Source of the DNA: Bacteroidota bacterium
GTDB lineage: Bacteria; Bacteroidota; Ignavibacteria; Ignavibacteriales; Ignavibacteriaceae
Length of the DNA: 53,736 bases
NCBI GenBank assembly: GCA_021777835.1
Contig: JAJYDC010000019.1
Coordinates: 1-53,736, forward strand
Direction: 5' to 3'
Shown here: positions 1-53,736 of the stretch, in pieces
Layout: each line of letters opens with the position of its first letter
Numbering within the stretch: the stretch's first letter is position 1
Position numbers and translations under genes: made by a program
The notes under the pieces: generated by a model
Database searches by the model: none
Seen by the model: only the letters and a program-made list of their open reading frames with translations
What the model was told of the DNA's origin: nothing

Positions 1-1
1 A

Positions 2-61
2 CTAGAAAAAGCAGAAATAAAAAGAGCAGATTATTGGAACTCTATAAATCAAGCAGCTTAA
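2..61 (+). CDS. 3' end of an unidentified gene (partial)
   Basis: An open frame enters from the left edge and ends at a TAA; its last residues read EIKRADYWNSINQAA, with a composition typical of a real protein C-terminus. It converges on the GMP reductase-like gene, leaving about 85 bases between the two stop codons. Only 19 residues are visible, so no family can be named, and it could be chance. Confidence 0.35.
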   Translation, partial: LEKAEIKRADYWNSINQAA

Positions 62-146
62 ATTATGAAAACTTTTTATCTATATTATTTTTTATGAATT
101 GTAACTTTTCCCTTGAAGCATTACAAAAGTTCCTTGCCATACTTAT

Positions 147-1163
147 TTATATTTTCGGTAGCCTTTCCAAATAAGAACTGTTGCTTAATACTGCAAATGT
201 TTCCGTCTTTCTTAACTCATCAAGATTGAAACAATTCATATAACTCATCGAGCTTTTCAATCCGTCCGAGATGTTATCAATTACATTTTTTACTACCCCT
301 TTATAAGCAACCATGGTTTCTTCGCCTTCTATAAACTCATTCCTCATTTTTACGCCGAATGATGCAGATCCGCGATATTTTTTCCAAAGCTGTCCATTAT
401 ATTTTATTACCTCGCCTGGAGTTTCACGCGTGCCGGATAACATTCTCCCAAGCATTACGACATCAGCACCAAGTGCAATAGCTTTAGCAATATCACCGGG
501 ACTTTTAATACCTCCATCAGCAATAATTTTTATATCCAATTTCATTTCTTTGCGGGCAAACAATACATTAAGCAAGGAAGAAACCTGCCCTATTCCGATC
601 CCGGTTTGAATTGAAGTAGTACAGACACTCCCGCTTCCTATCCCTACCCGCACCGCATCTGCCCCCGCATCAACTAGCTGTTTTAGAGTAGATCCATGAG
701 CAATATTTCCAACCATTAGGTTAACATTAATCTTTCTTTTTATCTCTTCGGTCTTATGAAGTACTTCATTATTGTTTGCATTTGCTGTATCAATACAAAT
801 TATATCTTGATGCTCAGCAAGCTGTTGGATTATTTCCAAAGGAGTGTTAAGCGCAACCGAAACTGCTTTCACTTGCCTGCCATTTTTTTCATCCTCCAAA
901 ATTTCTTCTAATGAACTATCAAATCTATTTAGAATGCCAAGGCATCCGAGTACAGTTAATTCCTTTGCCATCTCCAAACCCGTTACGGTATCCATGGGGC
1001 TTGATATTATAGGTAAAGCCAGGTTCATTCCAAGAAATTCAGCTGATGTTATTGTCTCAGAACGTGAACGAATTCGAGAAATTTCCGTCGGAATTAGGCT
1101 TATATCATCATAAGTTAGTGATTGATGGTATGCGTTCAGTTCTTTCTTTGAATAAATTTTCAT
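147..1163 (-). CDS. GMP reductase / IMP dehydrogenase family protein without CBS domains
   Basis: A purine nucleotide enzyme of the IMPDH/GMPR TIM-barrel family, cytosolic, 338 residues. The catalytic loop is clear: GIGSGSVCTTSIQTG with the nucleophile Cys181. The phosphate-binding part IADGGIKSPGDIAKAIALGA and the flap around YRGSASFGVK follow. There are no CBS domains, so it is much shorter than standard IMP dehydrogenase (about 490). The flap is short and lacks the Arg-Tyr pair IMP dehydrogenases use to activate water, which favours GMP reductase (GMP + NADPH to IMP + NH3). A CBS-less IMP dehydrogenase is the main alternative. It lies 27 bases after pepF on the same strand and may share its transcript. 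Confidence 0.8.
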   Translation of the reverse strand: MKIYSKKELNAYHQSLTYDDISLIPTEISRIRSRSETITSAEFLGMNLALPIISSPMDTVTGLEMAKELTVLGCLGILNRFDSSLEEILEDEKNGRQVKAVSVALNTPLEIIQQLAEHQDIICIDTANANNNEVLHKTEEIKRKINVNLMVGNIAHGSTLKQLVDAGADAVRVGIGSGSVCTTSIQTGIGIGQVSSLLNVLFARKEMKLDIKIIADGGIKSPGDIAKAIALGADVVMLGRMLSGTRETPGEVIKYNGQLWKKYRGSASFGVKMRNEFIEGEETMVAYKGVVKNVIDNISDGLKSSMSYMNCFNLDELRKTETFAVLSNSSYLERLPKI

Positions 1164-1190
1164 TTCGATATTTCCCTTTCGTTATTCAGT

Positions 1191-3038
1191 TTATATAAGA
1201 GATTCAATTTCGTCTAGTATTTTATCCATTTTCTTCGTTGTCGCATTAACAGGATCTTCAGATCCCATATCCACGCCAGCAGCTTTCAATATATTAATTG
1301 AGTAATCGGAACTTCCGGATTTTAAGAATGTTAAGTATTTATCAACTGCAGATTTACCGTTGCGCTTTACTTTTTGCGCAAGTATCTCAGATGCTGCAAA
1401 TCCTGTTGCATATTGATATACGTAAAAATTATAATAGAAGTGCGGAATTCGTGCCCAAGTATATTTCTCTTCTTCATCAACTACCATTTCTGGGCCCCAA
1501 TACTTTTGATACATCTCGCTGTACATTTTACATAAAGAATCAGATGTTAAAAATTCACCACCCTCAGTTCTTTCATAACTCAATTTCTCGAATTCAGCAA
1601 ACATAGTCTGACGATAAAAAGTTGCAGTAATATTATTCAAATATTTTTCAAGTAGATTAAGCTTTTCTTCCTTTGATGCTGAATTTTCAATTAGGAAATC
1701 AAGTAAAAGAGATTCATTAAAAGTAGAAGCAACTTCCGCTAGAAAGATAGTATAATTTGCATAAGGATACGGTTGGTTGTTCCCAGTATAAAACGAATGC
1801 ATATTATGACCCATTTCATGAGTAAGTGTAAATACATCGTTCAGCAGCCCACCCCAATTTAACAATACATATGGGTGCATACCGAATGTTGTACCTGAAG
1901 AATAAGCACCGCTTCTTTTTGCAGCTGTCTCATAAACATCTATCCATCTATTATCAAATGCCTTTTTTATATTATTTAGATATTCGTCTCCTAGTACTTT
2001 AAGAGATTGGACAACAATTTCTTTTGCTTCTTCATATGAGTATTTCCTTTCCGACTTAGTAGGAAAAAGTGCTACATAAACATCATAGGGATGAAGCTCA
2101 TCTAAATTTAATATCTTTTTCTTCAATGACGCCCAACGATGAAGAGGGGTCAAATTCATATTAGCGGACTCAATAAGTTTATCGTAAACAGACACGGGGA
2201 TATTATTTTTATCGAGCGATGATTCCCTAGCTGATTGATATTTCTTTGCCTTAGCATAAAATATATTGGCTTTAAGATTTCCGTTAAACAAAACTGAAAA
2301 CGTATTTGCAAAATTCTTATATGTTGATAAATAATTTTTGAAAACATTCTCCCTGTAATGACGGTCTTTTGAGTACAATGCAGTGTAATAACGCGTGTGT
2401 GAGAGTTCTAATTCATTTCCGTTATCATCTAATACTTTGGGAAAATGGAAATCAGCATTAGTTAACATAGAATATGTATTATAAGGGGTTAAGGTAATTT
2501 CTCCGGTTAAAGCGAGTAATTCCTCCTTTTCTTTATCAAGAGTGTGGGTTTTTGTTCTAATTAGATCTTCCAGTAAATGCTTATATGTTTTTAATTCATC
2601 AAGGCTATTTATCATCTGCCAAATATTGTCTTCCGGTATATCTAATATTTCAGGTTTTATAAAAGAACTTGCAGCCGAGACTTTTGTATATAGATTCATT
2701 ACACGATCGTCCATGGCTTGATATTTTGCATCTCTCATATCGCTGTCTTTCGAAAGAGATGCATATAGGTGAAGTCGTTCCAACTTTATTCCTATATTGT
2801 CGTCAAAGCTTAGGCATTCCAGGAGCGTTTTAGAGCTAGATGCTAGCTTCCCTTGAAATTTATTATAATTGATAAGATTATTTTCAACCCACTTGAAATC
2901 CATTTCCCAGAGATCTTCATTTGAGTATATGTGTGACAAATCCCATTTATATTGTTCCTCAATTTCATTTCGAAGCGGGAGTGCAGAACTTTCAGATGTA
3001 GCAAAAACTTTATTATATAAAGATCTTTCCATTTCCAT
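1191..3038 (-). CDS. pepF: oligoendopeptidase F (peptidase family M3B)
   Basis: A cytosolic zinc metallopeptidase that cleaves short peptides. The protein has 615 residues, the usual length for PepF. The zinc site HEMGH lies at residues 407-411, with the probable third ligand Glu435 in FLAEVASTFNE. The N-terminal half is helical and charged, as in M3 enzymes. There is no signal peptide. The first of two nearby ATG codons (MEMER) is preferred because AGAGG lies about 8 bases upstream. The gene stands downstream of, but 119 bases away from, the ABC permease operon and immediately upstream of the GMP reductase-like gene. No unusual features. Confidence 0.93.
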   Translation of the reverse strand: MEMERSLYNKVFATSESSALPLRNEIEEQYKWDLSHIYSNEDLWEMDFKWVENNLINYNKFQGKLASSSKTLLECLSFDDNIGIKLERLHLYASLSKDSDMRDAKYQAMDDRVMNLYTKVSAASSFIKPEILDIPEDNIWQMINSLDELKTYKHLLEDLIRTKTHTLDKEKEELLALTGEITLTPYNTYSMLTNADFHFPKVLDDNGNELELSHTRYYTALYSKDRHYRENVFKNYLSTYKNFANTFSVLFNGNLKANIFYAKAKKYQSARESSLDKNNIPVSVYDKLIESANMNLTPLHRWASLKKKILNLDELHPYDVYVALFPTKSERKYSYEEAKEIVVQSLKVLGDEYLNNIKKAFDNRWIDVYETAAKRSGAYSSGTTFGMHPYVLLNWGGLLNDVFTLTHEMGHNMHSFYTGNNQPYPYANYTIFLAEVASTFNESLLLDFLIENSASKEEKLNLLEKYLNNITATFYRQTMFAEFEKLSYERTEGGEFLTSDSLCKMYSEMYQKYWGPEMVVDEEEKYTWARIPHFYYNFYVYQYATGFAASEILAQKVKRNGKSAVDKYLTFLKSGSSDYSINILKAAGVDMGSEDPVNATTKKMDKILDEIESLI

Positions 3039-3157
3039 TTCTTAAATTTCCTCTGATTATAAAATGAACCAACAAAAATTAGTAAGGCAATTTATAAAAT
3101 AAATTTGAAAACAGGAATGATTTAATGAAAGATCTTAAATATTTTAATATCTTTGAA

Positions 3158-4327
3158 TTAACCTGCTCTTAATGCAGTTACAATATTCATTCTAGCAGCT
3201 CTAATTGAAGGCAGAAATCCTCCTATAAATCCCATAGCAATTGCAAAGATTAATGACCAGACTATAATTGTCGGAGATAATGCAAATGAGAACGCTAATT
3301 CTGAAAATGAACTGAAGTTTAATGTGGAGATTGAAAAAAATTGTAGAAAAGAGGCTAAGAAAATACCAACCGCACCACCAGCTATTGTAATGAACAACGA
3401 TTCTATTAAAAATGCGGCAAGTATACTAATTCGATTGAACCCTAGAGATCTGAGCGTTCCTATTTCTACTGTCCGGTTAGCAACAGCCGAATACATTGTT
3501 ATCGTCGCTCCTATAGTTGCCCCTATACTAAAAATAAGTGTGATAAATATTCCCAATACTCGAATAAAAGTAGACAACATTTCTGATTGCTGAGCAAAAT
3601 ATTTTTTTTCAATTATAGGTTCGTATTGTTGAAGTCGTCTATCGGCAATAAATGCTTTTCGAAAGGAATCATAATTCTCGGGGTTATCTAATTTAAGTGT
3701 AACAGTTGACACGGTGCTCACTCGGTTAAATGCACTTTGAAGTTGCACTGCATCACCCCAGATTTCAGAATCAAACCCGCTGCCATTTGTTGTAAATATT
3801 CCTACAATTTTCCAATCACCGCCGGCAAACTTAATATAACTTCCTAATTGAGCACCGGGAAATCTTTTTGCAATTGCGTCACCAACAATTAATTCCCTAA
3901 GCCCCCAATTAAACATTCTTCCTTCAATAAGTTTTACCTGAGGTCTTAATTTGTCGATTTCCGGCGAAACTCCTCTTACCGTAACATTGCTAACCCCGCC
4001 GCCATTCTTTACAAGATTAATTATTACTACCGGTTCGTTTGAAATAATCAAATTGCCGTTTGATTCCGTAGCTATATGCGGCAAGGTTCGGATTATATTT
4101 TGAATATCTGGACCGATTATACTGGAAATTTCAGAATTCGCTGCTTTTCTTGTTATCATTACGTTATCATCAGAACCAGTGGATACCAGAGTTTTTTGTA
4201 TCCCGAATGCCATCATTAATACAGCAGTAAATACGAATACCACTAGCGCAATACCTGCTATAGTTATAAACGTCGTTAACTTTCGCGTCATAAAATTGCG
4301 CATAATATATTTCAGCGGAATCTTCAT
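3158..4327 (-). CDS. ABC transporter permease, MacB/FtsX family (second permease)
   Basis: An inner-membrane permease of a type VII (MacB/LolC-like) ABC exporter, 389 residues. Topology is classic for the family: one N-terminal membrane segment (about residues 17-42), a large periplasmic MacB-type domain (about 50-255), then three C-terminal segments, and the closing motif PSIRAARMNIVTALRAG found at the end of FtsX-fold permeases. The last gene of a four-gene minus-strand operon, 69 bases after the first permease. The two permeases differ in sequence and may form a heterodimer around the shared ATPase. The substrate cannot be told from sequence. Confidence 0.88.
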   Translation of the reverse strand: MKIPLKYIMRNFMTRKLTTFITIAGIALVVFVFTAVLMMAFGIQKTLVSTGSDDNVMITRKAANSEISSIIGPDIQNIIRTLPHIATESNGNLIISNEPVVIINLVKNGGGVSNVTVRGVSPEIDKLRPQVKLIEGRMFNWGLRELIVGDAIAKRFPGAQLGSYIKFAGGDWKIVGIFTTNGSGFDSEIWGDAVQLQSAFNRVSTVSTVTLKLDNPENYDSFRKAFIADRRLQQYEPIIEKKYFAQQSEMLSTFIRVLGIFITLIFSIGATIGATITMYSAVANRTVEIGTLRSLGFNRISILAAFLIESLFITIAGGAVGIFLASFLQFFSISTLNFSSFSELAFSFALSPTIIVWSLIFAIAMGFIGGFLPSIRAARMNIVTALRAG

Positions 4328-4396
4328 ATTTAAATCCTTAAAGAAAATATTGTATTAAAATCTTTATCATAATTTCAATTAGTGCTTCAAAAAATA

Positions 4397-5557
4397 CTAT
4401 CCTGTAAATCTTATTCCGTCTACAATTTTAGTTGACAATGCTCTTTGAATCGGGAACAATGATGCTACAATTCCAATTATAATAGCTGAACTGCATGCTA
4501 GAACTACAGTAATCGGCTCAATTTCAAATACAGGGAAAATCCCCTTGGGTATAAATTGGCTAAATCCTTTAATGATCGGATAAGTGAAAAGCAAACCGAC
4601 TCCTCCGCCAAGTATAGAAATTAAAAGCGATTCGCCAAGAATTATTCCTGCTAAATGTTTCCCGCTAAATCCTAAAGTTTTAAGTACAGCATATTCGCGT
4701 GTTCTTTCCCTTGCTGACATAATCATTGTATTTCCTAACACTAACATGATTATACCGATAATTACAAATGATATAAAATTCATTGAGGTTATAATCGCAC
4801 TTGAAGATTGAATAAATCCTTGTTGGAATGCAGCTTCAGTCTCAGTTTTTGTTTCAGCTGAAGAGTTCTTAAATAATGCGTCTATCTGATCTGATATACT
4901 AGCCGATTGCAATGGATCGTTAATCAAAACAACATACCACCCTACATCCCCGGCTCTGCCCGGCATTTCTTTTTTCATTGTCTCATCAAGGTAACTCCAA
5001 TGAAAAAACATCTGCATTGCATCGGTAGATTTAAACTTAGGCTGATATATTCCGCGTACAACAAATTCCCACCTGCCGGGATATATATCCCCATCAAGAG
5101 TCATTACGTCGCCAAGCTTTATATTATATTTTTTTGCTATGTCTGACCCAATAACACAAGAATTCCTCTCCTTCTTAAAAGTTTCAAGCTGATCTTTTGG
5201 AACAACAAATTCTTTATAAACATCAAAATAATTATCCGCGTTGACAGCTAGGCGAGCAAAGAAATTATTTTTATCAATATATGTTCCCCCAAACCAGTTC
5301 GCAAAAGTGACATCTTTTACTCCAGGCACTTGTGTAATTTTTTCAAGATATGAATACGGTAAAGGAAAGATGAACGAAACTGATTGTCGGACTATTAAAC
5401 GATTTGCTGATGCAGCACTTACACTTGAATACCATGCAGTAACTACTGTCCTCAGAATTCCAAAAGCAATAACTGCAATTGAAATCCCGAATATTGTCAA
5501 AACAGTTCTCAGCTTATGCCGCAATGTATTCTTAAATATTAATTTCAAGATTTTCAT
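4397..5557 (-). CDS. ABC transporter permease, MacB/FtsX family (first permease)
   Basis: An inner-membrane permease, 386 residues: an N-terminal membrane segment starting in LRTVLTIFGISIAVIAFGIL, a periplasmic domain of roughly 200 residues, and three C-terminal membrane segments ending in IIIGIVASLFPIQRA. It carries the FtsX-family phrase EYAVLKTLGFS before the second membrane segment, as its downstream partner does (EIGTLRSLGFN). Its ATG overlaps the stop of the ATPase gene by four bases, implying translational coupling. Together with the ATPase and adaptor it makes an export pump of the MacAB/LolCDE kind. An outer-membrane channel gene is not in the window. Confidence 0.88.
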   Translation of the reverse strand: MKILKLIFKNTLRHKLRTVLTIFGISIAVIAFGILRTVVTAWYSSVSAASANRLIVRQSVSFIFPLPYSYLEKITQVPGVKDVTFANWFGGTYIDKNNFFARLAVNADNYFDVYKEFVVPKDQLETFKKERNSCVIGSDIAKKYNIKLGDVMTLDGDIYPGRWEFVVRGIYQPKFKSTDAMQMFFHWSYLDETMKKEMPGRAGDVGWYVVLINDPLQSASISDQIDALFKNSSAETKTETEAAFQQGFIQSSSAIITSMNFISFVIIGIIMLVLGNTMIMSARERTREYAVLKTLGFSGKHLAGIILGESLLISILGGGVGLLFTYPIIKGFSQFIPKGIFPVFEIEPITVVLACSSAIIIGIVASLFPIQRALSTKIVDGIRFTG

Positions 5558-6237
5558 ACAGTCTCCTGAATTAAATCTCCTTTTTCAAGGTGCCTAATCA
5601 CATGTGCTTTTGAAGCTGCATGAGGGTCATGCGTCACCATAACTATAGTTTTATTAAACTCCTTATTTAATCTCTCCATGAGAAGTAAAATTTCATCTGC
5701 CGAATGCTTATCAAGATCACCTGTAGGTTCATCTGCAACAAGAATTACCGGATCAGTAACTATAGCCCTTGCTATTGCTACTCTCTGCTCCTGTCCACCA
5801 GATAATTGTTTTGGGTAATGATCCATTCTATCATTTAATCCAACGATATTAAGCGCAGTTTCTACATGCTGCTTTCTTTCTGCTTTTGAAAGCTTTGTCA
5901 ATAGAATAGGTAATTCTACATTCTCAAAAGCTGTAAGCACTGGAATGAGATTATAGAATTGAAAGACGAACCCAATATTAGTAGAACGCCATTTAGCAAG
6001 TGCGGATTCGCTTAGCTTGGAAATATCTGCGCCGTTAATAATTATCTCTCCTTTGCTAGGCTTATCAATCCCCGATATTAAATTTAGCAATGTGGTTTTT
6101 CCAGAACCTGAAGGTCCCATCAATGCAGTAAATTCGCCTTCTTTAATATCTAAAGATATGTCATGAAGTACTGAAGTTTCAATACTGTCTCTCCAGTATG
6201 ATTTAGATACATTTTTTACTTGAATTATACCTGACAT
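5554..6237 (-). CDS. ABC transporter ATP-binding protein, MacB/LolD type
   Basis: The ATPase subunit that powers the two FtsX-type permeases, 227 residues. Walker A is GPSGSGKTT (residues 41-49), the signature is LSGGQEQRVAIARA, and Walker B reads VILVADEPTGDLD, with the switch histidine in MVTHDPHAA. The phrase EFTALMGPSGSGKTTLLNLI is the LolD/MacB hallmark. In Escherichia coli MacB the ATPase and permease are fused; here they are separate, as in LolCDE. The gene lies 55 bases after the adaptor gene and overlaps the first permease by four bases. Confidence 0.93.
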   Translation of the reverse strand: MSGIIQVKNVSKSYWRDSIETSVLHDISLDIKEGEFTALMGPSGSGKTTLLNLISGIDKPSKGEIIINGADISKLSESALAKWRSTNIGFVFQFYNLIPVLTAFENVELPILLTKLSKAERKQHVETALNIVGLNDRMDHYPKQLSGGQEQRVAIARAIVTDPVILVADEPTGDLDKHSADEILLLMERLNKEFNKTIVMVTHDPHAASKAHVIRHLEKGDLIQETV

Positions 6238-6292
6238 TCTAACTCCATTATATTCTAAAAAATTTTATTCTCAATTTCATTCTTACTGCTAA

Positions 6293-7483
6293 TTACTTAA
6301 CTTCAACCTTCATTCCGTTCTTAATTTTCTCAGTAACATTGGCTATCACCTGATCACCATTTACTATACCAGATCTAATTTCCAAATAGTCCCCTAACTT
6401 TCTTCCTACACTAACCGGAAGTTGTATTGCTTTTCCATTCTTTACCATGAAGACAACCTGATTACCATCTCGATTTGCAACTGCAGTATTAGGTACAGTT
6501 AAAACAGGTTTTTGATTGGTCACATTTTGTTTACCAGACTTCGTTAAGAACATTACCTTTGCGCTCATCTCCGGCAATACACGGCTGTCATATTTCTTAA
6601 ATGCAACTTTAACCATAACAGTAGCTTTAGTTCTATCAGCAGTAGGTACAATCTTAGAAACGTAAGCCGGGTAATTATAATCTGGATATGCATCAAGCAC
6701 TATTTCACAACTCTGATTAGGTGAGATTTTTTCAATATTTGATTCCGAAACATCTGCCTCAACTTGCAGTGAACTCATATCCGCAATTGTTACAACCGCC
6801 CCTTTTGAATTTACACTTGCTCCAAAAGGTGCAACTATTTCTCCAACATCAGCATCCTTTGTAAGAACAGTTCCATCAAACGGTGCACGGATTATAGTAT
6901 ATTCCATAGCAACTTTTGCAGCATTAACATTAGCTTTTGCTAGATCAATCGATGCAAGAACCTGCTTATAATTTGCTTCCGACGCATCTAAATCAGCCTG
7001 TGATGCCAAACCCGATTTGAATAGTGCCTTTTCCCTCTTATAAGTATCTTCTACATTCTTTAAGCCTGATTTACTCAATTCTAAATTTGCCTCCGCAGCC
7101 TCAAGTTGCGCTTTAATATCGCTATTTTCAAGCCTAGCGATTACTTCCCCCTTTTTGACCTTATCACCTTCTACCACTCCAAGATAAACTAACCTTCCTG
7201 TTCCCTTTGATGCGACAGCTGCTTTTCTCTGAGCTACTACATATCCGCTAGCGATTAATTCAGTGCTTGATAATGACGGCGATTGAAGAGATGCTTCAAC
7301 CAGTTTTACTTCAATGCTTGGATTCATTATTGGGCTTACTATTAGGTATCCGGCAATTATTACCACTGCAGCCATAATAATTATGGCAACTACTTTTATC
7401 ACTTTTTTATTGCTGCTAGAATATTCTTGTTTCTCAGTACGATTTATTTTTAATGATGATAGGTCTGTATTTTTTGTTTCCAT
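6293..7483 (-). CDS. periplasmic adaptor (membrane fusion protein), MacA/HlyD family
   Basis: The adaptor linking an inner-membrane pump to an outer-membrane channel, 396 residues. A single membrane anchor lies at about residues 26-51 (VVAIIIMAAVVIIAGYLIV). The split lipoyl halves follow (VAQRKAAVASKGTGRLVYLG near the N-terminus and YTIIRAPFDGTVLTKDADVG after the hairpin), separated by a coiled-coil hairpin rich in Ala, Leu and Lys. Beta-barrel and membrane-proximal domains complete it. First gene of the four-gene export operon. The family suggests export of a macrolide-like compound, peptide or lipid; nothing in the sequence settles which. Confidence 0.9.
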   Translation of the reverse strand: METKNTDLSSLKINRTEKQEYSSSNKKVIKVVAIIIMAAVVIIAGYLIVSPIMNPSIEVKLVEASLQSPSLSSTELIASGYVVAQRKAAVASKGTGRLVYLGVVEGDKVKKGEVIARLENSDIKAQLEAAEANLELSKSGLKNVEDTYKREKALFKSGLASQADLDASEANYKQVLASIDLAKANVNAAKVAMEYTIIRAPFDGTVLTKDADVGEIVAPFGASVNSKGAVVTIADMSSLQVEADVSESNIEKISPNQSCEIVLDAYPDYNYPAYVSKIVPTADRTKATVMVKVAFKKYDSRVLPEMSAKVMFLTKSGKQNVTNQKPVLTVPNTAVANRDGNQVVFMVKNGKAIQLPVSVGRKLGDYLEIRSGIVNGDQVIANVTEKIKNGMKVEVK

Positions 7484-7606
7484 AATAATTGAATTATATT
7501 AAAAAGAAAAATGAATAAGATGAAATTTATAAGCCAAAATAATAAAAATACTTCGTATTATCACTAAATATTTTCCTTAGTAAAAATAGCTTGCACAATA
7601 GTTTTT

Positions 7607-7622
7607 CAAAACCATAAATCGG
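7607..7622 (-). repeat. dispersed 16-base block, copy 1
   Basis: CAAAACCATAAATCGG recurs at 16006-16021 with one mismatch. Read on the minus strand both copies encode PIYGF in an open stretch (SPIYGFEK here, LPIYGFAIEN there), so both may be remnants of one dispersed element or of decayed copies of one small reading frame. Two short copies could still be coincidence. Confidence 0.4.
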
Positions 7623-7764
7623 TGAATAAATTGAAATTACCGGTAAATAAACCGCCGTTAAATTCTCTTTATTATTTATTGACCCATTCGCACAATACTC
7701 TACTGCCAAAAGATTACGATTCTTTATCATCTATAAATTACCTGTGGCTGTCGAACCGTTTCTT

Positions 7765-7811
7765 GCCTCTACATTTTTTTCCTATTTTGAGCTAAATTCT
7801 CATTTAGAGGC
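7765..7811. repeat. nested inverted repeats (two mutually exclusive hairpins)
   Basis: GCCTCTA (7765-7771) is exactly complementary to TAGAGGC (7805-7811). Inside it CTAAAT (7792-7797) pairs with ATTTAG (7802-7807) around a TCTC tetraloop. The two stems share 7805-7807, so only one can form at a time. It lies between divergent genes, about 120 bases upstream of the small membrane protein gene. No poly-T tract follows, so it is not a standard terminator. Confidence 0.4.
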
Positions 7812-7931
7812 GCTCATTTACAACTTATCTCTTTTAATTCTCATAATTCCAGTGGAATGATAATTGATAAATGTAATTCAATTAAAAACATTTAATAAGA
7901 ATTCAAAATCCGCATAATTTAAAGGAATAAA

Positions 7932-8228
7932 ATGAACTTATCAGAAATAATCTTATATACTTTAACTGGGGTTGCGTTTCTATCAATAATTTTTATCTCA
8001 GTATCTTTTATAGCTTATAAGGTTAAGAATCGAGATAAGGTCAAACCTTATATGCATAATCCAACACCTTTAAACAATAACTACAGAAGAACTTCAGAAA
8101 TCCTTACCCAGGAACATAGAATTGATAATCATATGGTTAGCCTTAATTATTATGTAGATGAAAATGATAGGATTACTAACCCAACTAATAAATTACATAG
8201 AAATGAAACTCAACGCATGTTCAGATAG
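7932..8228 (+). CDS. small single-span membrane protein, unknown function
   Basis: A 98-residue protein I do not recognise. Residues 5-30 form one strongly hydrophobic helix (ILYTLTGVAFLSIIFISVSF), followed by a basic stretch KVKNRDKV and a hydrophilic tail of about 65 residues without cysteines, ending in RNETQRMFR. The positive charges after the helix predict the tail lies in the cytoplasm. The start is supported by AAAGGA eight bases before the ATG. It runs convergent to the LolA-like gene, with only five bases between stop codons, and is the only plus-strand gene in the first 17 kb. Real gene likely; function unknown. Confidence 0.6.
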   Translation: MNLSEIILYTLTGVAFLSIIFISVSFIAYKVKNRDKVKPYMHNPTPLNNNYRRTSEILTQEHRIDNHMVSLNYYVDENDRITNPTNKLHRNETQRMFR

Positions 8229-8233
8229 CTGCG

Positions 8234-8998
8234 CTAACTATTTCCTGTCGGTTTTCCAAATAGTGAATCTTTAAGCGGTATATTTATATCAATTTTCTTT
8301 AGTACTATTTTCTGCTTATAAGTAGTACCTGGTGTATCTGAGTCCAGCAAAAATGAATACATCAGACCATTAACTCGCTTATAATTCTTAAAATAGGTTT
8401 CAACTTTCGTCTTCTTCCCTTTTGACAAGATATAGCCTACCCACTTTATCTCAAGATATGTTTTACAATCAATAAAATCATTCCGTATGTCGCCGTCTTT
8501 CATATTGACAATTAGTTTATACGCTTCCTTGCCATTTATTTTTTCTTTACCGGCATATGTAATTTTGTTACCTTTTGATTTATAATCAACTAACGGACCC
8601 CCTATTTCAGCACTTCCGGAACTATTATCTAGCTCATCTGTGTTCATTGGTCTAGCTGTATCACTTCCACTTAATGGATTCAATACCCAACCTGTTTTAC
8701 CGTTTGTTGTTCTGATTATCTTTACCCCTTTAATTATTATCTCATCTCTCATTTTGCCCGGACGTTTCATTTCAACTATAAATGGTTTTGCAGAATCCTG
8801 CCCAAAGGAAATCTCTCCTTCAAGTCTTTGAGTTTCAACCCCTTTTATCTTTGCAATTCCTCCGCGCGCTGCAAGATTCTTTGATATAATTTCATCAGCC
8901 GTTTGTGCCTTTACTTGCTGTAATAAAAAAAGAACAATTAGTACTACATTATAAAAATGTAATATCGAAAACTTAAAATCCGGCGTTTTTTTAAGCAC
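8234..8998 (-). CDS. LolA-like outer-membrane lipoprotein-sorting family protein
   Basis: A secreted protein of the broad LolA/LolB-like fold family, which carry lipids or lipoproteins across the periplasm. I set the start at a GTG at 8998 rather than the ATG at 9046. A textbook Shine-Dalgarno (AAAGGAG) sits seven bases before the GTG, none precedes the ATG, and the shorter product begins with a clean signal peptide (MLKKTPDF, hydrophobic core, cleavage near VKAQT). The mature part starts TADEIISKNLAARGG and contains the family-like phrase GKEKINGKEAYKLIV. Substrate unknown. It lies about 70 bases after the CDF-like gene on the same strand. Confidence 0.75.
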   Translation of the reverse strand: MLKKTPDFKFSILHFYNVVLIVLFLLQQVKAQTADEIISKNLAARGGIAKIKGVETQRLEGEISFGQDSAKPFIVEMKRPGKMRDEIIIKGVKIIRTTNGKTGWVLNPLSGSDTARPMNTDELDNSSGSAEIGGPLVDYKSKGNKITYAGKEKINGKEAYKLIVNMKDGDIRNDFIDCKTYLEIKWVGYILSKGKKTKVETYFKNYKRVNGLMYSFLLDSDTPGTTYKQKIVLKKIDINIPLKDSLFGKPTGNS

Positions 8999-9005
8999 GT
9001 TGTTG

Positions 9006-9012
9006 CTCCTTT
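9006..9012 (-). promoter_or_regulatory. ribosome binding site that fixes a GTG start
   Basis: The minus strand reads AAAGGAG, seven bases before GTG at 8998-8996. It would lie inside the coding region if the upstream ATG at 9046 were used, so it argues strongly for the internal GTG start of the LolA-like gene. Confidence 0.75.
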
Positions 9013-9070
9013 TAGTTGTTAAAGAATTACGTCTTGATTCATTCAACTATAATCTTCTTTAGTAGCATGC

Positions 9071-9706
9071 TTATTGTTCACAACTGCATTCTTTGATTCC
9101 CTCTGCCTTTTCAAATGCCTCTTTTCCTTCTTTGAAAGAAAAATAAACAATCCCTAAAGCGCCTAAACTATCAATATACCTAAACCCTGTCAAGCTGAAT
9201 ATTAAACTAGCCGTTAGCAAAACGAGCGACATATATATGCATACTTTCGTGCAATTCGCATCTGAAATTATTGGTTTGCTGTTAAGCTTAGTTCCCACTG
9301 AAATTTTTAACTTCATTAAAATATACATTGCTGCCATAGAAATAACAGAAATAATAATTCCCGATACTGTTGTCTCAGGGCTTTTATGCAAATAAACATT
9401 TAAAATAGATGAAATAATTAATCCGGCAGATAGAATATAAAATCCAGTGCCTGTTATCTTAAGGGCTAATATTTCTGCATTATTTCTTTGACTATTAGGA
9501 TTTCTCATAATCCTTTTAACCATAACAAAAATTCCAATTGCAGATACAGCTTCAATTATGCTATCTAATCCAAATCCGAAAAGAGTTAAAGCCTTATCAT
9601 TGTAACCATAGTATATTGAAACTATTCCTTCGGCTATATTAAATAAAATAGTTGCTACGCTTAGTATTAATCCAATTTGAAATAATTTTGATTGAGATTT
9701 ATCCAT
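9071..9706 (-). CDS. CDF-like cation transporter, membrane domain only
   Basis: A 211-residue polytopic inner-membrane protein resembling the transmembrane part of cation diffusion facilitators. About six hydrophobic segments can be counted. Acidic residues lie inside the second (GFGLDSIIEAVSAIGIF), and the phrase SDANCTKVCIYMSLVLL near segment five matches the position of the metal-binding Asp in these proteins. Standard CDF proteins have about 300 residues with a cytosolic C-terminal metal-sensing domain; here it is missing and replaced by a short tail ending ECSCEQ, whose two cysteines could bind metal. Transported ion unknown. The start is the ATG at MDKSQSK. Confidence 0.75.
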   Translation of the reverse strand: MDKSQSKLFQIGLILSVATILFNIAEGIVSIYYGYNDKALTLFGFGLDSIIEAVSAIGIFVMVKRIMRNPNSQRNNAEILALKITGTGFYILSAGLIISSILNVYLHKSPETTVSGIIISVISMAAMYILMKLKISVGTKLNSKPIISDANCTKVCIYMSLVLLTASLIFSLTGFRYIDSLGALGIVYFSFKEGKEAFEKAEGIKECSCEQ

Positions 9707-9752
9707 TATTTTTGTGCTCGATTATTTAATATTTTATTTCTTCCTGTCACTA

Positions 9753-12209
9753 TTATTTCCCTTCCAGTCTATCAATTGCATTCTGCAATTCGGGCTTTAC
9801 TATTTCACGCTTTTCCTCATTAAAGATTTTTTTCAATAATGGAAGTGATTCTTTTGCGTTTGCTTCAACAATAAGCTTAGACGCATAAATTCTTGTTCTC
9901 CAATAATAATTTCTCAAAGCATCGTTATACACTTTTATAACTTTATTGCGATGTTTTTTAATAAAACTCTTAGCACAATTAAGAGCTGCAACGTCCAATA
10001 AATGCATTCCGCCTAAGCTGTATTTATAATTAGAATATTTATCGGCTAATTGAATCGCCCGCGGGTCACCCAAAATCCGCAACCCATCAAATGCAGAACG
10101 GCGAATTATATTTCTATGAGAATCAAATAACATTGACTTCTTAAGGATATTGAAAGCATCAGGTATTTTTCCGGCTCCTATTGCATATGCTGCGGCTCCT
10201 CTTACGTAGTCATTTTTTGATTTGAATAATTTCTTTACCAAGAAGTCTTTAGTATCCTTCGAAGGAAACATTGAAAGACCTTTTATCGCCGCCTCTTGAA
10301 CTCTTGCATCAAAATCATTTGCCGCTAACATAAGCGCATTATACGCATCTGCTCCGCCTATCTTCCTTAAACTTTCCACTGCATGCATTCTTACGCCGTA
10401 AAAACCATCCCGAAGCAGCACCCTCCTTAGCAAAGGTATTGCTCTATTTCCAAAGGATGATAGTGAATCTGCAGCTTCAATTCTTCCTATAATATCATTA
10501 TCGTACTGAAGCTGATAAGATAGCTCGTTGAATGTTTTAGGGAAATCAACAGTACATAGGTCGGAAATGCCTTTGTTAAAAAGAACCATATCCGGCTTTT
10601 CCGGACACTGAAATTCAAATGTCTCTTTTCTCTTAGTGACATGTATCCTCTCTCTTTTAACATTCTTTCCGGCGTCTATTTCAATCGGCACGTGCATATT
10701 AAATAATCCTACCGCTGGCAGTATTTTTTGCGACTGTTCAACTGTTAAGAATACTTTTCCTGCTTGTTCATCATACTTGTAAGATACCTTGAATTCAGGA
10801 AAACCGGCGCCATATACCCATTCATTAAAGAACCATGATAGGTCATTGCCTGATGATGCCTCCATTGCATTTTTGAAATCCTCGGTTGTTACATCCTGGT
10901 ATTTATATTTCTGAACATAACTTTGGATTCCCTTTTTGAATGCTTTGTCTCCTAGTTCATAGCGCAGCATATTTAATACTGCGGCGCCTCTTTCATAGCA
11001 CTTATTAGCTGTTTCTCCTAACTCTACCGGTATATAATTATGTTGATATGCCTTAATTGAATCAAGCGGCTGTTCTTGCAATTCTTCCGTCTGATATAAT
11101 TGATTCTCAGTATATCTTAAAAATTTAAAGTCATCTTTCCCAAACTGAGTTAAATAATATAAGTCAGTAAAATAAGTAGCAAAGCTTTCATTTAGCCAAA
11201 TTTGATCGAAATTCTTGCACGTTAGCAAATCCCCAAACCATTGATGCGCCAGCTCATGTGCAGTTAAATCATCCGGAATATAATTAGGTATGGCACTCTT
11301 TCCTTCTAATAATCTCATATTTAGGGTTGTTGCGGTTATATTCTCCATCCCTCCATACTCAAAATCCTGAACTGTCGTTTGTGCATAACGATTATAGGGA
11401 TAAGGCGCTATATAATCAGAATAAAACTCTATCATCTGTGGAGTTCGACCATAAAAATAGTCTGCTTTATCAGCCCATTCCTTGGGAACATTATAATCTA
11501 ATTCAACTCCTCTTACTTTATCTTTAAGCGTTACGTAATCACCGATTATTATTGATGTTAAATAATTAGAATGTGGATAGTCGCATTTCCAGTCGAATGT
11601 CTTTGTGTGTGAACCTTCATTCTCATTCACAAAAACCAGTTTCCCATTGGATATAACTGTTAGACTGTCAGGAACTGTTATAATGATTTCTGAAGTTAAT
11701 TTATCATCCGGCAAGTCATATGCTAAATACCAATACCTGTTATCCGTATCTTCGCCTTGACTCCAGATATTATAACGCATAGTCGGAAATTCTTTCGATG
11801 GTTTGAAAAAGTATAACCCATCTGTAGGATTTGCAGTATATTTAATTTGGACTGTTAAGCTGTCTCCTGAATTGTAGTCTTTATCAAGTTTAATGAAAGT
11901 ATTTACTTCATTCTGCCAAAATGCAAGATTGACATTCCCAAATTTCACCGAGGATACTTTAATTGTTTTAGCATCAAGTATAAGTGTGTCAAAATTATTT
12001 TTAATAGGAGAAAATGTAAATTCCTCAGTTCCAATTACTTCATTGCTATCAGCATTAAACTGTAAGAAGAGTTTTATATTTTTCTGATCATAATCCCTGG
12101 TCTTATTATTAAGTACCGACACATCTTTAGTTTGCCCATAACACATACTTGTAAACAGGATTAACAATAAATAATAATAAAGACTGGGTCTATTAAGAGA
12201 GTTAAACAT
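9753..12209 (-). CDS. M1 family aminopeptidase with C-terminal HEAT-like repeats
   Basis: A large secreted zinc aminopeptidase, 818 residues. A signal peptide runs to about residue 26 (cleavage near CYGQT). The exopeptidase motif GGMEN lies at 286-290, the zinc site HELAH at 318-322, and the third ligand Glu341 in WLNESFATYF, with the exact M1 spacing. The stretch CYERGAAVLNMLR carries the likely catalytic tyrosine. From about residue 570 the chain becomes alpha-helical repeats (AIPLLRRVLLRDGFYGVRMH, VRGAAAYAIGAG) typical of HEAT/Armadillo folds. The likely role is to trim peptides in the periplasm for nutrition or turnover. Transcribed alone, or together with the CDF-like gene 46 bases downstream. 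Confidence 0.92.
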   Translation of the reverse strand: MFNSLNRPSLYYYLLLILFTSMCYGQTKDVSVLNNKTRDYDQKNIKLFLQFNADSNEVIGTEEFTFSPIKNNFDTLILDAKTIKVSSVKFGNVNLAFWQNEVNTFIKLDKDYNSGDSLTVQIKYTANPTDGLYFFKPSKEFPTMRYNIWSQGEDTDNRYWYLAYDLPDDKLTSEIIITVPDSLTVISNGKLVFVNENEGSHTKTFDWKCDYPHSNYLTSIIIGDYVTLKDKVRGVELDYNVPKEWADKADYFYGRTPQMIEFYSDYIAPYPYNRYAQTTVQDFEYGGMENITATTLNMRLLEGKSAIPNYIPDDLTAHELAHQWFGDLLTCKNFDQIWLNESFATYFTDLYYLTQFGKDDFKFLRYTENQLYQTEELQEQPLDSIKAYQHNYIPVELGETANKCYERGAAVLNMLRYELGDKAFKKGIQSYVQKYKYQDVTTEDFKNAMEASSGNDLSWFFNEWVYGAGFPEFKVSYKYDEQAGKVFLTVEQSQKILPAVGLFNMHVPIEIDAGKNVKRERIHVTKRKETFEFQCPEKPDMVLFNKGISDLCTVDFPKTFNELSYQLQYDNDIIGRIEAADSLSSFGNRAIPLLRRVLLRDGFYGVRMHAVESLRKIGGADAYNALMLAANDFDARVQEAAIKGLSMFPSKDTKDFLVKKLFKSKNDYVRGAAAYAIGAGKIPDAFNILKKSMLFDSHRNIIRRSAFDGLRILGDPRAIQLADKYSNYKYSLGGMHLLDVAALNCAKSFIKKHRNKVIKVYNDALRNYYWRTRIYASKLIVEANAKESLPLLKKIFNEEKREIVKPELQNAIDRLEGK

Positions 12210-12278
12210 AGTAAGGTTCCTAATAAATAATAAAATCTTTCGGAATATTCCGGGAAATAATGTGGGCTGTCGGGATCG

Positions 12279-12584
12279 TCAAATTGATTCCATCACCATA
12301 CGGGCAGATGTAACTTTACCAAGAAATTTAGCATGTACTTCAGCTTGAAGTCTTGGGGCTTCCTTTTCGGCGTAGGAAATATATTGATCTATTGATTCAC
12401 ATTCATAGTGACTGAAGTATGTCACTTCATTGCTTGAGTTTGTGGGGATCCGTACTTTGTAGAATTTATGATTGTTAAAATAACCTGTTCGAAGTATATC
12501 GGGGATATGTGATTCTTTCATCCATGAAAGCCACTCATCCTCAGCTTCTTTCTTTACAATTGAAGTGATACTATACACAAACAT
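12279..12584 (-). CDS. DUF4286 family protein
   Basis: A small cytosolic protein of 101 residues matching the DUF4286 pattern: N-terminal beta strand, then EWLSWMKESHIPDILRTGYF, a middle YFSHYECES, and a C-terminal APRLQAEVHAKF. The family has a ferredoxin-like (dimeric alpha-beta barrel) look and no established function. Full length. It lies 69 bases upstream of the M1 aminopeptidase in the same direction. No catalytic residues can be proposed from sequence. Confidence 0.8.
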   Translation of the reverse strand: MFVYSITSIVKKEAEDEWLSWMKESHIPDILRTGYFNNHKFYKVRIPTNSSNEVTYFSHYECESIDQYISYAEKEAPRLQAEVHAKFLGKVTSARMVMESI

Positions 12585-12869
12585 ATCTGCCTTTATATTT
12601 TAAGAAGTGAATTATTTATAAAAAGAAATCCGCTCTTACTTATTTATCACCTTGAATTATTATTTACATTACATAAATAATCTTGTATTTGCCGCCTTTA
12701 ACAAAATTTAAATTATCCTATTATTTCAAGAAGGCTTAATTCAGTAATAAAAAAATAATTGTTCTAATATTCCCGGCTAAACTTAATTTTTTTTCCTAAA
12801 ATATGCTAATGATAAATTTGAATAAAAAAATTTAAAAATGTTAGCAGCGCCACACCAAAAATATTTATC

Positions 12870-12900
12870 TTGTCGGATAATGTAAAATATTTTATCTTTA
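12870..12900 (+). promoter_or_regulatory. candidate promoter of the small RNA
   Basis: TTGT (12870-12873) and TATCTTTA (12893-12900) are 19 bases apart. This closely fits the TTTG-N19-TAnnTTTG layout used by Bacteroidetes-type primary sigma factors, and such a factor is encoded in this window. The predicted start of transcription, near 12905, is where the first stem of the candidate RNA begins. Confidence 0.5.
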
Positions 12901-12902
12901 CA

Positions 12903-12985
12903 ATGGTTCTGTTAAAAGGTTCTCCCCTGCCTTTTAACTTAAGGAACTAAAGTCCCATAGTCGCCCGATTATGGGGCTTTTTTTT
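12903..12985 (+). ncRNA. candidate small RNA of about 83 nt
   Basis: A compact two-hairpin element in a 412-base gene-free gap. Hairpin one has a perfect 9-bp stem, GTTAAAAGG (12911-12919) with CCTTTTAAC (12930-12938), around the C-rich loop TTCTCCCCTG, extended by GTTC/GAAC (12906-12909 with 12944-12947). Hairpin two is an intrinsic terminator. A promoter-like sequence lies just upstream. No reading frame of note is present. The loop could base-pair with purine-rich ribosome binding sites, as C-rich loops of known small RNAs do, but that is inference. It does not resemble 6S, SRP or tmRNA, and I know no family name for it. Confidence 0.5.
12951..12985 (+). terminator. intrinsic terminator
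   Basis: AGTCCCATA (12951-12959) pairs over nine positions (one G-T pair) with TATGGGGCT (12970-12978), followed by a run of eight T's on the plus strand. No plus-strand protein gene lies upstream, so it must end a non-coding transcript; this is the main evidence for the small RNA. On the minus strand no T-run follows. Confidence 0.75.
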
Positions 12986-12996
12986 ATTTAAATTGT

Positions 12997-14064
12997 TTAC
13001 CTTTTACTATTTCCCCTGCGATTATTTACTGAATCCTTTTTCAAATTCGGTCTCTCTATCTTAGCTTTCTCTTTTTTCACCGCAGGCTGCTTTTTGATTT
13101 CCACTTTAGGCTTATTTATTTTTTGAGTTACCTTACCGCGTATTACACTATTATTTCTCTTTGGAACGCTCTCCCTAACCTTATTACTGTTATCTATTGG
13201 TCTTTGGGGCTCCGTCTTTACATTGGTATCCCTTTGATTCCTTATAGGCGGATTTACCGGTCTTGCTGCAGGCGGAGACGTAACCGGTCTCGTAACTTGA
13301 GTCGGTGTAACTGGCCTTGTAACGGGTGGTGGAGTAGCCCTGTTGTCATTTCTAATTACTCCGGTATTTCTATTCTGATCCGTTCTTGAGTTTCCTTGTT
13401 CTTGCACTCTAGCACGAATTATTTGCCTGCTCCCGGCTGTAACTTTTTCATTTACTATATTTGCCTGTAAGATCCTTTGGTTTGTTGCGGTTTCTATTTC
13501 ACGAACATCAGGTGCACGCCCGCCTTCATTATTTCTAATATCCCTTATTCGACTATTGCTTTCATTTGTCCGATATTTCACTACATCAGAATTAGTGAAA
13601 TTTTTCTGCGGTACTACCACCCAATAATTAGTCTGATTTATGTAAACATTTGCTCTTGGATATCCCGGAGAAGGTTGTGGAGCCCAACCAATATATCCGT
13701 TTTGATTATACCATTCAACGTGTGCAGGCGCCCATTGATATGATGGTCTCCAAATCCATCCGTATTGAGGATCATTATCCCAATAACCATAATGATATAC
13801 TACCCATCCATACGGCTCGTATGAATCCCACATCCATCCGTTTGCTGTCCAAACCCAATGTCCGTCTGAATATGGCTGCCATTGAGGCGTAGCATATGGA
13901 CGCCAAACAGTGCCTAATTCCGGTACGTTCATCCATTGCCCGTATTCATCAAGTTGACTGAAGGTTTGACTGGGATTATTTTCACTTGTTGTATCCTGTA
14001 CAGTATAGCAGGCAGGTATAGTTAGTATCACAAAAGTTAAAAGAGCATAAATTATCTTTTTCAT
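12997..14064 (-). CDS. lipoprotein with aromatic DUF6600-like repeats and basic C-terminal tail
   Basis: A probable cell-surface or outer-membrane lipoprotein of 355 residues. The signal peptide ends in a lipobox IPAC (Cys19). Residues about 40-155 are very rich in Trp, Tyr and Pro in repeated units such as GTVWRPYATPQWQPYSDGHW and YGWIWRPSYQWAPAHVEWY, matching the DUF6600 pattern often seen in envelope proteins of Gram-negative bacteria. The rest is low-complexity and strongly basic (PPVTRPVTPTQVTRPV, then many Lys, Arg and Asn), perhaps binding nucleic acid, cell wall or surface polymer. Function not established. Its 3' end faces the terminator of the candidate small RNA, 11 bases away. Confidence 0.75.
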   Translation of the reverse strand: MKKIIYALLTFVILTIPACYTVQDTTSENNPSQTFSQLDEYGQWMNVPELGTVWRPYATPQWQPYSDGHWVWTANGWMWDSYEPYGWVVYHYGYWDNDPQYGWIWRPSYQWAPAHVEWYNQNGYIGWAPQPSPGYPRANVYINQTNYWVVVPQKNFTNSDVVKYRTNESNSRIRDIRNNEGGRAPDVREIETATNQRILQANIVNEKVTAGSRQIIRARVQEQGNSRTDQNRNTGVIRNDNRATPPPVTRPVTPTQVTRPVTSPPAARPVNPPIRNQRDTNVKTEPQRPIDNSNKVRESVPKRNNSVIRGKVTQKINKPKVEIKKQPAVKKEKAKIERPNLKKDSVNNRRGNSKR

Positions 14065-14151
14065 CTCTTAATCCTCCGATTTGTAAACCTATTATTCTTA
14101 ATTTTTCTAGCTACTCATTCCCCGGCAAAAATAATAGCACGCCATAATTTA

Positions 14152-15243
14152 TTAAAGTCTGTCAAAATTCTCCAGGCATTTGTTACCAAATGTAAAAGAA
14201 TAGATACTTACACCTGCTTCAGCCGGGAAAAACTTAAGCTCATGCTTATTAGCATTTTCTTTGGTAATAATATAATACATTCGAGGCTCATAAATTCGGA
14301 TATATGTTTCACCCTCTTTATTTATCCTCATGTCCTTACCACACATTGATTTAGGTACCGGTTTTCCATCCCTGGTTACAATAATGTCAACTGGATGCTT
14401 CTCTTTGTCGCCAAGTACTGAATATACATCTCTGCCGTAATAAGTAATACCCAGTGATACAATATCCTTACTGGATGAAGACGAAACTGAAGTAAAAGAA
14501 TCAGGCCCGTTATGCCATTTGCCTTGTACAAAGAATCCTCTTTGAACTCTTTTTGTTGTCGGTTTGTAAAAAACAATCTTATCATCCTTAAATCCCTCAC
14601 TATTCGCAATCTTACCTCCCCACAATCCGCCTCGTTCGTAACCTATATAAATTTCATCAGATTGCTTACCGCATCCTTTTGCAAACAAATCTTTATCTGG
14701 AGGAATCTTATAATTTGAAAAATTTAATTCAGGATGAATCTGTTTTAGTAATTTCTGAATTTGCTTTTCAAGTTCACCGTAATTCCCTTCACCTTGATGA
14801 TTAAGGCGGATAACACCGCTGCCGTCAATAAGATAAGAATCGGGCCAGGTATTACAGTTATATTCGTTCCAAACTTTATCATTCACATCAGCGATACCCG
14901 GATACGGGAGCTTAAAACGCTTATACGCAGCTTCAACATTTGCTGCTATTGACGCAAAAGCAAACTCTCCCTTGTGAACTCCTATTATTTCAAAACCGTA
15001 CTTATGATAGCGCCTATATAATTCTTTTAGATGAGGGAAAGTTCGAATACAATTAATACAGGTATATTCCCAAAAATCCACGAGTACTACTTTCCCTTTC
15101 AGGTCAGTTTTAAATGAGTGACTTCCGCCCCCAAGCCATATAGAATTGCTTGGAAAATCAGGTGCCTTTGTACCTGGCGTAAGTTCAGCAAAGCTTGAAA
15201 TCGAAAGTGCTAATACCAAAAAACCTGAAACTATAAACCGCAT
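14152..15243 (-). CDS. DipZ-like periplasmic thioredoxin protein
   Basis: An exported thioredoxin-fold protein of 363 residues. A signal peptide (MRFIVSGFLVLALSISSFAE) leads to an AhpC/TSA-TlpA domain with the redox motif CINC (Cys62, Cys65) in the context FWEYTCINCIRTFPHL, which is the DipZ hallmark, followed by IIGVHKGEFAFA and WPDSYLIDGSGVIR. The C-terminal half (about 180-363) resembles the beta-rich domain after the thioredoxin in DipZ. The membrane-embedded CcdA part of full DipZ is absent, so an unlinked protein must supply electrons. Likely role: disulfide or cytochrome c maturation, or peroxide handling. Its upstream flank is the repeat-rich gap. Confidence 0.82.
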   Translation of the reverse strand: MRFIVSGFLVLALSISSFAELTPGTKAPDFPSNSIWLGGGSHSFKTDLKGKVVLVDFWEYTCINCIRTFPHLKELYRRYHKYGFEIIGVHKGEFAFASIAANVEAAYKRFKLPYPGIADVNDKVWNEYNCNTWPDSYLIDGSGVIRLNHQGEGNYGELEKQIQKLLKQIHPELNFSNYKIPPDKDLFAKGCGKQSDEIYIGYERGGLWGGKIANSEGFKDDKIVFYKPTTKRVQRGFFVQGKWHNGPDSFTSVSSSSSKDIVSLGITYYGRDVYSVLGDKEKHPVDIIVTRDGKPVPKSMCGKDMRINKEGETYIRIYEPRMYYIITKENANKHELKFFPAEAGVSIYSFTFGNKCLENFDRL

Positions 15244-15452
15244 ATTTTAACCCGCTCTGATATTTAATAATTAATAAAATATTGCTAACTAAATCTATTT
15301 ATATACTTATGCTTTTTACATCCTCCGTTATGAACTTATCTAAGTTTAATTAAATAGAATGTTACGTTTGGCACAATCAAAAAATTAGCACTCAATTTTC
15401 AATAACCATACTTAATATTTTACTTTATAATCTTTAGAAAAGAAGTTTGCCC

Positions 15453-15575
15453 TTTGCCCTTTTCATCCGCATATAAAATAACTTACCCGGTTGGTTTTTC
15501 ATGTGCAATTTTTGTCTTTTGCCCCTTTCATTCGCACAAAAAAAAGACTTAGCCGATTGGTTTCCATGTGTAATT
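15453..15575. repeat. two direct copies of a 58-base unit, period 65
   Basis: Unit one spans 15453-15510 and unit two 15518-15575. They share TTTGCCC, TTTCAT, CGCA, ACTTA, CCG, TTGGTTT and CATGTG in the same order with scattered substitutions, and by eye about three quarters of positions agree. A seven-base spacer separates them. No inverted ends are visible, so this is an aged tandem duplication rather than a recognisable insertion element. Confidence 0.65.
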
Positions 15576-15717
15576 AATGATTTAAGTAATATATTTCAGC
15601 AATTAACTCAACTATTAAGACTCTATTGCTTAATATCCTTCATTTTTATATATTATATATTAGCAATGATTACTCCCTTTTCTACATTTTTAGACTTCCC
15701 TTAATAAATTTCTCAAT

Positions 15718-15778
15718 ACGTTCTGAAAACGTCCTGAAAACGTTATGAAAACGTCTTGAATACGTCCTGAAAACGTCC
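15718..15778. repeat. exact 11-bp tandem array, five full units and one partial
   Basis: Five consecutive units fit ACGTNNTGAAW: ACGTTCTGAAA, ACGTCCTGAAA, ACGTTATGAAA, ACGTCTTGAAT, ACGTCCTGAAA, then a partial ACGTCC. The period is exactly 11 with no insertions. ACGT is perfectly kept in all six, while positions 5-6 vary. The period is close to one helical turn, so the ACGT cores face the same side of the helix, as in arrays bound by a repeated protein. It lies about 475 bases upstream of the DipZ-like gene. Confidence 0.85.
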
Positions 15779-16005
15779 CTCTACCTATCCTACCCCTATT
15801 ACACTAGCCTTAGCACCCTATATGACGGTCTTAACATTGATTATTTATCACAATATTCAATCAATCATGCTCTCTACTATTATATGTAATATACCTGTTT
15901 ATATTTCTGCCAGTAAGCCTATAAGTATGGCTCATTAGTTAATTACACATTGAATATATTTTAGACAGAGATGCAGAAGTATCTCCTGGTTAGAGTTCTC
16001 AATTG

Positions 16006-16021
16006 CAAAACCATAAATTGG
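16006..16021 (-). repeat. dispersed 16-base block, copy 2
   Basis: CAAAACCATAAATTGG, one mismatch from the copy at 7607-7622. It begins 9 bases beyond the stop codon of the DUF6483-like gene. On the minus strand it continues as an open phrase PIYGFAIENSNQEIL before a stop. Confidence 0.4.
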
Positions 16022-16030
16022 AAGTATTAT

Positions 16031-16699
16031 CTAAGACTGTTTGTTCTTTAATTTAAGTCTTTCTTGCAGGCTTGTAAGACTATCCTCAACTTCTTCACGA
16101 GGCAGGTTTCCTCCGATTAGTTCTTCGTCAGATTTATCTAATAATCTTTCACAGAACTGGATACCTTTCTCTGTGTAAGTATTATCATACTCAATTAAAT
16201 TATAAATAACATCCTCAGCGTTTGCATAATTACCTGTAAATTCATAGAAAAAGAATAGCTTTTCTTCAGTATCAATTGTTATTTCAAATTCATTAAGCTT
16301 AATAATCAATAAATTAATCTTATTAAGATGATCGGGCTCTATAATAGTTGGAGAGTTTTTTAGTCCTTCAATAAAAAGAGAAAATGACCGCTCGTAAAGA
16401 TTAATTGCTCGATTCATACTACCTTGTAATTCAAACAACTCGCCTTCTTCTTTCATCAATACTCCGAATACATAGCAATTACCGGGCAGCAATAACTCAT
16501 TCTTACCAATTAAATCAAAAAGCTGCTTATCCGATATATTGTCAATAAAATTCAAATCTAATCCGAAGAATTCCTTAGTAATGTTGTTCAGTTCAGCTAA
16601 TGCAGCATTATAATCTTTTGCATCCTTTAGGAAGACAAGTTTCGCCAACGCTTTTACAAGCGTATCAATCATCCGCATTAAGTAGTCTTTAGTAAGCAT
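16031..16699 (-). CDS. DUF6483-like helical protein
   Basis: A 222-residue soluble, leucine- and glutamate-rich, apparently all-helical protein without signal peptide. It opens with MLTKDYLMRMIDTLVKALAK and has ITKEFFGLDLNFI soon after, a pattern I associate with DUF6483 proteins. The middle (residues about 95-190) could form TPR-like helical pairs (AINLYERSFSLFIEGL, FYEFTGNYANAEDVIYNLIE). No catalytic motif is visible. It stands alone on the minus strand, between the repeat-rich gap and the AcuI-type reductase gene. Family assignment is from memory of the N-terminal pattern and is moderately sure. Confidence 0.65.
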   Translation of the reverse strand: MLTKDYLMRMIDTLVKALAKLVFLKDAKDYNAALAELNNITKEFFGLDLNFIDNISDKQLFDLIGKNELLLPGNCYVFGVLMKEEGELFELQGSMNRAINLYERSFSLFIEGLKNSPTIIEPDHLNKINLLIIKLNEFEITIDTEEKLFFFYEFTGNYANAEDVIYNLIEYDNTYTEKGIQFCERLLDKSDEELIGGNLPREEVEDSLTSLQERLKLKNKQS

Positions 16700-16824
16700 A
16701 AATTTCCCAAATAACCTTTCTTTGTTGCTCTAATTTAATATTAATTAGTAATGAAAAAATCGATTTTTGATACCTTTCCATACTTAAACACAATTATGCA
16801 AGCGCGTTTAGAGAAGATTCCTAA

Positions 16825-17823
16825 TTAAAGTCTTACAATTACTCTACCAGTAATATTGCCCCCAAGTATAAGATCAATATTTGCGCTTAGCTCTTCTAAT
16901 GAGCATTCGGATGCTATTGAATCAAGTGTCGCGGGCTTCCACTCCTCTGCTAATTTCTTCCACAACATATTCCGTAATTCACTTTTACAATGCGCAGAAT
17001 CACTCCCTAATAACTTTACTCCGCGCAGAATAAAAGGATAGACCGAAGTGTTAAGTTTGGGAGACTGCGTAAGTCCGCATGCGGCAATAGAACCGCCATG
17101 GATAGTTGATTTAATCGCCGTAGCTAATATATTCCCTCCTACAGAGTCAATAACAGCCGCCCATCTTACCGGTAAAAGCTCTCTGCCGGTATTATCGTCA
17201 CAGATTTCCTTACTTAAAACCGTTGAGGCTCCTATACTTTTAAGGTAGGACTCCTTATTCACTTTCCCTGTTGCAGCAGTAATATTGTTATAACCTGCTT
17301 TAGATAATATAGCAATTGATAATGAACCAACACCGCCTGTTGCACCAGTAACTAAGATATCCTCCTTAACTTCATTATTCAATCCCTCCGATTCAAGATT
17401 ATAAAGAGACAAAGCAGCTGTAAAACCTGCTGTTCCATAAATCATACTCTCCCTTAAAGTCATATTTTGAGGAAGATTTACTACCCATTGTGAAGGAACT
17501 CTAATAAATTGACCATGCCCGCCTGCGGTATTCATTCCCAGATCGAACCCCGTAACTAGGACTTCATCACCTTGCAAGAAATCCTTTGCTGAAGATTCAA
17601 CAACAATTCCTGCTGCATCAATACCCGGGGTATGAGGATATTTTCTAGTAACACCTTTATTACCTGTAGCAGACAATGCATCCTTATAATTAAGTGAAGA
17701 ATACTTAACATTAATTAATACATCTCCTCCGGGAAGATCATCTAATCTTCTTTCTTCAATACTCCTAATGAATTTTCCATTATCCTCTCTAACCACTAAT
17801 GCACTAAATTTACTTCCGTTCAT
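16825..17823 (-). CDS. acuI: YhdH/AcuI family NADPH oxidoreductase (acryloyl-CoA reductase type)
   Basis: A medium-chain dehydrogenase/reductase of the zinc-free quinone oxidoreductase class, 332 residues, the usual length. The N-terminal part has SSLNYKDALSATG and the substrate-side PHTPGIDAAG. GYDEVLVTG-like text appears as GDEVLVTGFDLGMNTAGGH. The Rossmann nucleotide site is LVTGATGGVGSLSI, and AATGK follows as in YhdH. YhdH/AcuI enzymes reduce acryloyl-CoA to propanoyl-CoA with NADPH; exact substrate here is inferred. The gene is divergent from gatB. Symbol follows the family. Confidence 0.8.
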   Translation of the reverse strand: MNGSKFSALVVREDNGKFIRSIEERRLDDLPGGDVLINVKYSSLNYKDALSATGNKGVTRKYPHTPGIDAAGIVVESSAKDFLQGDEVLVTGFDLGMNTAGGHGQFIRVPSQWVVNLPQNMTLRESMIYGTAGFTAALSLYNLESEGLNNEVKEDILVTGATGGVGSLSIAILSKAGYNNITAATGKVNKESYLKSIGASTVLSKEICDDNTGRELLPVRWAAVIDSVGGNILATAIKSTIHGGSIAACGLTQSPKLNTSVYPFILRGVKLLGSDSAHCKSELRNMLWKKLAEEWKPATLDSIASECSLEELSANIDLILGGNITGRVIVRL

Positions 17824-17933
17824 TCAATTCCCTAAAGTTTATTCATCATAAATTTAACAAATTTGCCTGAATTGACAATCCTAATAAGCCTTTGTGCTTT
17901 AACTTAAATCCATTTGCGGTAAATTTATAAGGC

Positions 17934-17964
17934 TTTCAATCTAAATCATTCCTTTTTATATTTG
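17934..17964 (+). promoter_or_regulatory. candidate gatB promoter
   Basis: TTTC (17934-17937) lies 19 bases before a perfect TATATTTG (17957-17964), matching the TTTG-N19-TAnnTTTG consensus of Bacteroidetes-type primary sigma factors with one mismatch. It ends 24 bases before the gatB ATG, leaving a short untranslated leader. A plausible start for the gatB-lepB transcript. Confidence 0.6.
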
Positions 17965-17988
17965 TTACTTAAATAAAGTAACTGGAAA

Positions 17989-19446
17989 ATGAACGATAAA
18001 TACGAAGCAGTAATTGGACTCGAAGTACATGCACAGCTTTTAACAGAATCAAAGGCTTTTTGCGGATGCTCCACAAAGTTTGGCAATGCTCCAAATAGTA
18101 ACGTTTGCCCGATATGTCTCGGTCATCCCGGAGTATTGCCTGTATTAAACAAAAAAGTTATTGAATATACCGTTAAAATGGGACTTGCCACTAACTGTAC
18201 GATAAATCAGCGTTCTACATTTGCAAGAAAGAATTATTTTTATCCTGACCTACCTAAGGGCTATCAGATTTCCCAATTTGAAGAACCAATTTGCGAAAAC
18301 GGCCATATTACCGTTGCTTTAAGTGAAAATATCGAAAAAAAAATCGGTATTACAAGAATCCACATGGAAGAAGATGCAGGAAAATTAATACACGATCTAG
18401 GATTTGAATCCCTTGTCGATGTTAATAGGTGTGGAGTCCCTCTCATGGAAATTGTTAGCGAACCTGATATGAGATGTGCCGAAGAAGCTTATCAATATCT
18501 TTCAAAAATCAAGCAGCTAGTGCAATACCTTGAAATATGCGATGGCAACATGGAGGAAGGATCTTTAAGATGCGATGCAAACATTTCTGTAAGACTCAAA
18601 GGAGCAAAGCAATTCGGTACTAAGAGAGAAATAAAGAACATGAACTCCTTTCGTAATGTGGAGCGAGCAATAAAGTTTGAAATAGAAAGACAAATTGAAA
18701 TTATTGAAGATGGCGGGACTATTATTCAGCAAACTCTTCTATGGGATGCCGATTTGAACGAAGCTTTCCCCATGCGCAGCAAAGAAGAAGCACACGACTA
18801 TAGATACTTCCCCGAGCCTGATTTATTGCCGGTATTAGTAGATGAAAAATGGAAATCAGAAATTAGAAGATATTTACCTGAACTTCCTGAGCATAGAAAA
18901 GACCGGTTGACAGTTAAATATAATCTTCCAAAATATGATGCAGAACTACTTACACAGAGCAAACCCATTGCTGATTATTATGAAAAAGTAGTGTCCGTTA
19001 CAGATGATTATAAGACTGCAAGTAACTGGGTAATGACCGATATTCTTAAGGTAATCAACGAAGAAAAAATTGATATAAAAGATTTCCCTGTTAAAGCCGA
19101 AGACCTTGGCGAGCTTATAAATCTTATAGGCAGCGGTACTATAAGCGGAAAAATAGCCAAAGAAATCTTTCCTATAATGCTTACCGAAAAGAAAAAGCCA
19201 TCTGCAATAGTTAAGGAAAAGGACCTTGTTCAAATTTCAGACCCCGATGAAATTGAAAGAATTATAAGCCAAACATTACAAAAAAGCTCTTCGGAAGTCC
19301 AAATGTATCTTGAAGGGAAAGAAAAAGTATTCGGTTTTTTCGTTGGGCAAATAATGAAATTGACTAAAGGAAAAGCTAACCCAAAACTAGTAAACGAGCT
19401 TCTTCGTGAAAAACTTGAAGCATTAAAAAACAATATAACAAAGTAA
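17989..19446 (+). CDS. gatB: aspartyl/glutamyl-tRNA(Asn/Gln) amidotransferase subunit B
   Basis: The kinase/tRNA-binding subunit of the GatCAB complex, which converts Glu-tRNA(Gln) and Asp-tRNA(Asn) to the amide forms in the cytosol. At 485 residues it is full length. The start IGLEVHAQLLTESKAFCGC, the cysteine pair in NVCPICLGHPG, the phrase KNYFYPDLPKGYQISQFEEP and DGNMEEGSLRCDANIS are diagnostic. The C-terminal YqeY-like tail ends around GKANPKLVNELL. gatA and gatC are not in the window. It precedes lepB by 15 bases and probably shares its transcript. The embedded tRNA-Gln gene at 45.3 kb would be a substrate partner. Confidence 0.97.
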   Translation: MNDKYEAVIGLEVHAQLLTESKAFCGCSTKFGNAPNSNVCPICLGHPGVLPVLNKKVIEYTVKMGLATNCTINQRSTFARKNYFYPDLPKGYQISQFEEPICENGHITVALSENIEKKIGITRIHMEEDAGKLIHDLGFESLVDVNRCGVPLMEIVSEPDMRCAEEAYQYLSKIKQLVQYLEICDGNMEEGSLRCDANISVRLKGAKQFGTKREIKNMNSFRNVERAIKFEIERQIEIIEDGGTIIQQTLLWDADLNEAFPMRSKEEAHDYRYFPEPDLLPVLVDEKWKSEIRRYLPELPEHRKDRLTVKYNLPKYDAELLTQSKPIADYYEKVVSVTDDYKTASNWVMTDILKVINEEKIDIKDFPVKAEDLGELINLIGSGTISGKIAKEIFPIMLTEKKKPSAIVKEKDLVQISDPDEIERIISQTLQKSSSEVQMYLEGKEKVFGFFVGQIMKLTKGKANPKLVNELLREKLEALKNNITK

Positions 19447-19461
19447 AAACGGAGTTTAAAT

Positions 19462-20397
19462 TTGTCATTCAAATCAGGACTAAGAAGGTTTTTCGGTATT
19501 AAGACCGAAGAAGAACTTAAGAAAGTAAAAACACCTAAAGAAAAAGTCAGAGAGTTTATAGAATCACTCTTATTTGCCGGTATAGCAGCCTTCTTCATTA
19601 TTACTTTTATCGTTCAGAACACAAGAATACCTACCGGATCTATGGAAGATACTATTCTTGTAGGCGATTTCGTTTTAGTCAATAAGTTTATATACGGCGC
19701 TGAGTCTACTAAATACATCCCGTTTACTCAAATTGAGATTCCGCATTTCAGGCTTCCAGCTATTAGAGAGCCGCGTAGAAAAGATATTGTGGTCTTTGAA
19801 TTCCCCGGAATGAGGAATCAACTCTACTCAGATGAACGCGGGGTAAATTATGTTAAACGATGTATTGGGCTGCCAGGAGATACAATTCAAATAATTAATA
19901 AAGTGGTTTTTGTTAATGGAAAGCAATTCTGGATTCCACCTCACATTGATTATATTGCAGGACCTGCTGAACCTAAAGGAGAAATCGAACCAAGGATATT
20001 TCCTCAAGGGATGCCCTGGAACGAAGACAACTATGGTCCATTGATTGTCCCAAAGAAAGGTTACACAATTCAATTAACTCCCGATAACGTTGAACAATGG
20101 GGAATGACTATTAACAGAGAATTTGGTAAGATAGTAGTGGCCGTAGACGGCAGCCAAGTTACTATAGAAGGTAAACCTGTTACCTCATATACTTTCAAGA
20201 GGAACTATTATTTTATGATGGGAGATAATAGAGATGATAGTCTTGATAGCCGCTACTGGGGATTCGTTCCAGAGAACAACATTGTCGGCGAAGCCTTTAT
20301 TACATTATTCTCATGGGATAGAGATATTCCATTTACTGATTTCTTCCGTTTAATCGGCTCTATAAGACCCGATAGAATACTGTTCCTTTTGCATTAG
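19462..20397 (+). CDS. lepB: signal peptidase I
   Basis: The membrane serine-lysine protease that removes signal peptides from exported proteins, 311 residues. One N-terminal membrane helix (about 37-52) precedes the catalytic Ser60 in RIPTGSMED. The general base Lys132 lies in YVKRCIGLPGD, and the C-terminal box is GDNRDDSLDSRYWG. An insert of about 60 residues between boxes C and D resembles longer Gram-negative forms. The start is a TTG: GGAG sits seven bases before it and no ATG fits the family's N-terminus. Fifteen bases after gatB, likely cotranscribed. Confidence 0.95.
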   Translation: MSFKSGLRRFFGIKTEEELKKVKTPKEKVREFIESLLFAGIAAFFIITFIVQNTRIPTGSMEDTILVGDFVLVNKFIYGAESTKYIPFTQIEIPHFRLPAIREPRRKDIVVFEFPGMRNQLYSDERGVNYVKRCIGLPGDTIQIINKVVFVNGKQFWIPPHIDYIAGPAEPKGEIEPRIFPQGMPWNEDNYGPLIVPKKGYTIQLTPDNVEQWGMTINREFGKIVVAVDGSQVTIEGKPVTSYTFKRNYYFMMGDNRDDSLDSRYWGFVPENNIVGEAFITLFSWDRDIPFTDFFRLIGSIRPDRILFLLH

Positions 20398-20472
20398 AAT
20401 GCATTAATCAAAAGATCGGCGACTAATTGCCGCTCATTTAATATTAGTATTACATTTTCAAAAAAGATATTT

Positions 20473-21741
20473 ATGGATCTATTAAACCTTAATTATGAAA
20501 AGTATAAACTTAAGAACGGACTTGAAGTAATCTTATATCGTGATAACACCCTTCCGATTGTAACAACAAATATTTGGTATAGAGCTGGTTCTGCAAATGA
20601 GAAGTTAGGCAAAACGGGGATAGCACACTTGTTTGAGCACATGATGTTTCAAGGATCCGTAAATGTCCCAAAAGAAATGCATTTTAGATATATTCAAGAA
20701 GCAGGAGGTAATCTAAACGGATCGACCAGTACAGACAGAACAAACTATTTTGAAAAAGTACCCTCGAATTTCTTAGAATTGATTCTTTGGCTTGAATCAG
20801 ACAGAATGGGATTTTTCATCCCTGCATTAACACAAGAGAAATTAGCTAATCAAATCGATGTTGTTAAGAATGAGCGTCTTGAAAGATATGATAATCAACC
20901 ATACGGACTTGCATGGGAAATATTGATTTCCAATCTTTTTCCTGAAAATCACCCATATAGTTGGGCAACAATCGGTTCACTTGAAGACATATCAAACTTT
21001 ACTATCGAAGACGTTAAAAGCTTCTTTGAGAAATATTATTCCCCTGCAAACGCATGCCTTGTAATTGCAGGTGACTTTGAACCTAATGAAGCTAAAAACC
21101 TAACTGAGAAGTATTTCGGCGAAATACAGGGTAAGAATCATTTAGAAACACCTCAATTAAAACCCATTAGACTTGATGAGAATAAATTTATCGTTCATAA
21201 GGATAAGGTTCAACTTGAGAGAATTTACCTAGCATGGCATACTGGATGTGCATACTCAGAAGATGATTCAGCTCTTGATATATTTACAGACTTACTTACC
21301 GGCTCTAAAACATCGCGCCTATATAAGAAATTGGTTTTTGAACAAGAAGTAGCGCAAGACATTACTGCCTATCAATTCTCAGGCAAATATGCAGGGTATT
21401 TTGTTGTTATTGCCACTGCAAAACCAGGAATTTTATTGGCCGAGCTTAAAGATAAAATCTTTGCTGAATTTGAAAATATTAAGAACAATGGGATTAATGA
21501 AAAAGAATTATTAAGGTCAAAGAATGGAATTAAGTCAGGCTTCATCTATTCAATGCAAAATATTGATTCGATGGCGGATCAATTGAACTCATATAACTAT
21601 TTTCTAAATGAACCTAACTCATTTAACTATGATTTAAGCAGATATGAGAACGTAAGCGGTGAAAATATTCTTGGCTTATTTGAGAAATATTTCAGCAAAC
21701 CTTTCGTAGAACTACACGTAATTCCTGAAACCGAAGGATAA
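20473..21741 (+). CDS. M16 zinc peptidase, catalytic subunit
   Basis: A pitrilysin-family (M16B) metallopeptidase, 422 residues, a one-ring-half protein. The inverted zinc motif HLFEH lies at 52-56, with the downstream ligand Glu134 in VVKNERLERYDNQPYG. The second-domain substrate motif is weak here (LLTGSKTSRLYKKLV). No signal peptide is evident, so it is probably cytosolic or exported by an unseen route. It is followed after six bases by a second M16 gene that lacks the zinc motif. In M16B pairs one subunit supplies zinc and the other the arginine/tyrosine substrate-binding pair. Confidence 0.9.
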   Translation: MDLLNLNYEKYKLKNGLEVILYRDNTLPIVTTNIWYRAGSANEKLGKTGIAHLFEHMMFQGSVNVPKEMHFRYIQEAGGNLNGSTSTDRTNYFEKVPSNFLELILWLESDRMGFFIPALTQEKLANQIDVVKNERLERYDNQPYGLAWEILISNLFPENHPYSWATIGSLEDISNFTIEDVKSFFEKYYSPANACLVIAGDFEPNEAKNLTEKYFGEIQGKNHLETPQLKPIRLDENKFIVHKDKVQLERIYLAWHTGCAYSEDDSALDIFTDLLTGSKTSRLYKKLVFEQEVAQDITAYQFSGKYAGYFVVIATAKPGILLAELKDKIFAEFENIKNNGINEKELLRSKNGIKSGFIYSMQNIDSMADQLNSYNYFLNEPNSFNYDLSRYENVSGENILGLFEKYFSKPFVELHVIPETEG

Positions 21742-21747
21742 ATCATT

Positions 21748-23118
21748 ATGATATTTAACCGAACTGTAAAACCTAAACCAGCTAAGAATATTTCATTTGG
21801 ATTGCCGCAAATAGAGAAATTTAAACTACAAAATGGTCTGGACGTTATATTTATTCAGAAGAAAAAACTTCCTATTATTAGACTTAGCTTAATAATTAAC
21901 GCAGGAAGTAAATTCGACCCGGAAAACAAGAAGGGACTATCTAATCTTTTAGCTATGGTCATTGACGAAGGAGCTGGAAAATACAACGCCCTTGAATTGA
22001 GCGAAGAATTCGATATACTTGGTGCAAATTTCTCGGTAAACAGTAATCATGATAAAATTTATTTTACACTTCAAACCTTAACCGAAAACTTCGATAAATC
22101 ATTAGAATTATTTTGTACTGTCATTAAATCACCCCATTTTTCAGAAGAAGATTTCCTAAGACAAAAAAGAAAAACCTTAACTCACCTTCTTCAACTTAAA
22201 GATGACCCGGAAGAAATAGCTGATACTGTATTCAGTTATGTTTTATTCGGAGAACAAAATCCATATGCATTCCCTACAAGCGGATATGACAGTCACATTG
22301 AACTAATATCAATAAATGATATTAAGAATTACTACAACATGCATTTGACACCAAGCAATTCCACACTTGTAGTTGTTGGGGATTCGTCTTCAAAAAATAT
22401 AATTGAGAAACTTGAGCAAAATATAGGATCGTGGAGGCTAGAGGGTACCAAAATTAAGAAAAATTTTGATACTCAGGGAACCTCAAATCAAATCTTTCTT
22501 GTAGACAAGAAGGATTCAGTACAAACTGAAATTAGAATGGGCTACCCATCTTCAAAGCGTAGCATGGATGATTTTTTCCCTAAACTAGTCCTAAACACAA
22601 TATTGGGCGGACCTTTTACTAGCCGTATAAATTTAAATCTAAGAGAAAATAAGGGTTACACTTACGGTGCATCTTCAAGTTTTGGCTATTTACAGGAAAG
22701 TGGATTCTTTATTGTATCTACTTCAGTAGGAATTGAAAATACAGCAAGCGCTATAAAAGAAATATTATATGAGCTAAACAAAATAAGAGAAGGTATAACA
22801 GAAGACGAGCTGGAATTTGCAAAGTCTTTTTTAATTAGGCAGTTTCCTTCGAGCTTTGAAACTTACCGTCAGATTTCCTCAAATTTGACCACAATGGTAA
22901 TTCATTCTCTGCCGGATAATTACTTCAACAATTATATTGAAAATTTGAATAGAATCTCTATTGAAGAAGTAAATAAAGCAGCCTTGGAAAACATATTCAC
23001 AAGTAACCTTTCAACAATAATTGTCGGAGATAAGGAAAAACTTTTGTCGCAGTTAAAAAGTGAAAATTTTGAGAACATTGTTTCGACGGATTATAACGGA
23101 AAACCTGCCATTTTGTAA
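21748..23118 (+). CDS. M16 family peptidase-like protein, non-catalytic partner
   Basis: A 456-residue M16 homologue without HxxEH: the equivalent stretch reads KKGLSNLLAMVIDEGAGKY. It keeps the Arg/Tyr motif in the second domain (INLNLRENKGYTYGASSSF), which binds substrate in M16B heterodimers. It directly follows the catalytic gene with a six-base gap. The pair is a standard alpha/beta-type arrangement: the active subunit carries zinc, this one completes the chamber. The start is the ATG at MIFNRTVKP. Likely function: degradation of peptides left over from protein export or turnover. Confidence 0.88.
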   Translation: MIFNRTVKPKPAKNISFGLPQIEKFKLQNGLDVIFIQKKKLPIIRLSLIINAGSKFDPENKKGLSNLLAMVIDEGAGKYNALELSEEFDILGANFSVNSNHDKIYFTLQTLTENFDKSLELFCTVIKSPHFSEEDFLRQKRKTLTHLLQLKDDPEEIADTVFSYVLFGEQNPYAFPTSGYDSHIELISINDIKNYYNMHLTPSNSTLVVVGDSSSKNIIEKLEQNIGSWRLEGTKIKKNFDTQGTSNQIFLVDKKDSVQTEIRMGYPSSKRSMDDFFPKLVLNTILGGPFTSRINLNLRENKGYTYGASSSFGYLQESGFFIVSTSVGIENTASAIKEILYELNKIREGITEDELEFAKSFLIRQFPSSFETYRQISSNLTTMVIHSLPDNYFNNYIENLNRISIEEVNKAALENIFTSNLSTIIVGDKEKLLSQLKSENFENIVSTDYNGKPAIL

Positions 23119-23239
23119 TTATATTATGGGTATTATTTCACTAATTATTCATTAAAAATACTTATCTTTGTCGAAAAATTTTGAACTTTATAGTCATTTT
23201 TCATAACTAATTTCAAGTAACCAGTGTAGGAAAAACATA

Positions 23240-24499
23240 ATGGATAAAAACTCCAAGCGAATAGTAGTAACCGGAATGGGCGCCTTAACACCAATAGGCC
23301 TTTCAGTTGAGGAATTCTGGAATGGAATGATGAATAGCAAAAGCGGAGGCGCCCTAATAACTTCCTTTGATACCTCCAAGCTTGATACAAAATTTGCTTG
23401 CACCTTAAAAGGATTTGAAGCTACCAATTTCATGGATAGGAAAACTTCGCGAAGGCTTGATCCTTTTGCCCAGTATGCTATGGCTGCGGCATCTGAAGCC
23501 ATCAAAGACAGTGAAATTAATACTGAGACATTAACAAATGAAGAAAAAGCGAAAATTGGCGTAATATTCGGCAGTGGAATAGGCGGAATACAGACATTTT
23601 ATAACCAGTCTGTAGTAAACTACACCGAAGGACCTCAAAGAGTATCTCCATTTTTTATACCAATGTTAATTCCTGATATTGCTGCAGGCTATATTTCCAT
23701 TCACTATGGATTTAGAGGACCAAACTATTGTATAGTATCGGCATGTGCAACAGCAAATAACAATATGATTGACGGGTTCCTATTAATAAAGCAAGGAATA
23801 GCCGACATAATTATTGCAGGAGGAAGCGAAGCAGCAATAAATGAAGTTGGGATAGGCGGGTTTAACTCCGCTAAAGCATTATCTACAAGAAACGATTCAC
23901 CAGAAACAGCAAGCCGACCTTTTGACTCTACGCGAGATGGTTTTATTATGGGTGAAGGAGGAGGTGTAATTATACTTGAAGAATTAGAACATGCGAAAAA
24001 ACGCGGAGCGAAAATATATGCCGAAATAATCGGAATGGGTTTATCTGCTGACGCATATCATATAACTGCACCTCATCCGGAGGGCATTGGTGCAATACTC
24101 GCCATGAAGATGGCAATTGAAAATGCCGGAATCAAGCCGGAAGATGTTGATTATATAAATATGCATGGGACTTCCACTGAGCTGGGAGATATTGCCGAGA
24201 CTAAAGCAATTAAAAATGTTTTTGGCGATCACGCTTATAAAATGAATGTCTCATCTACTAAAAGTATGACAGGACACTTATTAGGAGCTGCAGGTGCGGT
24301 TGAAGCTATAGCATCAATTCTAGCAATAAAAAATAATATAATTCCGCCTACTATTAATTTTTCAAATCCTGACCCTGAATGCGATTTGAACTATACTTTT
24401 AATACACCTCAACAAAAAACTGTAAATATAGCAATAAGCAATGCTTTTGGATTCGGAGGACATAATACATCAGTTGTATTTAAGAAATATTTAGAATAA
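23240..24499 (+). CDS. fabF: 3-oxoacyl-[acyl-carrier-protein] synthase II
   Basis: The condensing enzyme that elongates acyl-ACP with malonyl-ACP in fatty acid synthesis; cytosolic thiolase fold, 419 residues. The catalytic triad is visible: Cys169 in VSACATANN, His309 in INMHGTSTELGD, and His346 in KSMTGHLLGAAGAVEA. The glycine-rich C-terminus NAFGFGGHN is intact. No acpP, fabG or other fab gene is near, so it is separated from the usual fatty acid cluster. A KAS II assignment rather than KAS I is based on overall similarity. AGGAAA lies six bases before the ATG, and a TATCTTTG promoter-like element occurs about 80 bases upstream. Confidence 0.92.
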   Translation: MDKNSKRIVVTGMGALTPIGLSVEEFWNGMMNSKSGGALITSFDTSKLDTKFACTLKGFEATNFMDRKTSRRLDPFAQYAMAAASEAIKDSEINTETLTNEEKAKIGVIFGSGIGGIQTFYNQSVVNYTEGPQRVSPFFIPMLIPDIAAGYISIHYGFRGPNYCIVSACATANNNMIDGFLLIKQGIADIIIAGGSEAAINEVGIGGFNSAKALSTRNDSPETASRPFDSTRDGFIMGEGGGVIILEELEHAKKRGAKIYAEIIGMGLSADAYHITAPHPEGIGAILAMKMAIENAGIKPEDVDYINMHGTSTELGDIAETKAIKNVFGDHAYKMNVSSTKSMTGHLLGAAGAVEAIASILAIKNNIIPPTINFSNPDPECDLNYTFNTPQQKTVNIAISNAFGFGGHNTSVVFKKYLE

Positions 24500-24568
24500 A
24501 ATCTTTTTAAAAATTGTATCTTCTAAACTTATAAGAATTGTAAACTTTAATTTTAAGTAGAGGTGTTT

Positions 24569-24898
24569 ATGGATCATTCATTAGTAACTACAACTTTTTC
24601 ACTTGAAGGCTATAAGGTTGTAAAACACCTTGGGGTTGTAAGAGGGATAATTGTCAGGTCAAGATCTGTTTTTGGGACCATAGGAGGCTCTCTTCAGACT
24701 TTATTTGGCGGGAATATTTCATTATTCACAGACCTCTGCGAAAAAACAAGAGTAGATTCGTATGAATTGATGATACAGCATGCCCAAAATCTAGGCGCCA
24801 ATGCTATTCTGGGTGTTCGGTATGATACAACTGAGCTCCTATCAGGAGTAAGTGAAGTACTATGCTACGGTACAGCTGTGGTTGTTGAGAATACATAG
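24569..24898 (+). CDS. YbjQ/UPF0145 family heavy-metal-binding domain protein
   Basis: A small cytosolic protein of 109 residues of the YbjQ family (UPF0145, DUF74), which forms homopentamers in solved structures but has no firm function. The family phrases are [20 protein letters not shown], the [21 protein letters not shown] region, and the final strand. I start at the ATG at 24569 because AGAGG lies five bases upstream; the GTG at 24563 overlaps that site. It converges on the LolA-like gene, 12 bases away. Confidence 0.85.
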
Positions 24899-24910
24899 TC
24901 ATATGAATAC

Positions 24911-25603
24911 TCATTGTTTCTTTTCCTTAAAAATACTGTCAGGAATTCCTTTATTAATGACGTAATTTGAGTAAGTGATAAATACTTTTCCAACCATACC
25001 TGTAGCTGGTTTTTTATTATTACCTCTCTTTTCAGATCCATCATTAGATTGTTTGGGTGCCAAATCTACTCGACTCATATCAAATTGGAAAATTAGTGAG
25101 TCCGGCAAGGGATATTTATAATTATTGTTGTAACTCAGACTGACTACAAATGTTCCATTAGTTTTGGTCGTTGATTCAATCTTTCTAATAACATTTCTAT
25201 TTTGATCAATCCACAAAGTTGAAAGAATTACATTGCTGTTATCTTCAAGGGGAACAACCTTAACAACAGCTGTTTTAATCCCATCGATAAAATCCTCTTT
25301 TTGATAAAAAGCCGAATACTTGCCTTTAAGCAAAGATGTCGGAGAAAAGTCCAAACCTCGTCGCGGAATCATTGCAAATCCTTCAGATTCAATATGCATT
25401 TTATCCGGCTGCTTAAAATATATTTTTGCTCTAGTTTCTGGAATCTTTAGGACTTTGACATCAACTTTAATCTTTATATCTGCCACATAGTCTTTAACAG
25501 TATTAAATTCTTGCTTTACGTTTTTTAATATCAAATCTGGATTTTTACTTTGTGCAAATGTGATTGAGACGAAAAAAATTAGTAATAGCATTATTTTCAT
25601 CAT
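24911..25603 (-). CDS. LolA-like periplasmic protein linked to an ABC-2 exporter
   Basis: A secreted 230-residue protein of the LolA/LolB-like fold class. The start is placed at the ATG at 25603: AAGGA lies six bases before it and the product opens with a signal peptide (MMKIMLLLIFFVSITFAQ). The longer frame from 25642 would overlap the permease stop and add a polar leader. The mature part has the beta-rich pattern of lipoprotein carriers, with KIYFKQPDKMHIESEGFAMI near the start. A low-complexity loop (KQSNDGSEKRGNNKK) lies near the C-terminus. It follows the ABC-2 permease, so a role in handing a lipid or lipoprotein across the periplasm is plausible but unproven. Confidence 0.65.
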   Translation of the reverse strand: MMKIMLLLIFFVSITFAQSKNPDLILKNVKQEFNTVKDYVADIKIKVDVKVLKIPETRAKIYFKQPDKMHIESEGFAMIPRRGLDFSPTSLLKGKYSAFYQKEDFIDGIKTAVVKVVPLEDNSNVILSTLWIDQNRNVIRKIESTTKTNGTFVVSLSYNNNYKYPLPDSLIFQFDMSRVDLAPKQSNDGSEKRGNNKKPATGMVGKVFITYSNYVINKGIPDSIFKEKKQ

Positions 25604-25609
25604 TTTGGA

Positions 25610-25614
25610 TCCTT
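25610..25614 (-). promoter_or_regulatory. ribosome binding site fixing the LolA-like start at 25603
   Basis: The minus strand reads AAGGA six bases before the ATG at 25603, giving a signal-peptide start instead of the longer frame that overlaps the permease gene. Confidence 0.6.
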
Positions 25615-25641
25615 TTTTACCTAAACTTTTAGCTGATAACA

Positions 25642-26481
25642 TTACGAAAGAATATCTTTCTTCTGAAAAATTATTGCCGTCGAACCGAAGAATACAAATA
25701 TATGAACTAAAAGTACTAATGAATCTTTTATTATTTCTCTTACATTGATAGGATCATCAAAAAATAATCTCCAGCCATTCATATAATTGGTAAAGAGATA
25801 TGGCTTAATATCGCTAAAAATACTAATATCTAGCCCCGAAATAATCATAAAAATTATAATTATTGTCATCGTTGATATAATTGGACCAATTGCATTTTCT
25901 ACCAAGGAGGAAAACAAAAACGCAAGCGACGCAACAACAATCATAGCTAATGATGAAAAACTATAAGCTAGTAGAAACCGCCAAAGAATATCGCTTTTTG
26001 AAAAGACTATTATTGTACCGTTCTGAACAACAAGCAAATCTCCTGACCCGAAAAAGCTCAATCCCAGTCCAAGACTAAAAACTGCTAGAAATAATATTAT
26101 CATACAGGTATATATAATACCGGCAATAAATTTTGATGTCACGATATTAAATCGTGATACAGGGCGGGTAATTAGCATCCTGTATGTACCAGATGTTGCT
26201 TCGCCCGCTAACAAATCACCTGCGACCAATGTAATTAAAAACGGGATATGAATGACTAACGAATTTAGGATTAGATGCGAGACCAAATATCCGTTTAATA
26301 AATTACCAACAAGTAGAAAGGATTGTTGAAGATTGTGGGTCATGAAATTAATTGACCGTTGCCCTTCTATGTGCATTGCAACTTGGATTATAGTGACTAG
26401 CACAACAATTGCTAAAAACCCAATATATGATCGCCATTTTCTAAAAATTTTATAAAGTTCTATTTTTACTAAGCCAATCAT
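25642..26481 (-). CDS. ABC-2 type transporter permease
   Basis: An inner-membrane permease of 279 residues with six predicted membrane segments. It has the ABC-2 layout: an amphipathic N-terminus (MIGLVKIELYKIFRKWRSY), a first helix, then the phrase AGEATSGTYRMLITRPVSR after the second membrane segment, as in NatB-like and bacitracin-export-like permeases. It overlaps its ATPase gene by four bases, so the pair is translationally coupled. Substrate unknown. Confidence 0.86.
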   Translation of the reverse strand: MIGLVKIELYKIFRKWRSYIGFLAIVVLVTIIQVAMHIEGQRSINFMTHNLQQSFLLVGNLLNGYLVSHLILNSLVIHIPFLITLVAGDLLAGEATSGTYRMLITRPVSRFNIVTSKFIAGIIYTCMIILFLAVFSLGLGLSFFGSGDLLVVQNGTIIVFSKSDILWRFLLAYSFSSLAMIVVASLAFLFSSLVENAIGPIISTMTIIIIFMIISGLDISIFSDIKPYLFTNYMNGWRLFFDDPINVREIIKDSLVLLVHIFVFFGSTAIIFQKKDILS

Positions 26482-27401
26482 TTTGAATCAGTCTCTGTTA
26501 TATTTAGAAAATATTCTTCGAGTGAGCGAGTAGGGATTACTGAGCTTACTAAAATATTATTTTCAACAAAAAGCTTATTTAAAAAAGGTATTTCATCCGA
26601 ATCTAAAAGAAAAATCATTTTGTTTCCAACACTGGAGTCTAGTTTTTGTAACCAAGTAGTTTCATTAATAATTGATTTTGCTAATTCAATTTCATTTACT
26701 TCAAAAGTTACTTTAAGCTTATTTGAATTAAGTAGGTCAGATACGTTGCCTTCCACTTTTGTATGACCCTTATTGATTATAACCATTCGGTTTGCAACCA
26801 ATTCGACTTCATAAAGAATATGTGAGGACAAAAATATAGTTTTCTTTTTTTCTTTACTTAAATAAAGAATCAAATCCCTAATTTCTTTCATGCCTTGAGG
26901 GTCTAAGCCTGTTGTTGGCTCATCAAGGATTATAAGTTCAGGGTCATGCAGCAAAGCTTGTGCTAAGCCGAGGCGTTGTTTCATTCCGTGGGAAAAAGTT
27001 TTGACTTTGCTGTTATATCTTTTATTCAGCCCGACTAATTCGAGCATTTCCATAATTCTGACTTTAGAAATATTACTGCCGGAAATTTTTCCAAGTATTT
27101 CTAAATTCTTATAGGCTGTCATATAACCATAAAAATCAGGCTTCTCAACTATAGCTCCTATTTTTTTTAGTATTTCAATTCTTTTTTCTCTTAAAGAATT
27201 TCCAAAGAGTTTTATGATGCCGTCTGTAGGTTTGACTAAGGATAATAGCAGTCTAATAGTAGTACTTTTGCCTGCCCCATTAGGTCCTAAAAAACCAAAA
27301 ACATCCCCTTTATAAACATTCAAACTTAGATTATCTACTGCTTTAATTTCTTTGAACTGCTTATTAAGATTTTGGATTTCTATTATTTTTTCATCAGACA
27401 A
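26478..27401 (-). CDS. ABC transporter ATP-binding protein, ABC-2 / CcmA-like
   Basis: The ATPase of an ABC-2 exporter, 307 residues. Walker A is GPNGAGKST (39-47), the signature is the FSHGMKQRLGLAQ variant usual in drug and sodium exporters, Walker B is ELIILDEPTTGLDP, and the H-loop is FLSSHILYEVE. The C-terminal 90 residues form the small accessory domain typical of this class. First gene of a three-gene minus-strand operon (ATPase, permease, LolA-like protein). A 499-base gap containing no credible gene lies upstream. Confidence 0.9.
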   Translation of the reverse strand: MSDEKIIEIQNLNKQFKEIKAVDNLSLNVYKGDVFGFLGPNGAGKSTTIRLLLSLVKPTDGIIKLFGNSLREKRIEILKKIGAIVEKPDFYGYMTAYKNLEILGKISGSNISKVRIMEMLELVGLNKRYNSKVKTFSHGMKQRLGLAQALLHDPELIILDEPTTGLDPQGMKEIRDLILYLSKEKKKTIFLSSHILYEVELVANRMVIINKGHTKVEGNVSDLLNSNKLKVTFEVNEIELAKSIINETTWLQKLDSSVGNKMIFLLDSDEIPFLNKLFVENNILVSSVIPTRSLEEYFLNITETDSK

Positions 27402-27900
27402 TTATATAACCTTCTTTGAAACCGATACTTAATTTTTTTTGTATAAACAATGTTTTGAATTATATTAAAATAAATGTTACTTGATAGAATTTAGTTTGAA
27501 TCACTTACTTATTTATGCACAAGCATTTCATTAAAATTCATTAAATACTAAATTGAAATTTACAAACAAACTTCATCCAATATCCTACAATTTTAAAATA
27601 TTTTTTGCTTTTTTATGATAGAAACGACACTCCAATAAATTTAATTTGTTTTTTAAAATATTTATCGTCAAGTTTGTTAAAAGTTTTTTCACAGCCCCGA
27701 TTGACGAAAAAATTATTTTGTGTTCTATTTCCTTTTATTTCTTTTTTATTTAGTTTAAAATCAATTCTAAATGAAAATAGACAAAAAAATATTCCTAATA
27801 AAAACGAAGTTAATTACCTCAAGCTATTTCCTCTTATTAAGAAATAAATAGATGATTGTTTTATATTTTGTAAACGTATTCTTAGAAGGGAGTTTTCCAT
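27402..27900. other. AT-rich gene-free stretch between divergent genes
   Basis: About 500 bases between the ABC-2 operon and nrdJ. An 80-codon plus-strand frame at 27605-27847 is low-complexity Phe/Leu/Ser/Lys and lacks a ribosome binding site. I looked for a cobalamin riboswitch and for paired NrdR boxes, the usual controls of nrdJ, and recognised neither. Long A- and T-runs dominate. Promoters for both flanking operons must lie here but are not clear. Confidence 0.55.
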
Positions 27901-30900
27901 ATGCAAATTGAAAGGCATTTTACCGAATCAAACAAAGACCCATTGGCTTCATTTGAATTTGTCAAACGCACTTCAGAGATTAAAAATCCTGATGGATCTA
28001 TTGTATTTAAGATGGAAGATGTTTTTGTGCCTTCAAATTGGTCGCAGGTTGCAACCGATATTATAGCACAAAAATATTTTAGAAAAGCTGGTGTGCCAAA
28101 ATTGCTCAAAAAGATTGAAGAAAAAGGAGTGCCAACATGGCTTCAATCATCAGAACCTGATTTTTCTAACCTAGAAAAACTCTCACCAAAAGAAAGGTAT
28201 TCTTCGGAGACTGATTCGAGACAAGTATTTCATCGTTTAGCGGGATGCTGGACATATTGGGGTTGGAAAGCAAACTATTTTGCTGGAGAACAGGATGCCA
28301 GGGCATTTTATGATGAATTAATATATATGCTTGCTAATCAAATGACTGCGCCCAACAGCCCACAATGGTTTAATACAGGACTACACTGGTCTTATGGAAT
28401 AACTGGTCCATCACAAGGCCATTATTTTGTTGATCACATAACAGGTAAGTTAACAGCGTCAGAAGATGCCTATTCGCACCCACAACCCCATGCCTGCTTC
28501 ATTCAATCTGTTAAAGACGATTTGGTTAACGAAGGCGGAATTATGGACCTTTGGGTTCGTGAAGCAAGATTATTTAAATATGGATCCGGTACTGGCTCTA
28601 ATTTTTCAGAAATAAGAGGCGCGGACGAGCCATTAAGCGGAGGAGGAAGATCTTCCGGACTTATGTCATTTTTGAAGATTGGTGATAGATCGGCAGGAGC
28701 TATTAAATCTGGCGGAACGACAAGACGAGCTGCCAAAATGGTAACATTGGATCTCGATCACCCAGACATAGAAGACTTTATAAATTGGAAAGTAACCGAA
28801 GAACAAAAGGTTGCTTCATTGGTTACTGGATCAAAGTTATGCAATTTTCATTTAAATGCTATAATGAAAGCATGCTACGACGAGCATCCGGAAAACGATA
28901 GATTCAATAGAAATCTTAATAAAAAATTGAAGCATGCGGTCATTGAAGCAAGAAGGGCAATGATCCCAGGAAATTATATTGAAAGAGTTATTCAACTTGC
29001 TAAACTTGGATTTAAATCAATTGAATTCCCTATTTATGATACTGACTGGGAATCAGAAGCATATGCTACCGTCGCCGGTCAAAATTCTAACAATTCAATT
29101 AGAGTTAAAAATGAATTTATGAACGCAGTTATTAATGATGGTGATTGGAATCTTTTTTGGAGAGTTGAAAAGAAAAAAGCAAAAGAAGAAAAACGATTTC
29201 CAAAACCATCAAAAACTTTGAAAGCAAGAGAACTTTGGGATCAAATTGCATTCGCAGCTTGGTCTAGTGCTGATCCTGGAATCCAATATCATTCAACAAT
29301 AAATGAATGGCATACATGCCCGGAAGACGGGGAAATAAAAGCGTCCAATCCATGCAGCGAGTATATGTTTCTTGATGATACTGCATGCAATCTTGCTTCA
29401 ATAAATTTAGTAAAATATTACGATACCAAAACTCACAAGTTTGACATAGAAGCATATCGTCACACTACAAGGCTTTGGACCATAGTACTTGAAATAAGTG
29501 TCTTAATGGCTCAATTCCCTAGCAAGGAAATTGCACAAAGAAGCTATGAATTTAGGACACTTGGACTCGGCTACGCAAATCTCGGTTCATTATTGATGCT
29601 GCAAGGAATTCCATATGATAGCAATGAAGCCTTTGCAATTTGTGGCGCTTTAACATCTATTATGCATATGTCTGCCTATTCGACATCTGCCGAAATGTCT
29701 AAAGAACTTGGACCATTCCCCCAGTATGAGAAAAACAAAGCCCATATGCTGCGTGTAATTAGTAACCACCGGAGAGCCTCCTATAATGTTCCAACTGAGG
29801 AATATGAAAAACTTTCAATTTTTCCTGTTGGTATTAACCCCAAGCATTGCCCATCAGACCTATTAAAAGCTGCAAGGGAAGATGCTGATAAGGCCCTTGA
29901 GTTAGGAACCGAGTATGGCTTTAGAAATGCTCAAGTAACGGTTATAGCCCCAACTGGCACAATCGGTTTGGTTATGGACTGTGATACAACAGGAGTTGAG
30001 CCTGATTATGCTTTAGTTAAATTTAAAAAACTTGCCGGAGGCGGTTACTTTAAAATTATAAATCAATCAATCCCCCCCGCACTTGAAAGATTGGGCTATA
30101 ATAAAGATCAGATGAATGAAATTGTAAAATACGCAAAAGGAACTGGCTCCTTAGAAGGTTGCCCATATATTAATCATGAATCTTTAAGAGCAAAGGGCTT
30201 TACCGACTTAGCACTTGATAAGATTGAGAAAGCATTACCTACAGTATTCGATTTGACCTTTGCTTTTAATAAATTCACCTTAGGTACAGATTTTCTTACC
30301 AGTAAGTTAAAATTTAGCGAAGAAGAAATTGATTCATTTGATTTTAATGTTCTTACATCACTGGGATTTTCAAAGCAGGAGATCGCAACAGCAAATGATT
30401 ATGTTTGCGGCACGATGACTATAGAAGGTGCACCGTTCCTGAAGCATGAACATTACCCTGTTTTTGATTGTGCAAACAAATGTGGTAAAAAAGGAATGCG
30501 GTTTATACGACCAACTGCTCACATCAAAATGATGGCTGCAGCTCAGCCGTTTATTTCAGGAGCAATTTCTAAGACAATAAACTTTCCTAATCAAGCAACG
30601 GTTGAAGAAGTAAAAGAAGCTTACATGGAATCTTGGAAATTGGGGATTAAAGCTAATGCTCTATACAGAGACGGTTCAAAATTGTCTCAACCTCTTAATA
30701 CGATTACTGATGAAGAAATTGAAGCAATATTAGAAGATAAAGAGCAAAATGACATTGTAAAAATCGCTGAGAAAATAATACACCGGTATATAGCAAAAAG
30801 AAGGAGACTACCGGACAGAAGAACAGGTTACACTCAGAAAGCTAAAATAAATGGGCAATCGGTATATATTAGAACTGGAGAATATGAAAATGGACAGCTT

Positions 30901-31485
30901 GGGGAAATCTTTATAGATATGCACCGTGAGGGCGCAGCTTTCCGTAGCTTGCTTAATTGTTTTGCAATTTCAATTTCTCTCGGCCTACAACATGGCGTAC
31001 CGCTTGAAGAGTTTATTGATGCTTTCGTTTTTACTAGATTTGAGCCAAGCGGAATTGTGGCAGGTAATGATAAAATCAAAATGGCGACGTCTGTTATTGA
31101 CTATATATTTAGAGAACTTGCGGTTACTTATTTAGGCAGACACGATCTTGCTCATGTAGAACCAGACGAACAAAAGTCCAAGGCCTCTCCTGGAATAGTT
31201 AAAAAACTTGCCGAGCCGGAATTTGAAAGCGAAGAAGTTGTCAGTGAACGCCTAGTTGAACTTGATAGAGACAATGTCCAAACCTACAATTATTCGCTGT
31301 CTTCAAGTGAAGAGAAATTTCATAAAATGCCAAATCATCAAACAACAATGCAAATTAAGGTGAGACAGGCAATCGAACGCGGATACACTGGTGATATTTG
31401 CACAGAATGCCAAAGTATGACTATGGTGAGAAACGGTACCTGCCTTAAGTGTATGACCTGCGGCTCTACTTCAGGATGCAGCTGA
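27901..31485 (+). CDS. nrdJ: adenosylcobalamin-dependent (class II) ribonucleotide reductase
   Basis: Reduces ribonucleotides to deoxyribonucleotides using coenzyme B12, so it needs no oxygen for radical formation; cytosolic, 1,194 residues, the long NrdJ form. The redox and thiyl cysteines are visible in HACF (Cys199) and in the motif NPCSE (483-487, Cys485 and Glu487). Phosphate and specificity loops appear around [13 protein letters not shown] and TRRAAKM. After about residue 930 comes a TSCPD-type domain, and the tail carries [13 protein letters not shown] and the closing SGCS, a zinc-ribbon-like region and redox tail. GGGAG lies eight bases before the ATG. No nrdA/B/D or nrdR is present in the window. 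Confidence 0.96.
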
Positions 31486-31513
31486 TAGACGTTAGATAAA
31501 ATAATTAATAATG

Positions 31514-31549
31514 AAAAGCCGCTCATTAATATTAAGCGGCTTTTTTTTC
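31514..31549 (+). terminator. nrdJ intrinsic terminator
   Basis: AAGCCGCT (31516-31523) pairs perfectly with AGCGGCTT (31535-31542), followed by a long T-run to 31548. It starts 29 bases after the nrdJ stop and should end that transcript cleanly. Confidence 0.9.
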
Positions 31550-31649
31550 GTTATTAAGTACTAGCAGCATTATAATCGATCATATATGATTTACCTCTTG
31601 CTTAAATGAATCTCAATCAATTAAGCTATACATAATAAAGATAGATTTT

Positions 31650-32891
31650 CTATAATTTTAGTTTTCTTAATTTAGGAGAAAACGCGTGTATAGCTGCAAC
31701 AACTATAAGCGTCATGCTACCACCAAAAATAACTGAAGGTACCAAACCCAATAATTTTGCTGCCAAACCTGACTCGAATGAGCCAAGCTCATTTGAAGAG
31801 CCTATAAATATTCCGTTAACAGCAGAGACTCGCCCACGCATTTCATCAGGAGTATAAAGCGTAATGATAGTAGCTCGAATTATTACACTAACATTATCAA
31901 ACAATCCGCTTAGAAAAAGAACAAAAAGAGAAAAATAGAAGCTTTTTGATAGCGCAAACAAAATCATAGAAATACCAAATCCAAATACACAAATTAAAAG
32001 ATTGCGTCCGGCATTTTTGAAAAATGGATTGTGTGCTTGAATAATTGACATAATTATCTCCCCCATTGCTGGAGCGGCTCTCAGAAACCCTAGTCCTCTT
32101 GCTCCTATATGAAGAACTCTGTCGGCAAAAATAGGCAAAACAGAAACTGCTCCGCCAAAGAAAACTGCGAACATATCGAGCGTAATTGCGCTTAAAATAA
32201 TTTGTTCCTTAAACACAAATTTTATACCTGCGGAAAGGCTTTGCTTTATAGATTCCTTTGCTGTTCTAGCCGGTAATTGCATATTTTTTACTTTAGTAAA
32301 GAATATAAATCCAGCTACACTCATAATGATAACTGCTAAATAGGAATTCCCAACACCAGAAAAGCCATATAGTATACCCCCTGTTGCAGGTCCCGTTACT
32401 TCAGCAAGTTGCCAAGCAAGACTATTCCAGGTAGATGCATTACCAAACAATTCGCGCGGAACAAGCTGCGCAACATATGCACCTTGAGCAGGAGACATGA
32501 ATCCTCTTGCTAAACCAGTAATGAAAATTATTAAGTAGATTGGAAAAACTCCATGCTGAGCAAGAACGAAATGGAATTTGGTGGAAACAAAAAAAAGCGA
32601 TAGCGCAGATAGTATGTATATAAAATTAGAAACCAGTATAATCTTTTTCCGGGTTACTATATCGGCTACATGACCAGCAAATAATGAAATACCAAGAAAG
32701 GGTAATGCTTCGGAAAGCCCTATTAAACCTAAAGAAAGGGCATCGTGCGTAATTTGATAAATTTGCCAACCAACTATGACTGATTGCATTTGTATTGCAA
32801 AAGTTAGAAGGAAACGAGCAGTTACAAACCATTTAAAATCATTTATTTTTAAAGATGCATATGCGTCGGAGTTGTTTAAATCATAATCCAT
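31650..32891 (-). CDS. MFS transporter, EntS/MFS_3-like
   Basis: An inner-membrane transporter of the major facilitator superfamily, 413 residues with 12 likely membrane segments. The segment 2-3 loop reads LFAGHVADIVTRKKIILVSN, close to the family G-x-x-aDrxGRk pattern, and the segment 5 region ELFGNASTWNSLAWQLAEVTGPATGG resembles the EntS-like (MFS_3) subgroup. Substrate unknown. MFS_3 members export siderophores or small drugs, or have unknown roles; there is no siderophore gene nearby. Convergent with nrdJ across the terminator. Confidence 0.85.
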   Translation of the reverse strand: MDYDLNNSDAYASLKINDFKWFVTARFLLTFAIQMQSVIVGWQIYQITHDALSLGLIGLSEALPFLGISLFAGHVADIVTRKKIILVSNFIYILSALSLFFVSTKFHFVLAQHGVFPIYLIIFITGLARGFMSPAQGAYVAQLVPRELFGNASTWNSLAWQLAEVTGPATGGILYGFSGVGNSYLAVIIMSVAGFIFFTKVKNMQLPARTAKESIKQSLSAGIKFVFKEQIILSAITLDMFAVFFGGAVSVLPIFADRVLHIGARGLGFLRAAPAMGEIIMSIIQAHNPFFKNAGRNLLICVFGFGISMILFALSKSFYFSLFVLFLSGLFDNVSVIIRATIITLYTPDEMRGRVSAVNGIFIGSSNELGSFESGLAAKLLGLVPSVIFGGSMTLIVVAAIHAFSPKLRKLKL

Positions 32892-33055
32892 TTTAATGAT
32901 ATATTTTTCTGTTTGAAATTTTATTATTCACATTCTAAAATCGATTATAAATATAAATCCATATCAAATGAAAAATAATACAAATTCAACTAAGCTGACA
33001 ATTGAAATAGATTGGTAGGACATTTATTGAAATAATAAACCCCAGTTAAACAGAG

Positions 33056-33793
33056 TTAATATTTCTTAGTAATAGTGTTTGTACTAAAAGTATTTTTAAT
33101 CCTTCTGCCGCCCATAAATCTTTTTTCATAATAGCTATCGTCTATAGAGGAAACAATTACGCCATTTGATAAGCTTGCGTGCGCAAATAGATGATCTCCA
33201 ATATATATACCAACATGTCCCGGCTTAATTCCTCTTCGAGTATTAAAAAAAACTAGATCACCAAACTTGAGATCATTAATTTCATCTATAGGCTCGCCTT
33301 CAGTATATTGCTCGTGAGCACTTCTTAACAAGGTGATTGAAAATGTTTTAGAATATATTTTCTGAGTAAAAGCAGAGCAGTCAATCCCATTTGATGTATT
33401 ACCTCCATATTTATAAGGTGTATCTAGGTACTTTATAATTTCCATCAGCATTTTGTCTCGAAGTGTAATTTGATAAGATGTTAGTCTCTCGTCTTTCGAT
33501 TTAAGTTTATTCATTAAAGTAGATATATCAAAACTTTTTTCGTTAGGTGGGATATCATCTGTGTCAGATTCTAAATCAGAGATACTGTTTGCAGCAGTAT
33601 CTTGGGTCTGTGCTATATTTGATAAAGTGTCTTTTTGACTGTCTGAATTAAATCGAATAACTGAATAACTCTTATCTACTTTTCTATCAGAAGTGTTATA
33701 ACGGACAGTGTTCGTTGTCGAAGCACAACTAGGTGTCAATAATACTAGCATTATTAAAAAAATAATAAAGGAACCGCATTTAATTTTTTTCAT
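33056..33793 (-). CDS. NlpC/P60 family lipoprotein, probable peptidoglycan endopeptidase
   Basis: A secreted lipoprotein of 245 residues that probably cleaves peptide cross-links in the cell wall. The signal peptide ends near Cys23 in LTPSC, a slightly unusual lipobox. A Ser/Asp-rich linker follows to about residue 95. The C-terminal NlpC/P60 domain contains the catalytic Cys139 in GIDCSAF, His193 in PGHVGIYIG and the third residue His205 in FAHAS, all in the expected order. It begins six bases after the sigma factor stop codon, so it is probably cotranscribed with that gene. Confidence 0.9.
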   Translation of the reverse strand: MKKIKCGSFIIFLIMLVLLTPSCASTTNTVRYNTSDRKVDKSYSVIRFNSDSQKDTLSNIAQTQDTAANSISDLESDTDDIPPNEKSFDISTLMNKLKSKDERLTSYQITLRDKMLMEIIKYLDTPYKYGGNTSNGIDCSAFTQKIYSKTFSITLLRSAHEQYTEGEPIDEINDLKFGDLVFFNTRRGIKPGHVGIYIGDHLFAHASLSNGVIVSSIDDSYYEKRFMGGRRIKNTFSTNTITKKY

Positions 33794-33799
33794 TTAATC

Positions 33800-34654
33800 T
33801 TAACCGAGATAAGACCTTAAATTTTTACTTCTTGAAGCATGTCTAAGTCTCCGAATTGCCTTCTCTTTTATTTGTCTTACTCTTTCTCGAGTTAAATTAA
33901 ATCTTTCGCCAATTTCCTCAAGAGTAAGTGAATGCTCTTTAGTTAAACCAAAATATAGCCTAATTACTTCTGATTCCCTTTCAGATAATGTTGCTAGAGC
34001 ATGATCTATTTCAGATTTTAGTGATTCTAACATTAAAGTATAATCCGGCGTTGGAAGTTCATCATTTTCAATTATGTCAAGAAGACTATTCTCTTCGCCT
34101 TGAGCGAAAGGAGCATCCATAGAAATATGCCTGCTAGAAATCTTTAAGGTTTCAGCAACTTCTCGAACTTCCATTTCAAGCTCGGTTGCAAGTTCAACAG
34201 CTGTGGGTTCTCTTTCAAATTCTTGCTCTAGATTGCTATACGCTTTGCCGATTTTGTTAAGAGCTCCAACTCTGTTAAGCGGCAATCTTACAATTCTGGA
34301 TTGTTCAGCTAATGCTTGAAGAATCGACTGCCTTATCCACCATACAGCATAAGAAATAAATTTAAAGCCACGAGTCTCATCAAATCTTTTAGCTGCCTTA
34401 ATTAATCCAAGGTTTCCTTCATTAATTAAATCGCCAAGAGAAAGTCCCTGGTTTTGATACTGTTTTGACACACTTACCACAAACCGTAAGTTTGCTTTTG
34501 TCAATATTTCAAGAGCATGTTGATCGCCCTTTTTTATTCTAATTGCTAATTCAATTTCTTGTTCGGTAGTAAGCAAATCAACTTTACCTATCTCCTGTAA
34601 ATATTTATCAAGCGATTGGCTTTCACGATTGGTAAATTGTTTTGTAATTCTCAT
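33800..34654 (-). CDS. rpoD: primary sigma factor RpoD/SigA, short Bacteroidetes type
   Basis: The housekeeping RNA polymerase sigma-70 subunit, 284 residues. It begins with [23 protein letters not shown], that is, at region 1.2, lacking the acidic region 1.1 of other phyla. This is typical of Bacteroidetes and relatives. Region 2 is complete ([21 protein letters not shown], then [20 protein letters not shown]), and region 4.2 ends in [20 protein letters not shown] with the DNA-recognition helix. Such factors read TTTG/TAnnTTTG promoters, in line with the sites found upstream of gatB and the candidate small RNA. Followed after six bases by the NlpC/P60 gene. Confidence 0.95.
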
Positions 34655-34751
34655 GTGTCTACCTCACGAAAAACAATTAAAAATTATATGAAAATTAATA
34701 GCTATTATTTATTTGATAAATTTTTAACCTTAATTTACTAGCAACAAATTT

Positions 34752-35924
34752 TTAATTCAATAATGTCATTAAAAAACTTTTACCTTTTAATGAATTTTCC
34801 ACTTTAAAGAAATCCGCTATAGTTTTTCCAACGTCAGAAAAGGTCTCCCTTATATATAGGTCCTTTCCTTCTTGGTTTTTGATGAAGTATAATAAGGGGA
34901 CATACTCGCGGCTATGATCTGTGCTAGGAGTAGTTGGATCATTTCCATGGTCAGCAGTTATTATTAAAGAATCAGATTCGTCAAGTCTTCCTAAAAATTC
35001 TGGAAGAAAATCATCAAACTCTTTTAGTGCTATAGCAAAGCCAACAGGATCATTTCGATGCCCGAAATAGACGTCGAAGTCAACCAAGTTAGCAAAGATG
35101 AAACTATTCTTAGCTTTAGAAGAATATTCCAATAGTTTCTTACAGCCTTCTATATTTGATTTTGTCTTTTCCTGAACTTTGATTCCACGATAATTAAAAA
35201 GGTCATTGATTTTACCAATTGCAATGGTATCAATATCATTTTTGTAAAGAATGTCCAGCAAAGTTTCGGAAGGCGGCGGCAAAGAAAAATCTTTCCGATT
35301 CGTTGTTCTTGAATATTTGCCTGATTCACCTATAAAAGGTCTTGCAATTACTCGCCCAACATTTAGAGGATAATCTAAAACTTTCTCACGTGTTATTCTG
35401 CAAATTTCATAAAGTTCTTCAAGTGGAATTATATCCTCATGTGCAGCTATTTGAAATACTGAATCTGCAGAAGTATAGACGATGGGATATCCCTTTTTTA
35501 TATGTTCATCACCAAGTTCTTTAATTATTTCCGTTCCAGAAGCTGCTTTATTACCAAGTACGCCTTTACATCCAGTAAGTTTAATGAATTTGTTTATAAT
35601 AGAATCAGGAAAACCATTTGGGAAGTAGGAAAAATCTAGTGTTACATGAAGCCCAGCTAGCTCCCAATGACCTGTTGTCGAATCTTTACCATTTGAAATT
35701 TCTTTCAACTTTCCATAGGAAGCTAGTGGTTTTGAATTCCTAATCAAACCTACTATGTTATCAATATTTCCAAGTCCAAGTTTTGCAAGATTTGGCAAAT
35801 TAAGGCCGCCCACTGCATTTGCAATGTGAGCTAATGTGTTGCTACCTTTGTCTCCATATTCATCGGCATCAGGTGTTTCCCCAATCCCAACACCATCTAA
35901 TATAACTAAGAAAAAATTATTCAT
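34752..35924 (-). CDS. deoB: phosphopentomutase
   Basis: Interconverts ribose/deoxyribose 1- and 5-phosphates in nucleoside salvage; cytosolic, manganese dependent, alkaline phosphatase superfamily, 390 residues (usual length). Metal-binding motifs are visible: LDGVGIGETPDADEYGDKGSN at the N-terminus, KDSTTGHWELAG (catalytic Thr region near residue 83) and the C-terminal TADHGNDPTTPSTDHSREYVPLL. Forty-seven bases after the GAF/GGDEF-like gene and 97 before rpoD. It may work with the GMP reductase-like enzyme in purine salvage, though they are distant. Confidence 0.95.
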   Translation of the reverse strand: MNNFFLVILDGVGIGETPDADEYGDKGSNTLAHIANAVGGLNLPNLAKLGLGNIDNIVGLIRNSKPLASYGKLKEISNGKDSTTGHWELAGLHVTLDFSYFPNGFPDSIINKFIKLTGCKGVLGNKAASGTEIIKELGDEHIKKGYPIVYTSADSVFQIAAHEDIIPLEELYEICRITREKVLDYPLNVGRVIARPFIGESGKYSRTTNRKDFSLPPPSETLLDILYKNDIDTIAIGKINDLFNYRGIKVQEKTKSNIEGCKKLLEYSSKAKNSFIFANLVDFDVYFGHRNDPVGFAIALKEFDDFLPEFLGRLDESDSLIITADHGNDPTTPSTDHSREYVPLLYFIKNQEGKDLYIRETFSDVGKTIADFFKVENSLKGKSFLMTLLN

Positions 35925-35971
35925 TTAAATATTTCGGATATAATTAAATAAAATGAATACTAGGATTCAAT

Positions 35972-37825
35972 CTAGTTAATGTTACGGACAGTGTTACCGC
36001 CCTTTTCTAAAGCTTTTTGAAGCGCAAGATCTGCGTTAAATATAATTTCATCGGCATTTACTTTTCCATTTGCAGAGGCAACACCAATGGAAACAGTGTA
36101 AGTTGTTTGCTTTGAAACAACGGCAATTGGCTTTCTTGCAATTTTAACTCGTAATTTCTCAGCCCAAAGAAAAACATCTTTTGTGTTTGCGTTGAAGAAA
36201 TAAACAGCAAAAACTTTTTCACTAAGTCTGCCAAAAATATTAAATGGTGTCATTTCTTCATTAATAGTCTCGGTAACAGCTTGTAGTACCCTTGGGAAAG
36301 GGTTACCGTCAAATAATGATTCTTGCTCTAGAAAATCATCTATTCGAATGAGCGCTAAAGCTCCTGGGATTTTTAATTGGGAGGCTTTATACAGATCAGA
36401 AGCCAGTCTTTCCTTAAATGTTTCTGCATTTAATGTTCTTGTTTCAATGTCAAGAGCAAGAAAACTTTTAAGTAAAGTTTGAGTTGAAAATGAATAAATA
36501 ATATAAGAAAAAATACTAACTGCACTTTTTAGAAATTGAACATCTTGATTAGTGTATACATTCTTCTTTAAGCTTTCAAAACAAAGTACACCGTAGTTTT
36601 GATTATTGTAGACTACCGGAATAGCAAGGAATGAGCCGTCAAAACTTACACTTTCAACTTTAGAGAAACGGACATAATTTCCAGAAGATGTGTCGTCAAT
36701 CTTTATTGGAATGCCTGTAATTATTGATTTACCAACCAGAGTTCCGTTAAGCTCAATATCCAAATCCTCGCCAACATATTTTAATGACGTATTATTTATA
36801 ATTTTGAAAGTTTTAAATTTTTGAGATACAGGATGAAAAAAAACAAACGCAAATGCGTCCCATGAAAGTAAGAAATTCATTGAATTTTGAAGTGAGGAAA
36901 TAAGGTCTTCAGCTGACTCAAATTTTTGGTCTTGTGTAATAAGATTTAATAAGCCTTTTAGTCGCTGCTGAGAAATCGAATCAGTGTGTTTCTCCTCAAA
37001 AATGGTTATAATCATAGTCAAAACGCGAACAAATCTGCCAAGTGCATAAATTGTTTCTATACCAAACATATCGCCCATTTTTGAATCCAAAGCAATAATT
37101 GCTATTAGCTGTTTGTCATAAAACAATGGCACTCCTACAAAACTTCTTATTCCTTGCGCAGTGGTATAATATCTTATAACATCAGACTCAGCTGCGGGTG
37201 AAATATCGCTCAATAATTCTGGTTCTCCAAGTTGAACTATTTTACTTAAAATATCGTCTTCAATATCAAACTTTCTTCTTTCTATTTCGGTTGAATTGGA
37301 AACAAATCTCTCAATGGAAAGCTTTTCCTTTTTCTTATTATACCAGAAAAATATTGCAGTGTTAGCATTATAAGCCTCTTTTATAACCGTCAGTATTTTT
37401 TCAAGGACAAAGGTAAATTGCCCATCTTGCCCGATTCCTTCAGGCAAAGACTCATTAGCAATTTCTTCAAATCTTTCTTTTAGATCAGGCGGCTTTAAGG
37501 TAATTTTTGAATGACGAAGTTCTGGAACATAGTTATCAGCCGTAATTATTTCTATATCGCGATTTTTGGATACAATTTTAAATGATTCATCAAATTCTTG
37601 ATGTGGCCCTTCAGGTAAAGAATCTTCTTCCACAGGAGATGACTTTGCAACATATGGCCCTTCAAATTTAATAGAATCACGTAGGAAAATTAGGAAGGCA
37701 ACGTAAATAATAAGTAGAGCAATAATGATTATTCTGAAAATGAGGTCTTCTGCAAAAAATAGGAAAGAAGCTAAAAATGGAGCAATAAGAAAAATAATTA
37801 TTCTATTCCGCTTCCGTGTATCCAT
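35972..37825 (-). CDS. membrane protein with two GAF domains and a degenerate GGDEF domain
   Basis: A 617-residue signalling-type protein. Two membrane helices lie at about 9-25 and 29-48. After an acidic linker, a first GAF domain spans roughly 130-275 and a second about 300-445. The last 150 residues have the GGDEF fold order (SLLALDIETRTLNAETFKERL, GALALIRIDDFLE, YTVSIGVAS, ADLALQKALEKGGN), but the signature site reads GRLSEKVFAV where active enzymes have RxGGDEFAV, so none of GGD(E) remains. It is therefore unlikely to make cyclic di-GMP and may act as a scaffold or sensor. Cofactor of the GAF domains unknown. It lies just upstream of deoB. Confidence 0.82.
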   Translation of the reverse strand: MDTRKRNRIIIFLIAPFLASFLFFAEDLIFRIIIIALLIIYVAFLIFLRDSIKFEGPYVAKSSPVEEDSLPEGPHQEFDESFKIVSKNRDIEIITADNYVPELRHSKITLKPPDLKERFEEIANESLPEGIGQDGQFTFVLEKILTVIKEAYNANTAIFFWYNKKKEKLSIERFVSNSTEIERRKFDIEDDILSKIVQLGEPELLSDISPAAESDVIRYYTTAQGIRSFVGVPLFYDKQLIAIIALDSKMGDMFGIETIYALGRFVRVLTMIITIFEEKHTDSISQQRLKGLLNLITQDQKFESAEDLISSLQNSMNFLLSWDAFAFVFFHPVSQKFKTFKIINNTSLKYVGEDLDIELNGTLVGKSIITGIPIKIDDTSSGNYVRFSKVESVSFDGSFLAIPVVYNNQNYGVLCFESLKKNVYTNQDVQFLKSAVSIFSYIIYSFSTQTLLKSFLALDIETRTLNAETFKERLASDLYKASQLKIPGALALIRIDDFLEQESLFDGNPFPRVLQAVTETINEEMTPFNIFGRLSEKVFAVYFFNANTKDVFLWAEKLRVKIARKPIAVVSKQTTYTVSIGVASANGKVNADEIIFNADLALQKALEKGGNTVRNIN

Positions 37826-37919
37826 TTTAATAAAATTTTTACAGGTTGTTAAAAATTAAGTGTTAATATAATTTTACTGAAATATAATAGCAAACAAATC
37901 ATACAAATTTAGATATTAT

Positions 37920-38504
37920 TTAATTAAATATCTTGGATAACCTTCGAAGTATTTCGTTACGACCAAAATTTTTTACTGAAGAATATGTAAGGAGATTATC
38001 TTCGGGACTTAATTCCGGAAAACTTTCAACTGCGTTTCTTTTCGCCGCTGCAATTTCGAATTGTTTAAGTTTATCAATTTTACTTAGAAGCACAATAAAA
38101 GGTATATCATATTGGTGGAGCAATGTATTAAGCTTGAAATCAAGTTCGGTTGGCTTATGACGACTGTCAACTAAATGAAATGCTAGCCAAATATTTTTTG
38201 ATTTGCTTAAAAATTCTTTGATCAATTTAGCCCAATATTCTCTTTCGGTTTTGCTAATTTTTGCATATCCAAACCCGGGTAGATCAACCATATAAAACTT
38301 CTTGTCAATTAAATAGTAATTAATTGATCTGGTTTTCCCGGGTGTTGAGCTTGTTTTTGCTAAATCTCTTCTGTTAAAAAGAGAGTTAATAAATGAAGAT
38401 TTTCCTACATTCGACCTGCCACACAATATTATTTCGGGCAGATTGTCTTTAGGAAGCTCATTTATTGTGAATACTGATTTTATAAATTTTGATTCGTCAA
38501 GCAT
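37920..38504 (-). CDS. engB: ribosome biogenesis GTP-binding protein EngB (YsxC/YihA)
   Basis: An essential GTPase acting in late large-subunit assembly, 194 residues, cytosolic. G-motifs: GRSNVGKSS (29-37), TPGKTRSIN, DLPGFGYAK and LSKIDK. The start matches the family's usual N-terminus of about 25 residues before the P-loop. No Shine-Dalgarno is visible: the ATG sits four bases after the T-run of the ribosomal operon terminator. The gene thus appears to be expressed by read-through from rplQ or from a transcript beginning almost at the start codon. Last minus-strand gene of this block before a 95-base gap to the GAF protein gene. Confidence 0.95.
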   Translation of the reverse strand: MLDESKFIKSVFTINELPKDNLPEIILCGRSNVGKSSFINSLFNRRDLAKTSSTPGKTRSINYYLIDKKFYMVDLPGFGYAKISKTEREYWAKLIKEFLSKSKNIWLAFHLVDSRHKPTELDFKLNTLLHQYDIPFIVLLSKIDKLKQFEIAAAKRNAVESFPELSPEDNLLTYSSVKNFGRNEILRRLSKIFN

Positions 38505-38506
38505 AG

Positions 38507-38546
38507 CAAAAAAAAAGAGTAATCCCGATTATTCGAGATTACTCTG
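38507..38546 (-). terminator. terminator of the S10-spc-alpha ribosomal operon
   Basis: On the minus strand AGAGTAATC (from 38545-38537) pairs perfectly over nine bases with GATTACTCT (38524-38516), followed by eight or nine T's down to 38508. It begins 23 bases after the rplQ stop. The T-run ends four bases before the engB ATG, so the hairpin fully occupies the engB leader. Confidence 0.92.
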
Positions 38547-38568
38547 GATAAATTGTTATTAGTAAAAA

Positions 38569-39063
38569 TCAATTAGCTTCTGGAGCTGAAGTCTCTTGGA
38601 CTACATTTGCTTCTTCAGCTGATTCTTTTTCTTGATTTTCCTTTTTAGCTTTAGCTTTGGTTTCTCGTTTTTCTTTATGTTCCTCAGCTTTGGCATTTAT
38701 TACATCATTAAAGTCTACCAATTCAAGAATTGCCATCTCGGCATCATCGCCCATTCGATTTCCTAGTTTAACAATCCTAGTATAACCTCCAGGTCGATCT
38801 CCTATTTTATTGATTATTTCGTTAAATAATTCTTTAACAACTTCCTTATCATTGATTACACTCATTATCTGACGGCGTGAGTGGAGATCATTCTTCTTAG
38901 CCTTTGTTATTAAAGTTTCAACATAGCTCCTTGCCTCTTTGGCCTTTGGCAGTGTCGTTTGAATTCTTTTATGCTTAAGTAATGAAGTTGCAAGCGAATT
39001 CAATAGTGCTGCGCGATGGCTTGCAGTTCTTCCAAGTTTTCTTCCACGTACTCTGTGTCTCAT
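38569..39063 (-). CDS. rplQ: 50S ribosomal protein L17 with acidic/basic C-terminal extension
   Basis: Large-subunit protein near the peptide exit tunnel, 164 residues. The core ([17 protein letters not shown], then [22 protein letters not shown]) is about 120 residues long as usual. The remaining roughly 45 residues are a low-complexity tail of Lys, Glu and Ala, ending in [14 protein letters not shown]. Such tails occur in Bacteroidetes-type L17. Last gene of the ribosomal operon, 20 bases after rpoA. Confidence 0.96.
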
Positions 39064-39083
39064 CGGTAAACCTTTATCAAAAA

Positions 39084-40079
39084 TTAATTAGATTCTGTTT
39101 CATCTTTTAGATATTTATCAACGTCCATACCAAAGTCTAGCCCTAAGGTTTCAACAATTTCCATAAGCTCAGCTAACGATTTTCTACCAAAATTTCTAAA
39201 TCTCAGCATTTCCGACTCATCTTTTCTAACTAGCTCTGCAAGATTTTTAATATTAGCTGCTTTTAAACAATTGTGTGATCTAACACTTAGCTCAAGATCG
39301 TCCACATTGGTAAGAAGTATTTTTTTAACTCTTTCTCTTTCACTATCTTTTTGATTTGATGCCTGCTCTTCTTCCTGATCAATGTCAAAATTGATAAACA
39401 ATTGGATATGCTCTTTCAAAATCTTTGCTGCTTGAGTTAATGCATCATCTGGCGTAATGGATCCATCTGTAGAAATATCAAGTGTTAATTTTTCGTAATC
39501 ATTCTTATCACCAATTCTTACATTTTCTACATCATATTTAACATTCTTAATAGGAGTAAATATTGAATCAATTGGAATTACGCCTATTGTTTGATCAGGA
39601 GCCACGTTTTCTGATGCTGGCACATATCCTTTTCCTTTACCAACTCTTAGTTCAACATCTACCTTTGCATGCTTGTTCAATGTTGCAATATGCAGCTCAG
39701 GATTCAATACCTCTACATCTGGACTGTTTTTTTGAATATCCGCCGCCGTAAATTCACCTTCACCATGAAACGTAATATCAATTTTGTTAGGCTTCTTATT
39801 TAGAAGCTTTAACCTAACTTGTTTTAAGTTAAGAATAATTTCAGCTACATCTTCAACGACTCCTTCAATAGTAGTAAATTCGTGAAGTACTCCGCTAAAC
39901 TTAACTGATACAATAGCAGCGCCAGATAGCGATGAAAGCAATACTCTTCTTATAGAATTACCAAGAGTAACTCCATAACCTCTTTCTAATGGCTGAAGAG
40001 AAAATCTTCCAAACGTGTTGGTATAATTTGACTCATCAAGGACTACAGATTCTGGCATTTTTAAATTTGAAACACTCAT
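39084..40079 (-). CDS. rpoA: DNA-directed RNA polymerase subunit alpha
   Basis: Scaffold subunit of RNA polymerase, 331 residues. The N-terminal dimerisation domain has the hallmark [21 protein letters not shown], and the C-terminal domain (about 245-320) contains [18 protein letters not shown] and [14 protein letters not shown], the DNA- and activator-binding helices. A 30-residue charged linker ([15 protein letters not shown]) joins the domains. Located between rpsD and rplQ, as in other bacteria. Confidence 0.97.
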
Positions 40080-40115
40080 TATAAATCCTCTAAAATTAAT
40101 CTTAAAATTTTGATT

Positions 40116-40742
40116 TTATTTAGAATAAAGCTCAACAACTAATTGCTCGTTGGCATTTAGAGGAACATCTGCTCTTTCCGGAACTTGCATAAAAGTACCG
40201 GATAGCGAAGCTTTATCAATTGATAACCATGCGTATGTACTATCCTTAACTCTCTTTAGCGAGCTGTGGATTGCATCTAATTTCTTACTCTTTTCTTTTA
40301 TTTTAATCATATCTCCGGCTGAAAGTATGAATGACGGAATATCAACTAAATGTTCATTAACAACAATATGGCGATGTTTGATTAGCTGTCTAGCTTGCTT
40401 TCTTGACGATGCAAAACCTAGTCGGTATACCACATTATCCAATCTACTTTCTAAAAGCTTCACCAGGTTTTCGCCTGTAATTCCTTTTTGTTTGTTAGCC
40501 TTTTCAAAATAATTTCGAAACTGTGTTTCGAGAAGTCCATATTGTCTCTTAATTTTTTGCTTTTCTCGAAGTTGAACTCCATATTCAGAGACTTTTGCCC
40601 TTCTGCCATTTCCATGTTGCCCAGGAGCATAATTTCTAATCTCTAAAGGACATTTTTCAGTAAAACATTTTTGTCCCTTAAGAAATAATTTCTGTCTTTC
40701 TCTTCTGCATAATTTACAAACTGAGTCTGTGTATCTAGCCAT
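40116..40742 (-). CDS. rpsD: 30S ribosomal protein S4
   Basis: Primary 16S rRNA-binding protein of the small-subunit body, 208 residues. It opens MARYTDSVCKLCRRERQKL, and keeps a zinc-ribbon-like cysteine set (Cys9, Cys12, Cys26, Cys31). The S4 RNA-binding domain has the classic SRLDNVVYRLGFASSRKQARQ. S4 often represses the alpha operon translationally; its position just upstream of rpoA would allow that. Twenty bases after rpsK. Confidence 0.97.
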   Translation of the reverse strand: MARYTDSVCKLCRRERQKLFLKGQKCFTEKCPLEIRNYAPGQHGNGRRAKVSEYGVQLREKQKIKRQYGLLETQFRNYFEKANKQKGITGENLVKLLESRLDNVVYRLGFASSRKQARQLIKHRHIVVNEHLVDIPSFILSAGDMIKIKEKSKKLDAIHSSLKRVKDSTYAWLSIDKASLSGTFMQVPERADVPLNANEQLVVELYSK

Positions 40743-40762
40743 TTAATAAGTCTCCAATAATT

Positions 40763-41149
40763 TTAAACTCTTCTTTTCTTAGGTGGACGGCAACCGTTGT
40801 GCGGAATCGGTGTTACGTCTTTAATTGAACTGACATCTAATCCTGCAGTATTTAACGCTCGAATCGCTGCTTCTCTTCCTGAACCTGGTCCCTTTACCAA
40901 CACATCAACTCTCCGCAATCCCAAATCATAAGCCTCTTTTGCAGCCGCTTCGGCTGACACCTGTGCTGCAAATGGAGTGTTTTTACGTGAACCCTTAAAT
41001 CCGTTTTTACCTGCAGATGACCACGCAATCGTATTCCCATATATGTCTGTTATTGTTACTATCACATTGTTGAATGTTGCTTTTACATGAGCAACACCAT
41101 TTGCATCAACATGCGTTTTCTTTTTTGCCTTTTTTACAACTTTAGCCAA
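40763..41149 (-). CDS. rpsK: 30S ribosomal protein S11
   Basis: Small-subunit platform protein, 128 residues. Core phrases [37 protein letters not shown] and the ending [16 protein letters not shown] are complete. Lys-rich N-terminus of ten residues ([10 protein letters not shown]). In operon order rpsM-rpsK-rpsD. Confidence 0.97.
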
Positions 41150-41175
41150 CTCTTAAACCTCCAGTTTGTCAAATT

Positions 41176-41559
41176 TTATTTCTTAGTAGGGGCCTTCTTT
41201 TTACCAGCAACAGTTTTCCTCTTACCTTTTCTTGTGCGAGAATTAGTGCGCGTTCTTTGACCTCTTGATGGAAGACTTCTTCTGTGTCTAACACCACGAT
41301 ATGCACCAATGTCCATTAATCTCTTAATGTTCTGCTGAACTTCGGAACGAAGTGCACCTTCAACTTTATAATCTGAAGTGAGCACCGCTCTTATTTCTGC
41401 AACTTCTTCGTCGGTTAATTCAGAAACTCTTTTATCAGGATTTACTTTCGCTTTCTCCAGAATATTAGAAGAACTCTTTTTGCCTACACCGAAAATATAT
41501 TGAAGGCCAAATAGAACTTTTTTATTTTTCGGTAAATCAACACCAGCTATACGAGCCAA
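41176..41559 (-). CDS. rpsM: 30S ribosomal protein S13
   Basis: Small-subunit head protein contacting the P-site tRNA and the large subunit, 127 residues. Recognised from [19 protein letters not shown], the helix-two-turns-helix part, and [23 protein letters not shown]; the basic tail reaches [19 protein letters not shown]. First gene after rpmJ. Confidence 0.97.
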
Positions 41560-41581
41560 TTGTTTTCTCCTTAATTTTTAA

Positions 41582-41695
41582 TTAACCTTGACGTTGTTTA
41601 TGCTTAGGGTTTTTGCAAATCACTTTTACGACACCCTTACGCTTTATAATCTTACAATTATCACAAATTTTTTTTACGGACGATCGAACTTTCAT
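41582..41695 (-). CDS. rpmJ: 50S ribosomal protein L36
   Basis: A 37-residue protein too small for many gene finders. Translation of the minus strand from the ATG at 41695 gives [20 protein letters not shown], continuing to KHKQRQG and a TAA. It keeps the zinc ligands of the zinc-binding (C+) form, CxxC, a later Cys and a His. Placed between infA (11-base gap) and rpsM (22-base gap), its standard position. Confidence 0.95.
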
Positions 41696-41706
41696 TTAAA
41701 ACTCCA

Positions 41707-41925
41707 CTACTTATACCGGTAGGTTATCCTACCTTTTGTTAAATCATACGGAGATAACTCTATTGAAACTTTGTCTCCGACTAATATCTTTATAAAATGC
41801 ATTCTCATTTTTCCGGAAATGTGAGCAAGAATTTCATGTCCATTATCCAACTTAACCTTAAAATGCGCGTTTGGTAACGTTTCTGATACAATTCCGTCTA
41901 CTTTTATTGGACCCTGTTTTGACAT
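41707..41925 (-). CDS. infA: translation initiation factor IF-1
   Basis: OB-fold factor that blocks the ribosomal A-site during initiation, 72 residues. Diagnostic phrases are [24 protein letters not shown] and [26 protein letters not shown], ending KGRITYRYK. Its ATG shares one base with the map stop codon (TAATG), implying coupled translation. Confidence 0.97.
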
Positions 41926-42689
41926 TAAACTACCGTTAAAATTTCAGGCTGCCCGTTAGAGATCAATATAGTATGTTCAAAATGAGCAGAGGGCAAACCA
42001 TCCGCGGCTACTACAGTCCAACCGTCAAAGAGCGTCCTAACTTCATACCGTCCTAAATTAACCATTGGCTCAATAGCAATAGTCATACCATTCTTAAGTT
42101 TTGGACCCGTGCCTTCTTTGCCAAAATTTGGTATTGATGGATCTTCATGCAAGTGTTTACCTACACCATGACCACATAAATCTCTTACTACTGAGAAGCC
42201 ATTTGCTTCAACATATTTTTGAACTGCAGCCGAAATATCATAAATTTTATTATTTTCAATTGCCTGCTCAATTCCTAAATAAAGAGACTTTTCTGTTACA
42301 TCCATCAATTTTTGTTTTTCTTCTGAAATATTTCCAACCGCTACAGTTAAAGCAGCATCTCCATAATAACCACTTTTTTTTACACCAACATCTAGTGAAA
42401 TAATTTCACCTTCTTTTAAAATCCGGTTTCCAGGTATTCCGTGTACAACCTGGTCGTCAATTGAAGCACAAATTGCTCCTGGGTAATTTATCGAGCCTCC
42501 GCCCTGGGAATATCCTTTAAAAGCGGCAATCCCATTATTGCTAAGTATATAATCTTCAGCAATTTGATCTAACTCTTTTGTTGAAACTCCTGGCCTGACA
42601 TTTCTTTTCAATAACTGTAATGTCTCTGCAACAAGTCTTGAACTTTCCCGGATTAAATCAATTTCCTTTTTTGTTTTAATGTAAATCAC
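41925..42689 (-). CDS. map: methionine aminopeptidase, type I
   Basis: Removes the initiator methionine from new proteins; cytosolic dinuclear metalloenzyme, 254 residues. The metal ligands appear in order: Asp in [19 protein letters not shown] (two Asp), His in [15 protein letters not shown], Glu in AIEPMV and Glu in FEHTILIS. Lies between secY and infA without adk, the arrangement seen in many Bacteroidetes-related genomes. Ten bases after secY. Confidence 0.96.
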
Positions 42690-42699
42690 AAATTTGCTA

Positions 42700-44034
42700 T
42701 TATCTTCTTGATTTCATTTTACCGGTTTTCATAAATCCATCATAATGTCTCATCAACAAATGCGACTCAATCTGCTGTAATGTATCCAACGCCACACCAA
42801 CAACAATTAATAAACTTGTTCCACCAAAGAACTGCGCAAATCTTCCAGAAACTCCCCAAGTTGAGACAAATGCAGGTAATATAGCAATAATCGCTAAGAA
42901 AAATGAACCTGGCAATGTAATTTTTGTCAAAATATTATCTATAAATTCGGATGTTTGCTTACCTGGACGAATCCCTGGGATAAATCCACCTTGCTTTTTC
43001 ATATTATCTGCAACATCTTTTGGATTGAATGCAATTGCTGTGTAAAAATATGTGAAAAAGATGATTAATAATGCATAAATAAAAGAATAAACCGGCGAAG
43101 TATATACAAAATATTTCGCCACTCCTTGCATAAATTCATTGTTTGGGAAAAACGAAAGCACCGTGTTCGGAATAAACATTAACGACTGCGCAAATATTAT
43201 CGGCATTACACCTGCAGTATTTACACGAAGAGGAATATATTGTGTAACTCCGCCATATACTTTTCTTCCCACAACCCGTTTTGCATATTGCACTGGAATT
43301 CTTCTTGTGCCCTGTGTTACCATAACTACGCCTGCAATAATCACAACCATTAATGCGAGTATTATGATTTCAACTATTAGACTTCTTGTGCCTTCATTAA
43401 TTAATCTATATTCGTCAAGAACTGCAAATGGAAATCGATCTATAATGCCTATAAAAATTATTAGAGATATACCATTACCAATCCCTTTATCAGTAATTTG
43501 CTCGCCAAGCCACATCATGAACACCGTACCCGCTGTTAATATCAATACGGTCGATAGTGTCCATGCAAAACCTTGCACGCCAGCAGGCACAATAGGAATA
43601 CCTTGAAAATTTGTATTAATAAGCTTGATTGTAACTCCCCAAGCCTGCAAAGCAGCAATTGCAACTGTCCCATAACGAGTAAGCTGAGTTATCTTTTTCC
43701 TACCATCTTCGCCCTCTTGCTGTAGCTTTTGGAAATATGGAACTACTGCCCCTAATAATTGAATAATAATTGAGGATGAAATGTAAGGCATTATTCCAAG
43801 TGCGAAAATTGCAGCGTTTTGGAATGCTCCACCTACAAATAAATCATACAGACCGAAAAGATTATCCGAACTAGCATTTTTTGTACTTTCCGATAATACC
43901 GCCGCGTCTATACCAGGCAAAGTGATGTGAGCTCCAAGTCTAACAATAACAAGCAATGCCAAAGTATATAATATCCTCTGGCGAAGCTCGTGTATCTTAA
44001 ATATATTTCTGAAGGTCTCGGTAATTTTAGCCAT
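42700..44034 (-). CDS. secY: protein translocase subunit SecY
   Basis: The pore-forming subunit of the SecYEG translocon, 444 residues with ten predicted membrane segments. Recognised from RLGAHITLPGID, GIMPYISSSIIIQLLGAV, the plug and cytosolic loop ARRIPVQYAKRVVGRKVYGG, and ADNMKKQGGFIPGIRPG. It lies in its standard spc-operon place after rplO. The signal peptidase (lepB) encoded at 19.5 kb would act on its products. Confidence 0.97.
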   Translation of the reverse strand: MAKITETFRNIFKIHELRQRILYTLALLVIVRLGAHITLPGIDAAVLSESTKNASSDNLFGLYDLFVGGAFQNAAIFALGIMPYISSSIIIQLLGAVVPYFQKLQQEGEDGRKKITQLTRYGTVAIAALQAWGVTIKLINTNFQGIPIVPAGVQGFAWTLSTVLILTAGTVFMMWLGEQITDKGIGNGISLIIFIGIIDRFPFAVLDEYRLINEGTRSLIVEIIILALMVVIIAGVVMVTQGTRRIPVQYAKRVVGRKVYGGVTQYIPLRVNTAGVMPIIFAQSLMFIPNTVLSFFPNNEFMQGVAKYFVYTSPVYSFIYALLIIFFTYFYTAIAFNPKDVADNMKKQGGFIPGIRPGKQTSEFIDNILTKITLPGSFFLAIIAILPAFVSTWGVSGRFAQFFGGTSLLIVVGVALDTLQQIESHLLMRHYDGFMKTGKMKSRR

Positions 44035-44045
44035 TGGTTTCCAGA

Positions 44046-44498
44046 TTAAATCGTTTCTATAGTTCCGCCGGCAGCCTGTATTTTTTCAATTGCAGACTGA
44101 CTAAAAGCATTTGCTTGAATTTTTAATTTTATTTTCAATTCTCCGCTGCCTAGTATTTTAACAGGCTCTTTCAAATTAGAAATTAGACCAAACTTCTTCA
44201 ATGTTTCAATATTTATTTCAGTAATTTTCTTACTTTCAGCTAATTTCTGAAGTGATTCAATATTTACAACTTGAGAAAAAACTTTGAAAGGACTTGTGAA
44301 ACCAAACTTGGGAATCCTTCTTTGAAGTGGCATCTGACCTCCTTCAAACCAGGCTTTATGCTTTGCGCCTGAACGTGACATCTGTCCGTTCATTCCTCTG
44401 GTTGCTGTTCCGCCATGTCCTGATCCAGCACCTCGTGCGACTCTTTTCTTGTTTTTTCTTGAGCCCTGAGCGTATTTAAGATTACTTAGAATATCCAT
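44046..44498 (-). CDS. rplO: 50S ribosomal protein L15
   Basis: Late-assembling large-subunit protein, 150 residues. The glycine-rich N-terminus RVARGAGSGHGGTATRGMNGQ and the following GGQMPLQRRIPKFGF are characteristic; the C-terminal domain ends AIEKIQAAGGTIETI. Thirteen bases after rpmD. Confidence 0.97.
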   Translation of the reverse strand: MDILSNLKYAQGSRKNKKRVARGAGSGHGGTATRGMNGQMSRSGAKHKAWFEGGQMPLQRRIPKFGFTSPFKVFSQVVNIESLQKLAESKKITEINIETLKKFGLISNLKEPVKILGSGELKIKLKIQANAFSQSAIEKIQAAGGTIETI

Positions 44499-44511
44499 TT
44501 TATCAACCTTA

Positions 44512-44697
44512 TTAGTCTTTTACTTCTTCAACTTTTACAAGATGGGTAACTTTGCGAATCATTCCTCTAATTTGAGGAGTATCCGTATGTATAACTTCCC
44601 AGTTCGGTCTTCCTAAACCCAAAGCTTTAATTGTTAGCTTTTGATCAACCGGTCTATCAATTATACTTCTTACTTGCTTTACTTTAATTTTTGTCAT
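44512..44697 (-). CDS. rpmD: 50S ribosomal protein L30
   Basis: Small large-subunit protein, 61 residues, recognised from KVKQVRSIIDRPVDQKLTI and LGLGRPNWEVIHTDTPQIRG. Between rpsE and rplO in standard order. Confidence 0.95.
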   Translation of the reverse strand: MTKIKVKQVRSIIDRPVDQKLTIKALGLGRPNWEVIHTDTPQIRGMIRKVTHLVKVEEVKD

Positions 44698-44708
44698 AGT
44701 ATCCTCAA

Positions 44709-45227
44709 TTAAGATTCGAATAATTCTTTAATCGTCATTCCTCTTTTTGCAGACATTTTCTTTGCATCTATCAAATTTTTAAGTCCGTCAAGAGTAGCTT
44801 TAACTTGATTATGAGGATTGCTTGAGCCTAATGATTTTGTAAGAATATCTTGAACTCCGGCCGACTCAAGTACCGCACGAACACCACCACCCGCTATCAA
44901 ACCAGTTCCAGGAGAAGCTGGCTTTAATAATACTTTTCCGGCGCCGTACTTTCCAATTATTTCATGAGCTATTGTTCCCTTGATAACGTTTACAGTTACA
45001 AGATTCTTCTTCGCATCATCAATGCCTTTTGAAATTGCATCGGTAACTTCATTTGCTTTTCCTAATCCAATTCCAACAGTGCCCTTTCCGTTACCAACCA
45101 CAACAATTGCATTAAAACTAAACCTGCGGCCTCCCTTAACTACCTTGGCGACTCTGTTGATGTGAACGACTTTTTCTTTAAGTCCTTCAGACTCACCCGA
45201 TTTAACATTTTTTGATTGTTTTTCCAA
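44709..45227 (-). CDS. rpsE: 30S ribosomal protein S5
   Basis: Small-subunit protein at the mRNA entry site, important for decoding accuracy, 172 residues. Diagnostic phrases are [38 protein letters not shown] and [19 protein letters not shown]. Normally rpsE follows rplR within a few bases; here 147 bases containing a tRNA-Gln gene come between, and the leader from tRNA end to ATG is 59 bases. Confidence 0.97.
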
Positions 45228-45286
45228 GAACCACTCTCTTCTAATTAATTTTCAAAGTTTTTATAGACATATGAATTTTCTTTCTG

Positions 45287-45357
45287 CTGCCGGGAGAGGA
45301 TTCGAACCTCTGCAGACGCCTCCAAAGGGCGTAGTCCTACCATTAGACGACCCGGCA
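45287..45357 (-). tRNA. tRNA-Gln (anticodon UUG)
   Basis: The minus strand folds into a complete cloverleaf of 71 bases. Acceptor TGCCGGG pairs with CCCGGCA, D arm GTC...GAC, anticodon stem ACGCC/GGCGT with loop CTTTGGA (anticodon TTG, reads CAA), variable CTGC, and T arm AGAGG/CCTCT with TTCGAAT. The discriminator is G. CCA is not encoded. It lies inside the spc operon between rplR (17 bases) and rpsE (59 bases), in the same direction. Processing by RNase P and RNase E/Z would cut the ribosomal protein mRNA at this point. Confidence 0.95.
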
Positions 45358-45374
45358 ATCTTACCCAAGCTCAT

Positions 45375-45740
45375 CTAAAATTTTAAACCTCCCTCACGTG
45401 CGCCTTCTGCTATTGCCTGTATGCGTCCGTGGTATCTGTAACCATTTCTATCAAATACTACCGATGAAATATTTTTCTCTAAAGCTTTTTTAGCAACAAA
45501 TATTCCAACAAGTTTACTTTTTTGAACTTTTCCATTAGCAGTCTTCAATTCTTCCGTCAGTTCCTTAGATAATGAAGAAGCTGATGCAATTGTATTTCCG
45601 GTAGTATCATCTATAAGCTGAGCATAAACATTCTTCATGCTTCGGTATACTGATAAACGAGGTCTTTCCGGAGTACCGGTAATTTTTTTCCGGATCTTTG
45701 TCTTTGATCGAAGTCTTGAATTTTCGTTTCTACTTATCAT
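45375..45740 (-). CDS. rplR: 50S ribosomal protein L18
   Basis: 5S rRNA-binding protein, 121 residues. Recognised from [37 protein letters not shown] and the ending [20 protein letters not shown]. Full length. Followed by the embedded tRNA-Gln gene, which is the odd feature of its context. Confidence 0.96.
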
Positions 45741-45764
45741 CTTTTACATATTCTCCACTTAAAA

Positions 45765-46304
45765 TTATTTGCCAGCGGTCTTACCGGCTTTTCTCTGAAT
45801 AAATTCATCTGAATACTTAATGCCTTTGCCTTTGTATGGTTCAGGTTGTCTTATTGACCGAATTTTCGCTGCTACCATTCCAACGAGCTGCTTATCAATT
45901 CCCGAAACTACTACTTGAGTTTGAGTCGGGGTCTGTAATGTAATTCCATCTGGAGGCATAAAATATATTGGGTGCGAAAATCCAATGTTAATTAATAAAT
46001 TTTTGCCCTTAAGTTCTGCCCTGTAACCCACGCCAACAATATCCAAAGTCTTCTGATACGCTTTAGTGACCCCATCAACCATATTCTGAATTAAAGCTCT
46101 GGTTAAACCATGTACAGCTTTATTTTCCTTTAGGTCGTTAGGCCTTGTTACAAGAATTTCGTTATCCTTAATTTCCACTTTCATATTTTGGTGAAATTGA
46201 TTATCAAGTTCACCTTTAGGTCCTATAACTTTTAATTGATTACCATTCAATTTTACGGTAACATCTTTAGGAACTATTATCGGCTTTTTTCCAATACGTG
46301 ACAA
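45765..46304 (-). CDS. rplF: 50S ribosomal protein L6
   Basis: Large-subunit protein near the factor-binding site, 179 residues of two related domains. Recognised from MSRIGKKPIIVPKDVTVKLNG, VGVGYRAELKGKNLLINIG and the ending EPYKGKGIKYSDEFIQRKAGKT. Normal length and position. Confidence 0.97.
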   Translation of the reverse strand: MSRIGKKPIIVPKDVTVKLNGNQLKVIGPKGELDNQFHQNMKVEIKDNEILVTRPNDLKENKAVHGLTRALIQNMVDGVTKAYQKTLDIVGVGYRAELKGKNLLINIGFSHPIYFMPPDGITLQTPTQTQVVVSGIDKQLVGMVAAKIRSIRQPEPYKGKGIKYSDEFIQRKAGKTAGK

Positions 46305-46326
46305 TTTAAAACTCCATTAAATTGAT

Positions 46327-46722
46327 TTACCAAATGTAACAAACTATTTCTCCGCCAACCGACTCTCTTTTAGCTTCCTTATCGGTTAAAAGCCCTTTTG
46401 GTGTTGAGATTACCGCAACCCCAAGACCTCCCAATACTCTGGGTAGCTCATCTGAAGCTTTATATACTCTCAGCCCCGGCGAGCTAATTCTTTTCAAACC
46501 GCTAATGGCTGGTGAACCATTTCTGTATTTTAATAATACTCTCAAAATATTTTGCTTGTTGTCTTCAATAACCGAATAATCAACAATGAATTTTTGACGC
46601 TTCAAAATCTCGGCTAAACTTTTCTTCATTGTAGATGAAGGAATGTCAACTCTTATTTTTTTTGCTTTTGAAGCATTTCTAATTCTTGTCAAAAAATCTG
46701 AAATCGGATCTGTAACCGGCAT
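46327..46722 (-). CDS. rpsH: 30S ribosomal protein S8
   Basis: Small-subunit assembly protein, 131 residues. Recognised from [18 protein letters not shown] and the ending [21 protein letters not shown], closing with EIVCYIW. S8 commonly represses its own operon at the rplE translation start in other bacteria; whether that applies here cannot be seen. Confidence 0.97.
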
Positions 46723-46734
46723 AAACTTCTCCTT

Positions 46735-47004
46735 CTACCAACTTGACTTTTTTAATCCAGGAATTTCACCCTTAAGCGCCATCTCTCGCATGACCAAACG
46801 GGAAACACCAAATTTACGATAATATGAACGAGCTCTACCGGTAAACATGCAGCGATTGTGCAACCTTACCTTTGCTGAATTCTTAGGTAATTTTTGCAGC
46901 CCAACATAATCACCTTTTTCTTTAAGTTCTTTTCTTAGCTTTGCATATTTTTCAACAAGCTTAACTCTTTTTTCTTCTCTTGCGATTAGACTTTTACGAG
47001 CCAT
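46735..47004 (-). CDS. rpsN: 30S ribosomal protein S14, zinc-free form
   Basis: Small-subunit head protein of 89 residues. It is the long, zinc-independent (C-) form: only one cysteine (in [18 protein letters not shown]) instead of the two CxxC pairs of the 61-residue zinc form. [13 protein letters not shown] opens it and GLKKSSW closes it. In standard position between rplE and rpsH. Confidence 0.96.
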
Positions 47005-47015
47005 AATACTCCTAC

Positions 47016-47675
47016 TTACGCTGTTTTAATTTCTTTTTTTCTAAATGGGAACCCAAACGCTTGAAGCAATTCATATGCCTCATTGTCCGTATTTGCTGTA
47101 GTTACAAATGTAACATCCATTCCCAATACTTTAGTTATTTTATCTACATTTATTTCTGGAAAAATAATCTGTTCCTTGATACCTAATGTATAATTACCTC
47201 TGCCATCAAAAGATTTATCGGAGAGTCCTCTAAAGTCTCGAACTCTTGGAAGTGCAATATTGATAAGACGATCTAAAAATTCATACATCTTTTCTTTTCT
47301 TAACGTCACCATTGCCCCAATATTAACTCCTTCACGAAGTTTGAAATTTGAAATTGATTTCTTTGCTTTTCGAATACTAGCCTTTTGACCAGTTATCGTC
47401 TCTAATTCTTTAACGGCTTCTTCCAATATCTTTTGATCGGCTACTGCTGCGCCGACGCCCATATTTACTACAATCTTGTGAAGCTTTGGCACTTGCATAA
47501 TGCTCTTATAATTAAACTTTTTCATTAATTCTGGAACTAATTCTTTCTTATACGTGTCGGCTAAGCGTGCTTTTATGCCTGCTTCCTTTTCAACTGTCTC
47601 CTTGGATGAAGCCTTTTTACTTGACTTCGCAGGTTTTTCAACTGCCACTGTAGATTTTGTTTTCTTTTCTGCCAT
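47016..47675 (-). CDS. rplE: 50S ribosomal protein L5 with N-terminal extension
   Basis: 5S rRNA-binding protein, 219 residues against the usual 180. The core begins near residue 34 ([20 protein letters not shown]) and continues with [13 protein letters not shown] and the ending [14 protein letters not shown]. The first 33 residues are low-complexity Lys, Ala, Ser and Glu. No internal ATG, GTG or TTG near the core offers a shorter start, so the extension appears real. Its role is unknown; similar tails occur on L17 and S19 here. Confidence 0.95.
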
Positions 47676-47710
47676 TTTTTATTTAGACCTTAAGTAAAAA
47701 TTTGTTAGTG

Positions 47711-48034
47711 TTAAATCATTTCTCCGCTTGCTCTACTAACGCGAGCGCGTTTCTTCTTTCCGGTTTTGTCATCCAAAATGATTTGAGATCCCAGTCTCGT
47801 TCCCACATTTGTTTTCGGGTCAACAAGCATGATATTTGACACATGAACCGGCATTTCTTTCTCGAGAATTCCGCCTTGCGGATTTGTTTGATTTGGCTTT
47901 GTATGTCTTTTTCTTACATTTATGCCTTCAACTATAACTTTAGACACTTTTGGAAATACCTTTAATACTTTGCCGGTTTTTCCTTTATTGTTGCCAGCTA
48001 TTAAAACAACATTATCATTTTTTCTAATTTTCAT
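47711..48034 (-). CDS. rplX: 50S ribosomal protein L24
   Basis: Assembly initiator of the large subunit, KOW-fold, 107 residues: MKIRKNDNVVLIAGNNKGKTG, then VEGINVRKRHTKPNQ and ISNIMLVDP-like text (HVSNIMLVDPKTN). Fifteen bases after rplN. Confidence 0.96.
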   Translation of the reverse strand: MKIRKNDNVVLIAGNNKGKTGKVLKVFPKVSKVIVEGINVRKRHTKPNQTNPQGGILEKEMPVHVSNIMLVDPKTNVGTRLGSQIILDDKTGKKKRARVSRASGEMI

Positions 48035-48049
48035 TTTATTTCCGAATTC

Positions 48050-48418
48050 TTATAATACTTCTGGTGCTAACGAAACTATTTTCATAAACTGCTTCTCTCT
48101 TAATTCACGAGCGACAGGTCCAAATATTCTGGTTCCCTTTGGTTCATTTTGTGCATTAATTAAAACGGCTGCATTTTCGTCAAATCTAATATAAGAACCA
48201 TCTTTTCGTCTAACTTCCTTTTTTGTCCTAACAATAACCGCTTTAGAAACTTCACCCTTCTTAACTGTTCCGTTTGGAATTGCCGTTTTAACTGAAACCA
48301 CAATTAAATCTCCGACACTAGCATATTGTCTTCCGCTTCCGCCTAAAACACGAATGCATCTTACCTTTTTTGCTCCGGAATTATCCGCTACTACTAAATT
48401 TGTTTCTTCTTGAACCAT
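48050..48418 (-). CDS. rplN: 50S ribosomal protein L14
   Basis: Inter-subunit bridge protein, 122 residues, recognised from [60 protein letters not shown] and the ending IVSLAPEVL. Complete and in standard order. Confidence 0.97.
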
Positions 48419-48439
48419 AACAACCTTCTCCTTACTTTA

Positions 48440-48697
48440 CTACTTGGCTTTTACTACAATTTCTACCAAACGCCATCTTTTCTTCAGGCTTAAAGGACGC
48501 GTTTCCATTATTTTCACCTTATCTCCTACATTGCATTCGTTTTTCTCGTCATGAGCCATCAATTTAGTCGTTTTCTTAAAATATTTTTTATATATAGGAT
48601 GAGGAACTTTCCTTTCAATTGCAACAGTTATTGTTTTTTCCATCCTGTTACTAACAACTACACCAATTCTAGTCTTTCTAAGCGCACGCTGTTCCAT
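48440..48697 (-). CDS. rpsQ: 30S ribosomal protein S17
   Basis: 16S rRNA-binding OB-fold protein, 85 residues: [21 protein letters not shown] and [24 protein letters not shown]. Two bases after rpmC, suggesting tight translational coupling. Confidence 0.96.
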
Positions 48698-48699
48698 AT

Positions 48700-48936
48700 T
48701 TAAGCCTTAACTCCTTCTTGATTTTCTTTCTTCGTTGCGGCTATATTTGCAAGTTCTCTATCTCTTAGAATTGTCTTTAATTTTGCGAGATCCTTTTTAA
48801 CCAGCCTTAGCTTAGAAGTATTTGTTAGTTGCTTAAGCTGATGAGCAAATCGCAAGTCAACTAATTCCTTCTTTTGAAGATCAATTTGTTTAATTAATTC
48901 ATCATCTTTCATTTCGCGTATTTCATGAATTTTCAT
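48700..48936 (-). CDS. rpmC: 50S ribosomal protein L29
   Basis: Small helical protein near the tunnel exit, 78 residues; [18 protein letters not shown] and [18 protein letters not shown] are diagnostic. The last ten residues ([10 protein letters not shown]) extend slightly past the usual end. Located between rplP and rpsQ. Confidence 0.95.
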
Positions 48937-48953
48937 TTTTTAATACCTTAGAA

Positions 48954-49370
48954 TTATTCAAAGTCTGGTCTAACCACAACTTTTGTTTTAATTGGTAATT
49001 TATAAGCACAAGTTTTTAATGCATCATGTGCAATTTCTTTTGTAACTCCGGATACCTCAAACAACACTCTGCCCGGCTTTACAACAGCCACCCAGAACTC
49101 TGGTGCTCCCTTGCCTTTACCCATTCTAGTTTCAAGTGGTTTTTTAGAGACTGGCTTATCTGGGAAAATTCTTATCCATACTTTGCCATCTCTCTTCATT
49201 TTTCTTGAAAGAGCAACTCTGCACGCCTCTATCTGACGGCTCGTAATCCAATGTGGTTCTAAAGCTTTCAAACCAAAATCTCCGAAAGAAATCGTGCTTC
49301 CACGTTTAGCTTTTCCAGCTCTTCTTCCTCTCTGTGATTTTCTATATTTTACTCTTTTCGGCATTAACAT
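48954..49370 (-). CDS. rplP: 50S ribosomal protein L16
   Basis: Large-subunit protein near the A-site and tRNA elbow, 138 residues: [40 protein letters not shown] and [17 protein letters not shown]. The first ATG is kept because GGGAG lies nine bases upstream and most L16 proteins begin with three residues before PKR. Confidence 0.97.
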
Positions 49371-49391
49371 GATTAAAAACTCCCGGCTATA

Positions 49392-50033
49392 TTATTCTGT
49401 GACTCTTTTTCCTAAAATTTCTCCGTGACAAATCCAAACTTTTATTCCTATCGAACCATAAATTGTCTCGGCTCTTCCATTCGCATAATCAATGTTGGCT
49501 CTTAAAGTATGCAATGGAATTCTTCCTTCTTTATACTGTTCTGTACGTGCCATTTCTGCTCCGCCTAATCGGCCTGCACACATAATCCTTATTCCTTCTG
49601 CACCCATTCTCATTGCGGCCGTTATTGCCATCTTCATCGCTCTTCTAAAAGAAACTCTTCCGGCTAATTGGCTTGCAATGTTTTCAGCAACAAGATATGC
49701 ATCCAACTCTGGTCTCTTTATCTCTGAAATTTGAACTTTCACTTCTCTATCTGTAACTTGCTTTAGCTCTTGTTCAAGTTGCGTAATTTCCTTACCGCTT
49801 TTCCCGATTACTACACCCGGCCTAGATGTGTATATTGTCAATATTACATTCTTTGATGTTCTGTCAATTACAATTCTTGAGATGCCTGCTTTCTTTAGCC
49901 TGTTTCTAACATAATTTCGAAGCTTCTGATCTTCTTTTAGTTTAGCAGCATAACTTTTATTTTCATACCAATTAGAGTCCCAGCCTCTAATAATTCCAAC
50001 TCTTAAACCTATAGGGTTTGCTTTCTGTCCCAA
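49392..50033 (-). CDS. rpsC: 30S ribosomal protein S3
   Basis: mRNA-entry helicase protein, 213 residues. KH domain motif [10 protein letters not shown]-like ([20 protein letters not shown]), start [20 protein letters not shown], and [21 protein letters not shown]. Normal length; no C-terminal extension. Confidence 0.97.
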
Positions 50034-50052
50034 AAAAATATCCTCCTAAAAT

Positions 50053-50397
50053 TTATGCTTTTGTTGCCACGACAATTGTTAAATGACAAGATCTTTTCCT
50101 AATCTTATACGCCCGTCCCATTGGAGCAGGTGAAATTCTTTTTAATGTTGGACCTTGATCCACAAAAGCTTCTTTTACTATTAACTCGTTAGGCTCTAAC
50201 CGCGTCGCATCGTCCTTGTTCATAAGATTCGCAACCGCTGATCTTAAAACCTTTTCAGCATCCTTAGATGCATGTTTTGAGTGAAAATGTAACGTCTCAA
50301 TTGCCTTATCAACGGACATTCCTCGGATAAGGTCGATTACCAATCTCATCTTTCTCGGTGATGAACCAATATATCTATGTACAGCTCTTGCTTCCAT
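50053..50397 (-). CDS. rplV: 50S ribosomal protein L22
   Basis: Lines the exit tunnel, 114 residues; RYIGSSPRKMRLVIDLIRGM and the tunnel hairpin DQGPTLKRISPAPMGRAYKI, closing HLTIVVATKA. Normal. Confidence 0.96.
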   Translation of the reverse strand: MEARAVHRYIGSSPRKMRLVIDLIRGMSVDKAIETLHFHSKHASKDAEKVLRSAVANLMNKDDATRLEPNELIVKEAFVDQGPTLKRISPAPMGRAYKIRKRSCHLTIVVATKA

Positions 50398-50420
50398 TAT
50401 AATAAATATCCTTCGCTAAA

Positions 50421-50735
50421 TTATTTTGCTGGCGCCGGTGTCGGTGCTGGTACTGGCTTTGAAGCCTTTTCAGCTTTAGTGCCAGAATGACCTCTAAAAA
50501 TTCTCGTTGGCGAAAATTCGCCTAACTTATGTCCTACCATATTTTCAGTGATATACACTGGTATCATTTTATTACCATTATGCACAGCAATCGTATGTCC
50601 CACAAAATTAGGCGTTATTGTGGATGAACGCGACCATGTTTTGATAATCTTTTTCTGATTTGTCCTGTTTAGTTGATCAATTTTAAAAGCTAATTTGATA
50701 TCAACAAAAGGTCCTTTTTTCACCGATCTTGGCAT
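50421..50735 (-). CDS. rpsS: 30S ribosomal protein S19 with Pro/Ala-rich C-terminal tail
   Basis: Small-subunit head protein, 104 residues; [38 protein letters not shown] and [14 protein letters not shown] are diagnostic. The last 18 residues ([18 protein letters not shown]) are a proline/alanine tail beyond the normal end, possibly flexible. Otherwise standard. Confidence 0.96.
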
Positions 50736-50750
50736 ATTAATCTCTAAAAA

Positions 50751-51575
50751 TTATTTTCGTCTTTTAATAATGAACTTGTTTGATTCTTTTTTATGTTTTC
50801 TGGTCTTCAATCCTTTTGCCTTTTGACCCCATGGAGAAACAGGATGGCCGCCACCAGACGTCTTTCCCTCTCCACCACCCATTGGGTGATCAACAGGATT
50901 CATTGCCACGCCTCTTACATGCGGACGAATTCCTTTCCATCGCGATCTTCCGGCTTTTCCCAAACTAATATTTTCTTGTTCAGCATTACCGACCGTTCCA
51001 TATGTCGCCATACATTCCAACCTAATAAGCTTAACTTCGCCTGAAGGCATTTTCAATTGAGCAAAGCCACCTTCCTTCGCCATTACTTGAAGAGCTGAAC
51101 CTGCACTTCTGCCTAATTGACCACCCTTACCAGGTTTAATTTCAACGTTGTGAACAAAACTTCCTAACGGCATATCCTTTAATGGAAGAGAATTCCCTAT
51201 GTTTATATCACTACCTGATCCTGAAACTATCTTGTCGCCAACCTTCAAGCCATTAGGTGCAATTATGTATCTCTTAGCTCCGTCTGCATAATGCAGCAAT
51301 GCAATTCTTGATGTTCTATTCGGATCATATTCTATCGAAAATACTTTCGCAGGAATGCCTATTTTGTCGCGCTTAAAATCAATTATTCGATATTGACGCT
51401 TGTGCCCGCCTCCAATATGCCTAGCTGTAACACGACCATGATTATTTCTGCCACCGCTTCTCTTAATAACACCGAGTAATGATTTTTCCGGTGATGTTTT
51501 AGTAATTTCATCAAAAGATGAGGTCGATTTAAATCTTGTACCAGGAGTTATCGGTTTTGATTTAATTATTGCCAT
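50751..51575 (-). CDS. rplB: 50S ribosomal protein L2
   Basis: Essential for peptidyl transfer and subunit association, 274 residues. The end [20 protein letters not shown] and the [21 protein letters not shown] region with the functional histidine are intact. Normal length and position. Confidence 0.97.
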
Positions 51576-51595
51576 TAGTTTGCCTTATTCAATCT

Positions 51596-51889
51596 CTATA
51601 CTTGTTCAAATAATTCAATTTTTTCGCCCTCTTTTAGGGTAATTATTGCTTTCTTAAATTTTGCAGTTCTACCGGTAAATCTTCCGCTCTTTCTAAATTG
51701 AGTCTTAATTTTACCCGGATGGTTAATTGTCCTTACATTAACAACATGTACCTCAAATCGTTTTTCAATTGCTTTTGCTATTTCAATTTTATTCGCCGAA
51801 GGACTAACCAAAAAACCATACTTTCCTTTATCTGCTGCAAGATTAGTCATTTTTTCAGTAATCATAGGAGATATTAAAACATCTTGCAT
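51596..51889 (-). CDS. rplW: 50S ribosomal protein L23
   Basis: Docking site for trigger factor and signal recognition particle at the tunnel exit, 97 residues: LISPMITEKMTNLAADKGKYG, and VVNVRTINHPGKIKTQFRKSG. One base separates it from the rplD stop. Confidence 0.95.
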   Translation of the reverse strand: MQDVLISPMITEKMTNLAADKGKYGFLVSPSANKIEIAKAIEKRFEVHVVNVRTINHPGKIKTQFRKSGRFTGRTAKFKKAIITLKEGEKIELFEQV

Positions 51890-51890
51890 A

Positions 51891-52538
51891 TTAATTTACC
51901 GCCTCTTCTTTTTTTACAAACGCTTTACTAATCTTTTCTACTGCGCTTTTTTGTAAAATTAAAACTTGATTATTAAGAATATCATACGTCGATACTTTTT
52001 CTGCTTCTAGAATTTTAACCTTTGGAATATTTCTTCCTGATCTGTACACCGTATCATTATTTCCGTTTGTTAACAATAATACCTTCTTACCATTCACCTT
52101 TAAAGCTGAAAGAATATCCCTAAAATTCTTTGTCTTTGGGCTTTCAAATGAAAAATCTTCGACCAAAATAACCTGATTATCTTTTACCTTATAACTCAAA
52201 GCCGATTTTCTTGCTAGCTTTTTAATTTTCTTAGGAAGATCCTCTCTGTAGTCTCTTGGACGAGGTCCAAATATTGTTCCGCCGCCTACCCAAAGTGGAG
52301 ATCTTGTTGTTCCGGCGCGAGCCCCTCCTCTTCCCTTTTGCTTCCATGGCTTTTTACCGCCGCCTCTTACTTCGCCTCTTTCTTTTGCTTTAGATGTACC
52401 TTGCCTTTGATTTGCAAGATATGATTTAACAGCTAGATATATAGCGTGATCGTTTGGTTCAAAACCAAAAATATCATCCGCTAAATCCATTTTTTCGCTG
52501 GAAAGAGTTCCATCAATTTTATAAATATCTAATATCAT
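51891..52538 (-). CDS. rplD: 50S ribosomal protein L4
   Basis: Tunnel-wall protein, 215 residues; the basic loop KKPWKQKGRGGARAGTTRSP and VGGGTIFGPRPRDY are diagnostic. L4 also acts as repressor of the S10 operon in some bacteria; a hairpin lies upstream of rpsJ here, but no proof of such control. Thirteen residues before the stop are Lys/Ala/Val-rich (SKAFVKKEEAVN). Confidence 0.96.
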   Translation of the reverse strand: MILDIYKIDGTLSSEKMDLADDIFGFEPNDHAIYLAVKSYLANQRQGTSKAKERGEVRGGGKKPWKQKGRGGARAGTTRSPLWVGGGTIFGPRPRDYREDLPKKIKKLARKSALSYKVKDNQVILVEDFSFESPKTKNFRDILSALKVNGKKVLLLTNGNNDTVYRSGRNIPKVKILEAEKVSTYDILNNQVLILQKSAVEKISKAFVKKEEAVN

Positions 52539-52550
52539 TTTATTACCGAA

Positions 52551-53171
52551 TTACTTCTTTATTAATTCAACATAGGAATTAATGGAACCCGGAACGGCTC
52601 CTTTAACTATAATTAAATTTTGTTCTAATAAAACTTTTATAACTTTTAAATTTGAAACAGTCACAGTATCATATCCCATTCTGCCAGCCATCCTTTGACC
52701 CTTGAATACTCTTGAAGGATATGAGCTAGCGCCAATTGATCCCGGAGCTCTTAAACGGTCACTTTGTCCGTGAGTTGTACCGCCTACTCCGCCAAATCCA
52801 TGACGTCTCATAACACCTTGAAAGCCTTTGCCTTTGCTCTTTCCCTTAACCTTTATCTTTTCACCTTCAGCAAATAAATCAACTCTAATCTCATCACCTA
52901 TTTTAAATTCAGAACCGGAAAAATTAAATTCCTTCAAAACTTTACTCGGTGCTAGATTATTTTTCTTAAAGTGTCCACTTAATGCTTTCGTAGTATTCTT
53001 TTCTTTTCTTTCACCAAACCCGAGCTGAAGAGCTTCGTAGCCGTCTTTCTCTTTCGTGCGAATTGCAACGACCTTGCAAGGGCCAGCCTCTATCACGGTG
53101 ACAGGCACAATTTCGCCCTCAGCATTAAAAACTGTTGACATTCCGATTTTCTTTCCTATAATACCTGACAT
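52551..53171 (-). CDS. rplC: 50S ribosomal protein L3
   Basis: Early-assembly large-subunit protein, 206 residues from the start [21 protein letters not shown] start at the ATG at 53171: GGGAG is five bases upstream and the family begins here. The frame from 53189 would add MNLGAK, overlap the rpsJ stop codon and bury the ribosome binding site. The hallmark loop [21 protein letters not shown] and the end are intact. Confidence 0.95.
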
Positions 53172-53176
53172 CTTGG

Positions 53177-53181
53177 CTCCC
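53177..53181 (-). promoter_or_regulatory. ribosome binding site that fixes the rplC start
   Basis: The minus strand reads GGGAG, five bases before the ATG at 53171. It supports the shorter L3 start over the upstream ATG at 53189. Confidence 0.75.
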
Positions 53182-53188
53182 AAATTCA

Positions 53189-53497
53189 TTAAAGCTTAAT
53201 CTCTATATCTACACCCGCCGGTATATCTAATTTGCTTAGAGAATCGACGGTTTTATTATTTGAATTATGTATATCAATTATCCTCTTGTGCGCTCTTGTT
53301 TCAAATTGCTCCCGCGACTTTTTGTCAACGTGCGGCGATCTTAAAACAGTGTAGACAGTTCTTCTTGTAGGAAGCGGTATCGGTCCGGAAACTACTGCAC
53401 CCGTGCTTCTAACAGTTTTTATAATCTTTTCGGTAGACTTGTCTATCAAAATATGATCGTATGATTTTAATTTAATTCTAATCTTTTGACCTGGCAC
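53189..53497 (-). CDS. rpsJ: 30S ribosomal protein S10
   Basis: Small-subunit head protein and transcription elongation (NusE) factor, 102 residues: [43 protein letters not shown] and [16 protein letters not shown]. First gene of the S10 operon, downstream of tuf with a hairpin in the 68-base gap. Confidence 0.97.
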
Positions 53498-53524
53498 TTA
53501 AGAACTCCTTTTGATTTTTAGACA

Positions 53525-53552
53525 CGAAAAGGGAGCTTCTACTCCCTTCTCG
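53525..53552 (-). terminator. hairpin between tuf and rpsJ, weak terminator or attenuator
   Basis: On the minus strand AAGGGAG pairs with CTCCCTT (arms 53548-53542 and 53535-53529) around a six-base loop, followed by only four T's including the stem end. The stem is perfect but the T-run is short, so partial read-through from tuf into the ribosomal operon is likely. It sits 31 bases before the rpsJ ATG, near a place where S10-leader control is known in other bacteria. Confidence 0.55.
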
Positions 53553-53565
53553 GCTTAAATATATT

Positions 53566-53736
53566 TTATTCTAATATTTTTGTAACTATTCCGGCACCTA
53601 CGGTTCTTCCGCCTTCACGAATTGCAAATCTTAGTCCCTCTTCCATTGCTATTTCGCCAATCAACTCAACAGAAAGATTTACTTTATCACCAGGCATAAC
53701 CATCTCTGTACCAGAAGGAAGTGTTGCAACTCCCGT
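53566..53736 (-). CDS. tuf: elongation factor Tu, 3' end (partial)
   Basis: The last 56 residues of EF-Tu, domain 3, running off the right edge. They read [20 protein letters not shown], then [20 protein letters not shown], closing [11 protein letters not shown] with a TAA, and are diagnostic. Same direction as, and directly upstream of, rpsJ: the common str-S10 arrangement. Confidence 0.97.

Follow-up and report, generated by a model that had tools for sequence, protein, structure and literature searches.

The question raised by this locus is whether a 412-base gap (12585-12996) in the window, meaning the whole stretch of 53,736 nucleotides analysed here, holds a small RNA gene of its own and how such an RNA would act. 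The gap is flanked by two minus-strand open reading frames (ORF), one of a DUF4286 protein on the left (12279-12584) and one of a DUF6600 lipoprotein-like protein on the right (12997-14064). That the gap contains a real and conserved small RNA gene of about 81 nt is nearly certain. The favored reading of that gene, with a probability of roughly 0.55, is a stand-alone RNA belonging to an uncatalogued family of siblings, placed under CRP-type control, acting in trans and free of Hfq through its C-rich loop, and originating from a DUF3098 leader. The features of the locus are given in Table 1.

Table 1. Predicted features of the small RNA locus, in window positions
Feature	Position	Strand	Remarks
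CRP/FNR-type palindromic box TGTTAGCAGCGCCACA	12839-12854		centre about -58.5 from predicted RNA start
-35 hexamer TTGTCG	12870-12875	+	17-bp spacing to -10
-10 hexamer TATCTT	12893-12898	+	end 6 nt before outer stem
Predicted small RNA, about 81 nt	12905-12985	+	start inferred from promoter, end from T run
Outer stem, 5' side	12905-12909	+	partner 12944-12948; fold and covariation
Inner stem, 5' side	12911-12919	+	partner 12930-12938; fold and covariation
Hairpin loop UUCUCCCCUG, 10 nt, nearly invariant	12920-12929	+	comparison of 138 copies
Inner stem, 3' side	12930-12938	+	fold and covariation
Outer stem, 3' side	12944-12948	+	fold and covariation
Intrinsic terminator	12949-12985	+	stem 12949-12962/12967-12980, loop GCCC 12963-12966, T run 12978-12985

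The promoter-like string first described, TTGT at 12870 followed by 19 bases and by TATCTTTA at 12893-12900, was present in the sequence and was better read as TTGTCG-N17-TATCTT, which agrees with the sigma70 consensus at 8 of 12 positions; a simple scan missed it because its cut-off was 9 of 12. The perfect 9-bp stem closing the 10-nt loop was also as described, and an additional outer stem of 5 bp had been overlooked. The eight T's of the terminator stood, and its stem, given before as 9 bp, proved longer (14 pairs counted, 12949-12980).

Folding of positions 12902-12990 yielded -35.9 kcal/mol against a shuffled mean of -16.6 (z = -6.38), and none of 200 shuffles folded as well. Promoter-like sites (11 vs. 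7.4 ± 3.1 expected) and terminator-like sites (2 vs. 1.7 ± 1.3 expected) were not in excess in this AT-rich region, and the promoter claim rests on the comparison between copies. The fold, a paralogue in the same genome, the relatives and the covariation were all beyond chance.

A DNA search returned a second copy in the same genome (E = 1.1e-14, 80% identity over positions 46-134 of the 136-base query), and a covariance model found four clear copies there (contigs C90, C86, C51 and C12) plus weak or partial matches; two weak matches on contig C77 (L178 and L179) covered the terminator end only and are possibly decayed copies. All 13 genomes of the genus of the window matched the covariance model (E ≤ 0.001), and within the family matches at E ≤ 0.001 occurred in 73 of 80 genomes and 25 of 29 genera, with the best 53 candidates per genome scored. 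In the class sample, for which the best 10 candidates per genome were scored as in the other large model searches, a broader model matched 157 of 391 genomes (E ≤ 1e-4); the 40 family members among the matches listed all had E ≤ 1.9e-10, and some of the 157 matches were bare terminators or leaders in which the C-rich loop is missing. Since only the best candidates of each genome were scored, a missing match is no proof of absence. Of 395 phylum genomes from outside the class, 9 gave a weak match to model R1, and presence throughout the phylum was rejected, as the four matches inspected of those nine (L168, L172, L173 and L174) were bare terminators, matched on both strands. Contigs with a strict 20-base core numbered 62, of which 27 were labelled Ignavibacteri- (-um, -a, -ales, -aceae, -ota), 31 only Bacteroidetes bacterium and two BMS3Abin03; the remaining two (Martelella and Dialister) are presumably chance.

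The 171 matched rows reduced to 160 distinct ones, of which, judged by eye, 11 were terminator-only or antisense and 11 had altered loops that still held at least CCC. The remaining 138 copies carry [CU]UCCCC and underlie all 138-copy counts. Judged from sequence and comparison, this is a previously uncatalogued multi-copy family of predicted small RNAs in Ignavibacteria and relatives, which are environmental bacteria.

Tandem arrays of two or three copies were observed in L241 (G047; spacing 160 bp), L252 (G018; 205), L260 (G057; about 315) and L366/L378 (G690; about 150), those of G018 and G057 having a metallophosphoesterase gene on one side and a GTP-type PEP carboxykinase gene on the other. 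Siblings with other C-rich loops (CUCCCCCAU, UAUCCCCCA, CCCCCCC and others) occurred at L203, L213, L234, L245, L216, L227, L208 and L262, some in genomes that also have standard copies, which would be compatible with specialisation. Two RNA copies in family f17 (L171 and L368) lie directly behind a tRNA gene (identified by eye for L368). Their loop is UUUCUCCCCUAA, their outer stem, GAGUUGAG...GAUGCUC, resembles that of f7, f9 and f64 copies, and they may be a distinct branch of the RNA family.

The compensatory stem changes that the initial annotation had asked to be sought among relatives were found. In an alignment of 33 copies (A1), 94.5% of the pair cells were standard, against at most 56.7% with the partners slid, and 51 cells were changed on both sides, against 19.8 in shuffles. 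Two measures showed no excess in A1: pairs changed on both sides numbered 8, a figure that 115 of 500 shuffles also attained, and further pair types 26, attained by 351 of 500. Rows in which the outer stem is shifted out of register may account for this. A second alignment (A4), of 49 diverse copies, was fitted to the model; there both sides had changed in 25 of 26 pairs, 224 cells were double-changed (66.4 in shuffles), and all five measures lay above all 500 shuffles. Cell counts are inflated by relatedness, and more weight falls on how many different pair types occur (as many as six at one position of A4).

The loop was identical in 110 of the 138 copies, a conservation that is due in part to their selection by [CU]UCCCC, and the pair closing it was G-C in 88, U-A in 30, U-G in 10 and G-U in 5. 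In the predicted folds, CUCCCC was unpaired (P > 0.8) in 137 of 138 copies, as an exposed loop of anti-Shine-Dalgarno type would be, and the inner stem and the terminator arm formed at P > 0.8 in 126 and 130 copies, several of the misses being another register of the loop. A loose promoter pattern (TTGnnn-N16..18-TAnnnT) preceded 60 of 67 copies linked to a DUF3098 gene and 46 of 71 stand-alone copies, with shuffled means of about 4 in each set. Spacing was 17 bp in 90 of the 106 copies with the pattern, the exact TTGACA-N17-TATATT occurred in 29 of the linked copies, and in 54 of 60 linked and 35 of 46 stand-alone copies with the pattern 6 nt separated the end of the promoter from the outer stem. 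The proposal of a stand-alone small RNA with its own promoter and terminator is supported by the fold, the fixed promoter spacing, the conservation and the covariation, and sequence comparison points to an independent transcription unit ending in a terminator.

A leader peptide or small ORF is a highly improbable reading of the same conservation. An ATG at 12903 opens MVLLKGSPLPFNLRN followed by a stop, so that a frame is open in the window copy, and in 88 of 138 copies the frame runs past the loop uninterrupted, which is what the sequence shared in stem and loop would produce. That ATG lies 2 nt upstream of the predicted RNA start, however, no more than 25 of 138 copies have an ATG in frame, with 20 of the 138 then staying open past the loop, and the stems change by compensatory pairs; the small ORF was rejected because its reading frame is not conserved among the 138 copies. 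There is equally little to be said for a functionless terminator or the remnant of a mobile repeat: several copies per genome, and the fact that the weak matches inspected outside the class are bare terminators, would agree with it, but covariation, syntenic maintenance and the fixed promoter spacing would not, and the strict core was found in no viral contig, which also gave no sign of a phage origin.

The window locus, with DUF4286 on its left, was syntenic in 9 of 13 genomes of the genus, and its right neighbour belonged to a single cluster in 5 of those 9. Mean column identity was 0.83-1.0 over the RNA, 0.74 in the bin of the T run and 0.76 in the bin spanning the start, against 0.52-0.66 upstream beyond -10 and 0.35-0.54 downstream; conservation drops at both ends of the RNA. 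Of the 9 orthologues of the window copy, 8 have a CRP/FNR-type box centred between -57.5 and -59.5; in 14 copies at other loci of the genus its centre is at -68.5 to -69.5, one helical turn away. By a wider box pattern, which was picked after the conservation of the window locus had been seen and has no shuffle control, a CRP-like box preceded 22 of the 71 stand-alone copies, each of them from the genus of the window, and none of the 67 DUF3098-linked copies; the other 49 stand-alone copies had none by the same pattern. A narrower pattern, for which there is a shuffle control, occurred in 16 of 71 stand-alone copies (shuffled mean 0.2). Regulators of CRP type exceeded the cut-off in 12 of 13 genomes of the genus, which shows their presence only, since all 14 control genomes also matched the CRP domain.

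A copy was counted as linked to DUF3098 (PF11297) when a same-strand profile match lay no more than about 500 nt away. By this definition 67 of 138 copies preceded a DUF3098 gene; L241 has three of them, two of which stand farther upstream in its tandem array. The window copy and 70 others had no DUF3098 match behind them. Three of these (L195, L196 and L212) adjoin what is normally the left-hand neighbour of the DUF3098 locus and may be truncated linked copies. Families f7, f9, f17, f20, f64 and f65 also have loop-bearing copies that no DUF3098 match follows. The start region of DUF3098 comes close after the T run in most of the linked copies. A terminated RNA directly before DUF3098 suggests that expression of the gene depends on read-through or begins farther upstream.

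Roughly half of the copies are tied to DUF3098, which runs against the favored reading and is better explained by a role in cis. It is distinctly improbable, even so, that the RNA is a cis-acting leader or attenuator of DUF3098 throughout, the stand-alone copies being incidental duplicates. Besides the linkage, such a role agrees with four leaders, L369 and L371 (f2), L373 (f59) and L375 (f4), that have lost the CUCCCC loop and kept hairpin and terminator (from 24 loci, with six short ones, L358, L360, L361, L370, L377 and L381, left out); three of them (L369, L371 and L373) have a C-rich terminator loop. It also agrees with unbroken T runs of at least 6 being rarer in linked copies (14 of 66) than in stand-alone ones (43 of 71), a difference that is not independent of ancestry. 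Total T content nevertheless did not differ (p = 0.42), and leakier terminators before DUF3098 were rejected. The 71 copies without a DUF3098 match behind, and the window locus, which is syntenic and conserved, speak against the cis reading, as does the predicted folding of the stems, in which there was no sign of an alternative fold. For the window copy itself, a riboswitch or attenuator was rejected, as no same-strand ORF of at least 60 aa follows in the rest of the gap and a single fold dominates.

Under the favored reading the loop would find its partner in trans. Pairing of the C-rich loop with Shine-Dalgarno sequences, as proposed earlier, fits the exposed loop and gained no support from the target tests. 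In 454 kb of its own genome, with starts guessed from ORF, none of 338 genes had at least 7 contiguous complementary bases near the start (mean of 3.0 for 200 permuted loops), and 21 of 338 had at least 6 (permuted mean 14.0, reached by 42 of 200). Genus-wide, CAGGGGAG-ATG occurred 49 times against 36 for the reversed control and AGGGGAGA-ATG 91 times against 74, both barely above, and no target was common to different genomes among the 59 loci fetched, not all of which were matches. Ribosome-binding sites of GGGGA type were rejected as a mark of secreted proteins (3 of 11 vs. 207 of 891, p = 0.72); signal-peptide-like genes were more frequent with ordinary AGGAG and GGAGG sites (p = 0.006 and p = 0.014). 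Hfq exceeded the cut-off in none of 31 genomes (one weak match, with stops, in G029), and among these genomes the RNA did not qualify as Hfq-dependent.

Since the target tests failed, the partner of the loop may be an mRNA, a protein or another RNA. One alternative is a decoy or scaffold, in which the invariant loop would be the binding site for a protein or for a non-coding RNA (ribosomal or other) and the many copies would titrate or recruit that partner in the manner of CsrB. A decoy would explain that the loop stays nearly constant across the class sample against changing stems, that the RNA is multi-copy and occurs in tandem arrays, and that the complementarity tests gave no signal of an mRNA target. 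Each RNA has a single such loop, however, and siblings within one genome (G085 and G024) have diverged in the loop flanks and kept the C run, which makes a decoy somewhat unlikely. Base-pairing in trans has about an even chance of being the mode of action.

The absence of a named family, as first noted, was upheld: a search of the whole window against Rfam 15 at the gathering threshold returned a tRNA only, with nothing reaching threshold at the small RNA, and the 20 loci with relatives gave tRNA and rRNA only. A tRNA-Gln gene is located at 45286-45357 on the minus strand, inside a ribosomal-protein cluster, between an rplR-like ORF (45375-45740) and an rpsE-like ORF (44709-45227; gene names by eye). 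The lowest E in a permissive Rfam search was that of RsaE/RoxS of Firmicutes (RF01820; 23.8 bits, E = 0.087, not significant; gathering score 79 bits), which is also a stand-alone small RNA with an exposed UCUCCC-type C-rich stretch and a terminator. The C-rich stretch of the RsaE model lies between hairpins, whereas here it is in a 10-nt hairpin loop under the outer stem; the RNA does not belong to RsaE/RoxS and homology is not supported.

The NmsRA and NmsRB RNAs of Neisseria are described as sibling, tandem small RNAs with UC-rich single-stranded anti-Shine-Dalgarno regions (PMC5362039); they share the sibling and tandem arrangement and the exposed C-rich region with the family found here, and differ, as far as that account goes, in having three stem-loops and known targets. 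The NmsRb model (RF02877) scored 22.3 bits against a gathering score of 52, which does not make the RNA a member.

The cuckoo RNAs, or CcsR, carry a C-rich loop motif. In the present family most copies have their own promoter pattern and terminator, the linked gene is DUF3098 and lies downstream, and the lineage is another; the window copy is flanked by DUF4286 and DUF6600, and other copies have DUF3098 as a neighbour, not DUF1127 (CIN1), so that the RNA is no cuckoo RNA. Those RNAs (CIN1 locus, alphaproteobacteria) are reported as processed from a transcript that includes a DUF1127 gene, and resemble the present family as multi-copy small RNAs physically linked to the gene of a small DUF protein (PMC10253847). 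A small DUF1127 gene of S. meliloti is described as having an attenuator leader in which premature termination occurs just upstream and a C-rich element matters (PMC12218461). The DUF3098-linked copies are alike in their predicted termination just upstream of a small DUF gene and in the C-rich element; the leader of S. meliloti, by the same account, requires a translated uORF, whereas here there is no conserved ORF and stand-alone copies exist. The likeness to RsaE/RoxS, NmsR and cuckoo RNAs is most likely one of kind, reached by convergence and not by descent. No work on small RNAs of Ignavibacteria was found in the literature, which for the broadest search was judged among the matches listed only; DUF3098 was found named in one paper.

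The locus is accordingly described by a predicted promoter, a two-part hairpin, a putatively single-stranded C-rich loop, a terminator, syntenic maintenance and covariation. According to the favored reading, RNA polymerase would start at about 12905 and stop at about 12985, and in the genus of the window a CRP/FNR-type regulator at the predicted box would set the timing of the synthesis of this copy. The RNA would then act in trans and without Hfq through its exposed C-rich loop, perhaps also through the C-rich terminator loop, and would most likely pair with G-rich mRNA stretches near ribosome-binding sites, altering translation. As the spread of the copies suggests, the family probably descends from the promoter-hairpin-terminator unit that immediately precedes the DUF3098 gene. 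More tentatively, and with considerable doubt, the RNA may be ancient and lineage-wide in these bacteria, in which no Hfq was found, its loop nearly frozen for a dedicated partner, and may work both in cis, as the DUF3098 leader, and in trans, as the CRP-controlled copies.

The family provides a concrete and alignable small RNA, with siblings, in a lineage that is known here mostly from metagenome assemblies and has no detectable Hfq. With both DUF3098-linked and stand-alone versions, it would be a natural case for studying how a terminated leader may turn into a set of trans-acting RNAs.
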